Part shown: positions 1-64,000 of the stretch, one piece after another
Numbering within the stretch: the first letter of the stretch is position 1
How the letters are laid out: every line of letters starts with the position of its first letter
Assembly: GCA_011389735.1 (NCBI GenBank)
Contig: JAABTS010000002.1
Location: 1-64,000 of the forward strand
Origin: Desulfobacteraceae bacterium
Lineage (GTDB): Bacteria; Desulfobacterota; Desulfobacteria; Desulfobacterales; JAABTS01
Direction: 5' to 3'
DNA: 64,000 nucleotides
The notes under the pieces: generated by a model
The model's input: the letters and a program-made list of their open reading frames with translations, nothing else
The model's database searches: none
What the model was told of the DNA's origin: nothing
Translations under genes and position numbers: made by a program

Positions 1-443
1 GGGAAAAGCGAAAAGTCGGGTTAAGTTTTATGAGGCTTTGAAGTTCTACGGGATTGAAACAGGCAAGGATGCCTGTTTTACTGGGTTGAAACCGGCTGAA
101 CGGAATTATTGCAACCGTCAACGTCGGGTTACGCGATTTCGGCATGGGATTTTAAGACAATCATGATAATCCTGAATTTTACGGGATGTTTGAAATGCAG
201 GTGTCCGCTAACCCGACCTACGCGAAAAGCGAAAAGTCGGGTTAAGTTTTATTAGGCTTTGAAGTTCTAAGGGATTGAAACAGGCAAGGATGCCTGTTTT
301 ACTGGGTTGAAACCGGCTGAACGGAACGATTGCAATCGTCAACGTCGGGTTACGCGATTTCGGCATGGGATTTTAAGACAATCATGATAATCCGGAAATT
401 TACGGGGATGTTTGCAATGCAGGCGTCCGCTAACCCGACCTAA
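1..443. repeat. Two tandem ~221-bp direct repeats (first copy cut by the window edge)
   Basis: Copies beginning gaaaagtcgggttaagttttat at ~10 and ~231; ggattgaaacaggcaaggatgcctg at 51 and 272; ctaacccgacct at 208 and 430. Period 221-222 bp. Confidence 0.9.
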
Positions 444-518
444 TAGAAAAGCCCAAAATTATTAAGTAATAAAGGAATAGCATCCAAATCCCCTCGGATC
501 GTGAAATTTCGCAGCGAT

Positions 519-2315
519 TTAGAAAATCTCCGTACATGAATTTTGAAGTTTATAAACCCGGTCCGCCATATCATACAACGGCGCTTTGTGAGATATGATA
601 AACGTGGTGCGATTTTCGACCAGGCGTTTCAGGGAGCCGATCAGAATTTTTTCCGACGCCTCGTCCAGAGCCGAAGACGGTTCGTCCATGATCAGGATCG
701 CCGGATCTTTCAAAAAGGCGCGTGCTACGGAGATGCGCTGGCGCTGGCCCGCCGAGAGGTTGACGCCTCGTTCGCCCACTATGGTGTCGTAGCCGTTTTC
801 AAATCCGGTGATGTCCTTGTGGACGCCGGCTTTTTTCGCCGCATCGACGACTTCTTCAAGGGACGCCGACGGATTTCCGTAACGGATGTTGTCCGCCGCC
901 GAGGCGTTGAACAGGAAAATATCCTGGGATACGAACCCTATCCGCTTTCTCAGCCATTGGGTGTCGATGTCCTGAATGTCGCGGCCGTCCAGCGAAATTG
1001 TTCCGCTATCGGGCTTTAAAAATTTGATCAGCAGGTTGATCAGTGTGGTTTTCCCGGCTCCGCTGGGGCCGGTAACGGCGACGATGTCTCCGGCCGCCGC
1101 AGCCAGAGAGACGCCCTCGAACACCGGCTTCCCTTTTTCATAGGCGAACGAAACCGAATCGAATCGGATATCGCCTTTGACGGATTGCGGGACGAATCCT
1201 TGTCCGCCTTCTTTGTCCGTTTCGAATTCCAATGCAATCCTGAACATTTCCGTCAACCGTTCCATCGACGCGAACACGTGCTGGAGCATGAGGTAGCTGT
1301 TGGAAAGAGCGGATGCCTGGCCGGACAGGAACACTACATAGGCGATCAGAGCCGTCATGTCGCCGATGGTCATATTTCCCAGCCGGATTTCGCGGACGCA
1401 AAACCACGATATGCCCAGGACGGCGAACAGTTTGACGGTTTTCATCAGGTTGGCGGACACTGACGACAACAGGGCTGACACTATCCGGGTTTGAAAAAGG
1501 CTTCGAATCCGCCGGGAGATCCGTTCGACTTCCCGTTTTTCGGAGACATGTGATTTGATCACTTCTACTCCGGATATCACCTCCTGCATGTCCTGGGAAA
1601 CCAGGGCGTTCCGTTCCATTTCCGTCAAGCCTATGGACCTGATCCGGGTTCCGAAAAAGACGTTGATCCAGATCCAGACAGGAATCAACACCAGGACGGC
1701 CAGGAATGAAACCCGGTTCAGGGTGAACAGAATAGCCAGGGAGAATAGAACGGAAAACAGCCCGGTCATGGCCTGGGGAAGGATGCTTGAAAAAAAATGC
1801 TGAATATGGAACACATCCGTGGTGACCCTGGACATCAGGTATCCGACCTGTTTTTCCTTGATCAGGGACAGGGGAAACCTTAGCAGCCGGTCGAACAGCG
1901 CGGTTTGAATGTTGAACGTGATTTCCTGCTGAAAACCCAGGGTCAAAACTCGCTGAAAAATGCTCATGACCCCGATCATCAATCCCAGCGCCAGCAGGCA
2001 AAGGACCACCGCGTCAATGGATTCCAGCAGGCCGGCGAGCGGCTGAATCCAACCTTCAAGGTGCAGCGGGGTCAACAATTTGGTCAGCGTGTCCCGGCTG
2101 TTTTCCATGATCACGAAATCGATGATGATTTTGCTGCTAAGGGGCGTGAGCGAATTCAGCGCTGTAGATACGAGCGTGAATAGCAGCACGGCGACTCCCC
2201 GTTTCCACACCGGAACCACAAATTTCAGAAAAAAAAGGATTTCCCGTGGGTTTAACCGATGTTCGCCGGGCTTTTTCAGAACACCGGAAAGAACTTCGCT
2301 AAAGGTTCGAAACAT
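519..2315 (-). CDS. ABC transporter, fused permease and ATP-binding domains (MsbA-like exporter)
   Basis: TM N-terminal half; Walker A GPSGAGKTT, signature LSAGQRQR, Walker B ILIMDEPSSALD. Confidence 0.92.
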   Translation of the reverse strand: MFRTFSEVLSGVLKKPGEHRLNPREILFFLKFVVPVWKRGVAVLLFTLVSTALNSLTPLSSKIIIDFVIMENSRDTLTKLLTPLHLEGWIQPLAGLLESIDAVVLCLLALGLMIGVMSIFQRVLTLGFQQEITFNIQTALFDRLLRFPLSLIKEKQVGYLMSRVTTDVFHIQHFFSSILPQAMTGLFSVLFSLAILFTLNRVSFLAVLVLIPVWIWINVFFGTRIRSIGLTEMERNALVSQDMQEVISGVEVIKSHVSEKREVERISRRIRSLFQTRIVSALLSSVSANLMKTVKLFAVLGISWFCVREIRLGNMTIGDMTALIAYVVFLSGQASALSNSYLMLQHVFASMERLTEMFRIALEFETDKEGGQGFVPQSVKGDIRFDSVSFAYEKGKPVFEGVSLAAAAGDIVAVTGPSGAGKTTLINLLIKFLKPDSGTISLDGRDIQDIDTQWLRKRIGFVSQDIFLFNASAADNIRYGNPSASLEEVVDAAKKAGVHKDITGFENGYDTIVGERGVNLSAGQRQRISVARAFLKDPAILIMDEPSSALDEASEKILIGSLKRLVENRTTFIISHKAPLYDMADRVYKLQNSCTEIF

Positions 2316-2327
2316 AAACGCGGAAGG

Positions 2328-4370
2328 TTATTCATACATGATGGTGGATTCATAGAGGATCGTGGTTTCATCGTGGGAGCTTTTTTCTTCTTCCGCTTCC
2401 GCCTTTTCGAGCGCGTCGGTTTTCAGTTCGCCCCATTCTTCGTTATACATGGATCGGATCACGACATGGAACATGGCCTGCATGAGTTCCAGCACCGTGA
2501 ACCTGGCAGTAGACCGGCCGGTGACCGCAACGATATCTCCGTGCGTCTTCTGAAGCGCTTTCAGCCGTTCCAAATCTTTTAACAGGCTGACAATCTGTTC
2601 CCGGGTTTCAGGCGGCGTTTTGGGCGCTCCGCCGCCTTGCTCCCATTTTAGCCGGTATCGATGGATTTCCTCGTAAGAGGATTTTATCAGATTATTGCGG
2701 TTTTTGTCCCCGCTGAAGATCACCTGGGAAATAACCCGTTTTTGTAATGATTTGGTGATTTTGCGCCCCACATAATCCATTTGCTCTTTTAACAGCGGGT
2801 GAAAGGTCTCCGGAAGAATAATCTCGATTGACTTCAAAGCTTTTTCGTTTTCTTCGGTTTTTTTCCGGAATTCCAGTTGAGCCGCGCTCCAGAAATTTTT
2901 GCCCGAAAATTGGACCACAAAAGAGGGCGGCCGTTTTTCTTCCGCCGCTTTTTTGGTTATCTCCTTGATTTTGGACAGCCATTTCCGGGTTTGTTCGAAC
3001 AGGGTTTCTCCGGTGACCACATTGTAAATTATTCCCACAACGGCGTGCCAGTCCTGAAGGTGGAGGATTCTGTGCAGGTCGCCGTAGATTTCCTGGAGGA
3101 TTTCGTTCTTGAACATGTGAAGCGGCGTTGCGTAAGACGGCGTGCCCGCCCGCAGCGGCTGCTGGATTTGCTTATGGTTTTTGGGCTTGATTAGAACGGC
3201 GGTTTCAAAATCGATCAGGCCCAGGGAATAGGCGTCCGCCGAACTGAATAAAAAGGGGTTCAATTCCGGGCTTCCCACAACGAACAAATTGTCGGGCTTG
3301 AGATCCCGGATCGCCAGCCCTTTCGTGTTCAAGCAGGCCAGAAGTTCCGTCACGTTCGTCGTGATACCGCCCATTTTGGCTTTGTTCTGAGAAAACTTGA
3401 CGTTGCGAATATAATTACGGACGGTGTTCCTATAGCTTTGAACAATGTCCCGGTTTTTTTCCATGACCTTTAAAACAGCGGAGTTCAATTCCTTTTGAAA
3501 TTTTTCGGAATGGACGGACGGATCCAGCTTGATTTCCTTTTCGGCCAGATGATCGATGAGCCACTGGTGTTTATCGTAAGCCGTGAAAACACCGCTCTTC
3601 TTGCGGCCGTCCAAAAAATTCCGGATTTCCGTTTCATATTCGGAAAACACCTTGGGCATGTCGAAACTGACCGATGATACGTCGTCGCCGTATTTTTCTT
3701 CAAAAGCGATCACATCCCACACCAGGTCGTGGCTCTGAATGATCTCCGCCCTCACCTCCTCTTTCATTTCGCCTCTCAAATGCAGCCGGTCCAGCACTTC
3801 CGACAAAAACGCATGTCTGGAAAGGTCCATGACGAACACGAACGATCCTTTTACTTTAAGGAACCGTTGATATTTCCGGTGTTTGCGAAGCCATTTGATG
3901 TATTTTCTTTCAAGCTCCAGGGATGACGCGCCCTCGCCGTCAGCAAGCGTATGCACCCGTTTCATGATCACGGCGATTCCGGGAGCCACGAATTCCACAT
4001 CCGGAGCCAGTTTGGCCGCGATTTTACGTTCCGCGCTGATGCTTTCCACGTATTCTTCGAAGGTTTCTATGGGTTTCGGAGGGATTTTGATGACCAGAAG
4101 ATCATCGTAGGACACCTTGAAACATTTGCTCTTGCTGCCGCCGCCGTCGCCGATCAGGGATATGGTCATCCGCCGGGTTTCAGGCAGCCCGTCCCGGTCG
4201 ACTTCCAGCTCGTAAGTGTACAACGATCCGTCGACGCCGATATTTCTGACCTGGGACGCCGCCGACTGGTCCACATTGTAATGATGCCGGTGCAACCTCA
4301 GAAAGAATTCGGCAATGCTCTTCCGATCCTGAATATCCTGCTGCTCTGTCATTGTATTTTCGTTTTCCAT
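2328..4370 (-). CDS. Divergent Ser/Thr protein kinase-like protein with a large insertion
   Basis: LLVIKIPP (VAIK-like Lys), catalytic loop LAIRDLKPDNLFV, GLIDFETAV (DFG variant), GTPSYATP; ~250 aa between lobes. Confidence 0.7.
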   Translation of the reverse strand: MENENTMTEQQDIQDRKSIAEFFLRLHRHHYNVDQSAASQVRNIGVDGSLYTYELEVDRDGLPETRRMTISLIGDGGGSKSKCFKVSYDDLLVIKIPPKPIETFEEYVESISAERKIAAKLAPDVEFVAPGIAVIMKRVHTLADGEGASSLELERKYIKWLRKHRKYQRFLKVKGSFVFVMDLSRHAFLSEVLDRLHLRGEMKEEVRAEIIQSHDLVWDVIAFEEKYGDDVSSVSFDMPKVFSEYETEIRNFLDGRKKSGVFTAYDKHQWLIDHLAEKEIKLDPSVHSEKFQKELNSAVLKVMEKNRDIVQSYRNTVRNYIRNVKFSQNKAKMGGITTNVTELLACLNTKGLAIRDLKPDNLFVVGSPELNPFLFSSADAYSLGLIDFETAVLIKPKNHKQIQQPLRAGTPSYATPLHMFKNEILQEIYGDLHRILHLQDWHAVVGIIYNVVTGETLFEQTRKWLSKIKEITKKAAEEKRPPSFVVQFSGKNFWSAAQLEFRKKTEENEKALKSIEIILPETFHPLLKEQMDYVGRKITKSLQKRVISQVIFSGDKNRNNLIKSSYEEIHRYRLKWEQGGGAPKTPPETREQIVSLLKDLERLKALQKTHGDIVAVTGRSTARFTVLELMQAMFHVVIRSMYNEEWGELKTDALEKAEAEEEKSSHDETTILYESTIMYE

Positions 4371-4893
4371 TATATCGGAAGGTGTTTCAAAGATGTCCCG
4401 TATTCACAAAACGCCTTTACGGCCTTGTGAAATTTAATTTCTGAAAACCTATACCACGAAATGTTTGAAAATGCCGATGAAATTTTTCGTGTATTTCGTG
4501 GTTTTATAAAAATAGCCGAAATTGTAACCAGGCCCTTACCGCCTTCCGGAAACGATTTCTTCGCAATCGGACGGCGCTTTCGACCCATAGCCTTTCAGAT
4601 TTTAAATTTCAGTGCGCTGCCCCCAAAGCGATTACCGGTACGATACAGGTAGGAAATCGCGCCACAACCATGAATTTCATGCGCCTTCCCCCTTGTGCCG
4701 ATAATAAAATTAAATTATCATATCATAAATCAATCAAAGCGTGTATAGAAAAACACTATTTTTTTGAAAAATCAACCGTGGATTGGAAAGGACCGACAAT
4801 CAATGAAAAAACGTATAGCCGATGCGTCGAACGCGTCGCTTGATTTCCGGAAGCCTATGGCCTTGAAAAAAATTGAAACACAGGGAATCTTGA

Positions 4894-6786
<1,893 letters not shown>

Positions 6787-6828
6787 TTGAACTTTTGTGA
6801 AACCGCTATATATTGGCTGAACGAAAAC

Positions 6829-6908
6829 CACCTCACGCTCCAAGGGGATTTGCAATCCCCGTTTGCCGCGAGAGGGTAGAAGCGGGTTGCAAACCCGCTT
6901 AGAGCCGT
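6829..6908. repeat. REP-like palindromic element between parE and parC
   Basis: cacctcacgctccaaggggatttgcaatccccg...agcgggttgcaaacccgcttagagccgt; same layout as 25761-25838 and 28153-28230. Confidence 0.8.
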
Positions 6909-6959
6909 ATTTTGAGACTTTTCCTTCAGTCACTATATTGCTAAGCGAGACGATAAATT

Positions 6960-9257
6960 ATGATCACGGAAACCGTAAAAGCATCAAACGACGGAACGGA
7001 GTATTTACCGTTAAAAGCATATACTGAACGGGCTTATCTGGAATATTCCATGTATGTCATTCTGGACCGGGCGCTGCCGAAGATCGGAGACGGCTTGAAG
7101 CCGGTTCAGCGGCGGATTGTATACGCCATGTCTGAATTGGGCTTGAAAAGCACTGCCAGGTATAAAAAATCCGCCCGCACGATAGGGGATGTGCTGGGAA
7201 AATTTCATCCTCACGGCGATTCGGCCTGTTACGAAGCCATGGTGCTCATGGCTCAGCCTTTTTCCTACCGGTACCCTCTGGTCGACGGACAGGGCAACTG
7301 GGGATCGTCCGACGATCCGAAATCGTTTGCGGCCATGAGATACACCGAGGCCAAACTTTCCGCCTATGCGGAAATCCTGCTTCGAGAACTGGAACAGGGC
7401 ACGGTGGACTGGACTCCCAATTTCGACGGCGCTCTGGACGAACCAGTCATGCTGCCGGCCAGACTCCCCAACATCTTGTTGAACGGCGCCGGCGGTATCG
7501 CCGTCGGCATGGCCACCGACATTCCTCCTCATAATCTCAGGGAAACGGCTCGGGCGTGCATCGCCATCCTGGAAAACCCCGGCGTCGATGTAGAAACGCT
7601 TTTTGAGCATGTCAAAGGGCCTGATTTTCCGACAGCCGCAGAAATCGTATCCCCTTACGAAGATATTTTAGAAATGTATAAAACCGGGCGGGGCATGATC
7701 CGGATGCGAGCCCTGTATCACCGGGAAAACGGCGATATCGTTATTACCGCCCTGCCCTATCAGGTGTCCGGGGCTAAAATAATGGAACAAATTGCGGCTC
7801 AAATGCAGGCCAAAAAATTACCGCTGATAACGGATCTCCGCGATGAATCGGATCACGAAGATCCGGTGCGGTTCGTCATTACGCCCAGATCCGGCCGCGT
7901 GGACATCGGCCCCCTCATGGATCATCTGTTCGCCACCACGGATCTGGAACGAACCTACAGGGTAAATATGAACGTCATCGGTCTGGACGGGCGGCCCGCA
8001 GTCAAAAACCTGCTCGAAATCTTGACCGAATGGCTCGAATACCGAATCGAAACCGTGCGCAGACGCCTTCAATTCCGGTATGACAAGGTGGCGGATCGGA
8101 TTCATATATTGGAAGGGCTGCTCATCGCTTTTCTGAATATCGACGAAGTGATCGAAATTATCCGAAACGAAGACAAACCTCGGCCGGAGCTGATGAAAAG
8201 GTTCGGGCTTACGGAAAGACAGGCCGAAGCCATCCTGGAGCTGAAACTCCGGCATCTGGCGAAACTCGAAGAAATAAAGCTGAACGGTGAAAAAGCCGCC
8301 CTCACAAAAGAGCGGAAACATCTGGAATCACTGCTGTCGTCCGAAAAACGCCTGAAGAATCTGATTCGCAAGGAACTGGCTGAAGACGCCGAAAAATATG
8401 GCGATGACCGGCGTTCACCGATCATTGAACGGAAGGAGGCCCAGGCGTTTAAAAAAACGGAGGTGATTCCCGCTGAACCCGTGACCGTCGTTCTGTCTGC
8501 GGAAGGGTGGGTAAGAGCCGCCAGGGGTCATGATATCGACCCCTCAAAGCTGCCTTATAAAGCAGGAGATCGATTCCTGACATCCGCCGGAGGGCGCAAC
8601 GTGGACGACGCCGTCTTTCTGGATACGACCGGCCGTGTGTATGCACTTCCGGCCCACAGCCTTCCGACCGCCCGAGGGCAGGGGGAACCGTTGAGCGGCA
8701 GGTTGAATTTGCCGCCGGATTCAAAAATAATCGCTTTGTTGATGGGAGCGCCGGACGACCTGTATGTTCTGGCCGGAGACACCGGATACGGTTTTATAAC
8801 TCAGTTTTCAGAGATTGTCGCCCGGAACCGGAACGGCAAGATAATGGTGAAACTCCCGGAAGACTCACGCCCGATGCTTCCGCAGCCCGTAATCGATCTT
8901 GCCGACGACCTAATTGTCGCGATCACCAGCCGCGGACGAATGCTCATATATTCCGTGAACCGGCTGCCGGTGCTTCCAAAAGGCGGTAAGGGCAACAAAA
9001 TAATCAATATCCCGGCGGCGCGAATTAAAACACGGGAAGAAATTCTGACCGGTCTGAGAGTGATCCGCCCGGGTTCCCAATTAAATCTGTTCACCGAAAA
9101 ACGGAAACTACCGTTGAAGTTCGAGCAGCTCAACTTTTTCATGGGAGAAAGGGGTAGGCGCGGGAAACAACTGCCAAGAGGGTTCCGGAACGTGGATCGT
9201 ATCGAGGTGATCCCGCCGAAAACACCCGCCGCTATTGAAGAAAACTCGTCCGCTTGA
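6960..9257 (+). CDS. parC: DNA topoisomerase IV subunit A
   Basis: [43 protein letters not shown] catalytic Tyr region, degenerate C-terminal domain. Confidence 0.9.
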
Positions 9258-9268
9258 CGGGTGTGGCA

Positions 9269-9330
9269 GGTTCCCGCGCGAAGCGCAAAGCGCGGGAACC
9301 CAATTGAACACGCCGGACTCCCCGGCGTGT
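9269..9330. terminator. Putative bidirectional terminator between convergent parC and SLC13 gene
   Basis: 11-bp stem ggttcccgcgc/gcgcgggaacc (9269-9300) then acacgccgg/ccggcgtgt followed by attttac. Confidence 0.6.
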
Positions 9331-9333
9331 ATT

Positions 9334-10860
9334 TTACCCTGAAACCGTTACCGGCATTCCCATCAGCGGCCAGAGAACATAAACACTCAATCCAACGATA
9401 ATCATCAGTATAATACTGGCCGGAATCCCGTAAAGGAAAAACTGGCCGGTCGTGAATTGTTTGGAATCATAAGCGATTGCATTCGGAGCGGCCCCCACCA
9501 AAAGCAGAAACGGCATACCCGCGACCACGAGTGAAGAAAATAGGATGACATCCGGCGCCACTCCCAGGTAAGGCGCAATAACAAGCGCCACCGGAAGAGA
9601 TATGGCGATGGCCGCAACGTTCATGATGAAATTGGTCATTATCATGACAAAGAAGGCGATGCTCATGACGAAAACAAACCAGTGGGCGTTCTGGAACATG
9701 GTCAGCCAATGCACGGCGAGCCAGTTGGCGGCCCCGGTTTCCCAAAGACAAAAGCCGATACTCATGGCTCCCGCAAACAACAGAACAATGTTCCAGGGCA
9801 TCTCTTCGAGATCATCGATGTTAAGGATGTTCAACACATAAAAAAGAATGGTCGAGGTAAGAATGATCCCGGCTTTGTTGATCACCCCCAGGGCGGGAAT
9901 AAAGGATTGCAGCGACATGATTGAAATACAGCCGAAAATGATCAGCCCGGCCACGATTTCATTCCGGGTCATCGGCCCCTGGCGGGATGCAAGATCTTGC
10001 GCTTTTTCTCGAAGCCCAGGGATGGTGTCTTTTTCCGGCCGGCAGAGGAGCATGAAAAAGCCCCAAAGAATAAACGTCATCAGCCAGCCAACGGGAAACA
10101 TATAATAGGTAAGCTGAAAAAAGGATATGTTCACACCGACTATATCCTTGAAAAATCCGATGGCCACTGCGCCCCGGGCGGCCCCCAACAGAGTCACGAT
10201 ACTCCCGGCGCCCGCCACAAAAGCCATGCCCATGAACAACCCCATGCCGAATTTAGTCTTCTGGTTGTCCCGGTCATACATCGAATAAATGGTCAACAGC
10301 AGCGGATACATCGTGGCCGCCACGGCTGTATGCGCCATGATATGCGTCAACGCCGCGGTCACTATAAAACAGCCCAGATAAATCATGCTCGTCCTTTCTC
10401 CGACAATGGAGAGCATCCTATAGGCCAGCCGCTTTGTAAGCCCTGTTTTGGTGAAAACCTGACCGATCACCACCGAAGCGAAGATAAACATGACCGACGG
10501 AGACATGAAATCTCCAAACGCCTCCTTGGCAGGCCGGACAAGAAACAAGGTCTGCAACACCCCGATCGTAAGGCTGGTCACGCCGATGGGCACAACCTCA
10601 AAAACCCACCAGACACCGGCCAGAAGAAAAATCGCGAGCCCGCCCTTGGCTTCCCGCGACAACTCAAACGATTTGCCCATCGGATCCACCGCATCCGGAA
10701 ACGGCGGAGAATAATAAACAATGGTAAACAAAGAAACGCCCAACATCATAAAGATAATTCGTTTCCAGTTCAGATTTTTGAATTGAGCCCCGAACGGCGC
10801 TCCCCCGGACGTGTCGGTGTTTAATGAAACAGATTTTTCGGTGTTTTCCTGAGTCGTCAT
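9334..10860 (-). CDS. SLC13/DASS family sodium:anion symporter
   Basis: Multiple TM segments; typical DASS pattern (IMAHTAVAATMYPLLL, TNFIMNVAAIAISLPVALVIAPYLG). Confidence 0.82.
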   Translation of the reverse strand: MTTQENTEKSVSLNTDTSGGAPFGAQFKNLNWKRIIFMMLGVSLFTIVYYSPPFPDAVDPMGKSFELSREAKGGLAIFLLAGVWWVFEVVPIGVTSLTIGVLQTLFLVRPAKEAFGDFMSPSVMFIFASVVIGQVFTKTGLTKRLAYRMLSIVGERTSMIYLGCFIVTAALTHIMAHTAVAATMYPLLLTIYSMYDRDNQKTKFGMGLFMGMAFVAGAGSIVTLLGAARGAVAIGFFKDIVGVNISFFQLTYYMFPVGWLMTFILWGFFMLLCRPEKDTIPGLREKAQDLASRQGPMTRNEIVAGLIIFGCISIMSLQSFIPALGVINKAGIILTSTILFYVLNILNIDDLEEMPWNIVLLFAGAMSIGFCLWETGAANWLAVHWLTMFQNAHWFVFVMSIAFFVMIMTNFIMNVAAIAISLPVALVIAPYLGVAPDVILFSSLVVAGMPFLLLVGAAPNAIAYDSKQFTTGQFFLYGIPASIILMIIVGLSVYVLWPLMGMPVTVSG

Positions 10861-11276
10861 ATTTTCCTCACCTTCTTTTGTTGAAAAAATCGACGGCTGA
10901 TCCGCTAAACGGCCAGGCGGCTGACGCAGGCGCGGCCCTTGTCAGTATCTACGCCCTGTTTTCCTTCCGCCATCCGTCATTATCATTTCTGAAAGCCTGT
11001 ATAGGTTTACGTATATAACATCTCAGAAGGCTAAAGGCATGAGATAATACTAATTGTAATTCTCTAACCGATAACGCCCTGAAATTCAATACGTGGAAGC
11101 CTATAGCATTCATTATTAGCCTTGTAAATAATATTTTACAGCTTTTTTCAAGAGGATAGCAAGTTTTTAGGGTGAGTACTCAGTAATACGTGGCTTCAGA
11201 AATGAAATATAATAAAGCGGTAGGCCGTGGATAATACGATCATGGGCAGTGGATAGCGGTTAGCGAATAGTATATT

Positions 11277-11505
11277 CAGAATCCTTGATCTCTGGGAAAA
11301 TTCGGTGACACCAATTCCGTCTTTGACGGCGAAATAAATCTCCCGCCTGTATCTTCTTATGGCGACGGCCACGAGAGGGACACGCGGGTTACAAACCCGC
11401 TCAGAGCCGTGGTTACAAACTCGTTCAGAAAAACCGTTTCACGGTCCCATGGGATTTGTAATCCCCGTTTAGAATTCTTGATCTCTTGGAAAGTTCAATG
11501 ACACT
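11277..11505. repeat. REP-like palindromes flanked by an imperfect ~35-bp direct repeat
   Basis: agaatccttgatctctgggaaaattcggtgacacc (11277) vs agaattcttgatctcttggaaagttcaatgacact (11471); between them cgggttacaaacccgctcagagccgtggttacaaactcg and gggatttgtaatcccc. Confidence 0.7.
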
Positions 11506-11597
11506 TCAACATTCAACATTCAACATTCAACATTCAACATAATAAAACAAGTATATCCCCGGGCCGGCAACGAATTGAATTAATCATCTCAAAAGCT
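11505..11597. repeat. AACATTC tandem array plus right arm of the ~105-bp palindrome
   Basis: aacattcaacattcaacattcaacattcaacataa followed by tatatccccgggccggcaacgaattgaattaatcatctcaaaagctgta. Confidence 0.75.
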
Positions 11598-11634
11598 GTA
11601 TCCACCGCCCATATTTCCGGAAGGCGATAGAGCG

Positions 11635-13953
11635 TCAGCGTTGACGGTGGATGGAAAAATAAATCGACCGCTCAATGACGCTCATCATCAATGGAATATC
11701 TTCCACGGGCGCGCCCCTGTGGAATTCACGGGCCAGGATCAGAAATTTTTCCCATTTGAACGGAGGCCGGCCAATGCACGATTTGGCCCACAGCGCCATC
11801 CACAGGAGCCGTTCGAACCAGAGTTCCCTTTTATTTTCGAAGAATTCGGTAATTTGTGTGTTAAAGTCGTTTCGGGGGCTTTTACCGGCTTCGACGATAT
11901 CGTCGATATCGTCGATATCGATGATGTGGTCAAGTCCGGCGTCGTCTTCGAACCAGGATGACGCGAACGTTTCCTCGTCCGGCCAGTGTTTGCTTTCGGA
12001 CAGTACTTTGGAAACGTAGGCCGGTTTCAGGGTTTTGGGGTCGGCCTCCGATTCCATCCGTTTCAATTCCGCGTCATAGTCCAGCGGTTCGGGATGCCAG
12101 TAGGTTTTTCCGATTGATTCGGCTACTTCGAGCAATTCCGGGGGCGGCGGCGTATCGTTTTGGACGCCGGTCCATAGAAAGTGTGCGGTGAGCCGGTGGA
12201 AATATTCGGGATCTGTTTTGACCGTCAGGATGGATTGGGAAATATCCCCATAAATGGCGTTCATTTCGGATTTGTTCAGCCCTTTTCGAACCCAGGCCTC
12301 CCGGACGCCTTCCGTCTGTCGAACCATTATTCCGCTGAGAGTGAATTTTCGTTTTTCCGAGGTAAACACCCATGCGCCCTGTATTCCGGAGCCGTCGAAT
12401 GTCGATACGCTGGCTTCGCCGAATGTGGAATTGGGCATTGGGGCGCATTCGACCCGGGCGGATCGGATGCGTTTGATCAGGGCGTCCAGTCCGGGGCGTT
12501 CATCTTCAGGAAGCCAGTTTCGAAGGCCGATCATTCGCCGGAAGGTTTCCGGGGAAACCGTGCTTTCGTCGGTGAATTCATTGAAAATCATCGGCACATG
12601 GCTTCGCACCTCCGGATCCGGGTGGAGCAACATCAGGCCGGCGAAATCGCGGATAATGGAGTGTTTGGACGCCGCCATTTCGGCGATGATGCTCAACTGG
12701 CCTTCCGGCGGAAGAATGGTCATTTCCGCCATAACGAAATCCAGCAATTCAAAAGGGGTTTGAAATCCGTCGGCGATAATAGCGTCGAACATCCGTTCCA
12801 GGCCCGAGGACCCTCCTTTGGACGTAAACCGGCTGTAATAAGTCGCCAGTTCCTCGCTTTTTTCCTTGATGTCCGGGTGGATTTCCAGCCCCGCCCGGTA
12901 AAGCGCTTGAAGCAGATCGGATTGAACCCGCGTGTCCACGTTTACCTGGAACGCGCGTTCAGCAATTTTTTTCTGGATTTTTTCCGATGTTTTTTCAGCC
13001 CATGCACGGTTTCGTTCCACGGAATAGCGGATTTCGGTCAAAGCTTCCTCCATGAGGATCACTCCGGCCTCGTATTCGGGGCTCAATTCGGGTTCCAGGC
13101 CGCCGGTCGGCGAATACTTGTCGAGAAGTTCCGATAACAGCGAAAACACGATATCCGGATTGCTCGCAATATGATTCTTGGTTTTCACGTCCACCGGGTT
13201 TTCACCCGGTTCGTTTTTCAACCGGGCGGCGGTCCCCCTGATCAGCTTTGAAGCTCCGGATTGCTGTTTCGAGGATTTTGTTTTCTTTTTTTTCCCGGAC
13301 TTCGATTTTTTGCCGGCTTTTTTTGGAGGGATCGAAGGGGGCGGCGGTTCGTCATCAAACAGGTATTCGTCGAACAGATCGTCATCTAACATGTCCTCGT
13401 CGAACAAATCGTCGTCGAGATAATCGTTTTCCAGGGCTTCGCCGAGTTCATCGATCAGGTTTTTCAAAAATACGTTCACATCCTTAGCCTGCCTATCCGG
13501 CAAAGGGCCCGGTTCCAGCACCGACCTTTTCTTTCCAGGCTTTTTGAACCGTTTTCCCTGATACGGTGTTTTCTCGACCGCCTCCTTGAACATGATGTAA
13601 TGGTCTTGCAGTTGCTCCAAATAATCCGGTTCACGATTGATGATATCGACAAAGGCCTGAATGAACAGGTCGGCGTATTCGGACTGGGGGTTCCAGGGAT
13701 CCAGAAAAGGGCCCGGTTCAGGGCCCTGGGGGTCAAACCCCATATTGATGGCGGCCATGGAACGATTTTCGGCCTGGGAGTGTACGGATATCATCACCCG
13801 CCGGCAGTCACAGTTTTTTCTTTCGCAATAGATTTCCATGAAGAAGTACAGGCCGGGGGGAGGAGAATCCTCCTCGTCGTTGTTTGGATGAACTTTCAGT
13901 ACACGAGTTTCTTTTTCGGCGATATCGGGAAATAATGTGTGGAATGGTTTCAT
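11635..13953 (-). CDS. Uncharacterised 772-aa protein
   Basis: Single long ORF with YCERKNCDCRRV Cys motif, an acidic repeat (DDDLFDEDMLDDDLFDEYLFDDE) and a Lys-rich linker. Confidence 0.7.
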   Translation of the reverse strand: MKPFHTLFPDIAEKETRVLKVHPNNDEEDSPPPGLYFFMEIYCERKNCDCRRVMISVHSQAENRSMAAINMGFDPQGPEPGPFLDPWNPQSEYADLFIQAFVDIINREPDYLEQLQDHYIMFKEAVEKTPYQGKRFKKPGKKRSVLEPGPLPDRQAKDVNVFLKNLIDELGEALENDYLDDDLFDEDMLDDDLFDEYLFDDEPPPPSIPPKKAGKKSKSGKKKKTKSSKQQSGASKLIRGTAARLKNEPGENPVDVKTKNHIASNPDIVFSLLSELLDKYSPTGGLEPELSPEYEAGVILMEEALTEIRYSVERNRAWAEKTSEKIQKKIAERAFQVNVDTRVQSDLLQALYRAGLEIHPDIKEKSEELATYYSRFTSKGGSSGLERMFDAIIADGFQTPFELLDFVMAEMTILPPEGQLSIIAEMAASKHSIIRDFAGLMLLHPDPEVRSHVPMIFNEFTDESTVSPETFRRMIGLRNWLPEDERPGLDALIKRIRSARVECAPMPNSTFGEASVSTFDGSGIQGAWVFTSEKRKFTLSGIMVRQTEGVREAWVRKGLNKSEMNAIYGDISQSILTVKTDPEYFHRLTAHFLWTGVQNDTPPPPELLEVAESIGKTYWHPEPLDYDAELKRMESEADPKTLKPAYVSKVLSESKHWPDEETFASSWFEDDAGLDHIIDIDDIDDIVEAGKSPRNDFNTQITEFFENKRELWFERLLWMALWAKSCIGRPPFKWEKFLILAREFHRGAPVEDIPLMMSVIERSIYFSIHRQR

Positions 13954-14006
13954 TGAAGTTCACTTTTCAAAGCGCCCCAAGAGGCGCGTGACAATTTTTA
14001 ATAATA

Positions 14007-14110
14007 TGCTCTTCCGGAAATTGAATTTCACTGGGTAGCCTGCCGGGGATATACGAACAGTATTATCCCGGGCCGGCCGCCTTGTAAAATGTAATTTCTG
14101 AAAACCCGTA
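14007..14110. repeat. ~105-bp interspersed palindrome
   Basis: tcttccggaaattgaatttcac...agcctgccggggatatacgaacagtattatcccgggccggccgccttgtaaaatgtaatttctgaaaaccc. Confidence 0.85.
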
Positions 14111-14118
14111 CACGCGGG

Positions 14119-15654
14119 TCATGGCCGATAATGGTTCAAAATCGCTTCGCAAAGCCCGGGTATAGTGTATGTTCGAGCCGTTATATCGACGTTGAACCCC
14201 ATATTTTCCGCCGTTTCGGAAGTGATAGGACCGATGGACGCGGTTTTGACTCCTTCCATCAGGGATTTCATAAGCGTTTCATCTTCGGGCAGCAGCTTCC
14301 GGAAATTGGCGGCGGTCGATGAACTGGTGAACGTCACCAGATGCACCGATTTTTCTCCCAGGCGTTTAATGAGCCGGTCAGCGTTTTGATCCGCGAATAC
14401 GGTTTTGTAAACTGGAACTTCGGTCACCAGGGCGCCTGATTCCCGCAGTTTTTCCGGAAGGATTGGCCTGGCGTCCAGAGCCCTGGGGATCAGCACTTTT
14501 TTTCCATGCATATCCCGGTTTTCAAAGGCCGCCACAACCGATTCGGCCCGGTAGCTATCCGGCAGAACGTCTGTTTTCAGGCCGTAGGCCGCCATTTTTT
14601 CCGCTGTGGAGGGCCCGATGGCCGCTGTCCGTATTCGGCCCAGCGCCCGGGTGTCCAGCCCCAATTCGTTCAACCGGTCGAAAAAGCGGATCACTCCGTT
14701 TACACTGGTGAAAATTATCCAGTCGTAGTCGGCGACGGAATTGACGGCTGCGTCCAGAGGCCCTATGTCGTCCGGAGGCGTTACCCGGATGGTCGGGCAT
14801 TCCAGGCATTCGGCGCCCAGATCGGAAAGTTGTTTCACCAGATCGCCCGCCTGGGCCCGGGCCCGCGTCACCACGATGGTTTTTCCGAAAAGGGGTCTGT
14901 TTTCAAACCATTTGAGTTTATCTCGAAGCCCGGCGACCTTACCCACCACAACCACGGCGGGCGCCTTGATCCCGGCTTCGACCGTCCTGTGTTGAATATC
15001 GCCCAGCACGCCGGACACCGTGATCTGCCCCGCCATGGTTCCCCATCGCACCACCGCCGCCGGCGTTTGCGCCGACAGCCCGTTTTCCATAAGCCGTTCG
15101 ACAATACGAGGAAGGTTTTTGATTCCCATAAGAAACACGATCGTGCCGATTCCTTTGGCCAGAGACGCCCAATCTATGCTGGATTCTTCCTTGAGGGGAT
15201 CTTCATGGCCGGTTACGAACGCGAGGGTGGATGTGAAATCGCGATGGGTTAGAGGAATGCCGGCGTAGGCCGGCGCCGCTACGGCCGACGTCACTCCCGG
15301 CACGATATCAAAAGGAATTCCGTTATCCGCCAGGACTTCAGCCTCTTCGCCGCCTCTTCCGAAAATGAACGGATCGCCTCCCTTCAAGCGGGTTACCGTC
15401 AAACCGGCCATGGCTTTTTCAACGATCAGGGCGTTGATCCGGTCCTGGGCCATCGTGTGATCGCCTCCACGTTTTCCCACATATATGATTTCCGCATCCT
15501 CCCGCGCATAATCCAGAAGCGGCGGAGACGCCAGGTAGTCGTAAATGAGAACGTCGGCCCCGCGGATACAGTCACGCCCCTTCAAGGTGATCAGCCCCGG
15601 ATCGCCGGGCCCGGCTCCCACAAGATAAACTTTGCCCATTTCGGTTGTTTTCAT
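14119..15654 (-). CDS. cobA-hemD: Fused uroporphyrinogen-III C-methyltransferase / uroporphyrinogen-III synthase
   Basis: GKVYLVGAGPGDPGLITLKG, RLKGGDPFIFGRGGEEAE, then HemD-like domain (TIVVTRARAQAGDLVKQLSDLGAECLECPTI). Start set at MKTTEMGKVYL, overlapping the hemC stop. Confidence 0.9.
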   Translation of the reverse strand: MKTTEMGKVYLVGAGPGDPGLITLKGRDCIRGADVLIYDYLASPPLLDYAREDAEIIYVGKRGGDHTMAQDRINALIVEKAMAGLTVTRLKGGDPFIFGRGGEEAEVLADNGIPFDIVPGVTSAVAAPAYAGIPLTHRDFTSTLAFVTGHEDPLKEESSIDWASLAKGIGTIVFLMGIKNLPRIVERLMENGLSAQTPAAVVRWGTMAGQITVSGVLGDIQHRTVEAGIKAPAVVVVGKVAGLRDKLKWFENRPLFGKTIVVTRARAQAGDLVKQLSDLGAECLECPTIRVTPPDDIGPLDAAVNSVADYDWIIFTSVNGVIRFFDRLNELGLDTRALGRIRTAAIGPSTAEKMAAYGLKTDVLPDSYRAESVVAAFENRDMHGKKVLIPRALDARPILPEKLRESGALVTEVPVYKTVFADQNADRLIKRLGEKSVHLVTFTSSSTAANFRKLLPEDETLMKSLMEGVKTASIGPITSETAENMGFNVDITARTYTIPGLCEAILNHYRP

Positions 15655-16580
15655 ATATCGCCTGTCAATTCCTTGAGTATCCGGCCCGCGCCTTTTCGGA
15701 TCAGCATTTCCGCCAGCGCCGTTCCGACCGTTTTGGTTTCGGTTTCTCCTCCGGACAGGGTCTCCCGGATGTATCTGCCGGCGTTTATATCCGACACCAC
15801 GCCGTCCAGGGAGAACCGTCCGTTTTCGAGGACGCCCAGGGCGGCGATGGGAGTCTGACACCCGCCTTCCAGCGTTTTCAAAAATGCGCGTTCGCCCAGA
15901 ACGATCCGGTGAGTGGGATCATGATCCAGCCGCCCAATAAGGGATTCCGTTTCAGGATCGTTTTCCCTGATTTCGATGCACAGGGCGCCCTGGCCGACCG
16001 CGGGCAGCATGACCTCGGGGTTCAGGTATTCCGTGATCCGGCGAGCCAGCCCCATGCGCTTTACGCCGGCCGCGGCCAGTACGATTGCGGACAAATTTTC
16101 CGATTCTAGCTTCGATAACCGCGTGTCCAGATTACCGCGCAGCGGCACGATTTCGAGGTCGGGCCGGAACCGTTTTAACTGGGCTTCGCGCCTTAGGCTG
16201 CCGGTGCCCACCTGCGCCTCCGGCGGCAGATCCTTCAGCCCGGCGCCGGTTCGTGAAATGAGTACGTCCCTGGGATCTTCACGCTCCGGAACCGCGCCGA
16301 TATAAAGGCCCTCCGGGATGTCGGCCGGCATGTCCTTCATGCTGTGCACCGCCAGATCCACGTCCCCGTTCAACAGCGCCTCCTCAATCTCCTTGACGAA
16401 CAAGCCCTTGCCGCCGATCTTCGCAAGCGGCGTGTCCAGAATTTTATCCCCCCGGGTTTTGATCGGAACCAGTTCGACGGTCAAACCCGGAAATTGTTCC
16501 AGGAGCGCGTTTTTGACCCATTCCGCCTGCCAGAGCGCCAGCTTACTGCTTCGAGTCCCTATACGGAGCCTTTTTTTCAT
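15651..16580 (-). CDS. hemC: Hydroxymethylbilane synthase
   Basis: RIGTRSSKLALWQAEWV, LFVKEIEEALL, HSMKDMPADIPEGL, GNLDTRLSKL, LEGGCQTPIAAL. Confidence 0.95.
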   Translation of the reverse strand: MKKRLRIGTRSSKLALWQAEWVKNALLEQFPGLTVELVPIKTRGDKILDTPLAKIGGKGLFVKEIEEALLNGDVDLAVHSMKDMPADIPEGLYIGAVPEREDPRDVLISRTGAGLKDLPPEAQVGTGSLRREAQLKRFRPDLEIVPLRGNLDTRLSKLESENLSAIVLAAAGVKRMGLARRITEYLNPEVMLPAVGQGALCIEIRENDPETESLIGRLDHDPTHRIVLGERAFLKTLEGGCQTPIAALGVLENGRFSLDGVVSDINAGRYIRETLSGGETETKTVGTALAEMLIRKGAGRILKELTGDI

Positions 16581-16581
16581 A

Positions 16582-16812
16582 TCAATGCCCGCATCCCGCG
16601 CAACTGGAAGCCGAACAGCCTCCGCAAGAAGAATCCGCCGCCGCCGTTTTAACCGTCCGGCCGCCCTCCCCTTTGCTCATAAATCCGCAGGCGGACATCA
16701 GCTTATTGATCTTTTGCGAATTGCAGGACGGGCAGCCCGGCGTATCCGATCCAAACACAAGCGCTTCGAAATTCTTACCGCATTGTTCACAGTGATATTC
16801 ATAAATCGGCAT
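16582..16812 (-). CDS. FmdB-type zinc ribbon protein
   Basis: MPIYEYHCEQCGKNFEALV...CPSCNSQKINKLMSACGF; start set at the internal Met. Confidence 0.85.
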   Translation of the reverse strand: MPIYEYHCEQCGKNFEALVFGSDTPGCPSCNSQKINKLMSACGFMSKGEGGRTVKTAAADSSCGGCSASSCAGCGH

Positions 16813-16885
16813 CGATGATGTCTCCTTCCATGATATTCGTATTGTATTTTTCCAGTCGTTTTCGGCGGTCGAACGATCCGGTGAT

Positions 16886-17092
16886 ATAAAGGTTTTCAGA
16901 AATTTAATTGGCATCCTTCATAAACCCAGGAAAGTGGTTGACACTTTCCAAGTCGGGATCGGGATCGCTATCGGGATCGAAACAATTCGCTCTCGATAGC
17001 GATAGCGATCCCGATCCCGATAGCGATCCCGATTTCAAAGTGTAAACTGACAGATGAAGGATGCCATTAAATTTCTCAAAAAGTATAAGCAT
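16886..17092. repeat. Palindrome arms enclosing a hexamer hairpin
   Basis: Outer arms ggttttcagaaatttaattggcatccttcat / atgaaggatgccattaaatttctcaaaa; inner (gggatc)n...(gatccc)n at 16953-17032. Confidence 0.8.
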
Positions 17093-17097
17093 CCTTT

Positions 17098-18075
17098 TTA
17101 AATCCGCAAGCCGGAACCGGCCGGGTCGTCGATCCCTTCGATCACCCCCGCCGCAATCAGCGGGATCAGGATTTCATGAGGCCCGGTAAGGTGAAAGCCC
17201 TTGCCTCCGGAGGCCGTCGGGCGGTTGACCACGTTGGTCATGGGCCGGTAATGGCGGATAAAGTCGAGATTGACGGTGGTGAATTTTTCGATCCGGTGTC
17301 CCAGGTTCCGAACCAGAGTCACCGCTTTAAGGAACACTTCCGGCAGGATGACAGCCGAACCGATGTTCATGTAAACCCCGCCCTCGATATCCGAAATGAC
17401 CGACGCAAAAATTCGAAAATCCCGGTGGCTTGCTTCGCCGGCCGCCGCCGGATCGAAATCCGGGTGCATATGGAGAATGTCCGTTCCCATGGCGATGTGT
17501 ACGGTGACCGGTATTCCGAGCCGCGCGGCCTCCGCGGTTATGCTCGTGTACGCCCGGTTAGGGAAGCCTTCGAGGATAGACCGGCCCACCGCCTCTCCCA
17601 AACCCAGGCCCTCCCGGCCCGCTTTTTTGACCGCTTCGCTTAAAAACACGCCGGTCTCCCTGGCCATGCCGAAACTGCCGTCGCCGATAGCCGCATCAAC
17701 ATCCTCGGACGTTTTCCCCGAAAACGCCAGCTCGAAATCGTGGATGATTCCCGCGCCGTTCATAGCCACCGCATTGACCACTCCCCGCTTCATCAGATCG
17801 ACGACCACCGGGTTCAACCCCACCTTGATCACATGAGCCCCCATGGCCATGACCACGGGACGCCGGTTTCGCCGCGCGTCACAGATCGACGCGACCACCC
17901 CCGTCAAATCCTTGGCCCCAAGAATGTCCGGAAGCCGCTTGAAAAAATCCGCAAGACCGCCGCCCGCGTTCCAGGGCGTGGCGAAATCGTTCGACGACAC
18001 TTTGCTTTTTCGGTCCGACAACGAATAGGTGGACAGGGAATCCAGGGAGATAGGGGAATAATCGTGTTTTTTCAT
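17098..18075 (-). CDS. Deoxyhypusine synthase-like family protein
   Basis: Sequence features including MAMGAHVIKVGLNPVVVDLMKRGVVNAVAMNGAGIIHDFELAFSGKTSEDV; start set at MKKHDYSP. Confidence 0.6.
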   Translation of the reverse strand: MKKHDYSPISLDSLSTYSLSDRKSKVSSNDFATPWNAGGGLADFFKRLPDILGAKDLTGVVASICDARRNRRPVVMAMGAHVIKVGLNPVVVDLMKRGVVNAVAMNGAGIIHDFELAFSGKTSEDVDAAIGDGSFGMARETGVFLSEAVKKAGREGLGLGEAVGRSILEGFPNRAYTSITAEAARLGIPVTVHIAMGTDILHMHPDFDPAAAGEASHRDFRIFASVISDIEGGVYMNIGSAVILPEVFLKAVTLVRNLGHRIEKFTTVNLDFIRHYRPMTNVVNRPTASGGKGFHLTGPHEILIPLIAAGVIEGIDDPAGSGLRI

Positions 18076-18665
18076 TGAACGCCTCCGGTAAACGCATCGG
18101 GAAAAAGAGTCCGATCCACCAGCTCGCATAACAGATGGCCGATCAGAATATGGGTTTCCTGAATTCGGGCCGTAGTGTCCGATAACACCGGGATTACGAC
18201 ATCGGCCGATTCGGCGATTCGCCCGCCGCGGCCGGTCAGCCCGATCGTGTTGATTCCGGCGTCCTTCGCCGCCGTCAGCGCTCGCACCACATTCGGAGAA
18301 TCACCGCTTGTGCTGATCCCCAGCGCCACATCCCCCGGTCTTCCCAGAGCCGCAATCTGTTTGGAAAAAATTTCCTCGAAACTGAAATCATTGGCGATAC
18401 TGGTGATCGTGGACGTATCCGTGGTCAGCGCAAGCGCCGGCAAAGGTTTTCGGTCGATCCGAAACCGGTTCACGAATTCCGCCGCAATATGCTGCGCGTC
18501 CGCCGCGCTTCCCCCGTTCCCGAATATCATGATCTTGCGGCCGGCCACGATACACTCCGAACAATACCCGGCCGCAGCCAGAATCCGGTCCGTATACGTC
18601 CGGACCGATTCCCGCTTCACTCGAACGCTTTCCTCCAAAATATCCAAAACGACGTCTTCCATCAT
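18072..18665 (-). CDS. gmhA: SIS-domain phosphoheptose isomerase / DiaA-like protein
   Basis: GRKIMIFGNGGSAADAQHIAAEFVNRF, GDVALGISTSGDSPNVVRAL, LIGHLLCELVD. Confidence 0.85.
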   Translation of the reverse strand: MMEDVVLDILEESVRVKRESVRTYTDRILAAAGYCSECIVAGRKIMIFGNGGSAADAQHIAAEFVNRFRIDRKPLPALALTTDTSTITSIANDFSFEEIFSKQIAALGRPGDVALGISTSGDSPNVVRALTAAKDAGINTIGLTGRGGRIAESADVVIPVLSDTTARIQETHILIGHLLCELVDRTLFPDAFTGGVQ

Positions 18666-20011
18666 CAGATCCCCTCGTCGGCCATCATTGTTTTAAGTGT
18701 TTCGATATCAATGGACGCATCATAACCCAGCCGGCGGGCCCGGGTCAATTCCGCCAGCGCGTCGTTGAACCGGCGCTGTTTCATATACAGCTTTCCCAGG
18801 CGGAACCGGTAGAGCCCGTTTTTGGGAGCGATTTCCACGCTGTGTTTGCAAAACAGGGTCGAAATTTCCGGATTTTCACCCTGAAGATCCAGTAAACACC
18901 CCAGCGCCGACAGCGATTCGGCGTCGTACGGATTGATCTTGACCGCCGTCTTGTAAGCCGCCGTCGCCTGATCCGTCTTGTTCAGGGCTTCATAGCATTT
19001 GCCCATCCATCGAAACAAAGGGTTGGAACGGGGATCGATCCTTTCCGCCCTGTTCAAATAATCGAGGGCCGATTCATAGGTTCCGCCGGAGTAATACATC
19101 CGGCCGATCTGATACAATACGTCAAACGTGGCCTCCCCGGCCGATTCCGCTTTAAGGAAACATTCGAGGGCTTTTTGGGGATCGTCGGCGGACAGATACA
19201 CCAGGCCGGCGTTGTAATGGGCCATGACGTCCCTGCCGTTGATTGCGGCCGCAGCCGTGAATTCAGCGAGCGCTTTTTCGGAAAGCCCCATCGAACCATA
19301 ACACACCCCAAGGCTGTTCCGCACGTTCAAATTTTCCGGGTCGATCTTCAACGCCGTCCTGTATTCCTCGGCCGCCCCTTCCATATCTCCGGCCTGGTAA
19401 AGATTGTCCCCGCTGATATTGAGCGTGACAGCATCAAACACCGCCGTACTCCCCGGCCCGAAAAAACGGGCGTGATCGATCGCTTTCCGGGCGTTTTCCA
19501 CGATCCGTCCTTTTTCAAAGTCTATCTGAGGATACACCGCAATACCCGCCGTCAGAGTTTCCTTGCGCTTTCCCGCGAACCGCTCCCGGATTCGGGACGA
19601 CGCTTCACGACACCTCGCCGTATCGGCCTCCGGAATCATGCAGACGAACAGATTTCGATCCGTAACCCCCCAGATCCCTTTCTCTTCCGTACACACCTCG
19701 TCAACGGTTTCGGCCACATCCGCCAGCAACCCCGCGGCGTAAGTTTTCTCCATGGTTTCATCCTTGCGCGCCACATTGTCGATCCGAATCGCCAGTACGC
19801 CGAATGCGGACAGATCCTCGGCCCAGGCCACGGCCGCATCCATAAACAATCCGCCAGTCAAAATATTCGGAAAACGCTGCGTCAACGTCCCCGGATCGAC
19901 CAGCGATTTGATAATGTTCTTTTCTTTTTTTATCGGGCAATCCGTTTTGTTCAACATGAATTCCCCGCCCGACTGCTTGTTTTTGAATATATGCGCATTG
20001 TCCGGCGTCAT
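18665..20011 (-). CDS. TPR protein with N-terminal degenerate GGDEF-like region
   Basis: C-terminal TPR repeats (AEEYRTALKIDPENLNVRNSLGVCYG); N-terminal LTAGIAVYPQ...ENARKAIDHARFFG resembles GGDEF-domain end; no GGDEF signature. Confidence 0.65.
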   Translation of the reverse strand: MTPDNAHIFKNKQSGGEFMLNKTDCPIKKEKNIIKSLVDPGTLTQRFPNILTGGLFMDAAVAWAEDLSAFGVLAIRIDNVARKDETMEKTYAAGLLADVAETVDEVCTEEKGIWGVTDRNLFVCMIPEADTARCREASSRIRERFAGKRKETLTAGIAVYPQIDFEKGRIVENARKAIDHARFFGPGSTAVFDAVTLNISGDNLYQAGDMEGAAEEYRTALKIDPENLNVRNSLGVCYGSMGLSEKALAEFTAAAAINGRDVMAHYNAGLVYLSADDPQKALECFLKAESAGEATFDVLYQIGRMYYSGGTYESALDYLNRAERIDPRSNPLFRWMGKCYEALNKTDQATAAYKTAVKINPYDAESLSALGCLLDLQGENPEISTLFCKHSVEIAPKNGLYRFRLGKLYMKQRRFNDALAELTRARRLGYDASIDIETLKTMMADEGI

Positions 20012-21438
20012 AAACCACCCTCCGTTCTAATAATATGGTCGATAGCGCCCCCGATGGCGGGGATTTCCGCTCTCCGGACCGTCCTTAAATCCATTACGAA
20101 TTCTTCATCTTCGATCCTCCCGATAATCGGGGGCGAATTGTGTCTCATCAGACGTTCCAGCTTATTCACCGACATATTCCGGACCACCACGGCGACACAC
20201 CGGGTCGGCAGATCCTGAAGCGGCATGGCGCCGCCTCCCACCCGGGAAACACCATCCCTCTGGCTAATCGAAAGCGTTTCATGATTCAACGACCGGAGCC
20301 CCTTCGTCAAATTGTCCGCCTTATCCCGGATTAGAAACAAAGGCTGCATTATCATGGCCAATGTCGGAATTTTTTCCATCACCGTATCCGGACTGCGGTA
20401 GCACCGCAAGGTGCCCTCCAACGCCGCCAGAGTCATCTTGTCGATCCTCAACGCCCGAGTCAACGGATTTCGCTTGATCCGCTCGACATATTTCCGCTTC
20501 CCGACGATAATCCCCCCTTGAGGCCCTCCAAGCAACTTGTCGCCGCTGAACGTGACAATATCCACACCCGCTGAAACACTGTCCTGAACTGTCGGCTCCC
20601 AATACAATCCGCAGAACGCCAAATCGACGAACACGCCGCTCCCAAGATCCTCCATGACCGGAACCCCGACCCTGGCTCCCAACGCCGCCAGGTTCGCCGT
20701 AGACACCTCACAGGTGAACCCCACCACCGCGAAATTGCTCTGATGAACCTTCAACAACAACCCCGTTTCCGGACCCAACGCCGCTTCATAGTCCTTCATA
20801 TGCGTCCGGTTGGTCGTACCGGCCTCCTTCAATATGCAACCGCTTTTGGCCATGACATCCGGAATTCTGAACGATCCGCCGATCTCCACCAGCTCGCCCC
20901 GCGATACAATCACCTCTTTGCCCGACGCCAGCGTATCCAGCGACAACAACACCGCGCCCGCGTTGTTATTCACCACCAGAGCCGACTCGGCGCCCGTGAT
21001 TTCACACAACAAATCCTCGACCACGTCGTAGCGCTCACCCCGACGGCCCGTATCCAGATCGAATTCAAGGTTCGAATATCCGGACGCCGCCGACACCACA
21101 TGCTCGATCGCCTCCCGGCATAAAATCGAACGGCCAAGATTGGTATGCACCACAACTCCGGTCGCATTGACGACCCGCATAAGTTTGGGCGACATCGCCT
21201 CCGCCGTTTTCAACCGCAAACGATCCATCACCGTCGATTCCGCCGCGTCCGCCGATTCGACCACGTCTTCCCCGGACATGATCCCGGCCCTCAGCTCATC
21301 GATCGCCTCTCTCGCCGACTTTAAGAGAACACCCCTGGGAACGTCCGCGAATTCTACACGCGTTCTTTCCAAAATACGATCCACTCCCGGCAGCTTCTTG
21401 AGCAGCGCCTGTTGTTTTTCCGATAATTCCAGTTTCAT
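20008..21438 (-). CDS. selA: L-seryl-tRNA(Sec) selenium transferase
   Basis: VNATGVVVHTNLGRSIL, YSNLEFDLDTGRRGERYDVVEDLL, VDIVTFSGDKLLGGPQGGIIVG. Confidence 0.93.
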   Translation of the reverse strand: MKLELSEKQQALLKKLPGVDRILERTRVEFADVPRGVLLKSAREAIDELRAGIMSGEDVVESADAAESTVMDRLRLKTAEAMSPKLMRVVNATGVVVHTNLGRSILCREAIEHVVSAASGYSNLEFDLDTGRRGERYDVVEDLLCEITGAESALVVNNNAGAVLLSLDTLASGKEVIVSRGELVEIGGSFRIPDVMAKSGCILKEAGTTNRTHMKDYEAALGPETGLLLKVHQSNFAVVGFTCEVSTANLAALGARVGVPVMEDLGSGVFVDLAFCGLYWEPTVQDSVSAGVDIVTFSGDKLLGGPQGGIIVGKRKYVERIKRNPLTRALRIDKMTLAALEGTLRCYRSPDTVMEKIPTLAMIMQPLFLIRDKADNLTKGLRSLNHETLSISQRDGVSRVGGGAMPLQDLPTRCVAVVVRNMSVNKLERLMRHNSPPIIGRIEDEEFVMDLRTVRRAEIPAIGGAIDHIIRTEGGL

Positions 21439-21519
21439 CGATGCCCGTCCCCTTGAAAAAATGATCCCTTAAAACACTAACCCCGACCTTTATCATGATA
21501 CAGGAACTGTTTTCAACTC

Positions 21520-22338
21520 TTATGTTTGGGATTCCTCTGTTTTTCTTACCGGTTGCCTGATATACCGCCGGGGAACGGTGGTGACGCGGGGGAAGTCGCC
21601 CAACGGGCTTTGATCGACGAGCAGGGTGCAGCCGTAGGCTGTTTCCATGGTTTCATAGGTGATTACGTGTTTGGGTGGCCCTATTTTAACGATCCGGCCG
21701 GATTTGAGAAGCAGGAGGCGGTCGCCGTACATGGCCGCCAGGTTGATATCGTGGGACACCATGACCACGGTGACCTGGTTGTCCTGTTTGAATTTTTCCA
21801 TCAAGTCCATGATTCGGATCTGATGGGCGAGGTCCAATGAAGCTGTGGGTTCGTCGAGCAGCATGATTTTGGGTTCCTGGCTTATGGCTCTGGCGATGAA
21901 GACGCGTTGCCGTTCTCCGCCGCTCAATTCATCAAGTTTCCGGTCGGCGATGTGGGCCACGCCCGTGAAATCCATTGCATTTTCGGCGATTTCAATGTCC
22001 CGGGGCTGTTCCACGCCCAGGAGGCCCATGTGGGGAGACCGTCCCATGAGTACGGTTTCACGGACGGTGAAGGGAAATTCGGAGGGGGCGCCTTGAGGGA
22101 CGAAGGCGAGGATTTTGGACAGGGAGCGCCGGCGGTATTCGGCTACTGAACGGCCGAGGATCTCGATATCCCCTTTTCGGATTGGAAAAATTCCGGCGAT
22201 ATGTTTCATGAGGGTGGTTTTACCTGATCCGTTGGGACCGATGATGATGAAAAAATCCCCGGCCTGCACGTTAAAGGAAATATCTTTCAGAACGGCGGTT
22301 TGGTCGTAATGATGAGTCAGATGTTTGATGTCTATCAT
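21520..22338 (-). CDS. btuD: FecCD/BtuCD-type ABC transporter ATP-binding protein
   Basis: GPNGSGKTTLMKHIAGIFP, LSGGERQRVFIARAISQEPKIMLLDEPTASLD; operon with permease, binding protein and TonB receptor. Confidence 0.85.
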   Translation of the reverse strand: MIDIKHLTHHYDQTAVLKDISFNVQAGDFFIIIGPNGSGKTTLMKHIAGIFPIRKGDIEILGRSVAEYRRRSLSKILAFVPQGAPSEFPFTVRETVLMGRSPHMGLLGVEQPRDIEIAENAMDFTGVAHIADRKLDELSGGERQRVFIARAISQEPKIMLLDEPTASLDLAHQIRIMDLMEKFKQDNQVTVVMVSHDINLAAMYGDRLLLLKSGRIVKIGPPKHVITYETMETAYGCTLLVDQSPLGDFPRVTTVPRRYIRQPVRKTEESQT

Positions 22339-22349
22339 AAAATCCTCAC

Positions 22350-22460
22350 GCTAACAGGGTGCAGGGTGAAGGGTGAAGGGTACAGGGTGAAGGGTGCAGG
22401 CTTTTTCATAATTCTGGTTTAACCTGCCCCCTTTAACCTGCCCCCTGAAACCTGCCCCCT
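22350..22460. repeat. Degenerate tandem array forming an inverted repeat (gggtgcaggg / acctgccccct)
   Basis: gggtgcagggtgaagggtgaagggtacagggtgaagggtgcagg ... aacctgccccctttaacctgccccctgaaacctgccccctt; related copy 49488-49527. Confidence 0.8.
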
Positions 22461-22465
22461 TGAAT

Positions 22466-23458
22466 TCATTTTCGGGCGCTTTTTAACAGAATGATGAACA
22501 AGGGGGCGCCGATTATGGCGGTGACGACCCCGACAGGCATTTCGCCGTGTTTGGGAAGTGTTCGAGACAGGGTGTCGCATAAAATCATGTATCCGCCGCC
22601 AGCGAGCAGACAGGCGGGAGCGAGGAGCCGGTGGTCGGGGCCGATGACCAGCCGCAGCAGGTGAGGCATGACCAGCCCGACAAACCCGATCAATCCGCAA
22701 AAGGCGACCGTGGCGGAAATCATGTAGGATGTGGCCACGAACAGAGCCAGGGTGATCAGTTTCACGTTGACGCCCAGAGTTCCCGCCATTTCTTTACCCA
22801 TCAGCAGCAGATTCATTTTGTGGGACATCAGAAAAAGCAATACTACGGGGCCCGCGAGCAGTCCGGCCAGAATTGCGACTTCGCGCAAACCGGGAGCGGA
22901 CAGGTCGCCCATGAGCCAGAACATGATATTGTGAAGCCGGGAATCCTGGGTCATGGAGATGAGAAACATGATTACGGCGGAGCAAAAGGCGTTCAGCATC
23001 ACGCCTGAAAGGAGAAGGGAGTCTTTTGTGAGCATGGACCGTCCCGAGGATATGGCCAGGATCGCGGCCAGGGCGGCCATGCTGCCGGTAAAGGCGGTGA
23101 AGCAAACGCCTGGAAAGCGGGACAAATTCATGAGAATCCCGATAATGGCCCCCACGGCGGAACCTCCGGATATGCCGAGGATGTAAGGTTCCGCCAGCGG
23201 GTTTCGAAGGAGCGCCTGGAACACGAGTCCTCCCAGGCTTAAAGCCCCTCCGATCAAAGCCGCCATCATGACACGAGGCAAACGAATGCGCCGGATAATG
23301 CTGTAAACAATATCTTCCGAATTCCCTCCGCCGGTGAACACGCTCAACACTTCGCCGAATCCGTAGCGGCTGGGACCGAAGCAAAGCCCGATCATCGCTG
23401 AAATTAATAAAAAGGGAACCAGTACGGAGATAACGGCGAGCAATCGTTTCAGCATCAT
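22466..23458 (-). CDS. btuC: FecCD-family ABC transporter permease
   Basis: RIRLPRVMMAALIGGALSLGGLVFQALLRNPLAEPYILGISGGSAVGA; GFVGLVMPHLLRLVIGPDHRLLAP. Confidence 0.9.
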   Translation of the reverse strand: MMLKRLLAVISVLVPFLLISAMIGLCFGPSRYGFGEVLSVFTGGGNSEDIVYSIIRRIRLPRVMMAALIGGALSLGGLVFQALLRNPLAEPYILGISGGSAVGAIIGILMNLSRFPGVCFTAFTGSMAALAAILAISSGRSMLTKDSLLLSGVMLNAFCSAVIMFLISMTQDSRLHNIMFWLMGDLSAPGLREVAILAGLLAGPVVLLFLMSHKMNLLLMGKEMAGTLGVNVKLITLALFVATSYMISATVAFCGLIGFVGLVMPHLLRLVIGPDHRLLAPACLLAGGGYMILCDTLSRTLPKHGEMPVGVVTAIIGAPLFIILLKSARK

Positions 23459-23467
23459 ATCAAAGGT

Positions 23468-24406
23468 TCAATCCGACGTATCCGACGTTTCCGAAGGTTT
23501 GGGTAGGGAAATCGACGGATAAAACAACCTGAACAAAGCTTCAAGACCGTCGGTCATACGAGGGGCGGGGCGGTCGAACAGGTTGGAATCCACCAGATGG
23601 ATCCGGCCGTTCTTCACGGCCGGAATCGTCGGCCATTCTTCCCATTGGCGCTTGACCCGTTCAAAGATTTCGTTTCTGGCCATGGACGTTATAATCATAA
23701 TATCCGGGGCCAGAGCGATGATCCGTTCTTTGGTGAATCTTGGGTACGGCGTGGGACCGACTGTTAAATTGATTCCGCCGGCCGTGGTGATCATTTCATG
23801 GATAAAGGTGTCCGTCCCAACGGCTACGATGGGCGAAACGCCTATTTGAAAGAAAACACGGGGACGTTCGGTTATGGTGTCCGTCAAGGCGTTTATTCGA
23901 CTGATCCGTGTTTTCATTTCCCTGACCCGTTGATCGGCCCGGGGTTTTGCATTCAGGAGCGCGCCGATGTCCGCGACGGCGTTCACGACGGTCTGGAAAT
24001 TTTTCGGATCGACCGCGTACACGGGAATGGACATGGATTCGAGCCGCTTGACGATATCGATGGGATTGCCGTCCTTGACGGCGATACATAAATCAGGATT
24101 CAGGGACACGATTTTTTCGAGATCCGGATGCACGTAGGAACCCACCTTGGGATATCCCCGGGCCTCCGGCGGATAATCGCTGAACCGTGTCACTCCGACT
24201 AAGCGGTCTCCGCGTTTTAAATCAAATATGATTTCGGTGATGCTGGGGGCCAGGGAGACGATTCGTTTCGGATCGCCGGGAACCTGCATCGTTCGGCCGG
24301 CCTGGTCGGTTACGGTTTTGGCCCCTGCCGCGGATACAATCAGCGCCGGGACCAAAACGGCGATTAAAAAGCGATAGGCCGGGTATGTTTTTAGAACCGA
24401 AGCCAT
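23468..24406 (-). CDS. btuF: Periplasmic corrinoid/iron-chelate binding protein
   Basis: Signal peptide; VTDQAGRTMQVPGDPKRIVSLAPSITEIIFDL, VGVTRFSDYPPEA. Confidence 0.85.
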   Translation of the reverse strand: MASVLKTYPAYRFLIAVLVPALIVSAAGAKTVTDQAGRTMQVPGDPKRIVSLAPSITEIIFDLKRGDRLVGVTRFSDYPPEARGYPKVGSYVHPDLEKIVSLNPDLCIAVKDGNPIDIVKRLESMSIPVYAVDPKNFQTVVNAVADIGALLNAKPRADQRVREMKTRISRINALTDTITERPRVFFQIGVSPIVAVGTDTFIHEMITTAGGINLTVGPTPYPRFTKERIIALAPDIMIITSMARNEIFERVKRQWEEWPTIPAVKNGRIHLVDSNLFDRPAPRMTDGLEALFRLFYPSISLPKPSETSDTSD

Positions 24407-24500
24407 CCGACTCCTTTCATCGGTTTTGAGGCCTCCGGAACAGTAAGGTCATTCCGGAGGCCCTGAGACCCTGTATCAGATGCGGGATCCTTGACGTATT

Positions 24501-25871
24501 TCATCGTATCCCGAATCCTGAGCTATTGATGAAACAATTGTCGTCATCGTCATCGTCGTCATTGCCGGAACCGGTTCCGGTTCCGGGGTCGGTCCCGGAT
24601 GCGGCGTCGGCGAACACCACTTGCAACGGGTTCAAGCTGGTGTAGACGCTTTCATCGATGGTGTCGGAGTTCGGGTTCAGGATATCGATTCTAGCGTCCG
24701 TCTGGTTGCAGATCCAGACCATGCCGTTTTTATCGGGGTGTAAACCGCCTTCCATTCCGGCGATCGCTTTGTTGGACAGCGCCGGGACGCTTCCTCCGAT
24801 CTCCCCGGTGGCGGGATTGAAGATATAAACCGTATTGTCCTCCCATCCGTTGTATCCGACAAAATACCCTTTGGACGGGGAAACGACCACCATACCGGAT
24901 ATCAAACCGTAGGGGTGGTTGAATTCGTTTCCGTCGTCCACGACCATCTCGACCGTGTAGGTGTTCGGATCCAGTCTGGCGACGCCGCCGTCGTACATGG
25001 CGGGAACGCCGCTCCAGGAAGATCCGTATTTGCCTACGCCCTGGATGTAAATATAGCCGTCGGCTTCAACATACTGAGCGGCCAGAGGGTTTTTCACGGG
25101 CAAGGGAATTCCTTTCACGCCGATTGCGGCGTCCTTGCCCGTATCGATTTCCACGTCCCGGTTTGTGTCGAATACCGCAACATAAGCGGTGTTGGGTATC
25201 CATTCGTTGTTGCGATCCAGCCGCTGAAGCAGGATGAAAAGCTTGTTGTCGACCACGACGCCGCTCTGCATTTCCGGAATTTCATCCTGGTCTCCGTATG
25301 CCCCGAGATCAAGAACGCCGGTTTTAAACCCCGCTTCAGTTTGGGCTTGCGGATCTACAACCCAGGCCGTGCGTTTGCCGTAACGTAGAATATACGCCTT
25401 TTCAGGGCCGGCGAAAACCATATCTCCCGGATTGCCGGTGGTTTCATCGGGACTGTCCAGTGTGGAATATTGCCATATCGGCGTTTCGGGGTCGCTGACG
25501 TGAAATTTGGCCACGTTATCCGCGTTCATCCGTTCGATTCTGTAAAAATGGCCCGCATAGGCCGAAAGCGTGACATTGGACGCCGTCGGGAGCAATTCGT
25601 TCAGAACGGTTCGAGGGCCGCCCGGAGGATCGACATCGACCACCGAATGGGCGTAAACCGAATAATCCGCGGCCACCGTGCCGACCACAGCTTTCGGGTC
25701 TGATACGTCGGCGTAAAGGGGAACCGCGGTTAACAGCATAAAAATGAGTCCATAACCGAAAACCCTACGCTCACAGGGGATTTGCAATCCCCGTCGGCCA
25801 CTGAGTGACACTCGGGTTACAAATCCGCTCAGAGCAGTAATGAGTCCATAACCGAATCGTTTAATACACAT
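24501..25871 (-). CDS. Secreted beta-propeller-like protein in the corrinoid operon, with CFI-type C-terminal tail
   Basis: Repeated blade-like segments; C-terminus GTGTGSGNDDDDDDDNCFINSSGFGIR; start set at MCIKRFGYG with upstream ggaggtg. Confidence 0.7.
   Translation of the reverse strand: MCIKRFGYGLITALSGFVTRVSLSGRRGLQIPCERRVFGYGLIFMLLTAVPLYADVSDPKAVVGTVAADYSVYAHSVVDVDPPGGPRTVLNELLPTASNVTLSAYAGHFYRIERMNADNVAKFHVSDPETPIWQYSTLDSPDETTGNPGDMVFAGPEKAYILRYGKRTAWVVDPQAQTEAGFKTGVLDLGAYGDQDEIPEMQSGVVVDNKLFILLQRLDRNNEWIPNTAYVAVFDTNRDVEIDTGKDAAIGVKGIPLPVKNPLAAQYVEADGYIYIQGVGKYGSSWSGVPAMYDGGVARLDPNTYTVEMVVDDGNEFNHPYGLISGMVVVSPSKGYFVGYNGWEDNTVYIFNPATGEIGGSVPALSNKAIAGMEGGLHPDKNGMVWICNQTDARIDILNPNSDTIDESVYTSLNPLQVVFADAASGTDPGTGTGSGNDDDDDDDNCFINSSGFGIR
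25743..25856. mobile_element. REP-like element inserted in a CDS with an exact 18-bp flanking direct repeat
   Basis: aatgagtccataaccgaa at 25743-25760 and 25839-25856; 78-bp element between; net insertion 96 bp = 32 codons. Confidence 0.88.
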
Positions 25872-25893
25872 TGAAACACCTCCGTTTTCAAGT

Positions 25894-27936
25894 TTAATAA
25901 GTATAAGATAATGATGCAAAATACGAGATTCCCGGCCGGGGGTACCCGTTGAACGCTTCGTAATTGTCGTCTCCTATATTTTGAACCTCCGTATTGAACA
26001 AAAACCGGTCGTAAAGCACGGAGAATCCGGCGTTGAATTGTTCCCGGTCTTCGGCTTTGAGCAGATTGGCGGGGTCATAATACATACCGGATTCACCGAT
26101 GTACTCGCCGTATATCTTGACGCCTCTATGACGGGCTTCGAGCTTGGCGTATACGGCGCTTTCAAACCTGCCCGGCAGTTGTTTGCCGTCGAAAAGAGGA
26201 TCACGGCCTTTATTTTCCGTGTCCTGCCGGGTGTAATTCACGGTGAGGCGGAAATAATCGAGGAACGTAAGGGTCAATCCGGATTCGATTCCCAAAATAC
26301 TGCTTTTAGAGATATTCATCGATTTTCCTATGCCGTGGCTGTCGTATCTCCGCGTGATTAAATCATCGACCTCCGATATGAAAAACGCTGCATTAATCGA
26401 AAATGATTGTACAAGCCGATCGTCGAACGTTTTCCGGATTTCGAACCCGGCGTCGGCGTTCACCCCCTTTTCCGCTTCAAGATCTTCATTGCCCATGAAG
26501 ATCCCGCGGTCTCCGAACAATTCGTAGAACGAAGGCTCCCGCGTGTATCGAGCTGCATTGGCCTTCAGGGTCAGCAGGCGGGCGGGCCGGTATTTCAAAC
26601 CGAACTGGGGGTTCACGTAGTCTTCGGAACGGTCGCGGCCGGGGAGCGGTTCGCCAAAAGAACTCACAGCGCTTTCCAGTTCGTCCCGGATAAGGGTGTA
26701 ACGGAGAGCGGGGGTGAGAATGAGCCGGCCGTCCAGCATCGTCAGGCTGTCCTGAAGACCGGCCGAAAATTGTTTTCGCTCGCTGTCATGAGGGCTTTTC
26801 CGGTTCAAAAAATCTTTCGGCTGATAGGTTTCTTGACCGCCCGCAAGTATAAAGCTCAGGACGTTCCTGTCCGTCAGCCATTCCAGAAAAAAATCGCCTC
26901 CCGCTTTTCGCGTCACATATTCGATATGTTGTTTGCCCAGCCCGATATGGCCTTCCCTGTCGTCATAAACCTCACGGGAGTCCGTATATTCAAAACGGGT
27001 GATCGTATTGAAACGCCCCGGGCCGATGTCGTCCGCGATGAACTCCAGCGTCGATGCGTTACGCCGGGTGTCGAGGGACGTGGCCGTCCGGCCGCTGTTA
27101 TTCCAGGACGGTATCCCCTGACGTCTGGAAAACCATTGATTGGAAAAGGAGATGCGGGCCGTGTCAGTCAGATCGTATCCGATTTTCCCGAGAAGTCCGG
27201 CCTGGTCGAATTGTTCGTTGTTTCTGTCTTCCCGCCGGTCGTCGGCCGAATTGTATTTGGTGCCGTTGTCGTTCAGGATTTCAAAATCGTTTTCACTTTC
27301 CTTGTAATCGGCCGATACGAGATAATCCCAGTCGCCGGGTTTGTGGTTCACGAAGCCGGACAGTTTCCAGGTGTCGAAGGAACCGTATTCGGCCGTGGCT
27401 TTTGCCGTGATCTTCTCTTTGGACGCTTTTGACCTCAGGGTGCGAATGTTCACCACCCCGCCCATGGACGCCTTGTTGAAATTTATCGGCGAAATTCCAC
27501 GGAAAATTTCCACGGACTCGACATTCGAAAGCGCAATGCCGCTCAAATCCACACCGCCGCCCGACGCTTCATTGATAAGCACCCCGTCCATATACACCAT
27601 GACCTGTTCGGACGCCGACCCCCGGAGAGAAACCGAAGAAAAACTCCCCAGGCCTCCGGATTGCCTGATCTGGATTCCCGCCTCTTTCTCAATTACGTCC
27701 GAAAGCCCTTCCATGCGGCCTTCAAAGCTTTCCCGTTCTATGACCGTATGAAAGGCCGGAGTCAGATCCCTGTCCACGTCTCCTGTTTGAAAGTCGTCCG
27801 TTTCCTTTTGAGCCGTCACTACGACAGTGTCCAGCTCGACCGGAGCGGAACCGCTTTCCGCCGACGTAAGGGCCGGAAACGGGAGGATAACGAGAATCCC
27901 TGCAATCAAACCGGTTCGAAACATACTCAAGTTCAT
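25894..27936 (-). CDS. btuB: TonB-dependent outer-membrane receptor, BtuB-like
   Basis: Signal peptide, plug domain (GGLGSFSSVSLRGSASEQVMVYMDGVLINEASGGGVDLSGI), C-terminal aromatic ASLSYTY; downstream of a cobalamin riboswitch. Confidence 0.88.
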   Translation of the reverse strand: MNLSMFRTGLIAGILVILPFPALTSAESGSAPVELDTVVVTAQKETDDFQTGDVDRDLTPAFHTVIERESFEGRMEGLSDVIEKEAGIQIRQSGGLGSFSSVSLRGSASEQVMVYMDGVLINEASGGGVDLSGIALSNVESVEIFRGISPINFNKASMGGVVNIRTLRSKASKEKITAKATAEYGSFDTWKLSGFVNHKPGDWDYLVSADYKESENDFEILNDNGTKYNSADDRREDRNNEQFDQAGLLGKIGYDLTDTARISFSNQWFSRRQGIPSWNNSGRTATSLDTRRNASTLEFIADDIGPGRFNTITRFEYTDSREVYDDREGHIGLGKQHIEYVTRKAGGDFFLEWLTDRNVLSFILAGGQETYQPKDFLNRKSPHDSERKQFSAGLQDSLTMLDGRLILTPALRYTLIRDELESAVSSFGEPLPGRDRSEDYVNPQFGLKYRPARLLTLKANAARYTREPSFYELFGDRGIFMGNEDLEAEKGVNADAGFEIRKTFDDRLVQSFSINAAFFISEVDDLITRRYDSHGIGKSMNISKSSILGIESGLTLTFLDYFRLTVNYTRQDTENKGRDPLFDGKQLPGRFESAVYAKLEARHRGVKIYGEYIGESGMYYDPANLLKAEDREQFNAGFSVLYDRFLFNTEVQNIGDDNYEAFNGYPRPGISYFASLSYTY

Positions 27937-28015
27937 TTTTCACTCCAGATGAAAAGATTGACACGCCTTTGCACTGTATCCGCCGGGCTTGAATTCCGGG
28001 GAACGCCGTCCGGAC

Positions 28016-28059
28016 AAAAAAAAAGCCCTTCAGCCGCGCTTTGACGCGGTTGAAGGGCT
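28016..28059 (-). terminator. Intrinsic terminator in the btuB leader
   Basis: Minus strand agcccttcaaccgcgtcaaagcgcggctgaagggct followed by nine T. Confidence 0.88.
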
Positions 28060-28152
28060 GCACCCGTTCTTCTTGGCCCTTTCAAATGTTTCACTGTCTG
28101 TTTTTCCCGTTTTCCCGCGGGAATCCGCTGCTACAGCCTTCTGCAATGCAAT

Positions 28153-28230
28153 ATCCTCACGCTCACAGGGGATTTGCAATCCCCGTCGGCCACTGAGTGA
28201 CACGCGGGCTACAAACCCGCTCAGAGCCGT
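28153..28230. mobile_element. REP-like element between riboswitch aptamer and terminator
   Basis: atcctcacgctcacaggggatttgcaatccccgtcggccactgagtgacacgcgggctacaaacccgctcagagccgt; near-identical to 25761-25838. Confidence 0.85.
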
Positions 28231-28289
28231 TCTTTCTGAAAGCATGCAGGATTTCCGGAAAACAATATATCGCCCGAAAATCCATAGCG

Positions 28290-28462
28290 GCGTACACATC
28301 CAGCATTCAGGCAGGTTTTCCGGCTCTCGGATCATCCTACTTTCCGCGCCTTCCCACCAGTGTTCCGGCAGTGGCGTATGCGGATTTCGTCCCCGATTAC
28401 GGCGGCGGGACCGCTTCCGAATTTAACGGAATTCCCTATTAAGCCTTATCGGCGCCTCAATT
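28290..28462 (-). promoter_or_regulatory. Cobalamin riboswitch aptamer
   Basis: Minus strand ggcgccgataaggcttAATAGGGAATtccg...AAGCGGTCCCGCCGCCGTAATCGGGGACGAA...GCCACTG...GGGAAGGCGC...AGGATGATCCGAGAGCCGGAAAACCTGCC (B12 box). Confidence 0.93.
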
Positions 28463-28508
28463 AAAAAAATGAAAATACAGGCTTTGTACGTTATTGTCAA
28501 ACATTATT

Positions 28509-28828
28509 TGGGCTTGGTTCTATCTTCGACCATTTTCATTTATCGGGATCGGGATCGGTATCGGTATCGGGATCGAAATTGAATCCTTCGATAACGATCC
28601 CGATCCCGATCCCGAGGTGGACCACCGATAGCTAACACCATGACAGTCTGGGGCTTGATTCTAAGATCGGGCGGAGCGCCGCCAGGGTAAGCCGGGGGTT
28701 GCAAACCCCCTCTGAGCGGGTCTCTTGCTCTGAGCGGGTTTGTAACCCGCGACCTACGAAGTGCGGCCTTCGGCTTTGGCGCTCCAGAGCAACCCGAGAA
28801 ATTATGGCCGAAATTAGAACCAAGCCCC
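28509..28828. repeat. Composite nested repeat with ~25-bp imperfect terminal inverted repeats
   Basis: Left tgggcttggttctatcttcgaccat (28509-28533); right reads ggggcttggttctaatttcggccat on the minus strand (28804-28828). Encloses a hexamer hairpin (28543-28614) and a REP-like element (~28690-28765). Confidence 0.75.
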
Positions 28829-28847
28829 ATTATTTGGGCTTTTTAGT

Positions 28848-28990
28848 TTTCCGGAAATCAAATTTCACCGTGTTGTCTATTTGGGGATATTTGAATGTTA
28901 AATGTTAAATGTTGAATGTTAAATGTTGAATGTTGGCTGTGAGTCCCCATTTAGCGTTTAACATTTACCATTCAACATAAACAACATAAA
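28848..28990. repeat. Palindrome left arm with nested ATGTTGAATGTTAAATG array
   Basis: agttttccggaaatcaaatttcaccgtgttg... then repeated aatgttaaatgttgaatgtt and inverse aacatttaccattcaacat. Confidence 0.7.
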
Positions 28991-29008
28991 ATTATTTCAA
29001 ATTCCACA

Positions 29009-30898
29009 TCAAATCAGATCGATGTACCGCCAGAAGGGGATGGATGCAAATATGGCGATCGCCCGGATTGCAATCATGGCGATATTGAATTTGACGATTT
29101 GTTTTTCATCATAGGAATACCCCAGTTTATTGAAATCGAGTTCGTCCTTGAGCTGGATGGAATAGGGCATCTGGTATATAAATACGATGGTTTCGGACAT
29201 GGTGAGGATGATGAAACCGCAAAGCCAGGGCGTTATTCCCACTGTGTTGGAAATGGGGAGCATTGCGGTCGCGAAAATAATTACGGTGATAGGTTCAGGG
29301 AGGGCGAGCCGGACGATAACGATCAGTACGCAAAGAATCCCGATGAACAAAGGCAGGTTGGTTTTCATGTATTCGCCCATCCAGCCCAGGTTTTCAGAGA
29401 TCATTCGATCCAGGCCGGTCACGGACATAATGGGCAGCCAGGCGATAATGGTCCCGATAAAAATCAGGGTGGTCCAATCGACCTTGGATCGTATTTCATC
29501 TTTGCCGATGCCGCCGAAAATAAGGAGGGTGACGAGAATGGACAGCGACATCCAGGGGATTTCAATCTTATGGAAGGCGGTGGTCAATACGCCAAGTATC
29601 AGTATGGCGATAGAAATGAGCGCTCCCCATTCAATCGTTGTCATCGGGCCGAGCAATTCCAGTTGCTTTGTAATCAGATCTTTTGGAATGCTGAAGCGTC
29701 TTCTGCCTAGCCGGTTTCTGACGATCGTCCAGTACAGCAGCGCCAGGAACAAGCTCACCATGACCAGTCCGGCGAATGATGCGGCGATAAGCCAGTGCAG
29801 CCATTGATAGGCGAACTGAGTCTGGCTGTCGAAAAGACCGAATACTATCAGGTTGGTGGGCTTTCCGGTCAGAAAAATCGTGGTGGTTAAACAAATACCC
29901 GCAAGAGCGCTGTTGTAAAACATGGTGGCCAGAGGATCTTTTTCCCCCGGATTCGAAATGCCCGTCAGGTCGGTCAGAAACGGGGCAATGATCACGGTGC
30001 GGCTTACCTGGGAAGGGATAACGGGCGTCAGAAGCACCCCGCTCAGGAATATGCTGATGTTATACCAGAACGGAGTCGGCGGAACGATCCGCATGATACT
30101 GAGCGAAAGGCGGTACGTAAAACCCGAAACCGACATCAGTACCCCGATGGCGAAGATGCTGAGCAGCATGAAAAATGTTTCGGACGCAAAACCGGACACA
30201 GCGATTTCAGGAGGCACCACATCCAGAAGGATAGCCGTCAATACTCCGAAAAGGGGCGGCACAAAGGCCGGAACCAGTTCAAACACCCACATGGTCACGG
30301 CGGCGGTGATAATGGTCACGAAATATGACGCATTCAGGCTAAACCCGAATTTTATCATGATTTGATAGCACAGAATCGGCAGCACTACGCTCAACAACCA
30401 CCCCACGCTTTCCTTCCAATACCCTTTTCCGGTTTTAGAGGGTTTTTCGGCGGGGCCGGGCGCTTCCGGAGTGAAATCATGATACCTTTCCGAATAGGCG
30501 TCAAACAACATCGCCTTGATATCGTCAGACGTCCGGATGGTTTCTTCAATGTCCGCGGCGGGGAGGACGATGACCGAGGCGTCGTCGCAGGCCATCAGTG
30601 AATCTTGATATTCTTCGGAGCCGAACAGGATTTCCACGCCCAGGTAGCCTCGAGTTCTGGTCTGGGATTGTCTCCGCTCGATCTGATCCGTAGATCCTTT
30701 TTGCAGAAACGCGAATTCCCCGCTTTCAATCAGGAAGACATTATCGCCGGACTCGTTTTCCCGATATAAAAGCTCGCCCTTTTTCAACTCTTTTCGTTTC
30801 ACATGAATGAACATGCGGGAAAGAGTTCGAGGGGACATATGCTTTAAAATGGGATCGGCGGTCAACACCGCGGGATTGATTTTATCTATTTTCTTCAT
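29009..30898 (-). CDS. cNMP-binding-like domain fused to SLC13/DASS-type transporter
   Basis: N-terminal Crp-like barrel (LKKGELLYRENESGDNVFLIESGEFAFLQ), linker, then multi-TM DASS-like domain. Confidence 0.75.
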   Translation of the reverse strand: MKKIDKINPAVLTADPILKHMSPRTLSRMFIHVKRKELKKGELLYRENESGDNVFLIESGEFAFLQKGSTDQIERRQSQTRTRGYLGVEILFGSEEYQDSLMACDDASVIVLPAADIEETIRTSDDIKAMLFDAYSERYHDFTPEAPGPAEKPSKTGKGYWKESVGWLLSVVLPILCYQIMIKFGFSLNASYFVTIITAAVTMWVFELVPAFVPPLFGVLTAILLDVVPPEIAVSGFASETFFMLLSIFAIGVLMSVSGFTYRLSLSIMRIVPPTPFWYNISIFLSGVLLTPVIPSQVSRTVIIAPFLTDLTGISNPGEKDPLATMFYNSALAGICLTTTIFLTGKPTNLIVFGLFDSQTQFAYQWLHWLIAASFAGLVMVSLFLALLYWTIVRNRLGRRRFSIPKDLITKQLELLGPMTTIEWGALISIAILILGVLTTAFHKIEIPWMSLSILVTLLIFGGIGKDEIRSKVDWTTLIFIGTIIAWLPIMSVTGLDRMISENLGWMGEYMKTNLPLFIGILCVLIVIVRLALPEPITVIIFATAMLPISNTVGITPWLCGFIILTMSETIVFIYQMPYSIQLKDELDFNKLGYSYDEKQIVKFNIAMIAIRAIAIFASIPFWRYIDLI

Positions 30899-30916
30899 TC
30901 TTCAAGCTCCTTCAAA

Positions 30917-31010
30917 TAATGTTGAATGTTAAATGTTAAATGTTAAATGTTAAATGAGGTGGACTTAACATTCAACATTTACCATTCAACATTCCCCATT
31001 CAACATTCCT
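30917..31010. repeat. TTGAATGTTAAATG tandem/inverted array
   Basis: gttgaatgttaaatgttaaatgttaaatgttaaatgaggtggacttaacattcaacatttaccattcaacattccccattcaacattcc. Confidence 0.85.
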
Positions 31011-31066
31011 GAAATGGATATATCGTATGGCGGGCAGGTTGTAAAGACAGCCGGAACTGTTTTTTG

Positions 31067-32947
31067 TCAGATAAAATCAAGATACCTCCAGAATGGAAGG
31101 GATGCATAGATTCCGATGATTCTGGCGGCGATCATGACGATATTGAACAGGATTATCCGCGGTTCGGAAAAGAGATTTTCCATTTTATGGAAAACCATTT
31201 CGTTTTTCATGCGGATGTATAGAGGGCTCTGGTAGGGAAAAATGGTGGTGTCCGCCATGACGAGGATGATAAAGGCGATGAGCCACACGGTGACTCCGGA
31301 TTGTTTGGCGATAGGGAACATGGCGGTGGCGAAAATGATGGCTGTTGCGCCGCCGGGCAGGATCAACCGAGCCAGGAGAATGATTCCGCATAGATAGGCT
31401 ATGAATATCAGCAGCTCGTGTTTCATGTAGTATCCAAGCCAGGCCAGATTTTGAATTATGATTTCGTCCAGGCCCGTGGCGGACAAAATGGGAACCCAGG
31501 CGAGGATGGAGCCCATCAAAATGAGCGTGGGCCAGTCGATATTGGATCGAAGATCGAGGCCTCCGATGGTTTCGAACAGGATCAACGTGGACAGAACCGC
31601 CAGGGTAAGCCAGGGAATTTCGACCTTGTGAAAGGATGTGGTCATGATGCCGACCGCCATGATCAAGACCGCGAAAAAAGTTATCTGTTCAGTGGCGGTA
31701 ATGGGGCGGATGATTTTTAATTGTTCGGTGATCAGGGCTTTTGAAACGCCAAGCTGTCCGGCTTTTCGGAAAAAGACGGCCGACGCCGCAAAATAGGACG
31801 ACAAAACGACCGCGCCGCATAGTGAAGCCGCGAACAGCCAGTGAAGCCACTGGAACGCGTATTGGGTTTGATAATCGAACATGCCGAACAGGATCAGGTT
31901 GACCGGATGGCCGGTCAAAAATATGGGCGACATGACGAACACGCCTTGAAACGTACTGTTGACCAGTTGCGTGGCGATGGGATCGTTTTCCTTGACTTTG
32001 GACATGCCGAGAATGTCGATCAGGAAGGGGAGAGTGATCACCATCCGGCCCATAAGCGACGGAACGATCGGTGTTAACAGCATGCCGATCAGAAAAAGGC
32101 TCAAACTGTACCAAAACCGTGTCGGGGGAAGGAATTGCAGAATCATGAGCGACAACCGGTAGGTCAGCCCGGAACTGATCATCAGGGCTCCGATACCGAA
32201 AACGCTCAAACACATAAAAAAGGTTCCGCTTGAAAATCCGGACAGGGCGATATCAGGCGGCACGACGTCCAGCAAAATGATAACGGTCAACCCGAACAAC
32301 GGCGGGATAAAATTGGGGACCAGTTGAAACACCCACATGACCACGGTGGCCATCAACACCATCAGAAATATCGACGCGTTCTGTTCAAAGCCCATCGATT
32401 CGCGGAGCTGATGGAGGAGTAGCGATCCGGCGAAAATGAGTATCCAGCCGATGACTTCCATAAAAGGAAAGGGGACTTTTTTTACCGGTTGAGCCTTTTG
32501 GGGCGCCTGGGGCTCCGCGGGCGGCGTTTGATTGCGCGAGCATATAAAGGAATTGAAAAAAACTTTGTTCAAAGCGCTGTTATCGTCGAGCAGCCGTCTC
32601 ATATAAACTGCGGGAAATGAAACCAGAGTCGATGTTTCCAGAGCTTCGGCGGTTTCAACATAGGTCTCCGATCCCAGGGCCGCTTCAATCCCGATAAGCC
32701 CATTGGCCAGGATGGACGGTTCTTCGTCGTTTCGAACGCATTTGAACCGGCCGCTTTCAATCAACAAGACCCGGTCCGCGGGCGCTCCAGCCAGAACCAC
32801 GGTTTCGCCGGCGGCCACGGTCTCAATATGCGCATGGACGACCAATCGGGACAGTTCCAGCGCCGGGATGTTTTTAAAAAGCGGGTCGGAAAGCAATACC
32901 GCAGACGATATGACACCGCCGGATGATTTTGATGATATGTTTTTCAC
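31067..32947 (-). CDS. cNMP-binding-like domain fused to SLC13/DASS-type transporter (tandem paralogue)
   Basis: Same architecture as 29009-30898; shared stretches such as VVPPDIA(L/V)SGF and LPFWRYLDFI/IPFWRYIDLI. Confidence 0.75.
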   Translation of the reverse strand: MKNISSKSSGGVISSAVLLSDPLFKNIPALELSRLVVHAHIETVAAGETVVLAGAPADRVLLIESGRFKCVRNDEEPSILANGLIGIEAALGSETYVETAEALETSTLVSFPAVYMRRLLDDNSALNKVFFNSFICSRNQTPPAEPQAPQKAQPVKKVPFPFMEVIGWILIFAGSLLLHQLRESMGFEQNASIFLMVLMATVVMWVFQLVPNFIPPLFGLTVIILLDVVPPDIALSGFSSGTFFMCLSVFGIGALMISSGLTYRLSLMILQFLPPTRFWYSLSLFLIGMLLTPIVPSLMGRMVITLPFLIDILGMSKVKENDPIATQLVNSTFQGVFVMSPIFLTGHPVNLILFGMFDYQTQYAFQWLHWLFAASLCGAVVLSSYFAASAVFFRKAGQLGVSKALITEQLKIIRPITATEQITFFAVLIMAVGIMTTSFHKVEIPWLTLAVLSTLILFETIGGLDLRSNIDWPTLILMGSILAWVPILSATGLDEIIIQNLAWLGYYMKHELLIFIAYLCGIILLARLILPGGATAIIFATAMFPIAKQSGVTVWLIAFIILVMADTTIFPYQSPLYIRMKNEMVFHKMENLFSEPRIILFNIVMIAARIIGIYASLPFWRYLDFI

Positions 32948-32973
32948 TGCTCTATTTCACTGCTCCAAAGTGG

Positions 32974-33093
32974 TATAATCTTCCTGAAATCCATTTCACC
33001 GCGTCGCCGGTCCGGAATTTCCGGCCCGGATATCCGAATAGTATTGCCGCAAAACCGACTCCTCGTGAAATTCAATTTTTGAAAACCGATATA
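32974..33093. repeat. ~105-bp interspersed palindrome overlapping a CDS 3' end
   Basis: tataatcttcctgaaatccatttcaccgcgtcgccggtccggaatttccggcccggatatccgaatagtattgccgcaaaaccgactcctcgtgaaattcaatttttgaaaaccgatata. Confidence 0.8.
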
Positions 33094-33658
33094 TCACGGA
33101 TCGAACGGCGGATGCAAACCTTTGCATCATATCTTCGCTTTGGTTCAACCGTTTTCGAAGACCGTAGCTGATTTCGAGCTGAACCCCTTTTCCGGTTTTA
33201 CCTCGATTGCAAATATTTAATGGATGCACTGCCGACATTCCGTTTTCCGGCGCTCTTATGGAAAAACCGGCCTCCGCAATACAGCCGGCGATACCGCGGG
33301 ACAGGGGTTTATCGAGTCCCCCGGCCATGGCGAACCGCCCATGAACATCCTTTTCCCCATGAACCGAAATAACAATCGACGCCCGGCGAACCATTTCGAG
33401 AGCCTTTGGTTCGTCGAACCGGTGGCTTGTCAGGTGGAGATCCCGGTTTCCGGACGGCTTGACGCCTTCAAACAGGTAAAGCGAATCGGTCCGGCCGGCG
33501 ATTTTCGAGGCGACGGCGCTGGTGAAAGGTTCGATTTCTCCGCCGTGGGGAGCGATGATGAGAACTTCGGATTCTCGCGTTACCGAGATAATTCGGTAAT
33601 CCCGGTTTTCTTTTTCCGTGCGGGCGAGATCCCGGTAACATGCGTATTTATCCGCCAT
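32996..33658 (-). CDS. Poly-gamma-glutamate hydrolase family protein (DUF867-like)
   Basis: VLIIAPHGGEIEPFTSAVASKIAG, LYLFEG, LHLTSHRFDEP, ISVHGEKD. Confidence 0.75.
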   Translation of the reverse strand: MADKYACYRDLARTEKENRDYRIISVTRESEVLIIAPHGGEIEPFTSAVASKIAGRTDSLYLFEGVKPSGNRDLHLTSHRFDEPKALEMVRRASIVISVHGEKDVHGRFAMAGGLDKPLSRGIAGCIAEAGFSIRAPENGMSAVHPLNICNRGKTGKGVQLEISYGLRKRLNQSEDMMQRFASAVRSVIYRFSKIEFHEESVLRQYYSDIRAGNSGPATR

Positions 33659-33734
33659 TGCATCTTCCTTGCGACCGCGGTAGGGGACGGCCGTATTGAA
33701 AATTGAATTCCTGAAAGGCGGTATCGGCTTTCAG

Positions 33735-33841
33735 ATATACCTTTCGGAAACTGAATTTCACAAGGCGGCAAACCCTGGATGGTGCTGTTCGCATATCCCG
33801 GTCAGACAACACAGTGAAATTTGATTTCCGGAAGGCTATAG
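33735..33841. repeat. ~105-bp interspersed palindrome
   Basis: atacctttcggaaactgaatttcacaaggcggcaaaccctgg...gcatatcccggtcagacaacacagtgaaatttgatttccggaaggctata. Confidence 0.85.
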
Positions 33842-33896
33842 CATATCGGTCGTTGTTTTGCAAAGCGGGGAGGTTTATCGTCTTCCGGAAATCTTA

Positions 33897-34000
33897 TAAG
33901 TTTTCAGAAATTTAATTTCATAAGGCGGCAGGCCCGGAATCATACTGTTTGTATATCTATGGCCGAAAACACAGTCAAATTTACTTTCTGAAAAGCATAT
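33897..34000. repeat. ~105-bp interspersed palindrome
   Basis: ataagttttcagaaatttaatttcataaggcggcaggcccggaatcatactgtttgtatatctatggccgaaaacacagtcaaatttactttctgaaaagcatat. Confidence 0.85.
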
Positions 34001-34289
34001 TAATCAAAAAATGCGGTAGGTAATTTCCACCCGCTTTTTACTTGCGCCGCCCTATTGACGCTTTGATGTGTTTTGACTGATAATCCCGGCTATCTGACGG
34101 CCCGAAGGCATGTATAAAATCATTTAATGCAAACAGTTAAACTAATTAAAAGGGTTTTATAAAAGGAGGTGATTCATTTATTTTTGCGGAAAAACAGGTA
34201 ACCTTGAGGGTGGTGATTTGACTTCAAATTTTCTGATGTCTGGAAAAAATTGTTGCCATCATTTTTTTTAATTTTGAAAGGAGCTGGAA

Positions 34290-35819
34290 ATGAAAAACAA
34301 AATGAATGCTTTTGGTATTGGCTTTATTGTCGCCCTGTTCTGGGCGTTTAACGCTTCCGCGTTTGTGGATCTCAACGACGCTGCGAGCCTGTCCGTCAAA
34401 TATCCGGACGGGATCACCATCGCTAATCCGGCAAGCGGGCTTGATTTGACAAATCTGGGAACGGCAGGAGCGGTTGGAGGCGATCCGGCGGGAATACTTG
34501 ATGTTCAAGTGAACTTCGGTTTTGGGGCCAACCAGGGGGATGAACGTTATATTCGATTCGATTTATCAAGCGGAGCCAAATTTACAACAGACCCTATTTA
34601 TTGGACGGAACCTGACGGCGGCGGAGCAGTTCAGGAATCTTCTTTATCAACAAGCGGCGTTGGTGGTGATGGGAATCAATATTATATTTTTAACTATACA
34701 TCTCCCGTGCAGGAAACCGCAAGCACTGCCAACGGAAAATTGACCAACCATACTCATATCACCATTTTCAATACGGACGATGTTACGATCACATACAATA
34801 TGTATAAAACTCCGAGTGATGCGTTGAATAAAGTGAATTCAATCGCTTCAGGCAATAAGACGTTGGTTCAATTTGTTTATCCGTTGCAATTAACGGTGGA
34901 TCCGGTAACAACTGAATTGATCGATGTAACCACCGGATCAAAAACATTTGTTCAGCCTTTGACGACGGCGAGCAATGTGAACGGAACGAACACCACTCTG
35001 ATCGGTGACTTGCAGGTCAGCACGACCCCGAATTTGTATAACACAAACGGAAGCCCGTTGGTTATTACTGATATTGTGGGCGTTGGAACAACGCTTACCG
35101 TTACTGGGGAAGGGATGTTCGCCGCAGTGGGGTCTCCTCCTTTGGCCGGCAATGTTTTTATTGATTCCGATGGCGATGGCACTCCGTGCAACACCAAATC
35201 CCTTACGTCCACCACCGTGGATGACTCTGACGCCGTGTTTACGACAGACACGGATTTGACCAACTTGTGCGATCTTTGTGTAATCTGTATGGTGGCGGAC
35301 GGAACAATTCCCATAGAGAAGGGAAACTTTGACGCCTATTACACTCCAACGCCCGGCGCCGTGGTTTCGCTCAGCAAAAAGGATTTTCCTTCCCCGATCA
35401 GCACTCTGGAAAAGAACGGCACGTCGGATCAAATCACATTGCTGCTTGATACATCCCGCGACGCGATCTATGACACCTATATCCGGGTTTCCAACCCGAC
35501 GCCCACGCAAGGCGCGGTGTATTTTACGCTGATCAATGATAACGGCGACACGGTGACCTTCAATATGGATCAGGTCAATGATATGGCCGGTTCGCCGCTG
35601 CCCTCGGTGCTGGTGACCCAGGCGAGCACCGAATTGACGCCGATCGAAAATATTTTTACGGCCGCTCAAACCGCGGATTCGACTTTCAATGTATCCGGAA
35701 CCAGTAAAATGTTGAGACTGGATGTGGAAGCTGAATTCGGCGGCGGCGGCAAAGGCGTGGTTGTCAATGCGTTTGCGCTGAATTCCGATGGCACCGGATT
35801 TAATTTCCTGCCTAAATAA
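34290..35819 (+). CDS. Secreted protein of unknown function, possible cell-surface/S-layer-like
   Basis: Signal peptide MKNKMNAFGIGFIVALFWAFNASAF; beta-rich, Thr/Asn-rich 509 aa; SD aaaggagctggaa. Confidence 0.7.
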   Translation: MKNKMNAFGIGFIVALFWAFNASAFVDLNDAASLSVKYPDGITIANPASGLDLTNLGTAGAVGGDPAGILDVQVNFGFGANQGDERYIRFDLSSGAKFTTDPIYWTEPDGGGAVQESSLSTSGVGGDGNQYYIFNYTSPVQETASTANGKLTNHTHITIFNTDDVTITYNMYKTPSDALNKVNSIASGNKTLVQFVYPLQLTVDPVTTELIDVTTGSKTFVQPLTTASNVNGTNTTLIGDLQVSTTPNLYNTNGSPLVITDIVGVGTTLTVTGEGMFAAVGSPPLAGNVFIDSDGDGTPCNTKSLTSTTVDDSDAVFTTDTDLTNLCDLCVICMVADGTIPIEKGNFDAYYTPTPGAVVSLSKKDFPSPISTLEKNGTSDQITLLLDTSRDAIYDTYIRVSNPTPTQGAVYFTLINDNGDTVTFNMDQVNDMAGSPLPSVLVTQASTELTPIENIFTAAQTADSTFNVSGTSKMLRLDVEAEFGGGGKGVVVNAFALNSDGTGFNFLPK

Positions 35820-35829
35820 AAAACCGGAA

Positions 35830-35854
35830 AGCGGCCTGAATGTTTCAGGCCGCT
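35830..35854. terminator. Intercistronic hairpin (possible terminator/processing site)
   Basis: Perfect 11-bp stem agcggcctgaa/ttcaggccgct with tgt loop; no strong T-run. Confidence 0.45.
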
Positions 35855-35914
35855 GAAACCAAAATCGATCTTCCACCCTCTTACCCACTTTTATTAATAA
35901 AGGAGGTCATATTT

Positions 35915-37267
35915 ATGAAAACCATGAAAAAACGATTGAGGCTTCTGATATGCGGACTATTGGCGCTGACCGCTATTTTCTGCGTCCAAACCGTTTACGC
36001 CGCCACGCTGGTGTCTTCCGATCCGGCAGACGGCGCGACGGGTGTCGCAACCAATATTTCCACCATCACCGCAACCTTTGATAATGATGATTACTCGACT
36101 TTTGTCAGCTCCGGGTCATGCACCCTTTTTCCGACACAAGGAATGGGAATTGCCGTGTCTACCGGCACTAAAGCCTATGATTCGGCGACTCGAACCATTT
36201 CCTTCGATGTTCTGGAATTACTGATTTCGAATACACAATACACGGTATCCGTAAAACCCGGTTTTTTAGGCGGCGGCAACTCATGGACTTTCACCACGGG
36301 CGCGGGAGCCGTTCCCGTCGATTCGACGAATCCCGCGGACGGAGCGGTTGATGTAACACTCAATACAACGGTGTCCGTCACGTTTCTGGATGATTCCTAC
36401 TCCGCAATCGATGATCAAACATTCACGCTCGAAACCGCAGCCGGAAACGCTGTAACCGCCGCAGTCGCCTATGACGGCGCGACTCGAACCGCAACGCTGA
36501 CGCCTTCGTCAGCGCTGGATCCGTCTACAACCTATACAGCCGAAATATTTCAGACAGCCGGACAGGCCACGCCGGATTACACATGGTCCTTCACCACCGG
36601 CGCCGGAACAACGGCGGGTCAGAGAATTCCCTTGTACCGTGGATGGAACATGATCAGCTATACTGTCAACACATGTTTTCATACGCCCGGCAATCAACCC
36701 GTGAATGTTCTCAGCGGAGTTCAATTTACGGAAGTGGCCGATATTGGCGAGGTTTTGTCCTCTTTGGGGTCGAATTACGTTCAAATCAAGGGATGGGAAT
36801 CGGGCGCACCGGTTGCGTATAACAGCAGCGGCGTTGGAAACATGACCTATATGGCGCCGGGAAACGCTTACTGGATCGAAATCGACGAATCCGCCGTCGA
36901 ACCTGTCTATCTGGAATTGAGCGGCGATCTCATCACCGACTATACGACAAAAAGCATTCCGCTTCAGGACGGATGGAATTTTGTCGGTTATCTCGGCGAT
37001 AAGGTCAAATACAAGGATGCTCAGCCGGACACCGGCATGTTTCCGTCCACTGTAACGGGCTATGACAATTTAACCAATTTTGACACTTTAAGCGATGTAG
37101 TGTTCACCCTGACGGGATGCGATTATAAATACGTCAGGGGCTATGACAAAACCGGGGCCAAACTGCATATCAAAGACCAGCCCTTCTTTTCAGATTTGAC
37201 ATATGTGGGGCCCGGTTTTGGCTACTGGATTAACTGCATAGGGGCGGGGAGCATGACATGGAAATAA
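35915..37267 (+). CDS. Secreted protein with two bacterial Ig-like (SbsA Ig/Big_5-like) domains
   Basis: Signal peptide MKTMKKRLRLLICGLLALTAIFCVQTVYA; SSDPADGATGVATNISTITATFDND and DSTNPADGAVDVTLNTTVSVTFLDD; start after aaaggaggtcat. Confidence 0.75.
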   Translation: MKTMKKRLRLLICGLLALTAIFCVQTVYAATLVSSDPADGATGVATNISTITATFDNDDYSTFVSSGSCTLFPTQGMGIAVSTGTKAYDSATRTISFDVLELLISNTQYTVSVKPGFLGGGNSWTFTTGAGAVPVDSTNPADGAVDVTLNTTVSVTFLDDSYSAIDDQTFTLETAAGNAVTAAVAYDGATRTATLTPSSALDPSTTYTAEIFQTAGQATPDYTWSFTTGAGTTAGQRIPLYRGWNMISYTVNTCFHTPGNQPVNVLSGVQFTEVADIGEVLSSLGSNYVQIKGWESGAPVAYNSSGVGNMTYMAPGNAYWIEIDESAVEPVYLELSGDLITDYTTKSIPLQDGWNFVGYLGDKVKYKDAQPDTGMFPSTVTGYDNLTNFDTLSDVVFTLTGCDYKYVRGYDKTGAKLHIKDQPFFSDLTYVGPGFGYWINCIGAGSMTWK

Positions 37268-38004
37268 AGCCGGACATTTTCCACCGAACGGTTTTTCGCA
37301 GAATGGAATCCATGAAATGCGGCGTTCCAAAGAAACCGCCGGTAAAAATCAACGCTTTATGGATTGTTCCGGCGGTGTTTTTGTTGTTAGCGACCGCCGC
37401 CCATGCGCTGACGCCGACAGTTCATTTTACGGGGGTGGAAACCACTCCCTCGAACTGCTTTTATTTTGGCGGACTTACGATTTTGGGAGAACCGGCGGCG
37501 TTTTTGGAGGATGAAGTTGGCGTTTTCGTTGATGACGGCGCCGGCGGCCGGTTGCTGGTGGGCGCCTGCGTGTTTGGCGACTCCAATCAGCAGGATAAAT
37601 ACCTGATCGCCGTGAACGGAGATGATCCATTGGAACCGGGCAAGAACGGCGCCGGTCATCATGATGTGTTAACATTTAAAGTATGGGATAAAAGCGAAGA
37701 CAAGGAATATACCATTGGAACCGCGGATTTTTCAGTCGAATACCGGCAGGGTTTAAACGAACCGGCGATACCCCCCGTTTATCAAACTGATGTATTTTTC
37801 GGATTGCTGAATCTGTCCGCGGTTCCGCCTCCGGGTGATATTGATCAAAACAGCGAAGTCGAGCTGGCGGACGCCATTCTCGCTTTAAAAATTGTAACAG
37901 GTGTCCAGGAAACCGGTTCTCTTGATGCGGACGTGAACGATGATGATCGAATCGGGATACATGAGGCCATTTATATTTTGCAATATCTATCCGGATTGTT
38001 TTGA
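37258..38004 (+). CDS. Secreted protein with C-terminal dockerin-like EF-hand pair
   Basis: C-terminus GDIDQNSEVELADAILALKIVTGVQETGSLDADVNDDDRIGIHEAIYILQYLSGLF; internal domain shared with the next gene. True start may be 37312. Confidence 0.7.
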   Translation: MEIKPDIFHRTVFRRMESMKCGVPKKPPVKINALWIVPAVFLLLATAAHALTPTVHFTGVETTPSNCFYFGGLTILGEPAAFLEDEVGVFVDDGAGGRLLVGACVFGDSNQQDKYLIAVNGDDPLEPGKNGAGHHDVLTFKVWDKSEDKEYTIGTADFSVEYRQGLNEPAIPPVYQTDVFFGLLNLSAVPPPGDIDQNSEVELADAILALKIVTGVQETGSLDADVNDDDRIGIHEAIYILQYLSGLF

Positions 38005-38048
38005 ACGCCTTTATTGAAATAGGAATTAAAATTGAAAGGAGTGGTGCA

Positions 38049-41000
38049 ATGAAAAAGTATTTTCCGGCCCTCTGGGTTATGCTTTTCAGTCTGGCTATCA
38101 CGGCCGCTGGATTCGCCGGACCGGCGCAATATTTCAGCGGTTTTACAACGACAAACGAATTTTGCGACTATGTGGGTACGGTCGCATTTGAAAACAATTG
38201 GGACACCCCGTCGACCAGCGATGAAATCGGGGTGTTTTACAACACGACGCTGGTCGGCGGATGCACACTGTCCGATTCGTCGGGGAATTTTACCGTTCAC
38301 GTGTACAACGACGGTTCAATTCCAACCGACGGAACCGGAACACTGTCGATCAGCTTTTACAATCAAAGCGAAGGCAAGGTGTATGGACACGCTGACATCA
38401 CCTTTAATGCGCCGACCGACATCGGAGCGACATTGCCCTCGGATCCGCCGGTTTACACCCCGGAAGGCGTCTATGGCGCGTTGAGCATGTCCATTCCGGA
38501 CAGCGGCGGAACCGTCAATCCGGGTCTTGAATGGTGCGATTATTCCGGAAAAGTGTATTTCAGCGCAATCGCCCTGGATGACGCAGTGAACGTTTACTCC
38601 ACGGGCGGCGCGGCGCTGGGAAACGCAAACATCCTTCAGGTGGACGCAACGAACGGTTTTGGAACATTCACTGTTCATGTGTATAATGACGGGACCCTGG
38701 CGGATGGCGATTCGCTAGTGTTCAAATTTAACGACGCCAGTGAAACCCGGGAATATGAACCCGCGGAAATGGTTTTCGGCGTAGAAGATATCGGGCTGAC
38801 AGCGCCTGATCCGGCGAATCCGGTATACCAAAAGGACGGTGTGTTCGGATTATTGACCATGTCTTTAGGTTCGAACACGCCGCCTGTTTTTACGGAACAG
38901 TCGCCGCTCGCCCGGACCGTTGCGATGAACGGGGAGTTGACATTCACCCTTCACGCCACGGACGCCGACGGCGATACGCCGGCATGGACGTTGAGTACGG
39001 CGGCCCAGAACGGCTCGGCGGTTCTCGACGGGTCTCTGGATACTGAAAAAACTGTAACCTATACGCCGGATACGGATTACACCGGTTCGGACACGTTTGA
39101 CGTTCAGGTTTCGGACGGAAACGGCGGAACGGCTACGCTTACGGTAAATGTAACAGTATCCGCTTCAGCCAATAATCCGCCGGTCATCACGGAAGGTGAT
39201 AACCCTTTGACGGTGGATACTCCTGTCAGCCAAACGCTGAACGCCACGGACGCCGACGGAGACACCCTGACCTGGGCGATCTTCACCTCGCCGTCTCAGG
39301 GAACCGCGGAAGTTCAGCCGGACGCCGCTGGAACTTCAGCGACTGTCACATACACGCCGGACGCCGGAGCTTCCGGAACGGACAGCTTCGCCGTCGAGGT
39401 TTCGGACGGCCAGGGCGGAGTGGACACCATTACAATCAATGTGAATATCAGCGCCACAGGAAATACGGCGCCGGTGCTCGACAGTGTTGACGGGCAGAGT
39501 TTCAGCGTCAGTGAAAACAGCCCGGCTGGAACCCAGGCGGCTGTTATTTCCGCTGCTGATTCGGATTCAGGGGATACGCTGACATATGCGATCATATCCG
39601 GTGATCCTGATGGCGTATTCGCCATCACATCGTCGAACAATCAGGGCGTTGTCACCGTAGCGGACAGCTCGCGCCTGAATGCGTCAACCACGCCGTCATA
39701 TACATTGACGGTTGAAGTAACGGACGCCGGCGGATTGACGGACACAGCCGTTATAACCATCAATGTGCAGCCCTATAATCCAACCCCTACGCCTACACCT
39801 ACCCCTACCCCTACGCCTACTCCGGATTACGCTCCTGTTACGCCGGTGGTCAAATCACCCGAAAACAATCAAACGGGTTTGCCGTTATCTCCGACCATTC
39901 AGACCGGTCCGTTTTCCGACAGCAATGGAGACGGCCATTTAAAAACTGACTGGCGGATCAGCACAAGCCCGGATTTCGATGAACTCGTGATCGAAGTTAC
40001 CAGTGAACTGGCTTTGACAGAATTCCGAGTTCCCCTGACCGCTCTGAATCCCGAAACGACATACTATGTGCAGTCCAAATTCTATGACGACAACGGAACG
40101 TCATCCGGGTGGTCGCAGCCGGTGTCATTTACAACGGCCGAAAACACCTCTGACACTGAACCGGTAAACGGTGTTCCCGACGCCATACAGGTTCCTGACG
40201 CCGCTGATATCGATGATAACGGCGAACCGGATAATTCACAGGAAAATATCGTCACGGTCGTCGACGGAAAAAACAGCGGACAAATCGGCGTCAAGATCGT
40301 GTCGAACATTGACGGTGTCGAAGCTGTGGAATCAGTGAACCCCAACAAGATTTTGGATACAGTCAATAAACCGTCGAGCCTGCCCGCGGGGCTTATCGCA
40401 TTCAGACTCAATGTTACCGATTCGGAGCTGGATTCCGAGGTAGAGGTGTATTTGACCGGGGCCATTGACAGTAATGCGAAATGGTATCAATATGATCCCA
40501 TCAACGGCTGGCGGCGGTACACGGGAATAAGCACGGTCGATTCCGAATACGTGGCCTTGACTCTGAAAGACGGAGGGGTTGGCGACGCGGACGGTGTTAA
40601 AAACGGCGTGATTGTTCACATGGGCGGAGTTGGCGGAACAGTGTATCTCAATTCGCCTCCGAACGCCGAGGCGCCATCCGTATTAACCGTATTTTCCGGG
40701 GATACGGTCATGCTTGACGGCAGCGCATCCACCGATCCGGATAATGATATCGCCGGTTATTTGTGGGAACAAACCGAGGGAACCGCGGTTATACTCGAAA
40801 ACGCGGATTCGGCGATTGCGAGTTTTACCGCGCCGACGGTAGGTGAAAACGGAGAATCCCTGTCTTTTAAGCTGTATGTAACCGACTATACGGATCTTCA
40901 GTCCACGGCCGTGACCATCGTCAATGTAGTCAACACGGACACGCCCGGGACAACACCGCCGGTTGCGGACGCCGGAACGGATCAAACCGTAACGGAAGGC

Positions 41001-41756
41001 TTCACGGTGACATTGAATGCTTCAGGTTCGTATGATTCGGACGGGAGCATAACAGCCTACTCATGGTCGCAGCTATCAGGCCCCGGTGTTTTGCTTTCCG
41101 ATGTGAACGCGGCGAATCCGACATTTGTCAGCCCTGTGGGAGCCGGCGGAGAGCAATTCGGATTCCGGGTCACCGTAACTGATGACGACGGATTGCGGGA
41201 TACCGCCGACGTTTCGATAACCATCAACGACAACGGAATTGCGAGGTTCGGAGAGAATACCCTTTCTTTCCATGACTTCAATAACCGGGAATATGGTGTA
41301 TTCGCTTCATCGGGCGGCGGTTTGGTCAGTCTGGATGTCACGAATAAGGATAGTTTGACCAATAGGTCCAACAAGCCGGCGAACCGGATAATATTCGATT
41401 TGATCCAGGCGGGCGTCAAACTGCTTGACAACAGCAGCAGCGCTACAGTGGACATATTTACGCAAAGTCCCGTCTCGACGGATTACGCATGGTATTCGTA
41501 TGACGAATCCGCCGGCTGGAGTCTGTTCAAAGGGAGCGCTCAGATCAATTCGGACAGAGATCAAATGACCGTCACAGTTACAGACGGCGGCGCGGGAGAT
41601 TTCGACGGCGTGAAAAACGGTTTCATCCGGTTGAATATTGTCCCTACCTCGGTCGATGTCGATTCCGGAGGGGTTGACAACGGCGGCGGCGGAGGCGGCG
41701 GAGGCGGATGTTTTATCATGACCGCCGGAGAAGGCGGACTGTTTGGCCTGTTCTGA
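38049..41756 (+). CDS. Large secreted multidomain protein (repeated novel domain, cadherin/Ig-like domains, CFI-type C-terminus)
   Basis: Signal peptide MKKYFPALWVMLFSLAITAAGFA; two copies of a ~130-aa domain; VTYTPDTDYTGSDTFDVQVSDGNGG repeats; TPTPTPTP linker; GGGGGGGGGCFIMTAGEGGLFGLF end. Confidence 0.78.
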   Translation: MKKYFPALWVMLFSLAITAAGFAGPAQYFSGFTTTNEFCDYVGTVAFENNWDTPSTSDEIGVFYNTTLVGGCTLSDSSGNFTVHVYNDGSIPTDGTGTLSISFYNQSEGKVYGHADITFNAPTDIGATLPSDPPVYTPEGVYGALSMSIPDSGGTVNPGLEWCDYSGKVYFSAIALDDAVNVYSTGGAALGNANILQVDATNGFGTFTVHVYNDGTLADGDSLVFKFNDASETREYEPAEMVFGVEDIGLTAPDPANPVYQKDGVFGLLTMSLGSNTPPVFTEQSPLARTVAMNGELTFTLHATDADGDTPAWTLSTAAQNGSAVLDGSLDTEKTVTYTPDTDYTGSDTFDVQVSDGNGGTATLTVNVTVSASANNPPVITEGDNPLTVDTPVSQTLNATDADGDTLTWAIFTSPSQGTAEVQPDAAGTSATVTYTPDAGASGTDSFAVEVSDGQGGVDTITINVNISATGNTAPVLDSVDGQSFSVSENSPAGTQAAVISAADSDSGDTLTYAIISGDPDGVFAITSSNNQGVVTVADSSRLNASTTPSYTLTVEVTDAGGLTDTAVITINVQPYNPTPTPTPTPTPTPTPDYAPVTPVVKSPENNQTGLPLSPTIQTGPFSDSNGDGHLKTDWRISTSPDFDELVIEVTSELALTEFRVPLTALNPETTYYVQSKFYDDNGTSSGWSQPVSFTTAENTSDTEPVNGVPDAIQVPDAADIDDNGEPDNSQENIVTVVDGKNSGQIGVKIVSNIDGVEAVESVNPNKILDTVNKPSSLPAGLIAFRLNVTDSELDSEVEVYLTGAIDSNAKWYQYDPINGWRRYTGISTVDSEYVALTLKDGGVGDADGVKNGVIVHMGGVGGTVYLNSPPNAEAPSVLTVFSGDTVMLDGSASTDPDNDIAGYLWEQTEGTAVILENADSAIASFTAPTVGENGESLSFKLYVTDYTDLQSTAVTIVNVVNTDTPGTTPPVADAGTDQTVTEGFTVTLNASGSYDSDGSITAYSWSQLSGPGVLLSDVNAANPTFVSPVGAGGEQFGFRVTVTDDDGLRDTADVSITINDNGIARFGENTLSFHDFNNREYGVFASSGGGLVSLDVTNKDSLTNRSNKPANRIIFDLIQAGVKLLDNSSSATVDIFTQSPVSTDYAWYSYDESAGWSLFKGSAQINSDRDQMTVTVTDGGAGDFDGVKNGFIRLNIVPTSVDVDSGGVDNGGGGGGGGGCFIMTAGEGGLFGLF

Positions 41757-41797
41757 TCCGCAAACGCATTTGATTTAACCCATCTATACCCACCTGT

Positions 41798-41838
41798 CCC
41801 GGGTCCGCCGTCCGGCGGACCCGGGCTATCTAATTTTT
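41798..41838 (+). terminator. Rho-independent terminator
   Basis: 13-bp perfect stem cccgggtccgccg-tc-cggcggacccggg followed by ctatctaattttt. Confidence 0.85.
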
Positions 41839-42128
41839 GCTCGAATACACCGGGATTTGTAATGCAATCTTCAAATTATAATTCCGGGGACGCAATACCT
41901 GATTATTCGGAAAGCAGCATAATTATTGTTGTGTCTCCAGAATTCAGTTCCTCCCCCCAGCGCACTTGCATTCCAATTGATACGGAATTTCTGGATCAAC
42001 GGATACACGATTCACCCTATTGACGAAATTCTGTTTCCGGGAAGATAATAATTCCACAAATAGAGAAACAAACAATACCACCGTATGATAACCAATTGAT
42101 TTAAAATACATGCGTATGGCGGAAAACA

Positions 42129-43823
42129 ATGAAAACGCAAAATGAAAATATACCCGGCGAATCCTTTTTAGGTTCCTGTCTTCTTTCAAAAGGGGCCGTC
42201 ACGCCCGAGGATCTTCAAAAAGCAATTGTTTTGCAACACCGTGCAGGCGGAAGAATCGACAGCCTTCTATTGAGAACCGGGGCCATATCCGAAGAAACGC
42301 TGTTAGAATCATTGAGCGACATATTTAAAACGCCGGTGATTGAATCCGGGGACATTCCCGCCGATATTCGCGAAATTACTAAATTTATTGAACATTCAGG
42401 CATCGAAATGGACTGGTGGCTGGATCAGGAAATCCTGGCGTGGAAAACTCATGAGGGCGCTATTCGATGTATTATGCGGCGTCCGCTTCAAACCGGGGTA
42501 TGGGAAGTGATGGAAAAAAATTGGCCGGAAAGACGAATCGAATATTGCCTGGTAAGAAGCGGCGATCTCGACAGGATTTTAGATCTGGTTTCCAAGGGCG
42601 ACGCTTCCGGAGAAGCCGGCGATGATCAAATCGAACAATTGCGGGAACTAGCAGAAGAAGCCCCTGTGATCGAGTTTGTCAATAATCTGCTGTCTCGAGC
42701 CTCGGATCAGAATGCATCCGATGTGCATATCGAGCCCGGGAAAACCCAATTGGACATCCGGTTCAGGATCGATGGGGTTTTATACCAGCGGTTTTCACTT
42801 CCGACAGAGCGTTTCCCGGCCATCGCATCCCGGATCAAGTTGATATCCGGAATGGATATCGCTGAACGGCGAACACCGCAGGACGGCCGGCTGGGGATTC
42901 GTCTGAGCGGCAGGGAAATCGATATTCGCGTTTCAACTGTTCCCGGTGTTTATGGAGAATCGGTGGTGCTGCGTCTGTTGTCCAAAGAAAACCGGGAACC
43001 GGATCTCGAATCTCTTGGCCTGGAAGGACCCGGCTTGAAACAATTCGAACAATGGATTCATGAACCTCACGGGGTGATTCTGGTTACAGGGCCGACCGGG
43101 TCCGGTAAATCCACGACGCTATACGCCGCTCTTGAAAAAATCAATGACCGGCAAAAAAAGATTATCACTGTTGAAGATCCTGTGGAATACCGGATCGAAG
43201 GCGTCACTCAAATTCAGGTTCATGCTGAGATTGGATACACTTTTGCTCGTGCGCTTCGTTCAATATTGCGGCATGATCCGGATGTGATGCTGGTGGGGGA
43301 AATCCGGGACAGAGAAACGGCGGAAATAGCCATTCAGGCGTCCTTGACAGGACACCTGGTGTTTTCGACATTGCATACGAATGATGCGTTAAGCGCATTT
43401 ACCCGCCTGGTCGATATGGGTATTGAGCCTTTTTTGATCGCCGCGCCGGTTCGAGCGGTCATGGCTCAGCGGCTGGTGCGGCGCCTTTGCCCCGTCTGCG
43501 CTAAAACCGCATCGCCGGTGGACGATATCCGGAAAGCGGCGTTAAAAGCGGTTCCGAACGGTGAGAATATTCCGGAAAACTGGAAAAATCCGGCGGGATG
43601 CGTTGAATGTAAGGGGACTGGTTATCGAGGCCGGGAAGCCATTTATGAACTCGTCGATGTGACTCCGGGGATTCAACATCTGATCATTCAACGGGCAGGA
43701 ATGCATGAAATGCGGACCGAGATTAAAAAACAAGGGTTTCGCTCGATACGGGAAAACGGATTGGTCAAAGCGCTTAAAGGCGTCACCAGCATTGAAGAAG
43801 TCCTGCGGGTGACGGCGCAATAG
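42129..43823 (+). CDS. gspE: Type II secretion ATPase GspE
   Basis: GPTGSGKSTTLYAAL, EDPVEYRIEGVTQIQV, LRHDPDVMLVGEIRDRETAEIAIQA, tetracysteine CPVC...CVEC. Confidence 0.95.
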   Translation: MKTQNENIPGESFLGSCLLSKGAVTPEDLQKAIVLQHRAGGRIDSLLLRTGAISEETLLESLSDIFKTPVIESGDIPADIREITKFIEHSGIEMDWWLDQEILAWKTHEGAIRCIMRRPLQTGVWEVMEKNWPERRIEYCLVRSGDLDRILDLVSKGDASGEAGDDQIEQLRELAEEAPVIEFVNNLLSRASDQNASDVHIEPGKTQLDIRFRIDGVLYQRFSLPTERFPAIASRIKLISGMDIAERRTPQDGRLGIRLSGREIDIRVSTVPGVYGESVVLRLLSKENREPDLESLGLEGPGLKQFEQWIHEPHGVILVTGPTGSGKSTTLYAALEKINDRQKKIITVEDPVEYRIEGVTQIQVHAEIGYTFARALRSILRHDPDVMLVGEIRDRETAEIAIQASLTGHLVFSTLHTNDALSAFTRLVDMGIEPFLIAAPVRAVMAQRLVRRLCPVCAKTASPVDDIRKAALKAVPNGENIPENWKNPAGCVECKGTGYRGREAIYELVDVTPGIQHLIIQRAGMHEMRTEIKKQGFRSIRENGLVKALKGVTSIEEVLRVTAQ

Positions 43824-43837
43824 CCCGCTCTGGTCTC

Positions 43838-43990
43838 TAAAGGTTTTCAGAAATTTAATTTCACAAGGCGACATGCCTATGAATGTTGAATGCTAAATGT
43901 TGAATGCTAAATGTTGAATGTTGGATGTTAAATGTTGAATGCTAAATATTGAATGTTGTCAATTTACAACATTCAGCATTCAACATAATA
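43838..43990. repeat. Palindrome left arm with nested TGTTGAATGCTAAA array, between gspE and gspF
   Basis: aaggttttcagaaatttaatttcacaaggcgacatgcc then (aatgttgaatgctaaatgttgaatg)n...acattcagcattcaacataa. Confidence 0.8.
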
Positions 43991-44017
43991 CGGAATTGTG
44001 GTGATAAGGCGGAATCG

Positions 44018-45223
44018 ATGAATTTTTATTACCGTGCGGTAAATTCAAGCGGAGGCGTTGTCACCGGCGAAACGGCGGCGCCGAATATGCGAACGGCGGT
44101 CAGGCGTTTAAACAATAAAGGATTGCACGTTCTGGCCGTGGAAGGCCCCAGGAAATCACCGGCGCCTGTTTTTGCGGGAGAATCGCGGCCGGGCGTCAAA
44201 GACAAGCATATCGCATTGCACCAGTTATGCGTACTGATAGAATCCGGGGTAACTCTGGAAGAAGCGGTTTCATCCCTGGCTGAATCACGGATCCATCCGT
44301 CGTTGAACCGATGGTTTTCAAAAATCGACGCGACACTAAGGGGCGGCGGTTCGTTTTCAGATGCAATTCGGGATAGCACTATCGGTCTGCCGGAATACTT
44401 TTATCCGCTGGCCCAGGCCGGAGAATTGACCGGCGCCATGGCATCCGCTTTGAGAGACGGCGTATCCCAGTGGGAATATGAGATCGAGACGGCGAACGAA
44501 TTTCGCAACGCCCTGTTATATCCGCTCATTTTAACACTTAGCGGTGTGGCGGCGATTATCATTATTTTTACGATGGTCGTTCCAAAATTTACGCGTCTTC
44601 TCGATAAGAGCGGAGATCAGGCGCCTTTTTTGGCTCAAGTCGTTTTGGGGGCCGGCCAGTGGTTCAACAGCCATAGTCTGCCGGCCGGCGGATTCGTCGC
44701 CGGCCTGTCGCTGATTATTGTTTTTGTGCTGATAAACCCTGAAATGAGAAAGCGGTGTATCAATCTGCTAATTCACATTCCGGTGTTGAAGGATTGGTTG
44801 ATCGAGGCTGATATCAGCAGGTGGGCGGCGTTGATTGCGACATTGCTGGAAAATAGAGTCCCTTTGCTGAAAAGTTTGGAACTGGCTTCGGATTATGTCC
44901 GGCTGGAATCATTAAGATCCAGATTGATTCAGGCCGCGAAATTTGTAAAGAGCGGGGTTTCCTTGTCATCGGCGTTGAAAGAAATGGAAGCGGTGACGCC
45001 GGTGGGCGTCAATCTGATTCAGGTCGGCGAACGTTCGGGGGAGTTGCCCGCCATGCTGAAGTCTTTATCAGGGCTATACGGCAAATCATGCCGTACACGG
45101 ATGAAACGCTTGCTGATTATCATTGAACCTGTTACAATTTTAATTATCGGTGCTGTGATCGGATTGATCATGGCCGGTATTATTTCAGCCATCACGAGCG
45201 CCAATAATATTTCTTTTCGATGA
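44018..45223 (+). CDS. gspF: Type II secretion inner-membrane protein GspF
   Basis: MNFYYRAVNSSGGVVTGE; LHQLCVLIESGVTLEEAVSSLA; VGVNLIQVGERSGELPAMLKSLS. Confidence 0.93.
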   Translation: MNFYYRAVNSSGGVVTGETAAPNMRTAVRRLNNKGLHVLAVEGPRKSPAPVFAGESRPGVKDKHIALHQLCVLIESGVTLEEAVSSLAESRIHPSLNRWFSKIDATLRGGGSFSDAIRDSTIGLPEYFYPLAQAGELTGAMASALRDGVSQWEYEIETANEFRNALLYPLILTLSGVAAIIIIFTMVVPKFTRLLDKSGDQAPFLAQVVLGAGQWFNSHSLPAGGFVAGLSLIIVFVLINPEMRKRCINLLIHIPVLKDWLIEADISRWAALIATLLENRVPLLKSLELASDYVRLESLRSRLIQAAKFVKSGVSLSSALKEMEAVTPVGVNLIQVGERSGELPAMLKSLSGLYGKSCRTRMKRLLIIIEPVTILIIGAVIGLIMAGIISAITSANNISFR

Positions 45224-45300
45224 TGATCATGGACCGGATCGGCCCCCATCATGTCAAAACTGATGTTAATAAATCATCCTTGCCTGGAGATAGATCATAC

Positions 45301-45375
45301 GGCGCAACGTAAACCGAATTTGTAATTCGGTTGGGCCGTGATTTGGAAAACCGCATTACAAATCACGGTGTAAAC
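45301..45375. repeat. REP-like inverted repeats between gspF and gspG
   Basis: accgaatttgtaattcggtt and cgtgattt...cgcattacaaatcacg. Confidence 0.6.
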
Positions 45376-45504
45376 GCGTTTTTGTGTTTTTTGACGGGAT
45401 TGAACAAACAATGTGCTGAAATCAGGCCGGCCGGGCGTCTTTGCGCTGGTAACGAAATCCAATAGTTGTAAAGCTGCAAAGCTGTAAACAGGGAGGGCGA
45501 TAGA

Positions 45505-45936
45505 ATGAAAGTGATGGATAACCGGGGTTTTACATTGATGGAAATGATTGTTGTGCTTGTAATTATCGGATTACTCGCCGGCCTTGTAGGGCCGAGATTG
45601 TTCACCAAGGCGGATGAGTCCAAAGTGGAAACCGCATGGATTCAAATAAAAATGATCAAGGGCGCGCTGTATACGATGCGTCTGGATATCGGCCGGTTTC
45701 CGACTCCTGAGGAGGGCCTGGACTGGCTCTATACGCCTCCGAAAGATCTCCGTCTCGCAAAATTGTGGAAAGGCCCTTATCTCGATGAAAAAATACCTTC
45801 CGATCCCTGGGGCGCGCCTTACCAGTTCGGGGCGCCCGGCTTGGAGGGACAGCCGTTCGCTCTTTATTCCTTTGGAGCTGACGGCAAAAAAGGCGGCTCC
45901 GGATATGACGCCGATATCGGCTATCCTTCGGGTTGA
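45505..45936 (+). CDS. gspG: Major pseudopilin GspG
   Basis: NRGFTLMEMIVVLVIIGLLAGLVGPRLF; FPTPEEGLDWLYTPP; DPWGAPYQF. Confidence 0.95.
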   Translation: MKVMDNRGFTLMEMIVVLVIIGLLAGLVGPRLFTKADESKVETAWIQIKMIKGALYTMRLDIGRFPTPEEGLDWLYTPPKDLRLAKLWKGPYLDEKIPSDPWGAPYQFGAPGLEGQPFALYSFGADGKKGGSGYDADIGYPSG

Positions 45937-45954
45937 CGTCAGAGGCGAAGTTAA

Positions 45955-46437
45955 ATGAAATCCACCGCCGGATACACCTTGCTTGAAATGCTGATGGTTC
46001 TTGTTTTGTTCAGCATGATAGCGGGCATAGCGGTTCCCCGGCTAACAACCGTCTACAGCTCCATGAAATGGTCGATGGAAAAAGATGATGTTTTGAAACG
46101 TATCAGCGGCCTCGGCCGCGCCGCCCGGAATGCCGGACGAGGATTCGCCCTGTCGCGGTATCCGGTTGAAACGGAAGGCAACCGTTCAACTTCACGGACT
46201 ACAGGCGCGAATGACGACTTGTCCCTTCAAAAGACCGGGAAAGCGAGAAAAATTCCTCTGGATTTGCCGGAAGGATGGCGATTGAAGGCGGAACCGCCCA
46301 TTTATTATACAGGCGAAGGCGTATGTTTGGGAGGTAAACTGACCATCATGTATGACCGAATACGAATTGAGGCCATTCTTCGTCCGCCGTTCGGGCGTAT
46401 CGAATTTTCGCAGGAAAGAGCTTTAGATGGCGATTAA
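45955..46437 (+). CDS. gspH: Pseudopilin GspH
   Basis: AGYTLLEMLMVLVLFSMIAGIAVPRL; position in operon. Confidence 0.85.
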   Translation: MKSTAGYTLLEMLMVLVLFSMIAGIAVPRLTTVYSSMKWSMEKDDVLKRISGLGRAARNAGRGFALSRYPVETEGNRSTSRTTGANDDLSLQKTGKARKIPLDLPEGWRLKAEPPIYYTGEGVCLGGKLTIMYDRIRIEAILRPPFGRIEFSQERALDGD

Positions 46438-46846
46438 GGGAGAAAAAGGGTTCAGCTTGCTTGAAGCTGTTGTAGCAATGGTGCTTCTGGCGTCGGTTGG
46501 CGTATCCGTGTTCGGATGGATCAATGGGACGTTGAATAGCCTGCACCGCATGAAATCGGTGCAAAAAGAACAGCAAATTGCTCGAAACGCCCTTACGTTC
46601 ATGGAAACTGTCAATCCCATGCAGGAATCGGACGGCGAGACGGCCGTCGGGAATTTGACCATTCGATGGGAAAGTCGCCTGGTTGAGCCCGTACGGAAAG
46701 GCGCGGGCTATCCGTTCGGCGACAGCCTTTACCGCCTGGGACTCTATGATGTAACCGTTTTTGCAGGATCGGAAGATATTCAAACCCATTTTACAGTCAG
46801 GCTGGCGGGATATGAGCAGGTTGAAGTGTTCCGGACAGGTTTTTAA
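46427..46846 (+). CDS. gspI: Pseudopilin GspI
   Basis: KGFSLLEAVVAMVLLASVGVSVFGW; overlap with neighbours. Confidence 0.83.
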   Translation: MAIKGEKGFSLLEAVVAMVLLASVGVSVFGWINGTLNSLHRMKSVQKEQQIARNALTFMETVNPMQESDGETAVGNLTIRWESRLVEPVRKGAGYPFGDSLYRLGLYDVTVFAGSEDIQTHFTVRLAGYEQVEVFRTGF

Positions 46847-47423
46847 ACATCCTGCATCCGGTTTTACACTGCTGGAGACGATAGTTGTGTTGATGCTTGC
46901 AAGCGTAATCGCAACGCTCTTGATGCAGACGTTAACCTTTGTGCTGCATACGCGGGAACAAGTTATCGAACATCTGGACGGTATCCGAACGGAAAGTTTG
47001 AGATACCTGTGGTTTAACGAGTGTCTGGCGAGCGTCATCCCCGGATATAAAGATGAAAACACCTTATTTACAGGCGATGCGATGAATATCCGGGCGCATA
47101 CCGTTTATCGGCTGGCCGGCGATCCGGGAATTCCGGCAATCGTTAATTTTGCCTTATTTCATGAAGGCGGGGAACTGGTTTTGAAATATGGAGAAGGAGA
47201 TCAATTTTTGTGGGAACTCGGTCGTTGGGATACGGAAGATGGCGCTTTTTCTTTTCTTGACGGCCGCGGAATGTGGCGTTCAAAATGGCCGCCGCCGGAT
47301 GAAACGTTAGTTTCAGGCCGCCTGCCGGAAATGGTTTTGCTCAGTGCTGCTGAGAACAACTGGCTGGTGAAGCTACGCGCAAATAAAAAACCAAAACCCA
47401 GGCTAAAGGATTTTTTACAATGA
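46812..47423 (+). CDS. gspJ: Pseudopilin GspJ
   Basis: SGFTLLETIVVLMLASVIATLLMQTL; start set at MSRLKCSGQ. Confidence 0.83.
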   Translation: MSRLKCSGQVFKHPASGFTLLETIVVLMLASVIATLLMQTLTFVLHTREQVIEHLDGIRTESLRYLWFNECLASVIPGYKDENTLFTGDAMNIRAHTVYRLAGDPGIPAIVNFALFHEGGELVLKYGEGDQFLWELGRWDTEDGAFSFLDGRGMWRSKWPPPDETLVSGRLPEMVLLSAAENNWLVKLRANKKPKPRLKDFLQ

Positions 47424-48487
47424 ATTACGCCGAATCGTTCGGCTTTCATAACGCCCGGCAAAACGGGTATGTACTGGTGACGACGGTCTGGATATTGTCC
47501 GCGGCCGTGCTGGCCTCCGGATATTTCGCCGGATGGGTGCTGGAGGCGCTTACGGAGGCGCATTCATCCAAAGAGGCGCTTCAGGGCCGAATCGATTTGA
47601 TCGGCACTCGTTCGGCGTTGCTGTATTTACTGGGAACGCGGCATATCAGCCATGAAGGGCTGCACACGGAGGAAAAACGGGAAACCGTCAAAACTTTCGC
47701 ATCGACGCCGACGCCGTCCGGAAAATGCATTCCTCTTGATGACAGCCCCTGTTCCGGAATCGGCGGGATGCGGTTCTCCATTCAAGATGAACAGGCGCTC
47801 GTCGGCCTTAACCGGTTCCACAGAACCCGTCTGGAAAAATTGCTCGGGCTTCTAAACGTTCCAGCCGCCGGGCGCGGACCTCTTTTAGATAAGTTAAAAG
47901 ACTACACGGATCCGGATGATTTAAAGCATTTAAACGGCGCTGAAGCTCGGGAATACGCAGGAGAGAATATGCCGCTTCCGCCCAACCGACGTTTGCTGAC
48001 GCGCAGAGAAATCCTACTTGTCATGGGATGGAAGGATTATCCGCAATTATGGAATGACGAAACGTTTTTTCGTTCTGTCACGGTCGCGCACAGCGGTATG
48101 ATCAACTTCAACACATCGCCCAAGATAATATTGAAAACAGTGGGAAATATCGATGAAGAAACCGCGGATAGGATTGTCGCCTATCGAAAAAACAATGTCA
48201 TTTCAGACGGGGCTCAACTAAACCGTATCGCCGGCAAAAGCATCCCTTTGAATCCTTTTTCGGCGACGTATTTTCCATCACGCTTTCTCCGAATTTCAAT
48301 CCAGCGTGAAGGCGAACCGCGTATTCATGAAATTCACCTGAAATTGACGCCCCGGTCGGACAATAAAACGCCCTGGCGGATTCAGTATGAAACAACAGTT
48401 CCTTTGAAACAGGATAATTTTGAGGAAGAAATCAATGTTTTTAAAATTCCTTCATTCTCAACGGCGTTACATTCAGACGCGGCGTGA
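47420..48487 (+). CDS. gspK: Minor pseudopilin GspK
   Basis: NGYVLVTTVWILSAAVLASGYFAGW; 355 aa; helix-hairpin-helix-like KDYTDPDD...INFNTSPKIILKTVGNIDEETADRIVAYRK. Confidence 0.88.
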   Translation: MNYAESFGFHNARQNGYVLVTTVWILSAAVLASGYFAGWVLEALTEAHSSKEALQGRIDLIGTRSALLYLLGTRHISHEGLHTEEKRETVKTFASTPTPSGKCIPLDDSPCSGIGGMRFSIQDEQALVGLNRFHRTRLEKLLGLLNVPAAGRGPLLDKLKDYTDPDDLKHLNGAEAREYAGENMPLPPNRRLLTRREILLVMGWKDYPQLWNDETFFRSVTVAHSGMINFNTSPKIILKTVGNIDEETADRIVAYRKNNVISDGAQLNRIAGKSIPLNPFSATYFPSRFLRISIQREGEPRIHEIHLKLTPRSDNKTPWRIQYETTVPLKQDNFEEEINVFKIPSFSTALHSDAA

Positions 48488-49460
48488 GCTTATATTCCCT
48501 GAAGCCTCCTTTGGCCGGCGCATCTGGGTCATGGCCAGAAGCCTTTGTTTGTACAAACTTTTTTCGCTCGAGGGAATTCCTGCCCAGGAACGGCGGAACG
48601 CGCTGAATATTCAAATCCGGAGATGGAGTCCGTATACGGATTTTGGTTCATACATCATCTGGCGCCGGGACCGGGCCTGCGTATGGATCTGGAATGAGTC
48701 CGAACGGCTGGCCGCCGCCGCATCGAACGGGATTAAACCAGGGCCAGCTCTACCGGAAACCGTTTTGCAGCCGCAAGCGGAGGACGGAATACGGATTGTC
48801 GCCTGTGTCGACGGGTATGACATGCAATTGTGGGACAAAGAAGGGGATCTTTTGGGATCATACTGGCGAAGTGAAACGCCTGACCGGGCGGCCATAGAGA
48901 GGTTTCTTACAATTCATGATATTGATCCGTCGGCGGATACGCCAGGGCCTGAATTCATCCCTTTTTCAACCCGGCCCTGGGGCAAATCCGCAAATGGAAG
49001 CGGGGCGCAGGGAGAGCGCCGGGAGCGTTTTTGGATTCGGACAGCCGCGGCGGTGTTCATTTTTTTGCTGATATGGAAAGGCGCCGGGGTTTGGCGGTAT
49101 TTTGACGCAATCCGGACGCTGAATCAACGAATTACCGCATCCAGCGAAACCGCCGAACAAATCATTGCAGCGCGGGAAAGCGCCATGGTCAGTCGTGAAC
49201 GGGCTGAATCGATCTACGCAATCGATGACCGGAAAACCCAGTGCGAAATCATGGCGGCGGCGGCGTCAAAACTGCCTGAAGACGCAAGGCTGATTGAATG
49301 GCATTATACGAGAGGAAAGCTATGGTTTATCATTGATTCTGAATACAATGATCTACGCTATATCATTACGCAATATGAAAATGAACCGTATTTCCAGGAT
49401 GTGTCTGTCCGGCGTGGAACGGCCCGCAGCCGAATCATCGCTGAAATGAAGGTTGAATGA
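48435..49460 (+). CDS. gspL: Type II secretion assembly protein GspL-like
   Basis: Position after gspK; cytoplasmic domain followed by a single TM (TAAAVFIFLLIWKGAGVW). Confidence 0.7.
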   Translation: MFLKFLHSQRRYIQTRRELIFPEASFGRRIWVMARSLCLYKLFSLEGIPAQERRNALNIQIRRWSPYTDFGSYIIWRRDRACVWIWNESERLAAAASNGIKPGPALPETVLQPQAEDGIRIVACVDGYDMQLWDKEGDLLGSYWRSETPDRAAIERFLTIHDIDPSADTPGPEFIPFSTRPWGKSANGSGAQGERRERFWIRTAAAVFIFLLIWKGAGVWRYFDAIRTLNQRITASSETAEQIIAARESAMVSRERAESIYAIDDRKTQCEIMAAAASKLPEDARLIEWHYTRGKLWFIIDSEYNDLRYIITQYENEPYFQDVSVRRGTARSRIIAEMKVE

Positions 49461-49487
49461 TAATTATTCATAGCGTTTTTAAAGGAT

Positions 49488-49605
49488 GCAGGGTACAGGG
49501 GGCAGGTGCAAGGAGGCAGGGGGCAGGCTTTTTAGGCTTGGTTCTATCTTCGGCCATTTTCATTTATCGGGATCGGGATCGGGATCCCGATTTGATCCCG
49601 GAGAT
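49488..49605. repeat. Repeat cluster between gspL and gspM (G-rich array, GGCTTGGTTC repeat, truncated hexamer hairpin)
   Basis: gcagggtacagggggcaggtgcaaggaggcagggggcagg; taggcttggttctatcttcggccat; atcgggatcgggatcgggatcccgat. Confidence 0.8.
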
Positions 49606-49647
49606 GGAACCCTGTTCCATTCCGGCGGTGAACAAAAGGTTTGAAAA

Positions 49648-50211
49648 ATGAAAATTCTCAACCGGATGCACAATGAATGGAGCCGGAACAAACGGTTTCG
49701 AATCGGCGTTGTTTGTATCGCCGTCATTCTATCGGCTTATGGTTATCTCTTGCTGGATGACTGGGAAAGCCGGTTAAAAATTACGTATTATCAGAAACTT
49801 GACATGGCCGTTCGATTGGAGCAATTGTCCGTCCGGACGGACTGGCTGAAACATGAAAAATCAGCGGGCGCCGTGGTCATACAACTGGAATCGAAATTAT
49901 GGCGTGCGGAAAGCCGGGGTCTCGCCCAGGCGAAAACGCAAATATGGATTGAAACGCTGTTAAAAACACACGGCGTTGAAAATCCGCGTATCAGCGTCAA
50001 GCCTGCAAAGCTTTCCGAAACTGTTTCAAGGGTTTGGGAAGTCGCGGCCAAAGTTGATGCAGCCGTGAATTTAAACGATTTACACCGGCTGCTGAAATCG
50101 ATCGAAGGATCGGGACACATCGTCGCCATAGAGCAACTGGATATTGTTCAGGCGCGTTATGGAAGAATGGAAATGACCTTGAAAACATACTTTCACGCGG
50201 AATCCGTATGA
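49648..50211 (+). CDS. gspM: Type II secretion GspM-like protein
   Basis: Small bitopic protein (FRIGVVCIAVILSAYGYLLLDDW) between gspL and gspC-like gene. Confidence 0.65.
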   Translation: MKILNRMHNEWSRNKRFRIGVVCIAVILSAYGYLLLDDWESRLKITYYQKLDMAVRLEQLSVRTDWLKHEKSAGAVVIQLESKLWRAESRGLAQAKTQIWIETLLKTHGVENPRISVKPAKLSETVSRVWEVAAKVDAAVNLNDLHRLLKSIEGSGHIVAIEQLDIVQARYGRMEMTLKTYFHAESV

Positions 50212-50645
50212 AACCAAAAACGCGATATATCCTAAAGTTAGGTCTCTTTATCGTTTTTTCAATTTTTGTGTCATTGCGCCTGACGCCGCGCCCGCCGATT
50301 CAGGCGGATATAGATACCTTTAACGGAGGTATTGAATGGACGCCGCCTGTGGTAAAAAACAGGGATATCCAGGGAGCCGTCAAAACGCTTTCCCAAAAAA
50401 AACCCTGGGCGAATAATTCAGGATCACCGAGGGAAATGGCCGTGATGGACTGGAAATTGACCGGAATCGTCACGGTTCATGGCGCAAGGATCGCGCTGAT
50501 TGAATCCGGGGGACATATAATGCGTTATGAAACCGGAGACATTTTGCCCGGCGGGGATTCCATTCTTACGATTCATAAAGATTATATCACGGTCTTAAAC
50601 AACGATAAAACTGAAACCTTCAATTTGCACGAGATGAAACGATGA
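50208..50645 (+). CDS. gspC: GspC/PilP-like clamp protein
   Basis: N-terminal TM; WKLTGIVTVHGARIALIESGGHIMRYETGDILPGG (HR-domain-like), directly upstream of gspD. Confidence 0.65.
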   Translation: MKPKTRYILKLGLFIVFSIFVSLRLTPRPPIQADIDTFNGGIEWTPPVVKNRDIQGAVKTLSQKKPWANNSGSPREMAVMDWKLTGIVTVHGARIALIESGGHIMRYETGDILPGGDSILTIHKDYITVLNNDKTETFNLHEMKR

Positions 50646-52714
50646 AAAAGGCATTCGAAAACCACTCCTTTGTTTTTTCTTTACTGTGTATAGTTCCGGT
50701 GCTACTTTTGTTAAGCGGATGCGCGGGATTTTACACGGAAACGGAACCAAACAGCGAGGTGAGAACCATTAGCCCGCCCAAACCGCTCAGACCGCCCAAA
50801 AAGGTATACGCGGGTTCTAAAGCGGAAACTCCGACCGTCCGGAAAAAGCCCGCAGGGGCAAAGGATATCCGGTTTCGAGCAACGCCGCCGGTCAAAGCCT
50901 TTCTTCCCTCGGAATTCCCATCGCGGATGTCGGATGACCATCGCGGCGGGTCCGAGGGTGAACCGATACAGCTTAATTTAAACGCCGTTCCGCTTCCGGC
51001 GTTCATCAATGAAGTGTATGGAAATATTTTAGGGGTTTCATTTGAAATCGATTCCAGGCTTCAACATAAAGCGGATCTTGTAACACTAAGAACCGAGGAG
51101 CCTTTAAAGCCGAAAGCGTTGGAAAAAGTGGTCCGGCGTGTGCTCGCCAATTACGGCGTCACTGTTGAAAAGCAGGGCGTTTTGCTTCGATTTGTTCCCG
51201 GCGGCGTCGGGATTCCGGGCGAACCGCCCCTGCTTGTAAGCGGGCAGGCGCTCCCGGAAGTTCCGATTTCCCATCGCCCCATATTTCAGCTTGCGCCGCT
51301 GAAAGTTGTCAGGAACGTTCATGTGGGGACCTGGCTGAGAAAAATATACCAAGGCATGCAATTGACGATTCACGAAGATCCGGAACGAAACGCGGTGATG
51401 CTCATGGGGCCTCCGGATGTCGTGAGGGAAGCTTTGAATGCCGTCCGGTTTCTGGACCGGCCATATATGCGCGGCCGTCATAGCGTCCGTATCGATCCGG
51501 TGTTTCTGGATGCAAAAACGCTTGCGGACATGCTCAATGAAGTTTTGAATACGGAAGGATATAGCGCATCTCTGAAACCGCCCATGGGAAGCATCATTAT
51601 TATGCCTGTGACCGCTGTTAACGCTGTTATTGTCTTCACCGCCGACGCCGATATTCTCGAACATATCAAAAAATGGGCGGTTTCCCTGGATAAGCCCGGC
51701 CATCAAGACGAAAAGTCCCCCAGGCTTCATTATTACCAGGTGCAAAATACCCGTGCGGCGGATCTGGCGTCGGTTTTGGATCAGGTGACGCCCGGAACGA
51801 TCAAGACTACCGGAGAAAAAACTGAACACAGGCCGCTTTCAAGACGGCTGGTGGTGGATGAAAACCGTAATGCTCTTATTTTTCAGGGTGATTCGGTTGA
51901 ATGGGAAAATCTGGCGCCGGTTATCAGAAAAATGGATACGCCTTCCCGTCTGGTGCTCATTGAAGTCACCGTAGCCGAAATCACGCTGAATGATCAGGAG
52001 GAACTTGGAGTGGAATGGATTTTTAACGATATATCAATGGATGACGTGACCGGCGTGATGGGTACGATGGGCGGGCTGGGACTTGGGGGCTCGGGCCTTA
52101 ATTTCACGCTTGACAACGCTGGACAAACAAGAGCCGCGTTGAATGCGCTCGCCTCCCACAGCCGGGTCACTATTTTATCCACTCCGAGATTGATGGTCAA
52201 AAGCGGCAATAAGGCCACTATCGACGTGGGCACCGAAGTGCCGATCATCACGAGCCAGAGTACATCCGCTGAACTACAGCAAGACGGTGACAGCGGAATC
52301 ATTCAGGAAATCCAGTATCGAAAAACAGGAGTTCTTTTAACTGTAAGCCCCGTTGTGTATTCCAACAACCGTGTTGATCTGGATATTACTCAGGAAGTCA
52401 GTGAAACGCAGCCTGATTCGGCCGGCGCAATCCCCAGCCCGAGTATCTTCACCCGGAAAATAAATACGAGTCTGGGACTGGATGACGGTGGTTCCGTGCT
52501 GCTGGGCGGATTGATATCGACAACCTCCGGCAAAGGATATAAAGGCGTGCCCGTCTTGAGTAAAATACCGCTTTTAGGGCGGCTGTTCAGGGTTGAAACA
52601 GAAAATCGGTCACGCACTGAACTGATTATGCTGATCATTCCTTATGTTATTGACAACGGCAAAGATGCGGTCGATATCACCAATGAATTCCGGAAACAGT
52701 TTTCACCGATGTAA
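50642..52714 (+). CDS. gspD: Type II secretin GspD with N-terminal lipobox
   Basis: Lipobox LLLLSGCAG; secretin VTILSTPRLMVKSGNKATIDVGTEVPIIT; DGGSVLLGGLISTTSGKGYKGVPVLSKIPLLGRLF. Confidence 0.93.
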   Translation: MKKAFENHSFVFSLLCIVPVLLLLSGCAGFYTETEPNSEVRTISPPKPLRPPKKVYAGSKAETPTVRKKPAGAKDIRFRATPPVKAFLPSEFPSRMSDDHRGGSEGEPIQLNLNAVPLPAFINEVYGNILGVSFEIDSRLQHKADLVTLRTEEPLKPKALEKVVRRVLANYGVTVEKQGVLLRFVPGGVGIPGEPPLLVSGQALPEVPISHRPIFQLAPLKVVRNVHVGTWLRKIYQGMQLTIHEDPERNAVMLMGPPDVVREALNAVRFLDRPYMRGRHSVRIDPVFLDAKTLADMLNEVLNTEGYSASLKPPMGSIIIMPVTAVNAVIVFTADADILEHIKKWAVSLDKPGHQDEKSPRLHYYQVQNTRAADLASVLDQVTPGTIKTTGEKTEHRPLSRRLVVDENRNALIFQGDSVEWENLAPVIRKMDTPSRLVLIEVTVAEITLNDQEELGVEWIFNDISMDDVTGVMGTMGGLGLGGSGLNFTLDNAGQTRAALNALASHSRVTILSTPRLMVKSGNKATIDVGTEVPIITSQSTSAELQQDGDSGIIQEIQYRKTGVLLTVSPVVYSNNRVDLDITQEVSETQPDSAGAIPSPSIFTRKINTSLGLDDGGSVLLGGLISTTSGKGYKGVPVLSKIPLLGRLFRVETENRSRTELIMLIIPYVIDNGKDAVDITNEFRKQFSPM

Positions 52715-52799
52715 TCCGTAGTATATATGGAACCGGTAAAGCCCTTCCATTCAATCGTCCAAAATAATCCAGCCCGGCAAGCGGCGGGAAAGGAGATCC

Positions 52800-53696
52800 A
52801 TGAAAATCAAAAGGTTGATTCAAATTTACGGCGTTTTGTTGATTGTATTACGATTTGCGGTTCCGGCGGTGTCAAGTCCGCCTGTAAAGGTGTTTGTTAG
52901 TATTCCTCCGCAGAAATATTTTGCGGAGAAAATCGGAGGGGAATTCGTGGATGTTTCGGTGATGGTCATGCCGGGCGCAAATCCCGCCACGTTCGAGCCC
53001 CGGCCAAAGCAGATGGCCGGCATATCCGGAGCGGATATGTATTTTGCTGTCGGCGCGCCGTTTGAAGATGCGTGGCTGCCGAAATTCGCCGGAGCCAATC
53101 CGGCGATGAAGATTGTTCACACGGATCAAAACGCCCCTAAAAAAACCATTGCATCCCATATTCACGAAGGAGAACCGGATCACCGCCATAAGGCGGAGGC
53201 CGGGCGTGAAATCCTTGATCCGCATATCTGGTTGTCCCCTCCCCTGGTTGCGCGGCAAATCGAACATATGGCCCGAGCGTTGGGGGATTTCGATCCTGAA
53301 CGTCGTTCGTACTATGAAACCCGTTTACATGAATTCAAGGAGGAAATCCGGAAGCTGGACGCGGACATCAAGAACCTTTTGTCGGACATAAAGGGCCGCA
53401 AATTCATGGTGTTTCATCCGGCCTGGGGATATTTCGCCGATACATACGATCTGGTGCAGGTTCCAGTCGAGATTGAGGGCAAGGAACCCAAGCCGGGCGA
53501 TTTAAAACGGCTGATCGTTTTTGCCCGCCGGAACCGCATCCAAACAATATTCGTGCAGCCGCAATTTTCGAGCCGGAAGGCCGGGGTTATCGCCGGGGCC
53601 ATCGACGGCGAAGTCGAGCCCCTGGATCCTCTGGCTGAATCCTGGGCCGAAAATCTGCGAAAGGCCGCGCAAAGTATCAGGAAGTCCCTTAAATAG
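52800..53696 (+). CDS. ZnuA-like metal ABC transporter substrate-binding protein
   Basis: Signal peptide; VFVSIPPQKYFAEKIGG; HIHEGEPDHRHKAE His-rich loop; DPHIWLSPPLVARQIEHMARAL; HPAWGYFADTY. Confidence 0.88.
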   Translation: MKIKRLIQIYGVLLIVLRFAVPAVSSPPVKVFVSIPPQKYFAEKIGGEFVDVSVMVMPGANPATFEPRPKQMAGISGADMYFAVGAPFEDAWLPKFAGANPAMKIVHTDQNAPKKTIASHIHEGEPDHRHKAEAGREILDPHIWLSPPLVARQIEHMARALGDFDPERRSYYETRLHEFKEEIRKLDADIKNLLSDIKGRKFMVFHPAWGYFADTYDLVQVPVEIEGKEPKPGDLKRLIVFARRNRIQTIFVQPQFSSRKAGVIAGAIDGEVEPLDPLAESWAENLRKAAQSIRKSLK

Positions 53697-53715
53697 CGGC
53701 TACGGCTCCCCCTGC

Positions 53716-53778
53716 TCGGGATCGGGATCGACATTGACTCCTTCGATACCGATCCCGATCCCGATACCGATCCCGATA
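53716..53778. repeat. Hexamer hairpin (GATCGG)n...(GATCCC)n
   Basis: tcgggatcgggatcgacattgactccttcgataccgatcccgatcccgataccgatcccga. Confidence 0.88.
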
Positions 53779-54042
53779 ATGCACGTCAACGGGCGGCTTC
53801 ACCGTGAATTGCCGCACCCAACAGTTTTCGATTGTATTTTTGTCCTTTTTGTAATAAAATTATCAAAAATCGCCGGCTTCGCCGGACCGATCCCGAAGTG
53901 AGTCCGATTCCCGACGAATTTGGGAAAGCGAAAGCAGCCAAAGAGAAAGCTGGGGAACTTGACGAATCCCCAAGGATTTTTGGGGATTGATCCGAATACA
54001 ATATGACGCTTGCATAAAGCGGTCTGCAATGGAAAAAACGCC

Positions 54043-54549
54043 ATGTCTCAAGAGGCCAAACGATATGAAGATGTTTATGAGACGTTTTTGAATCTTCCGG
54101 AAAATATCGTCGGAGAAATTTTAAACGGGGAGCTGTATACCCAACCGAGGCCGGCCCCGAAACACGCCCTGGCGACTTCCTATTTGGTAGACGATTTGGT
54201 CGGGCCTTATGGGAAAGGCCGCGGGGGCCCCGGCGGATGGTGGATTCTTTACGAACCCGAAATCCATTTGAGTGACGACATACTTGTGCCCGATGTGGCC
54301 GGCTGGAGAAAGGAGCGTATGCCGAGATTGCCTGAAACCGCATTTTTCAGCCTTTCGCCGGATTGGGTATGCGAAGTCTTGTCTCCAAATACCGCAAGGA
54401 AGGACCGCATAAAAAAAATGCCGCTTTACGCAAAGTACGGCGTGTCATATATCTGGTTGATCGATCCGATTCTCAAGACCCTGGAAACACATTTTGCAAG
54501 TGTGACCGGAGCTGAAAGATTTATTCCCATGGAGAGCTATCATTCATGA
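54043..54549 (+). CDS. Uma2 family (DUF820) restriction endonuclease-like protein, apparently short at the C-terminus
   Basis: EILNGELYTQPRPAPKHALATSYLVDDL, DDILVPDVAGWRKER, PDWVCEVLSPNTARKDRIKKMPLYAKYGVSYIWLIDP. Confidence 0.82.
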   Translation: MSQEAKRYEDVYETFLNLPENIVGEILNGELYTQPRPAPKHALATSYLVDDLVGPYGKGRGGPGGWWILYEPEIHLSDDILVPDVAGWRKERMPRLPETAFFSLSPDWVCEVLSPNTARKDRIKKMPLYAKYGVSYIWLIDPILKTLETHFASVTGAERFIPMESYHS

Positions 54550-54783
54550 GGTTATATAATTTTTTTTAAATTTCGGAGGTTGGTCCAGCGCGTCTTGAAA
54601 TTTCCACCAATTTTCATTGTCCAGTAAAAATAGCCGGTGGTCGAGCAAGGCATTCTCAGCAGCAGCGCAAATGCTGTCAAGTATAAATTCATCCATATTT
54701 TTGCGGGCGATTTCGGCGGCATGGCGGATAAGCGCTTCTTGCTGATGGGAAGCATTAATTTTGAGTTGCACTGTTTGCGGCAT
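54544..54783 (-). CDS. DUF1778/TacA-like antitoxin
   Basis: QLKINASHQQEALIRHAAEIARKNMDEFILDSICAAAENALLDHRLFLLDNENWWKFQDALDQPPK. Confidence 0.8.
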   Translation of the reverse strand: MPQTVQLKINASHQQEALIRHAAEIARKNMDEFILDSICAAAENALLDHRLFLLDNENWWKFQDALDQPPKFKKNYITS

Positions 54784-54944
54784 GATTTTCTCTCCTATCG
54801 GTAATAAAAAAGATAAACACATTCCTCTTTATCAAATTGCTGATGTTTTTTCAACTAATATCATTTATCCATCGCCATAATATCAGACGAAAGCTCGGAC
54901 TATGGAAGTTTGGGGGTTGGTTCTAAGTTCGGCCAAAAAGTCTA

Positions 54945-54980
54945 ATCCCCCTAAATCCCCTTTTGAAAAAGGGGGACTTT
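54945..54980. repeat. Short palindrome taatccccctaaatccccttttgaaaaagggggactt
   Basis: Direct reading of the sequence. Confidence 0.7.
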
Positions 54981-55063
54981 AGTTACTTCGCCCATAAGTC
55001 CGCAGGTGTCACCCACAACAACAGGTTAACCCCGCTCAGAGCGGTTCGATCAAGGTCTGCGTA

Positions 55064-56608
55064 TCACGTTTTCCGGCCTTGAACCGAAGGGAAACGAGCG
55101 GTATCAGTGTGTGGAACGAACCTTGCTGCGCTGAAGCGGTTCATGAAATCTTGATTGACGTTTAATTCCATGTAGGTGATCCGGTTTTTGACGGTTTCCG
55201 GGATTTCGGGAAAACCGCCTTTTTTCAACGCCAGAGCCGCTCCTTCAAGGGAGGAATTCCCGATGGAGACAAAGCGGTCAACTGGAAGATCCGGAATCAT
55301 TCCGATGGTGATGGCGGATACGGGGTCGATAAAGGTTCCAAACGTCCCCGCTATATACAGTTTCGAAATGTCATTCAAGGATATTCCCACGGTCGTGGTG
55401 ATGGTTTCGAGGATGGTGTACATGGCCGCTTTGGAACGGATCAGGGAATCCAAATCGGCCTGGGTTATGCAAAGATCGTCTTCGAGCCCGGAAATTTCCC
55501 TGGGAACCACGATAAGATGATTCAATCCGTCTATGGTTTTGATTCGGTCTCCGCAGGCGTCCGGTTCAAGGCGTCCCCGGATATCAATCATGCCTGCCAG
55601 AAACAACTGCGCCGCCAGATCGATCAGGCCGGAACCGCATATTCCGATAGGGGGCTTGTTTGCGAGGGTGTTGAATTTGAATTCCTTTGTGTTCGGATTG
55701 ATGGTCAGGCTGTCGATCACACCGGGCCCGGCGGTCATTCCCATTTGAGTGACCCCGCCTTCCAGGGCCGGACCCGCGGCTCCGGCGCAGGCGATCAGCC
55801 AGTTATCGTTTCCCAGCACGACTTCCGCATTGGTGCCGACGTCCACCAGCAGAGAAATCTCTTCCGACCGGTCCATTCCGGAATATAGAACGCCCGCGAT
55901 CAAATCGCCGCCGAAATAGCTTCCTATATTCGGAAAAATGAGAATTCGCGACCCGGTGTTGAGGTTTAGCCCGAAATCAGCGGCGCTGCGTATCCCCGGC
56001 GTATTGATAACCGGAATATAGGGTTCCCGGATCATCCAGTAGGGATCGGCGCCCATGAACAAATGCGTCATGGTTGTGTTGCCGGCCAGTGATACGAGAT
56101 AAATATCGCAGGGCAAGATATCGGCTTTTCGAGTCAGCGCGCCGATTTTTTCGTTCAACGCTTCTGACAGCAGCTTTTGAGCTGTTTCCAGGCCGTCTTC
56201 GGTTTCACAATACCTTACGCGGGTCAGTATATCCGGTCCGATGGAAATTTGGGGATTGTCGAAGGATGTTTCCGCCATTGCGGCTCCTGACTCCAGGTTC
56301 ACGATTCTCAGTGAAATCCGGGTGGTGCCCAAATCCACTGCGAGTCCCGCAATGGTCAAGGATTGGTCCGGATCAAGTATGCCGACCACGTCCCACCTGT
56401 CATAATCTTTCACCAGCACGCAATCGACGGCGTAATTGCATTTTCGCAACAGACCCGGCAGCCGCTGCAATAGTGGCGTATCGATAAAAAAATGATCGGC
56501 GTTTAACTGTTTTTTCAGTTTTCGAATCAACCGGTCCGCGTCGGCGGTGTTGTCCATGAGCGTCGGCGGGGTCAATCGAACGGTTTGCACCGGTCCCTCA
56601 TTTTGCAT
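55064..56608 (-). CDS. ASKHA-domain protein, corrinoid-activation (RACo/DUF4445)-like, without N-terminal ferredoxin domain
   Basis: AGLAVDLGTTRISLRIVNLESG, SLAGNTTMTHLFMGADP, LLVDVGTNAEVVLG, YIAGTFGTFIDPVSAITIGMIPD. Confidence 0.78.
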   Translation of the reverse strand: MQNEGPVQTVRLTPPTLMDNTADADRLIRKLKKQLNADHFFIDTPLLQRLPGLLRKCNYAVDCVLVKDYDRWDVVGILDPDQSLTIAGLAVDLGTTRISLRIVNLESGAAMAETSFDNPQISIGPDILTRVRYCETEDGLETAQKLLSEALNEKIGALTRKADILPCDIYLVSLAGNTTMTHLFMGADPYWMIREPYIPVINTPGIRSAADFGLNLNTGSRILIFPNIGSYFGGDLIAGVLYSGMDRSEEISLLVDVGTNAEVVLGNDNWLIACAGAAGPALEGGVTQMGMTAGPGVIDSLTINPNTKEFKFNTLANKPPIGICGSGLIDLAAQLFLAGMIDIRGRLEPDACGDRIKTIDGLNHLIVVPREISGLEDDLCITQADLDSLIRSKAAMYTILETITTTVGISLNDISKLYIAGTFGTFIDPVSAITIGMIPDLPVDRFVSIGNSSLEGAALALKKGGFPEIPETVKNRITYMELNVNQDFMNRFSAARFVPHTDTARFPSVQGRKT

Positions 56609-57368
56609 GGCCCGCCGCCTTTTCCAGCTCGTCCGCGATCTGTTTCATGATGCTTCCGGCTCCGCCTTCGATCAGGTAATCGCTGATCCGATTCGTGAGC
56701 GAGGTGGGTTCCGGGTTGATTTCGATAATTTTGGCGCCGTTTTCCCTGGCTATGACGGGCATGAAAGCGGCCGGCTGAACTATTGCGGATGTCCCGATCA
56801 CCAGCATTAGATCGCATTGGGACGCCTCCACCTGAGACCGCGCCATTTCATTTTCCGGGATCGCTTCGCCGAAAAAGACGCAGTCAGGCCTTAAAATTCC
56901 AGTACATTCGCATGTTGGAGGAATTTGCGTCAGGTTGATCATGCCGGTTTCATAAGTTTTGCCGCATTTCAGGCAGAATTGCCTTGCGAATGTGCCGTGG
57001 AATTCGATTACATCGGCGACCCCGGCCGACTGATGCAATCCGTCCACGTTTTGAGTGATGACGGATTGAAGTTTTCCCAACTTCTGCATACGGTAGAGCG
57101 CGATGTGGGCGTCGTTAGGTTTCGCCGTATCGATTACGCCTTTCATTTCCCGGATCAGAATATCCCAGACTTTGGCCGGGTCGCGCATAAATGAATCGAT
57201 ATGCGCAAATTCCATGGGATCGAGTTTTTCCCACAATCCCCCTTTGCCTCGAAACGGCGGAATTCCGCTTTCAACGGAAATTCCGGCGCCGGTCAGAGCG
57301 ACCACATGGTTCGCCGCCGTGATGTCATCTACGGCTCGTTTAATTAAATCAGTCATGGTTAACCTCAT
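56598..57368 (-). CDS. Sir2-family NAD-dependent protein deacetylase/deacylase
   Basis: VALTGAGISVESGIPPFRGKGGLW, TQNVDGLHQSAG, EFHGTF, GTSAIVQPAA. Confidence 0.93.
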   Translation of the reverse strand: MRLTMTDLIKRAVDDITAANHVVALTGAGISVESGIPPFRGKGGLWEKLDPMEFAHIDSFMRDPAKVWDILIREMKGVIDTAKPNDAHIALYRMQKLGKLQSVITQNVDGLHQSAGVADVIEFHGTFARQFCLKCGKTYETGMINLTQIPPTCECTGILRPDCVFFGEAIPENEMARSQVEASQCDLMLVIGTSAIVQPAAFMPVIARENGAKIIEINPEPTSLTNRISDYLIEGGAGSIMKQIADELEKAAGHAK

Positions 57369-57395
57369 TAGTTTGTCGTCAGGCGATACAATAAA

Positions 57396-58136
57396 TTATT
57401 CGCACATTTGTATCAATTCATGCGTGTACAGGCCCTCTTTTTCGTATATAACCAGAGGGGGTCCGATTTTGAGCCCCGGCCGGCCGCCCTTGACGCCTTC
57501 GGCGATGAGGAGTTCAGCCTCTGTATGCCGCCGGGAATGAATCATGCGAAGATATTTCGGTTCGATCCCGGTGTTTCGCATCATACAAATCAGGTCGGCC
57601 GCCCGTTCGGCCGGATAGATGATGAGAAACCGTCCGAATCTCCGAATCAATCTATGGGCCGCTGCCGTGATATCCGCCAGTGTCGCCGCAAGCTCATGGC
57701 GCGCCACGGCTTTTTCCGAATCCGGATTGATCCGTCCGCTGCCGGCCTTTCGATAAGGCGGGTTGGCTACCGCCATGTCCACCCGGCCGGATACGGTCTT
57801 TTGAGTGGCCTGTTTTAAATCCATACGGATGATGTCGATATTTGCTTCCAGCCCGTTCAACCGGACGTTCTGTTCGGCCAGATCAGCAAGCGGGTCCTGG
57901 ATTTCGATTCCGGCCACAGTGAGCCTCGGATTCCGGTGCGCCAGGATAATGGGTATGATTCCACATCCCGTTCCTAGATCGACTATGGTTTGCGCGTCAC
58001 GAAGACCGGCCTCCCACGCCAGTATGACCGAGTCTATCGAAAACCGGTATCCGTTTCGCCGCTGGCGTATTTTAATTTTTCCTTGAAAGAAATCGCCGGT
58101 TGTGACGCCGGATGCGTTTGGCAAATCTTGATCCAT
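57396..58136 (-). CDS. TrmN6/YfiC-like tRNA1(Val) adenine N6-methyltransferase
   Basis: RRNGYRFSIDSVILAWEAG, VDLGTGCGIIPIILAHRNP, MAVANPPYRKAGSGRINP. Confidence 0.85.
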   Translation of the reverse strand: MDQDLPNASGVTTGDFFQGKIKIRQRRNGYRFSIDSVILAWEAGLRDAQTIVDLGTGCGIIPIILAHRNPRLTVAGIEIQDPLADLAEQNVRLNGLEANIDIIRMDLKQATQKTVSGRVDMAVANPPYRKAGSGRINPDSEKAVARHELAATLADITAAAHRLIRRFGRFLIIYPAERAADLICMMRNTGIEPKYLRMIHSRRHTEAELLIAEGVKGGRPGLKIGPPLVIYEKEGLYTHELIQMCE

Positions 58137-58222
58137 AATCGATTCCGGAACCGGTTTTGCTGTTCGTTCGCCGGAGGGTTGTCTCAAATCCGGCGGCGTT
58201 CGATGTTTCGCCGCCGCAGAAA

Positions 58223-58549
58223 TCACAAAGCCCCCACCTTGAAGATGATATCCCGGATTCTTTTTTTACCCAGGGCTTTATTGAGCTTATCAATCAGTTC
58301 CGCTTTACAGAAACTGAGATGATGTATCCAGGCTGAATTCGATACATAAACAATAAGGGCGTCATCCTTCAGCATATCGGGCCTGGTTTCGTCACAAATT
58401 GGGAATCCTACCGTTTGATCCCAGATTTCCCAGATTTGAACCACTTCACGATTTTTTTCAGGAATTACGGACTTCAAGGTTTTTTGAACAAGCGCGCCGA
58501 TTTCCGTAAAGTCGTGCTTTGAATACGGATTTGATGTCATCGGCGTCAC
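58223..58549 (-). CDS. DUF721/DciA-like protein
   Basis: Small protein with WDQTVG and LIVYVSNSAWIHHLSFCKAELIDKLNKALG. Confidence 0.65.
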   Translation of the reverse strand: MTPMTSNPYSKHDFTEIGALVQKTLKSVIPEKNREVVQIWEIWDQTVGFPICDETRPDMLKDDALIVYVSNSAWIHHLSFCKAELIDKLNKALGKKRIRDIIFKVGAL

Positions 58550-58911
58550 CCGACCAGTTCCCGGATCGCGCCGATCAATTCTTTCCGGTCGAACGGCTTG
58601 GCGAATGTCCGGGCGGCGCCGAGGCTATGGGCGATTTCCAGGTAATTGTCGGGACTGACCCGGCCTCCTCCGGATATGGCGATATATTTCATATTCGGAT
58701 AGTCGCGGCGAAAATCCATAATGGTTTCAAATCCTTCTTTTTCCGGCATAACGATATCTATCACGGCGATATCGAATCGTCCTTCCTTGAGTCTGTCCAA
58801 CGCCTCGTTCCCGTTACCGGCTCCTACAACCTCATAGCCCGCGTTTTCGATAGACTCCTTGAGCATCTCTCTGAGCATTTCATCGTCGTCAATCAACAAT
58901 ACTCTCGGCAT
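58546..58911 (-). CDS. Single-domain response regulator
   Basis: VLLIDDDEMLREML, AVIDIVMPEKEG, AISGGG, FAKPFDRKEL. Confidence 0.92.
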   Translation of the reverse strand: MPRVLLIDDDEMLREMLKESIENAGYEVVGAGNGNEALDRLKEGRFDIAVIDIVMPEKEGFETIMDFRRDYPNMKYIAISGGGRVSPDNYLEIAHSLGAARTFAKPFDRKELIGAIRELVG

Positions 58912-60807
58912 TTATCTTTCCTTTCCATTGGTCCGATCCAAAATGTTACGCACCGCCCGATCGATATCTCTTTTTAACAACGGCTTTTTTAAGATGACAT
59001 CGATACCGTTTTTTCCGGCCTTTTCATGTTCAATCCGCATCCCGAAACCGCTGCAAAGAATGACCGGCATATCCGGCCGGATTTTTTTGAGCGCTTTCGC
59101 CAGTTGTATCCCGTTGAGATCCGGCATCACCAGATCTGTAATGACGGCATGGAAAGACTTTGGATCTTTTTCAAATAATTCGAGCGCCGTCAAGCTATTT
59201 TCCGCCGGAACCACAGAATAGCCCAATGATTCGAGCATCTCAACGCCCAACTGCACAAGATCGGGCTCATCGTCAACCAGTAAAATCCGTTCATCGCCCC
59301 CCTTGATTTCATAATTTTTTTCGATTTCAACCGCCGCCCGTTCATCGGGCTTAGGCAAATAGACATGAAACGTCGCACCCTGATCCTTTCGACTTTCAAC
59401 GGTTATTTCGCCGCCAAGGCTCTTTACCGTTCCGTGAACTACCGCAAGTCCCATCCCGGAACCTTCTCCCTGCTGTTTGGTCGTAAAAAAAGGATCAAAG
59501 ATCCGTTCCATCACGGATTGATCGATTCCCCGGCCCGTATCTCGAACCTGGATTTCAATATAATCCCTGGGTGTGTCTGGATCTCCGCTATGAATGAATG
59601 GGACCGGCGATGCGCTTTCTTTTACTTTGATTTCCAGTTCGCCGCCGTTGTCTTTCATGGCGTGGAGGGCGTTGGCGCACAGGTTCATGATAATGCGGTG
59701 AAGTTGAGTGGGGTTGGCCATAATAGTGACCGGCTCGTTTTCTCCCGGATGAACGATCGATATATTATCCGGTAGATTGGCTTGAAGGAGTTGAAGCACC
59801 TCTTTGACAATGCTGTTGACGGAGACCGGAATTTTTTCCTGTTCGTCCTGCCTGCTGAAGGCCAGAATTTGCTGCACCAAATCTTTGGCGCGGCGGCCCG
59901 CGGTCATCACCTGATTCAGATATCGGGATATCCGGGTGTCCCGACCGGCCGCTTCAATGGCCATATCGGCGTACCCCATGATAGATCCCAGAATATTGTT
60001 GAAATCATGGGCGATTCCACCCGCAAGCGTCCCGATCGCCTGTAACCGCTGGGATTGCCTCAGCTTTTCTTCGTACTTGCGGGACGTTTCCCACGCCCGC
60101 TTTCTTTCGGCGATTTCCGCCTTTAACTGCTCGTTAGCCGTCTTCAATTCCGATGTTCTTTCGGCCACCAGATCTTCGAGGTGATGCCGGTGCCGCTTCA
60201 GCTCGCTCTCGGATTCGGCCAGCCGTTCCACTTTATCCGCAAGCTCCTGATTGATGCTTCTGATAGTTTCGTACAGATCGAAGCATTCGAGGGCGTTGGC
60301 GCTCTTGTTCAGCACCACGGACAGCAGGCCGAGCGATATTTCCTGAACATCTCCGGCGTTTTCCTGGAGAAGCCCGACAAACATCCCCCTGACCTTGATT
60401 ACGGTCGTAATGACATGGAGCAGTAATTGAGAGCTGAAATCGTTGTTGTATACGATCACCGGCCGGTTTTCATCGATAGCCCGGGCGAAAGTGCCTTCCT
60501 CAATCAGAAAATCGGTTTCACGCTGAAAAAAGTCTTTATAATTCGAGGGCTTACAATCAAAAAGAAAGAAATCCGAATCGGTGTCGCGAATCAGAAAAAA
60601 AGCGGTGGCCTTGAAATGGATGAGCTTGATGAGGCGTTTTCTGGTTTCGAGCAGAATTTCCAGGGGTTCGTCCAGTTTGTTGATACTGTCCTGGAAATCT
60701 CCGAGCGACGAAGCCATTTCAACCGCATCATGAGTGAAACGGTTGATCTCTTCGAGATAAGCGATACGCTCTTCCAGGTGTTTGATTTGAATCGAGGCGT
60801 CAGTCAT
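58912..60807 (-). CDS. Hybrid histidine kinase with C-terminal receiver domain
   Basis: LAGGIAHDFNNILGSIMG, N/G boxes (MNLCANALHAM, GRGIDQSVMERIFDPFFTTK), receiver ILLVDDEPDLVQLG...AVITDLVMPDLNG. Confidence 0.93.
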   Translation of the reverse strand: MTDASIQIKHLEERIAYLEEINRFTHDAVEMASSLGDFQDSINKLDEPLEILLETRKRLIKLIHFKATAFFLIRDTDSDFFLFDCKPSNYKDFFQRETDFLIEEGTFARAIDENRPVIVYNNDFSSQLLLHVITTVIKVRGMFVGLLQENAGDVQEISLGLLSVVLNKSANALECFDLYETIRSINQELADKVERLAESESELKRHRHHLEDLVAERTSELKTANEQLKAEIAERKRAWETSRKYEEKLRQSQRLQAIGTLAGGIAHDFNNILGSIMGYADMAIEAAGRDTRISRYLNQVMTAGRRAKDLVQQILAFSRQDEQEKIPVSVNSIVKEVLQLLQANLPDNISIVHPGENEPVTIMANPTQLHRIIMNLCANALHAMKDNGGELEIKVKESASPVPFIHSGDPDTPRDYIEIQVRDTGRGIDQSVMERIFDPFFTTKQQGEGSGMGLAVVHGTVKSLGGEITVESRKDQGATFHVYLPKPDERAAVEIEKNYEIKGGDERILLVDDEPDLVQLGVEMLESLGYSVVPAENSLTALELFEKDPKSFHAVITDLVMPDLNGIQLAKALKKIRPDMPVILCSGFGMRIEHEKAGKNGIDVILKKPLLKRDIDRAVRNILDRTNGKER

Positions 60808-62056
60808 GGAAAAAGAACCTGATAATTTCGGCGAGCTGGCGGTCGATTTGCTTGATCACAGCGGGAAACACGCCCGGTGAAAGACCGGTCAAATCCCATG
60901 TGTTCGGATTGACGCTATGAACGAGTTTTTCTCCGCTCGATCCGGATTCGATCGCATTGACAATAATATCCGCTATGCAGATCAGAGCCGGTTCCATCGG
61001 CGTTTGAGCGGACATGGGCGTATGATGGTATGCTACCAGGTGTTCGATTGAAACCGGTAGTTTCCATCGTTTCAACAGGCTTCGCCCGATTTCCGTATGG
61101 CGAACTCCAAGGACGCATCGTTCCGCGTCATTCAAAAAAATTTCCTTTCTACGAGCTGTTGCAATGGCTTCACGGCCGTAAATGGGAGCGAAATTGTAAA
61201 TTATCAGGCGGCCGATATCATGGAGCAGTCCGCCGATGAACATCCGTTCCGAGTTGGGCATGTTTTTGCATCGGGCAAGGGTCCTTGCCGCTATGCCGCA
61301 ACTGACGCTGTGTTTCCAAAACGATTCCATATTGATCAATTCGCCGGGGATATTTTTAAAGGTGTTGACGATTTGCACGCCCAGCGCCAGCGCCGTGATT
61401 TGCTTGGCCCCCATCAGTATGACGGCCCGGGATATGTTGTCGATCTTGCTTGCAAAGCCGTAAAAGGCGCTGTTTACGATTCTCAGCACTCGGGCGCTAA
61501 GGCCGGTGTCCAGGCTGACGATATCCGCCACGTCCTTGCTGGAACTTCTCGGGTTGTTTATAACATTGGTGAGCCGGTGAAAAATCGTGGGAAGGGACGG
61601 AAGGTCGATATTGTTTAAAACCGGATCAGACAGCAAATTTCGGAGTTTTTCTTTTTGATTCGGAAACACGGATGCGCCCGCCGGGATCTCAAATTCCCTC
61701 GCCATCCGGCTCTCGCTTTCGGTTCCCGATTTCAACGCCGTAGCTTTACGCCGTACGCAAAGACGGAAAAGCTCCGCGACCGGAGCGTAATCCAGGTCCG
61801 TCCCGGCGAATTTACGTTTCATGTATTGCTCGGCGGGAGCAAGGTACTTATCTTCAATGTCGGGCAAGGCGTCAACGGATTCATTCTCCGGGATATCAAC
61901 GCTCACCTCCATGACCCCCCAGGCTTTCAGAATACGGATATGCCTGGAAGTCAACGGAACATCTTTTCCGATCAAAAACCGGCCCCGCCTGTCATACACA
62001 TTCGCCGCGGGCGCCATTCCCGGGATCACTTCATCGACATTTACGATTTTCGCCAT
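60800..62056 (-). CDS. HDOD-domain protein
   Basis: LPSLPTIFHRLTNVINNPRSSSKDVADIVSLDTGLSARVLRIVNSAFYG; FIGGLLHDIGRLIIY; start set at MAKIVNVDEV. Confidence 0.88.
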   Translation of the reverse strand: MAKIVNVDEVIPGMAPAANVYDRRGRFLIGKDVPLTSRHIRILKAWGVMEVSVDIPENESVDALPDIEDKYLAPAEQYMKRKFAGTDLDYAPVAELFRLCVRRKATALKSGTESESRMAREFEIPAGASVFPNQKEKLRNLLSDPVLNNIDLPSLPTIFHRLTNVINNPRSSSKDVADIVSLDTGLSARVLRIVNSAFYGFASKIDNISRAVILMGAKQITALALGVQIVNTFKNIPGELINMESFWKHSVSCGIAARTLARCKNMPNSERMFIGGLLHDIGRLIIYNFAPIYGREAIATARRKEIFLNDAERCVLGVRHTEIGRSLLKRWKLPVSIEHLVAYHHTPMSAQTPMEPALICIADIIVNAIESGSSGEKLVHSVNPNTWDLTGLSPGVFPAVIKQIDRQLAEIIRFFFHD

Positions 62057-62139
62057 AATCCGGTCTTCCAAAAAATTCCAGCAGTACAAAAACTTTTATT
62101 TACATTTGATACAGCCTGCTGAGAGGTAATATATGAGAA

Positions 62140-62355
62140 CCTGTAGTTTTTCAGGAATTAAATTTCACGAGGCGGCAGGCCCGGGATTGTTGCATTTTGC
62201 GTTGAATGCTAAATTATTTATGTTGAATGCTAAATTTTAAATGAGGGGGGGACTCACATTCCACATTCAACATTCAACATTCAACATTCAACATAATATA
62301 ATTCGGATATCCCCGGGCCGACAAAGCAGTGAAATTAATTATCTGAAAAGCTATA
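62140..62355. repeat. ~105-bp palindrome with a tandem array nested at its apex
   Basis: Left arm gtagtttttcaggaattaaatttcacgaggcggcaggcccggg; nested ttgaatgctaaat...cattcaacattcaacattcaacat; right arm atatccccgggccgacaaagcagtgaaattaattatctgaaaagctata. Confidence 0.88.
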
Positions 62356-63616
62356 TCGATCCGCCAAAGGGTAAAACGGCGCTTCTAAGCCGCTCGATTT
62401 CGGCCTCCAGCTCCTTTAGTTTTTCATCAGCCTCGTCAAAAAGGCCGTGTTTTCCGATCTCTTCCAGTTCGAGGGCCGCCTGGGCCACTCTTTTTGCGGA
62501 TAAATTGAGGCTCATGCCCTTCAGAGAATGGGCGCCGAACCGGATTTGATTACCGTTTTTGGACGCCACCCCCTCCCGTAACGCATTTAACGGCCCTTCG
62601 ATATTGTCAAAGAAAAGTTTGATCAATTCTTTCACCAATTGTTCACGGCCGCCGGCGATCGCCAGTATGGTTTTCATGCTGAACACATCATCCCCGGAGT
62701 CTCCGGCGTCGTCCGCAACTTTTGCTTCAGGGCCGTTTTTGTCGATCACGGCTTCGATGGCCTTGAAAAGTTCCGAAGGCTTATAAGGTTTTTGGAGATA
62801 TTCGTCCATCCCGGCCTGAAGGCAGCTTTCCCGGTCGGTGTCGGCCCCGAAAGCGGTCACGGCGATAATGGGAATATGACTTTCCTTTCCTTTTTCAAGA
62901 GACCTGATTCGCCGGGTGGCTTCCAGCCCGTCCATTTCAGGCATTTGAATATCCATGAGGATCAAATCATACCCGCCCTTTTGATAGGCGTTCACCGCCT
63001 TTTTACCGTTATCGACCACCCTGACCGAATGCCCTCTCATTTCCAGGATAGATATAGCCACCTTTTTATTGAATGGGTTGTCTTCGGCCATCAGGATCGA
63101 TAATTCTTTTTGCGAAGGCTTTAATTCGGGCCGAGGCTCGTCTTCCGGAATTGACGGGAGAGGCTCGGAGGTCTCGGTTTGAAAGGCGTCCCTGCATTCA
63201 GTATCCCCCGTTTCATTGTCCAGGGCCGAAGGGAATTTTAAATATTTTTTCAGAATCGCATCGACGATTTTGAAATAGTTTCCGACGGGATCTTTGATGA
63301 CATAATGAGAGGCTCCCAGATCGATCGCCCGGGCCGCCGCATCCTCCTGGCCCCTCGCAGCCATGAACAGCAAAGGCGCGCTGACATTGCGGAGTAAAAG
63401 CGTTTCCACGAATTCAACACCGGTCATATCTTCGATTTTTTGATCGACAAGGATCAGGTCGCAGTTTTTCAGATCGGACGATTTTATTGCCGCCGAGCCG
63501 GATTCAAACTGTTTTAAATCGATTCCGGCGATGGTTTCGGAGATGTGAAACACCACCTCCCTGGGCGTTCCGACAAACAGCATTTGGCTTTTTTCCTGGT
63601 TGAATCCGAGCGTCAT
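62351..63616 (-). CDS. Receiver-receiver-Hpt phosphorelay protein
   Basis: N-terminal receiver-like (DLILVDQKIEDMTGVEF), second receiver (ILMAEDNPFNKKVAISIL, DLILMDIQMPEMDGLEATRRI), Hpt-like (FGAHSLKGMSLNLSAKRVAQ). Confidence 0.9.
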   Translation of the reverse strand: MTLGFNQEKSQMLFVGTPREVVFHISETIAGIDLKQFESGSAAIKSSDLKNCDLILVDQKIEDMTGVEFVETLLLRNVSAPLLFMAARGQEDAAARAIDLGASHYVIKDPVGNYFKIVDAILKKYLKFPSALDNETGDTECRDAFQTETSEPLPSIPEDEPRPELKPSQKELSILMAEDNPFNKKVAISILEMRGHSVRVVDNGKKAVNAYQKGGYDLILMDIQMPEMDGLEATRRIRSLEKGKESHIPIIAVTAFGADTDRESCLQAGMDEYLQKPYKPSELFKAIEAVIDKNGPEAKVADDAGDSGDDVFSMKTILAIAGGREQLVKELIKLFFDNIEGPLNALREGVASKNGNQIRFGAHSLKGMSLNLSAKRVAQAALELEEIGKHGLFDEADEKLKELEAEIERLRSAVLPFGGSI

Positions 63617-63634
63617 TCAGCCTCCCTTGATTAC

Positions 63635-63740
63635 TATAGCCTTCCGGAATTCAAATTTCATTGTATTTTCGGCCCGTGATGCAAGAATATTATGATCCCG
63701 GGCCCGTCGCCTTGTGAAATTCAATTTCTGAAAACCGTAT
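63635..63740. repeat. ~105-bp interspersed palindrome
   Basis: tatagccttccggaattcaaatttcattg...ggcccgtgatgcaagaatattatgatcccgggcccgtcgccttgtgaaattcaatttctgaaaaccgtata. Confidence 0.88.
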
Positions 63741-63797
63741 AACTCTTTTCAAATATTTTATTTGGGTTTAGTTCAAAAACCTGCCGCTTATATCTCA

Positions 63798-63898
63798 AAA
63801 TATACCACGAAATACACGAAATACACGAAAAATGTTTATGAAATTTTTTTCGTGTTTTTCGTGGTTCTTTATAAGTCGGCCGAAATTGGAGCCAAACA
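63798..63898. repeat. ACCACGAAATACACGAAA hairpin plus GGCCGAAATTGGAGCC repeat
   Basis: ataccacgaaatacacgaaatacacgaaaaatg...ttttttcgtgtttttcgtggttctttataagtcggccgaaattggagccaaac; related copy at 4451-4538. Confidence 0.75.
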
Positions 63899-63902
63899 CT
63901 TT

Positions 63903-64000
63903 TATAGCTTTTCAGATAATTGATCTATCTGCGTTGCCGGCATGGGACATATTAACAGTATGATCCCGGGCCTGCCGCGTTGTTAAATAGAATATCTGAA
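63903..64000. repeat. ~105-bp interspersed palindrome (cut by window end)
   Basis: tatagcttttcagataattgatct...ccggcatgggacatattaacagtatgatcccgggcctgccgcgttgttaaatagaatatctgaa. Confidence 0.8.

Follow-up and report, generated by a model that had tools for sequence, protein, structure and literature searches.

Rickettsia palindromic elements (RPE) were reportedly described by Ogata et al. 2000. These elements are palindromic repeats that lie in frame in unrelated protein genes, to which they add tens of residues, and they are found between genes as well (PMC10969869, PMC2229807); their target duplication is marked with a question mark (PMC2229807). CGTC-tagged REPs are hairpin dimers in head-to-head arrangement whose inner tags are CGTC/TGTC-like; they have no dedicated transposase, and their intragenic units encode 20–30 residues (PMC3733652). 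The YPAL/RU-2 elements of Yersinia, 168 bp long and abundant intergenically, have internal palindromes, no terminal repeats and target duplications of 3–26 bp (PMC2229807), and in the REPIN-RAYT system the mobile unit is a doublet of GTAG REPs (PMC3116915, PMC8266576). Here we describe a palindromic element in a 64,000-nucleotide stretch (the window) from an uncultured, sulfate-reducer-like bacterium, represented by a Desulfobacterales-like MAG of 477 contigs. The element lies in frame within a protein gene between exact 18-bp copies of its target, a rare legible trace of the spread of palindromes into proteins.

The sequence AATGAGTCCATAACCGAA is identical over 18 bp at positions 25743–25760 and 25839–25856 (plus strand), as read directly from the sequence. 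The repeat is exactly 18 bp long and ends there at both borders, where the adjoining bases differ: a at 25742 and t at 25838 on one side, and a at 25761 and t at 25857 on the other. The two copies start 96 bp, or 32 codons, apart, and the minus-strand reading frame is open throughout, which bears out an earlier note on this DNA that had reported the 18-bp repeat and a net gain of 96 bp that keeps the frame. Between the copies is an element of 78 bp (25761–25838, plus strand), identified by BLAST, covariance-model and nhmmer hits and by its ends; the same searches place its model core at 25767–25838 (plus strand), 6 bp from the left copy of the repeat and 0 bp from the right. The element consists of two inverted hairpins in head-to-head arrangement, located by sequence and alignment: GGGGATTTGCAATCCCC on the left (25776–25792, plus strand), with a 7-bp stem and a 3-nt loop, and on the right a hairpin on the minus strand (25813–25827) that reads CGGGTTACAAATCCG on the plus strand, with the family consensus GCGGGTTACAAACCCGC.

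The head-to-head dimer resembles that of the CGTC-tagged REPs, and here too there is no attached transposase gene. The sequence CGTC is present at the left hairpin (25792–25795), so that the tags of the insert read AATCCC-CGTC on the left and GTGTC on the right; many family members have CGTT. However, the stem of 7 bp and loop of 3 nt differ from the 8–9 bp and 4–5 nt of the CGTC-tagged REPs, and the core described here is also found embedded in a MITE with terminal inverted repeats. Strict membership of the CGTC family was considered and rejected on stem and loop size.

The gene that carries the insert (24501–25871, minus strand) is an open reading frame for a putative exported protein of 456 aa with no family match in Pfam or NCBIfam, and is placed between btuB-like and btuF-like genes. 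The upstream gene (25894–27936, minus strand) codes for a BtuB-like TonB-dependent receptor (Pfam PF00593/PF07715; TIGR01779 below cut-off), for which a first scan of the genome contigs with the protein as query gave no relatives, and upstream of it is a cobalamin riboswitch (28293–28474, minus strand; Rfam RF00174, 106 bits). We place the start of the host gene at the ATG at 25869–25871, a correction to the earlier note, with the Shine-Dalgarno sequence GGAGGTG (25877–25883, minus strand) 5 nt before it. The insert is read as 32 extra residues within the coding sequence complement(24501–25871), with no stop codon, and since the upstream ATG is preceded by GGAGGTG at this spacing the inserted segment is very probably translated. 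An internal GTG or TTG start, suggested previously, is unlikely, as none of the in-frame GTG, TTG or ATG codons within or after the insert has a Shine-Dalgarno sequence of its own. The added residues precede the hydrophobic core and lengthen the predicted signal peptide to about 54 residues (MCIKRFGYGLITALSGFVTRVSLSGRRGLQIPCERRVFGYGLIFMLLTAVPLYA). Because the hydrophobic core and cleavage-site region follow the insert unaltered, export of the predicted 456-aa protein with its signal peptide of about 54 residues is likely to persist. The operon that retains this 32-residue extension of a signal peptide has a cobalamin riboswitch at its head.

Matches to the host protein were found in 41 of 390 genomes of the order (the window's own genome counted); its relatives mostly have 45–56% identity, and those that are named come mainly from Desulfobacterales and Gammaproteobacteria. 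The 32-residue segment is missing from every one of the 29 order-level orthologues examined, and as judged from this comparison the 96-bp segment is a derived in-frame insertion. With orthologue starts picked by start codon and Shine-Dalgarno sequence, 46–76 residues separate the start from a conserved GGPR block in the 29 orthologues, and the window protein, when its 32 extra residues are left out of the count, falls within the same interval. The earlier note had proposed that a REP-like palindrome is inserted in frame in the signal-peptide region, against which a 32-aa segment shared by all orthologues, or orthologues lacking the element while retaining both copies of the flanking repeat, would speak; none of the 29 shares the segment and none has two copies of the FGYGLI-like motif, and the empty state of all 29 upholds the proposal. 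A quite different explanation is that the segment is an assembly artefact of a repeat-rich MAG, in which 477 contigs are present and several contig ends are close to copies of the repeat. However, the insert is shorter than sequencing reads usually are, an intact frame spans 456 codons, and the insert differs from its nearest relative at four sites; we give this explanation the least credence of any considered here.

The core model has at least 151 matches in the genome, and we collected 161 non-overlapping copies from these searches together with 847 kb of genome stretches. Scaling from 47 copies in about 780 kb of whole or nearly whole contigs gives a copy number of roughly 400 per genome. 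A search of 145 further genomes from the order with the core model gave no match at E ≤ 1e-6 under stricter filters. A plasmid collection gave no match. The hairpin pair of the family consists of two inverted GGGRTTTG[CT]AAYCCC sequences in a unit of about 78 bp, and the family exists in this genome in two forms. In 89 of the 161 copies the palindromic core lies inside a MITE of about 120 bp with terminal inverted repeats (GTGGCTGAACGAAAACCTCCTC ... ATTTTGAGACTTTTCGTTCAGCCAC), and an exact 6-bp duplication, mostly TANNTA, flanks 43 of the 85 MITE copies in which both ends can be placed. These full-length members fit the description of a MITE with terminal inverted repeats and a target duplication of fixed length. 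One of them, 121 bp long (6813–6933, plus strand), is present in the window, and consists of the core (6835–6908) with the outer inverted repeats, flanked by tatata and tatatt. A further 38 copies have no recognisable outer repeats and constitute the standalone form, to which both the window insert and a neighbouring copy at 28159–28230 belong. The two relatives of the insert named previously are therefore of different kinds: 28153–28230 has no outer ends and in this is like the insert, whereas 6829–6908 is merely the core of the 121-bp MITE.

Well-scoring, non-tandem standalone copies share their ends, a short pyrimidine tract followed by ACGCTC ... GAGCNGT, beyond which the flanks are near random. 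The 78-bp unit in the window matches these ends, so that the 78 bp of the earlier note are a real unit, although not the MITE. That the scar gives the length of the family's target duplication is not supported, since the insert is of the standalone form and its 18 bp differ from the 6 bp of the MITE form, and since the repeats at standalone copies are variable and longer. The insert could in principle be a decayed copy, introduced by ordinary MITE transposition and then stripped of its outer repeats, given that it shares its core with the 89 MITE copies. Such a copy would be expected to retain remnants of the outer repeats and a 6-bp duplication, but the insert has neither, and the exact 18-bp repeat directly abuts the core, at 6 bp on the left and 0 bp on the right. 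We consider decay of this kind highly improbable.

Flanking repeats of at least 9 bp are present at four of 16 non-tandem standalone copies (18, 11, 10 and 9 bp). When left and right flanks were permuted, four of 16 at this length was reached in 0 of 2000 permutations, and no repeat above 9 bp arose. With mismatches allowed, a further flanking repeat of 16/17 bp is seen at a copy on contig C429 (C429:6019). The 11-bp repeat on contig C60 may be partly element sequence, because it shares TAACGGTTCC with the flank of a copy on contig C461, and the 10-bp repeat on contig C262 (TTTTGCGGCT) may be so too because of its likeness to the outer sequence of MITE copies. The 18 bp in the window are the one case of a perfectly clean long duplication. 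In their lack of terminal repeats and their variable duplications, 9–18 bp across standalone copies, these elements would duplicate their targets much as YPAL/RU-2 does; the likeness is one of duplication behaviour, and the element described here is 78 bp long and comes from a host with Desulfobacterales relatives, as opposed to 168 bp in Yersinia.

Of 142 good copies, the one most closely related to the insert is standalone and lies at a distance of 2.4 kb in the leader of the same operon (28153–28230, plus strand), between the cobalamin riboswitch and the btuB-like gene; it is 94% identical over the core and shares with the insert a private spacer (CACTGAGTGACAC) that is absent elsewhere in the set. 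The neighbour itself has no flanking repeat. The standalone copy at C429:6019 (in C429:4200–6900), with its 16/17-bp direct repeat, has 93% identity to a MITE copy at a distance of 1 kb, and provides another local example resembling the window insert. A local origin of the insert, by transposition or by template switching, is suggested by these observations, and no more than suggested because, across copies in general, similarity between neighbours exceeds that between distant copies only slightly. In template switching, a polymerase active in replication or repair would have jumped from the gene to the related hairpin at 2.4 kb and, after copying it, resumed at a point 18 nt upstream, which would leave an insert between direct repeats with no transposase involved. 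Both local pairs are consistent with this, as is the sequence CGAA at the left junction, which matches family outer sequence (CGAAAACC). However, the copied segment has the standard standalone ends, whereas a random switch would be expected to disregard them, and on its left side the neighbour reads caatatcctc, which does not match the aaccct of the insert. We regard template switching as possible but unlikely, and the defined ends speak for a discrete unit.

The interpretation that we prefer, and hold to be probable although by no means secure, is that the insert is a derived insertion of a standalone REP dimer at a staggered break. The sister copy at 2.4 kb, or else a standalone source common to both, would have supplied the incoming DNA. 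Insertion would have taken place at a staggered break, or at two nicks spaced about 18 nt apart, with duplication of the target by subsequent fill-in, as in YPAL-like elements. Selection could have tolerated the insert, as stop codons are scarce in the unit and the 96 bp gained are a multiple of three. Consistent with this, cores of the family are poor in stop codons, with a mean of 3.9 open frames per copy compared with 2.8 for shuffled sequence.

We also considered whether a RAYT, a Y1 tyrosine transposase, could have moved the insert as a REPIN through single-stranded DNA, as the earlier note had raised the possibility of such a source gene. The REP-dimer architecture would agree with this, and there are RAYT-like genes in the genome: six Y1-transposase matches were found, one of which (C60:4974–5510) passes the NCBI cut-off for REP-associated tyrosine transposases (NF047646, 88.7 compared with 80). 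However, this gene is flanked by different REPs (TCGTTCCCACGCTC), and no RAYT in the genome is paired with the family repeat at its flanks; a shorter gene on contig C425 is accompanied by a variant dimer, but on a single flank. The family consensus also lacks the GTAG tag of REPINs, and to our knowledge transposition of the IS200/IS605 type duplicates no target, in contrast to the duplication seen here. Since the one gene above the cut-off is paired with another REP, the evidence does not support a RAYT source, which we consider improbable. The RAYT-like gene on C60, together with its own REPs (TCGTTCCCACGCTCTGCGTGGGAATGCA), is itself inserted into a MITE of the family described here, and this MITE is broken (C60:3555–6758, about 1290–2290).

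Only a few percent of family copies are intragenic, and among the collected copies, those that clearly lie in frame inside long genes are of the standalone form. A PKS-NRPS gene on contig C420 (ORF 4309–11631 within C420:22000–35402) has three in-frame insertions, two of them dimers, in the KS-AT linker and in the AT domain, and one a half unit before a carrier domain. Solved PKS homologues are without the inserted segments, and the PKS copies fall in alignment gaps. A sensor kinase gene on C60 contains one in-frame standalone copy, for which the flanking repeat is the evidence of insertion; no orthologue with an empty site was found, the hits covering the kinase core and no homologue spanning the insertion site. 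The net gain is 96 bp in the window, where the flanking repeat is 18 bp long; it is 102 and 96 bp in the PKS-NRPS gene, with repeats of 9 and 6 bp, and 96 bp in the kinase, with a repeat of 11 bp. Selection for frame would suffice to account for the in-frame rule, with no need for targeting, and since only multiples of three survive, the recurrence of a 96-bp gain may be due to chance.

In being inserted in frame in unrelated genes and absent from homologues, as in the window gene and the PKS-NRPS gene, the element appears to work like an RPE, a likeness of behaviour. It differs in belonging to another phylum, in its length (about 78 bp compared with 105–146 bp), in its two short hairpins, in the visible flanking duplications and in the small fraction of copies that are intragenic. 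A family outside Rickettsia with in-frame copies and visible duplications bears on how RPE-like palindromes enter genes, and because the core also occurs within a MITE whose duplication is fixed and of another length, this one genome allows a comparison of both modes. A more speculative extension, which we think doubtful, is that the core is mobile by two routes, one as a MITE with terminal inverted repeats and a fixed 6-bp duplication, and the other alone, with a long stagger (9–18 bp or more) and repeatedly a gain of about 96 bp. If true, RPE-like palindromes would make their way into proteins by the long-stagger route.

Several other features of the window were observed. The standalone copy at 28159–28230 lies in the operon leader, between the riboswitch aptamer (28293–28474) and the btuB-like gene, and the expression platform could involve its hairpins. 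A second interspersed family, with TTTTCAGAAATTTAATTTCA-like ends and GGCGGCAGGCCCGGGAT, is present at 33728–33940, 43831–43883, 62135–62187, 14056–14102 and 63686–63732, and is perhaps a second MITE. Arrays of 7-bp units (TGAATGT/TAAATGT) are located beside other repeats at 28878–28980, 30902–31008, 43866–43988 and 62203–62296, and at the start of the window (3–406) there is a 183-bp direct repeat with 96% identity and a spacing of 221 bp.
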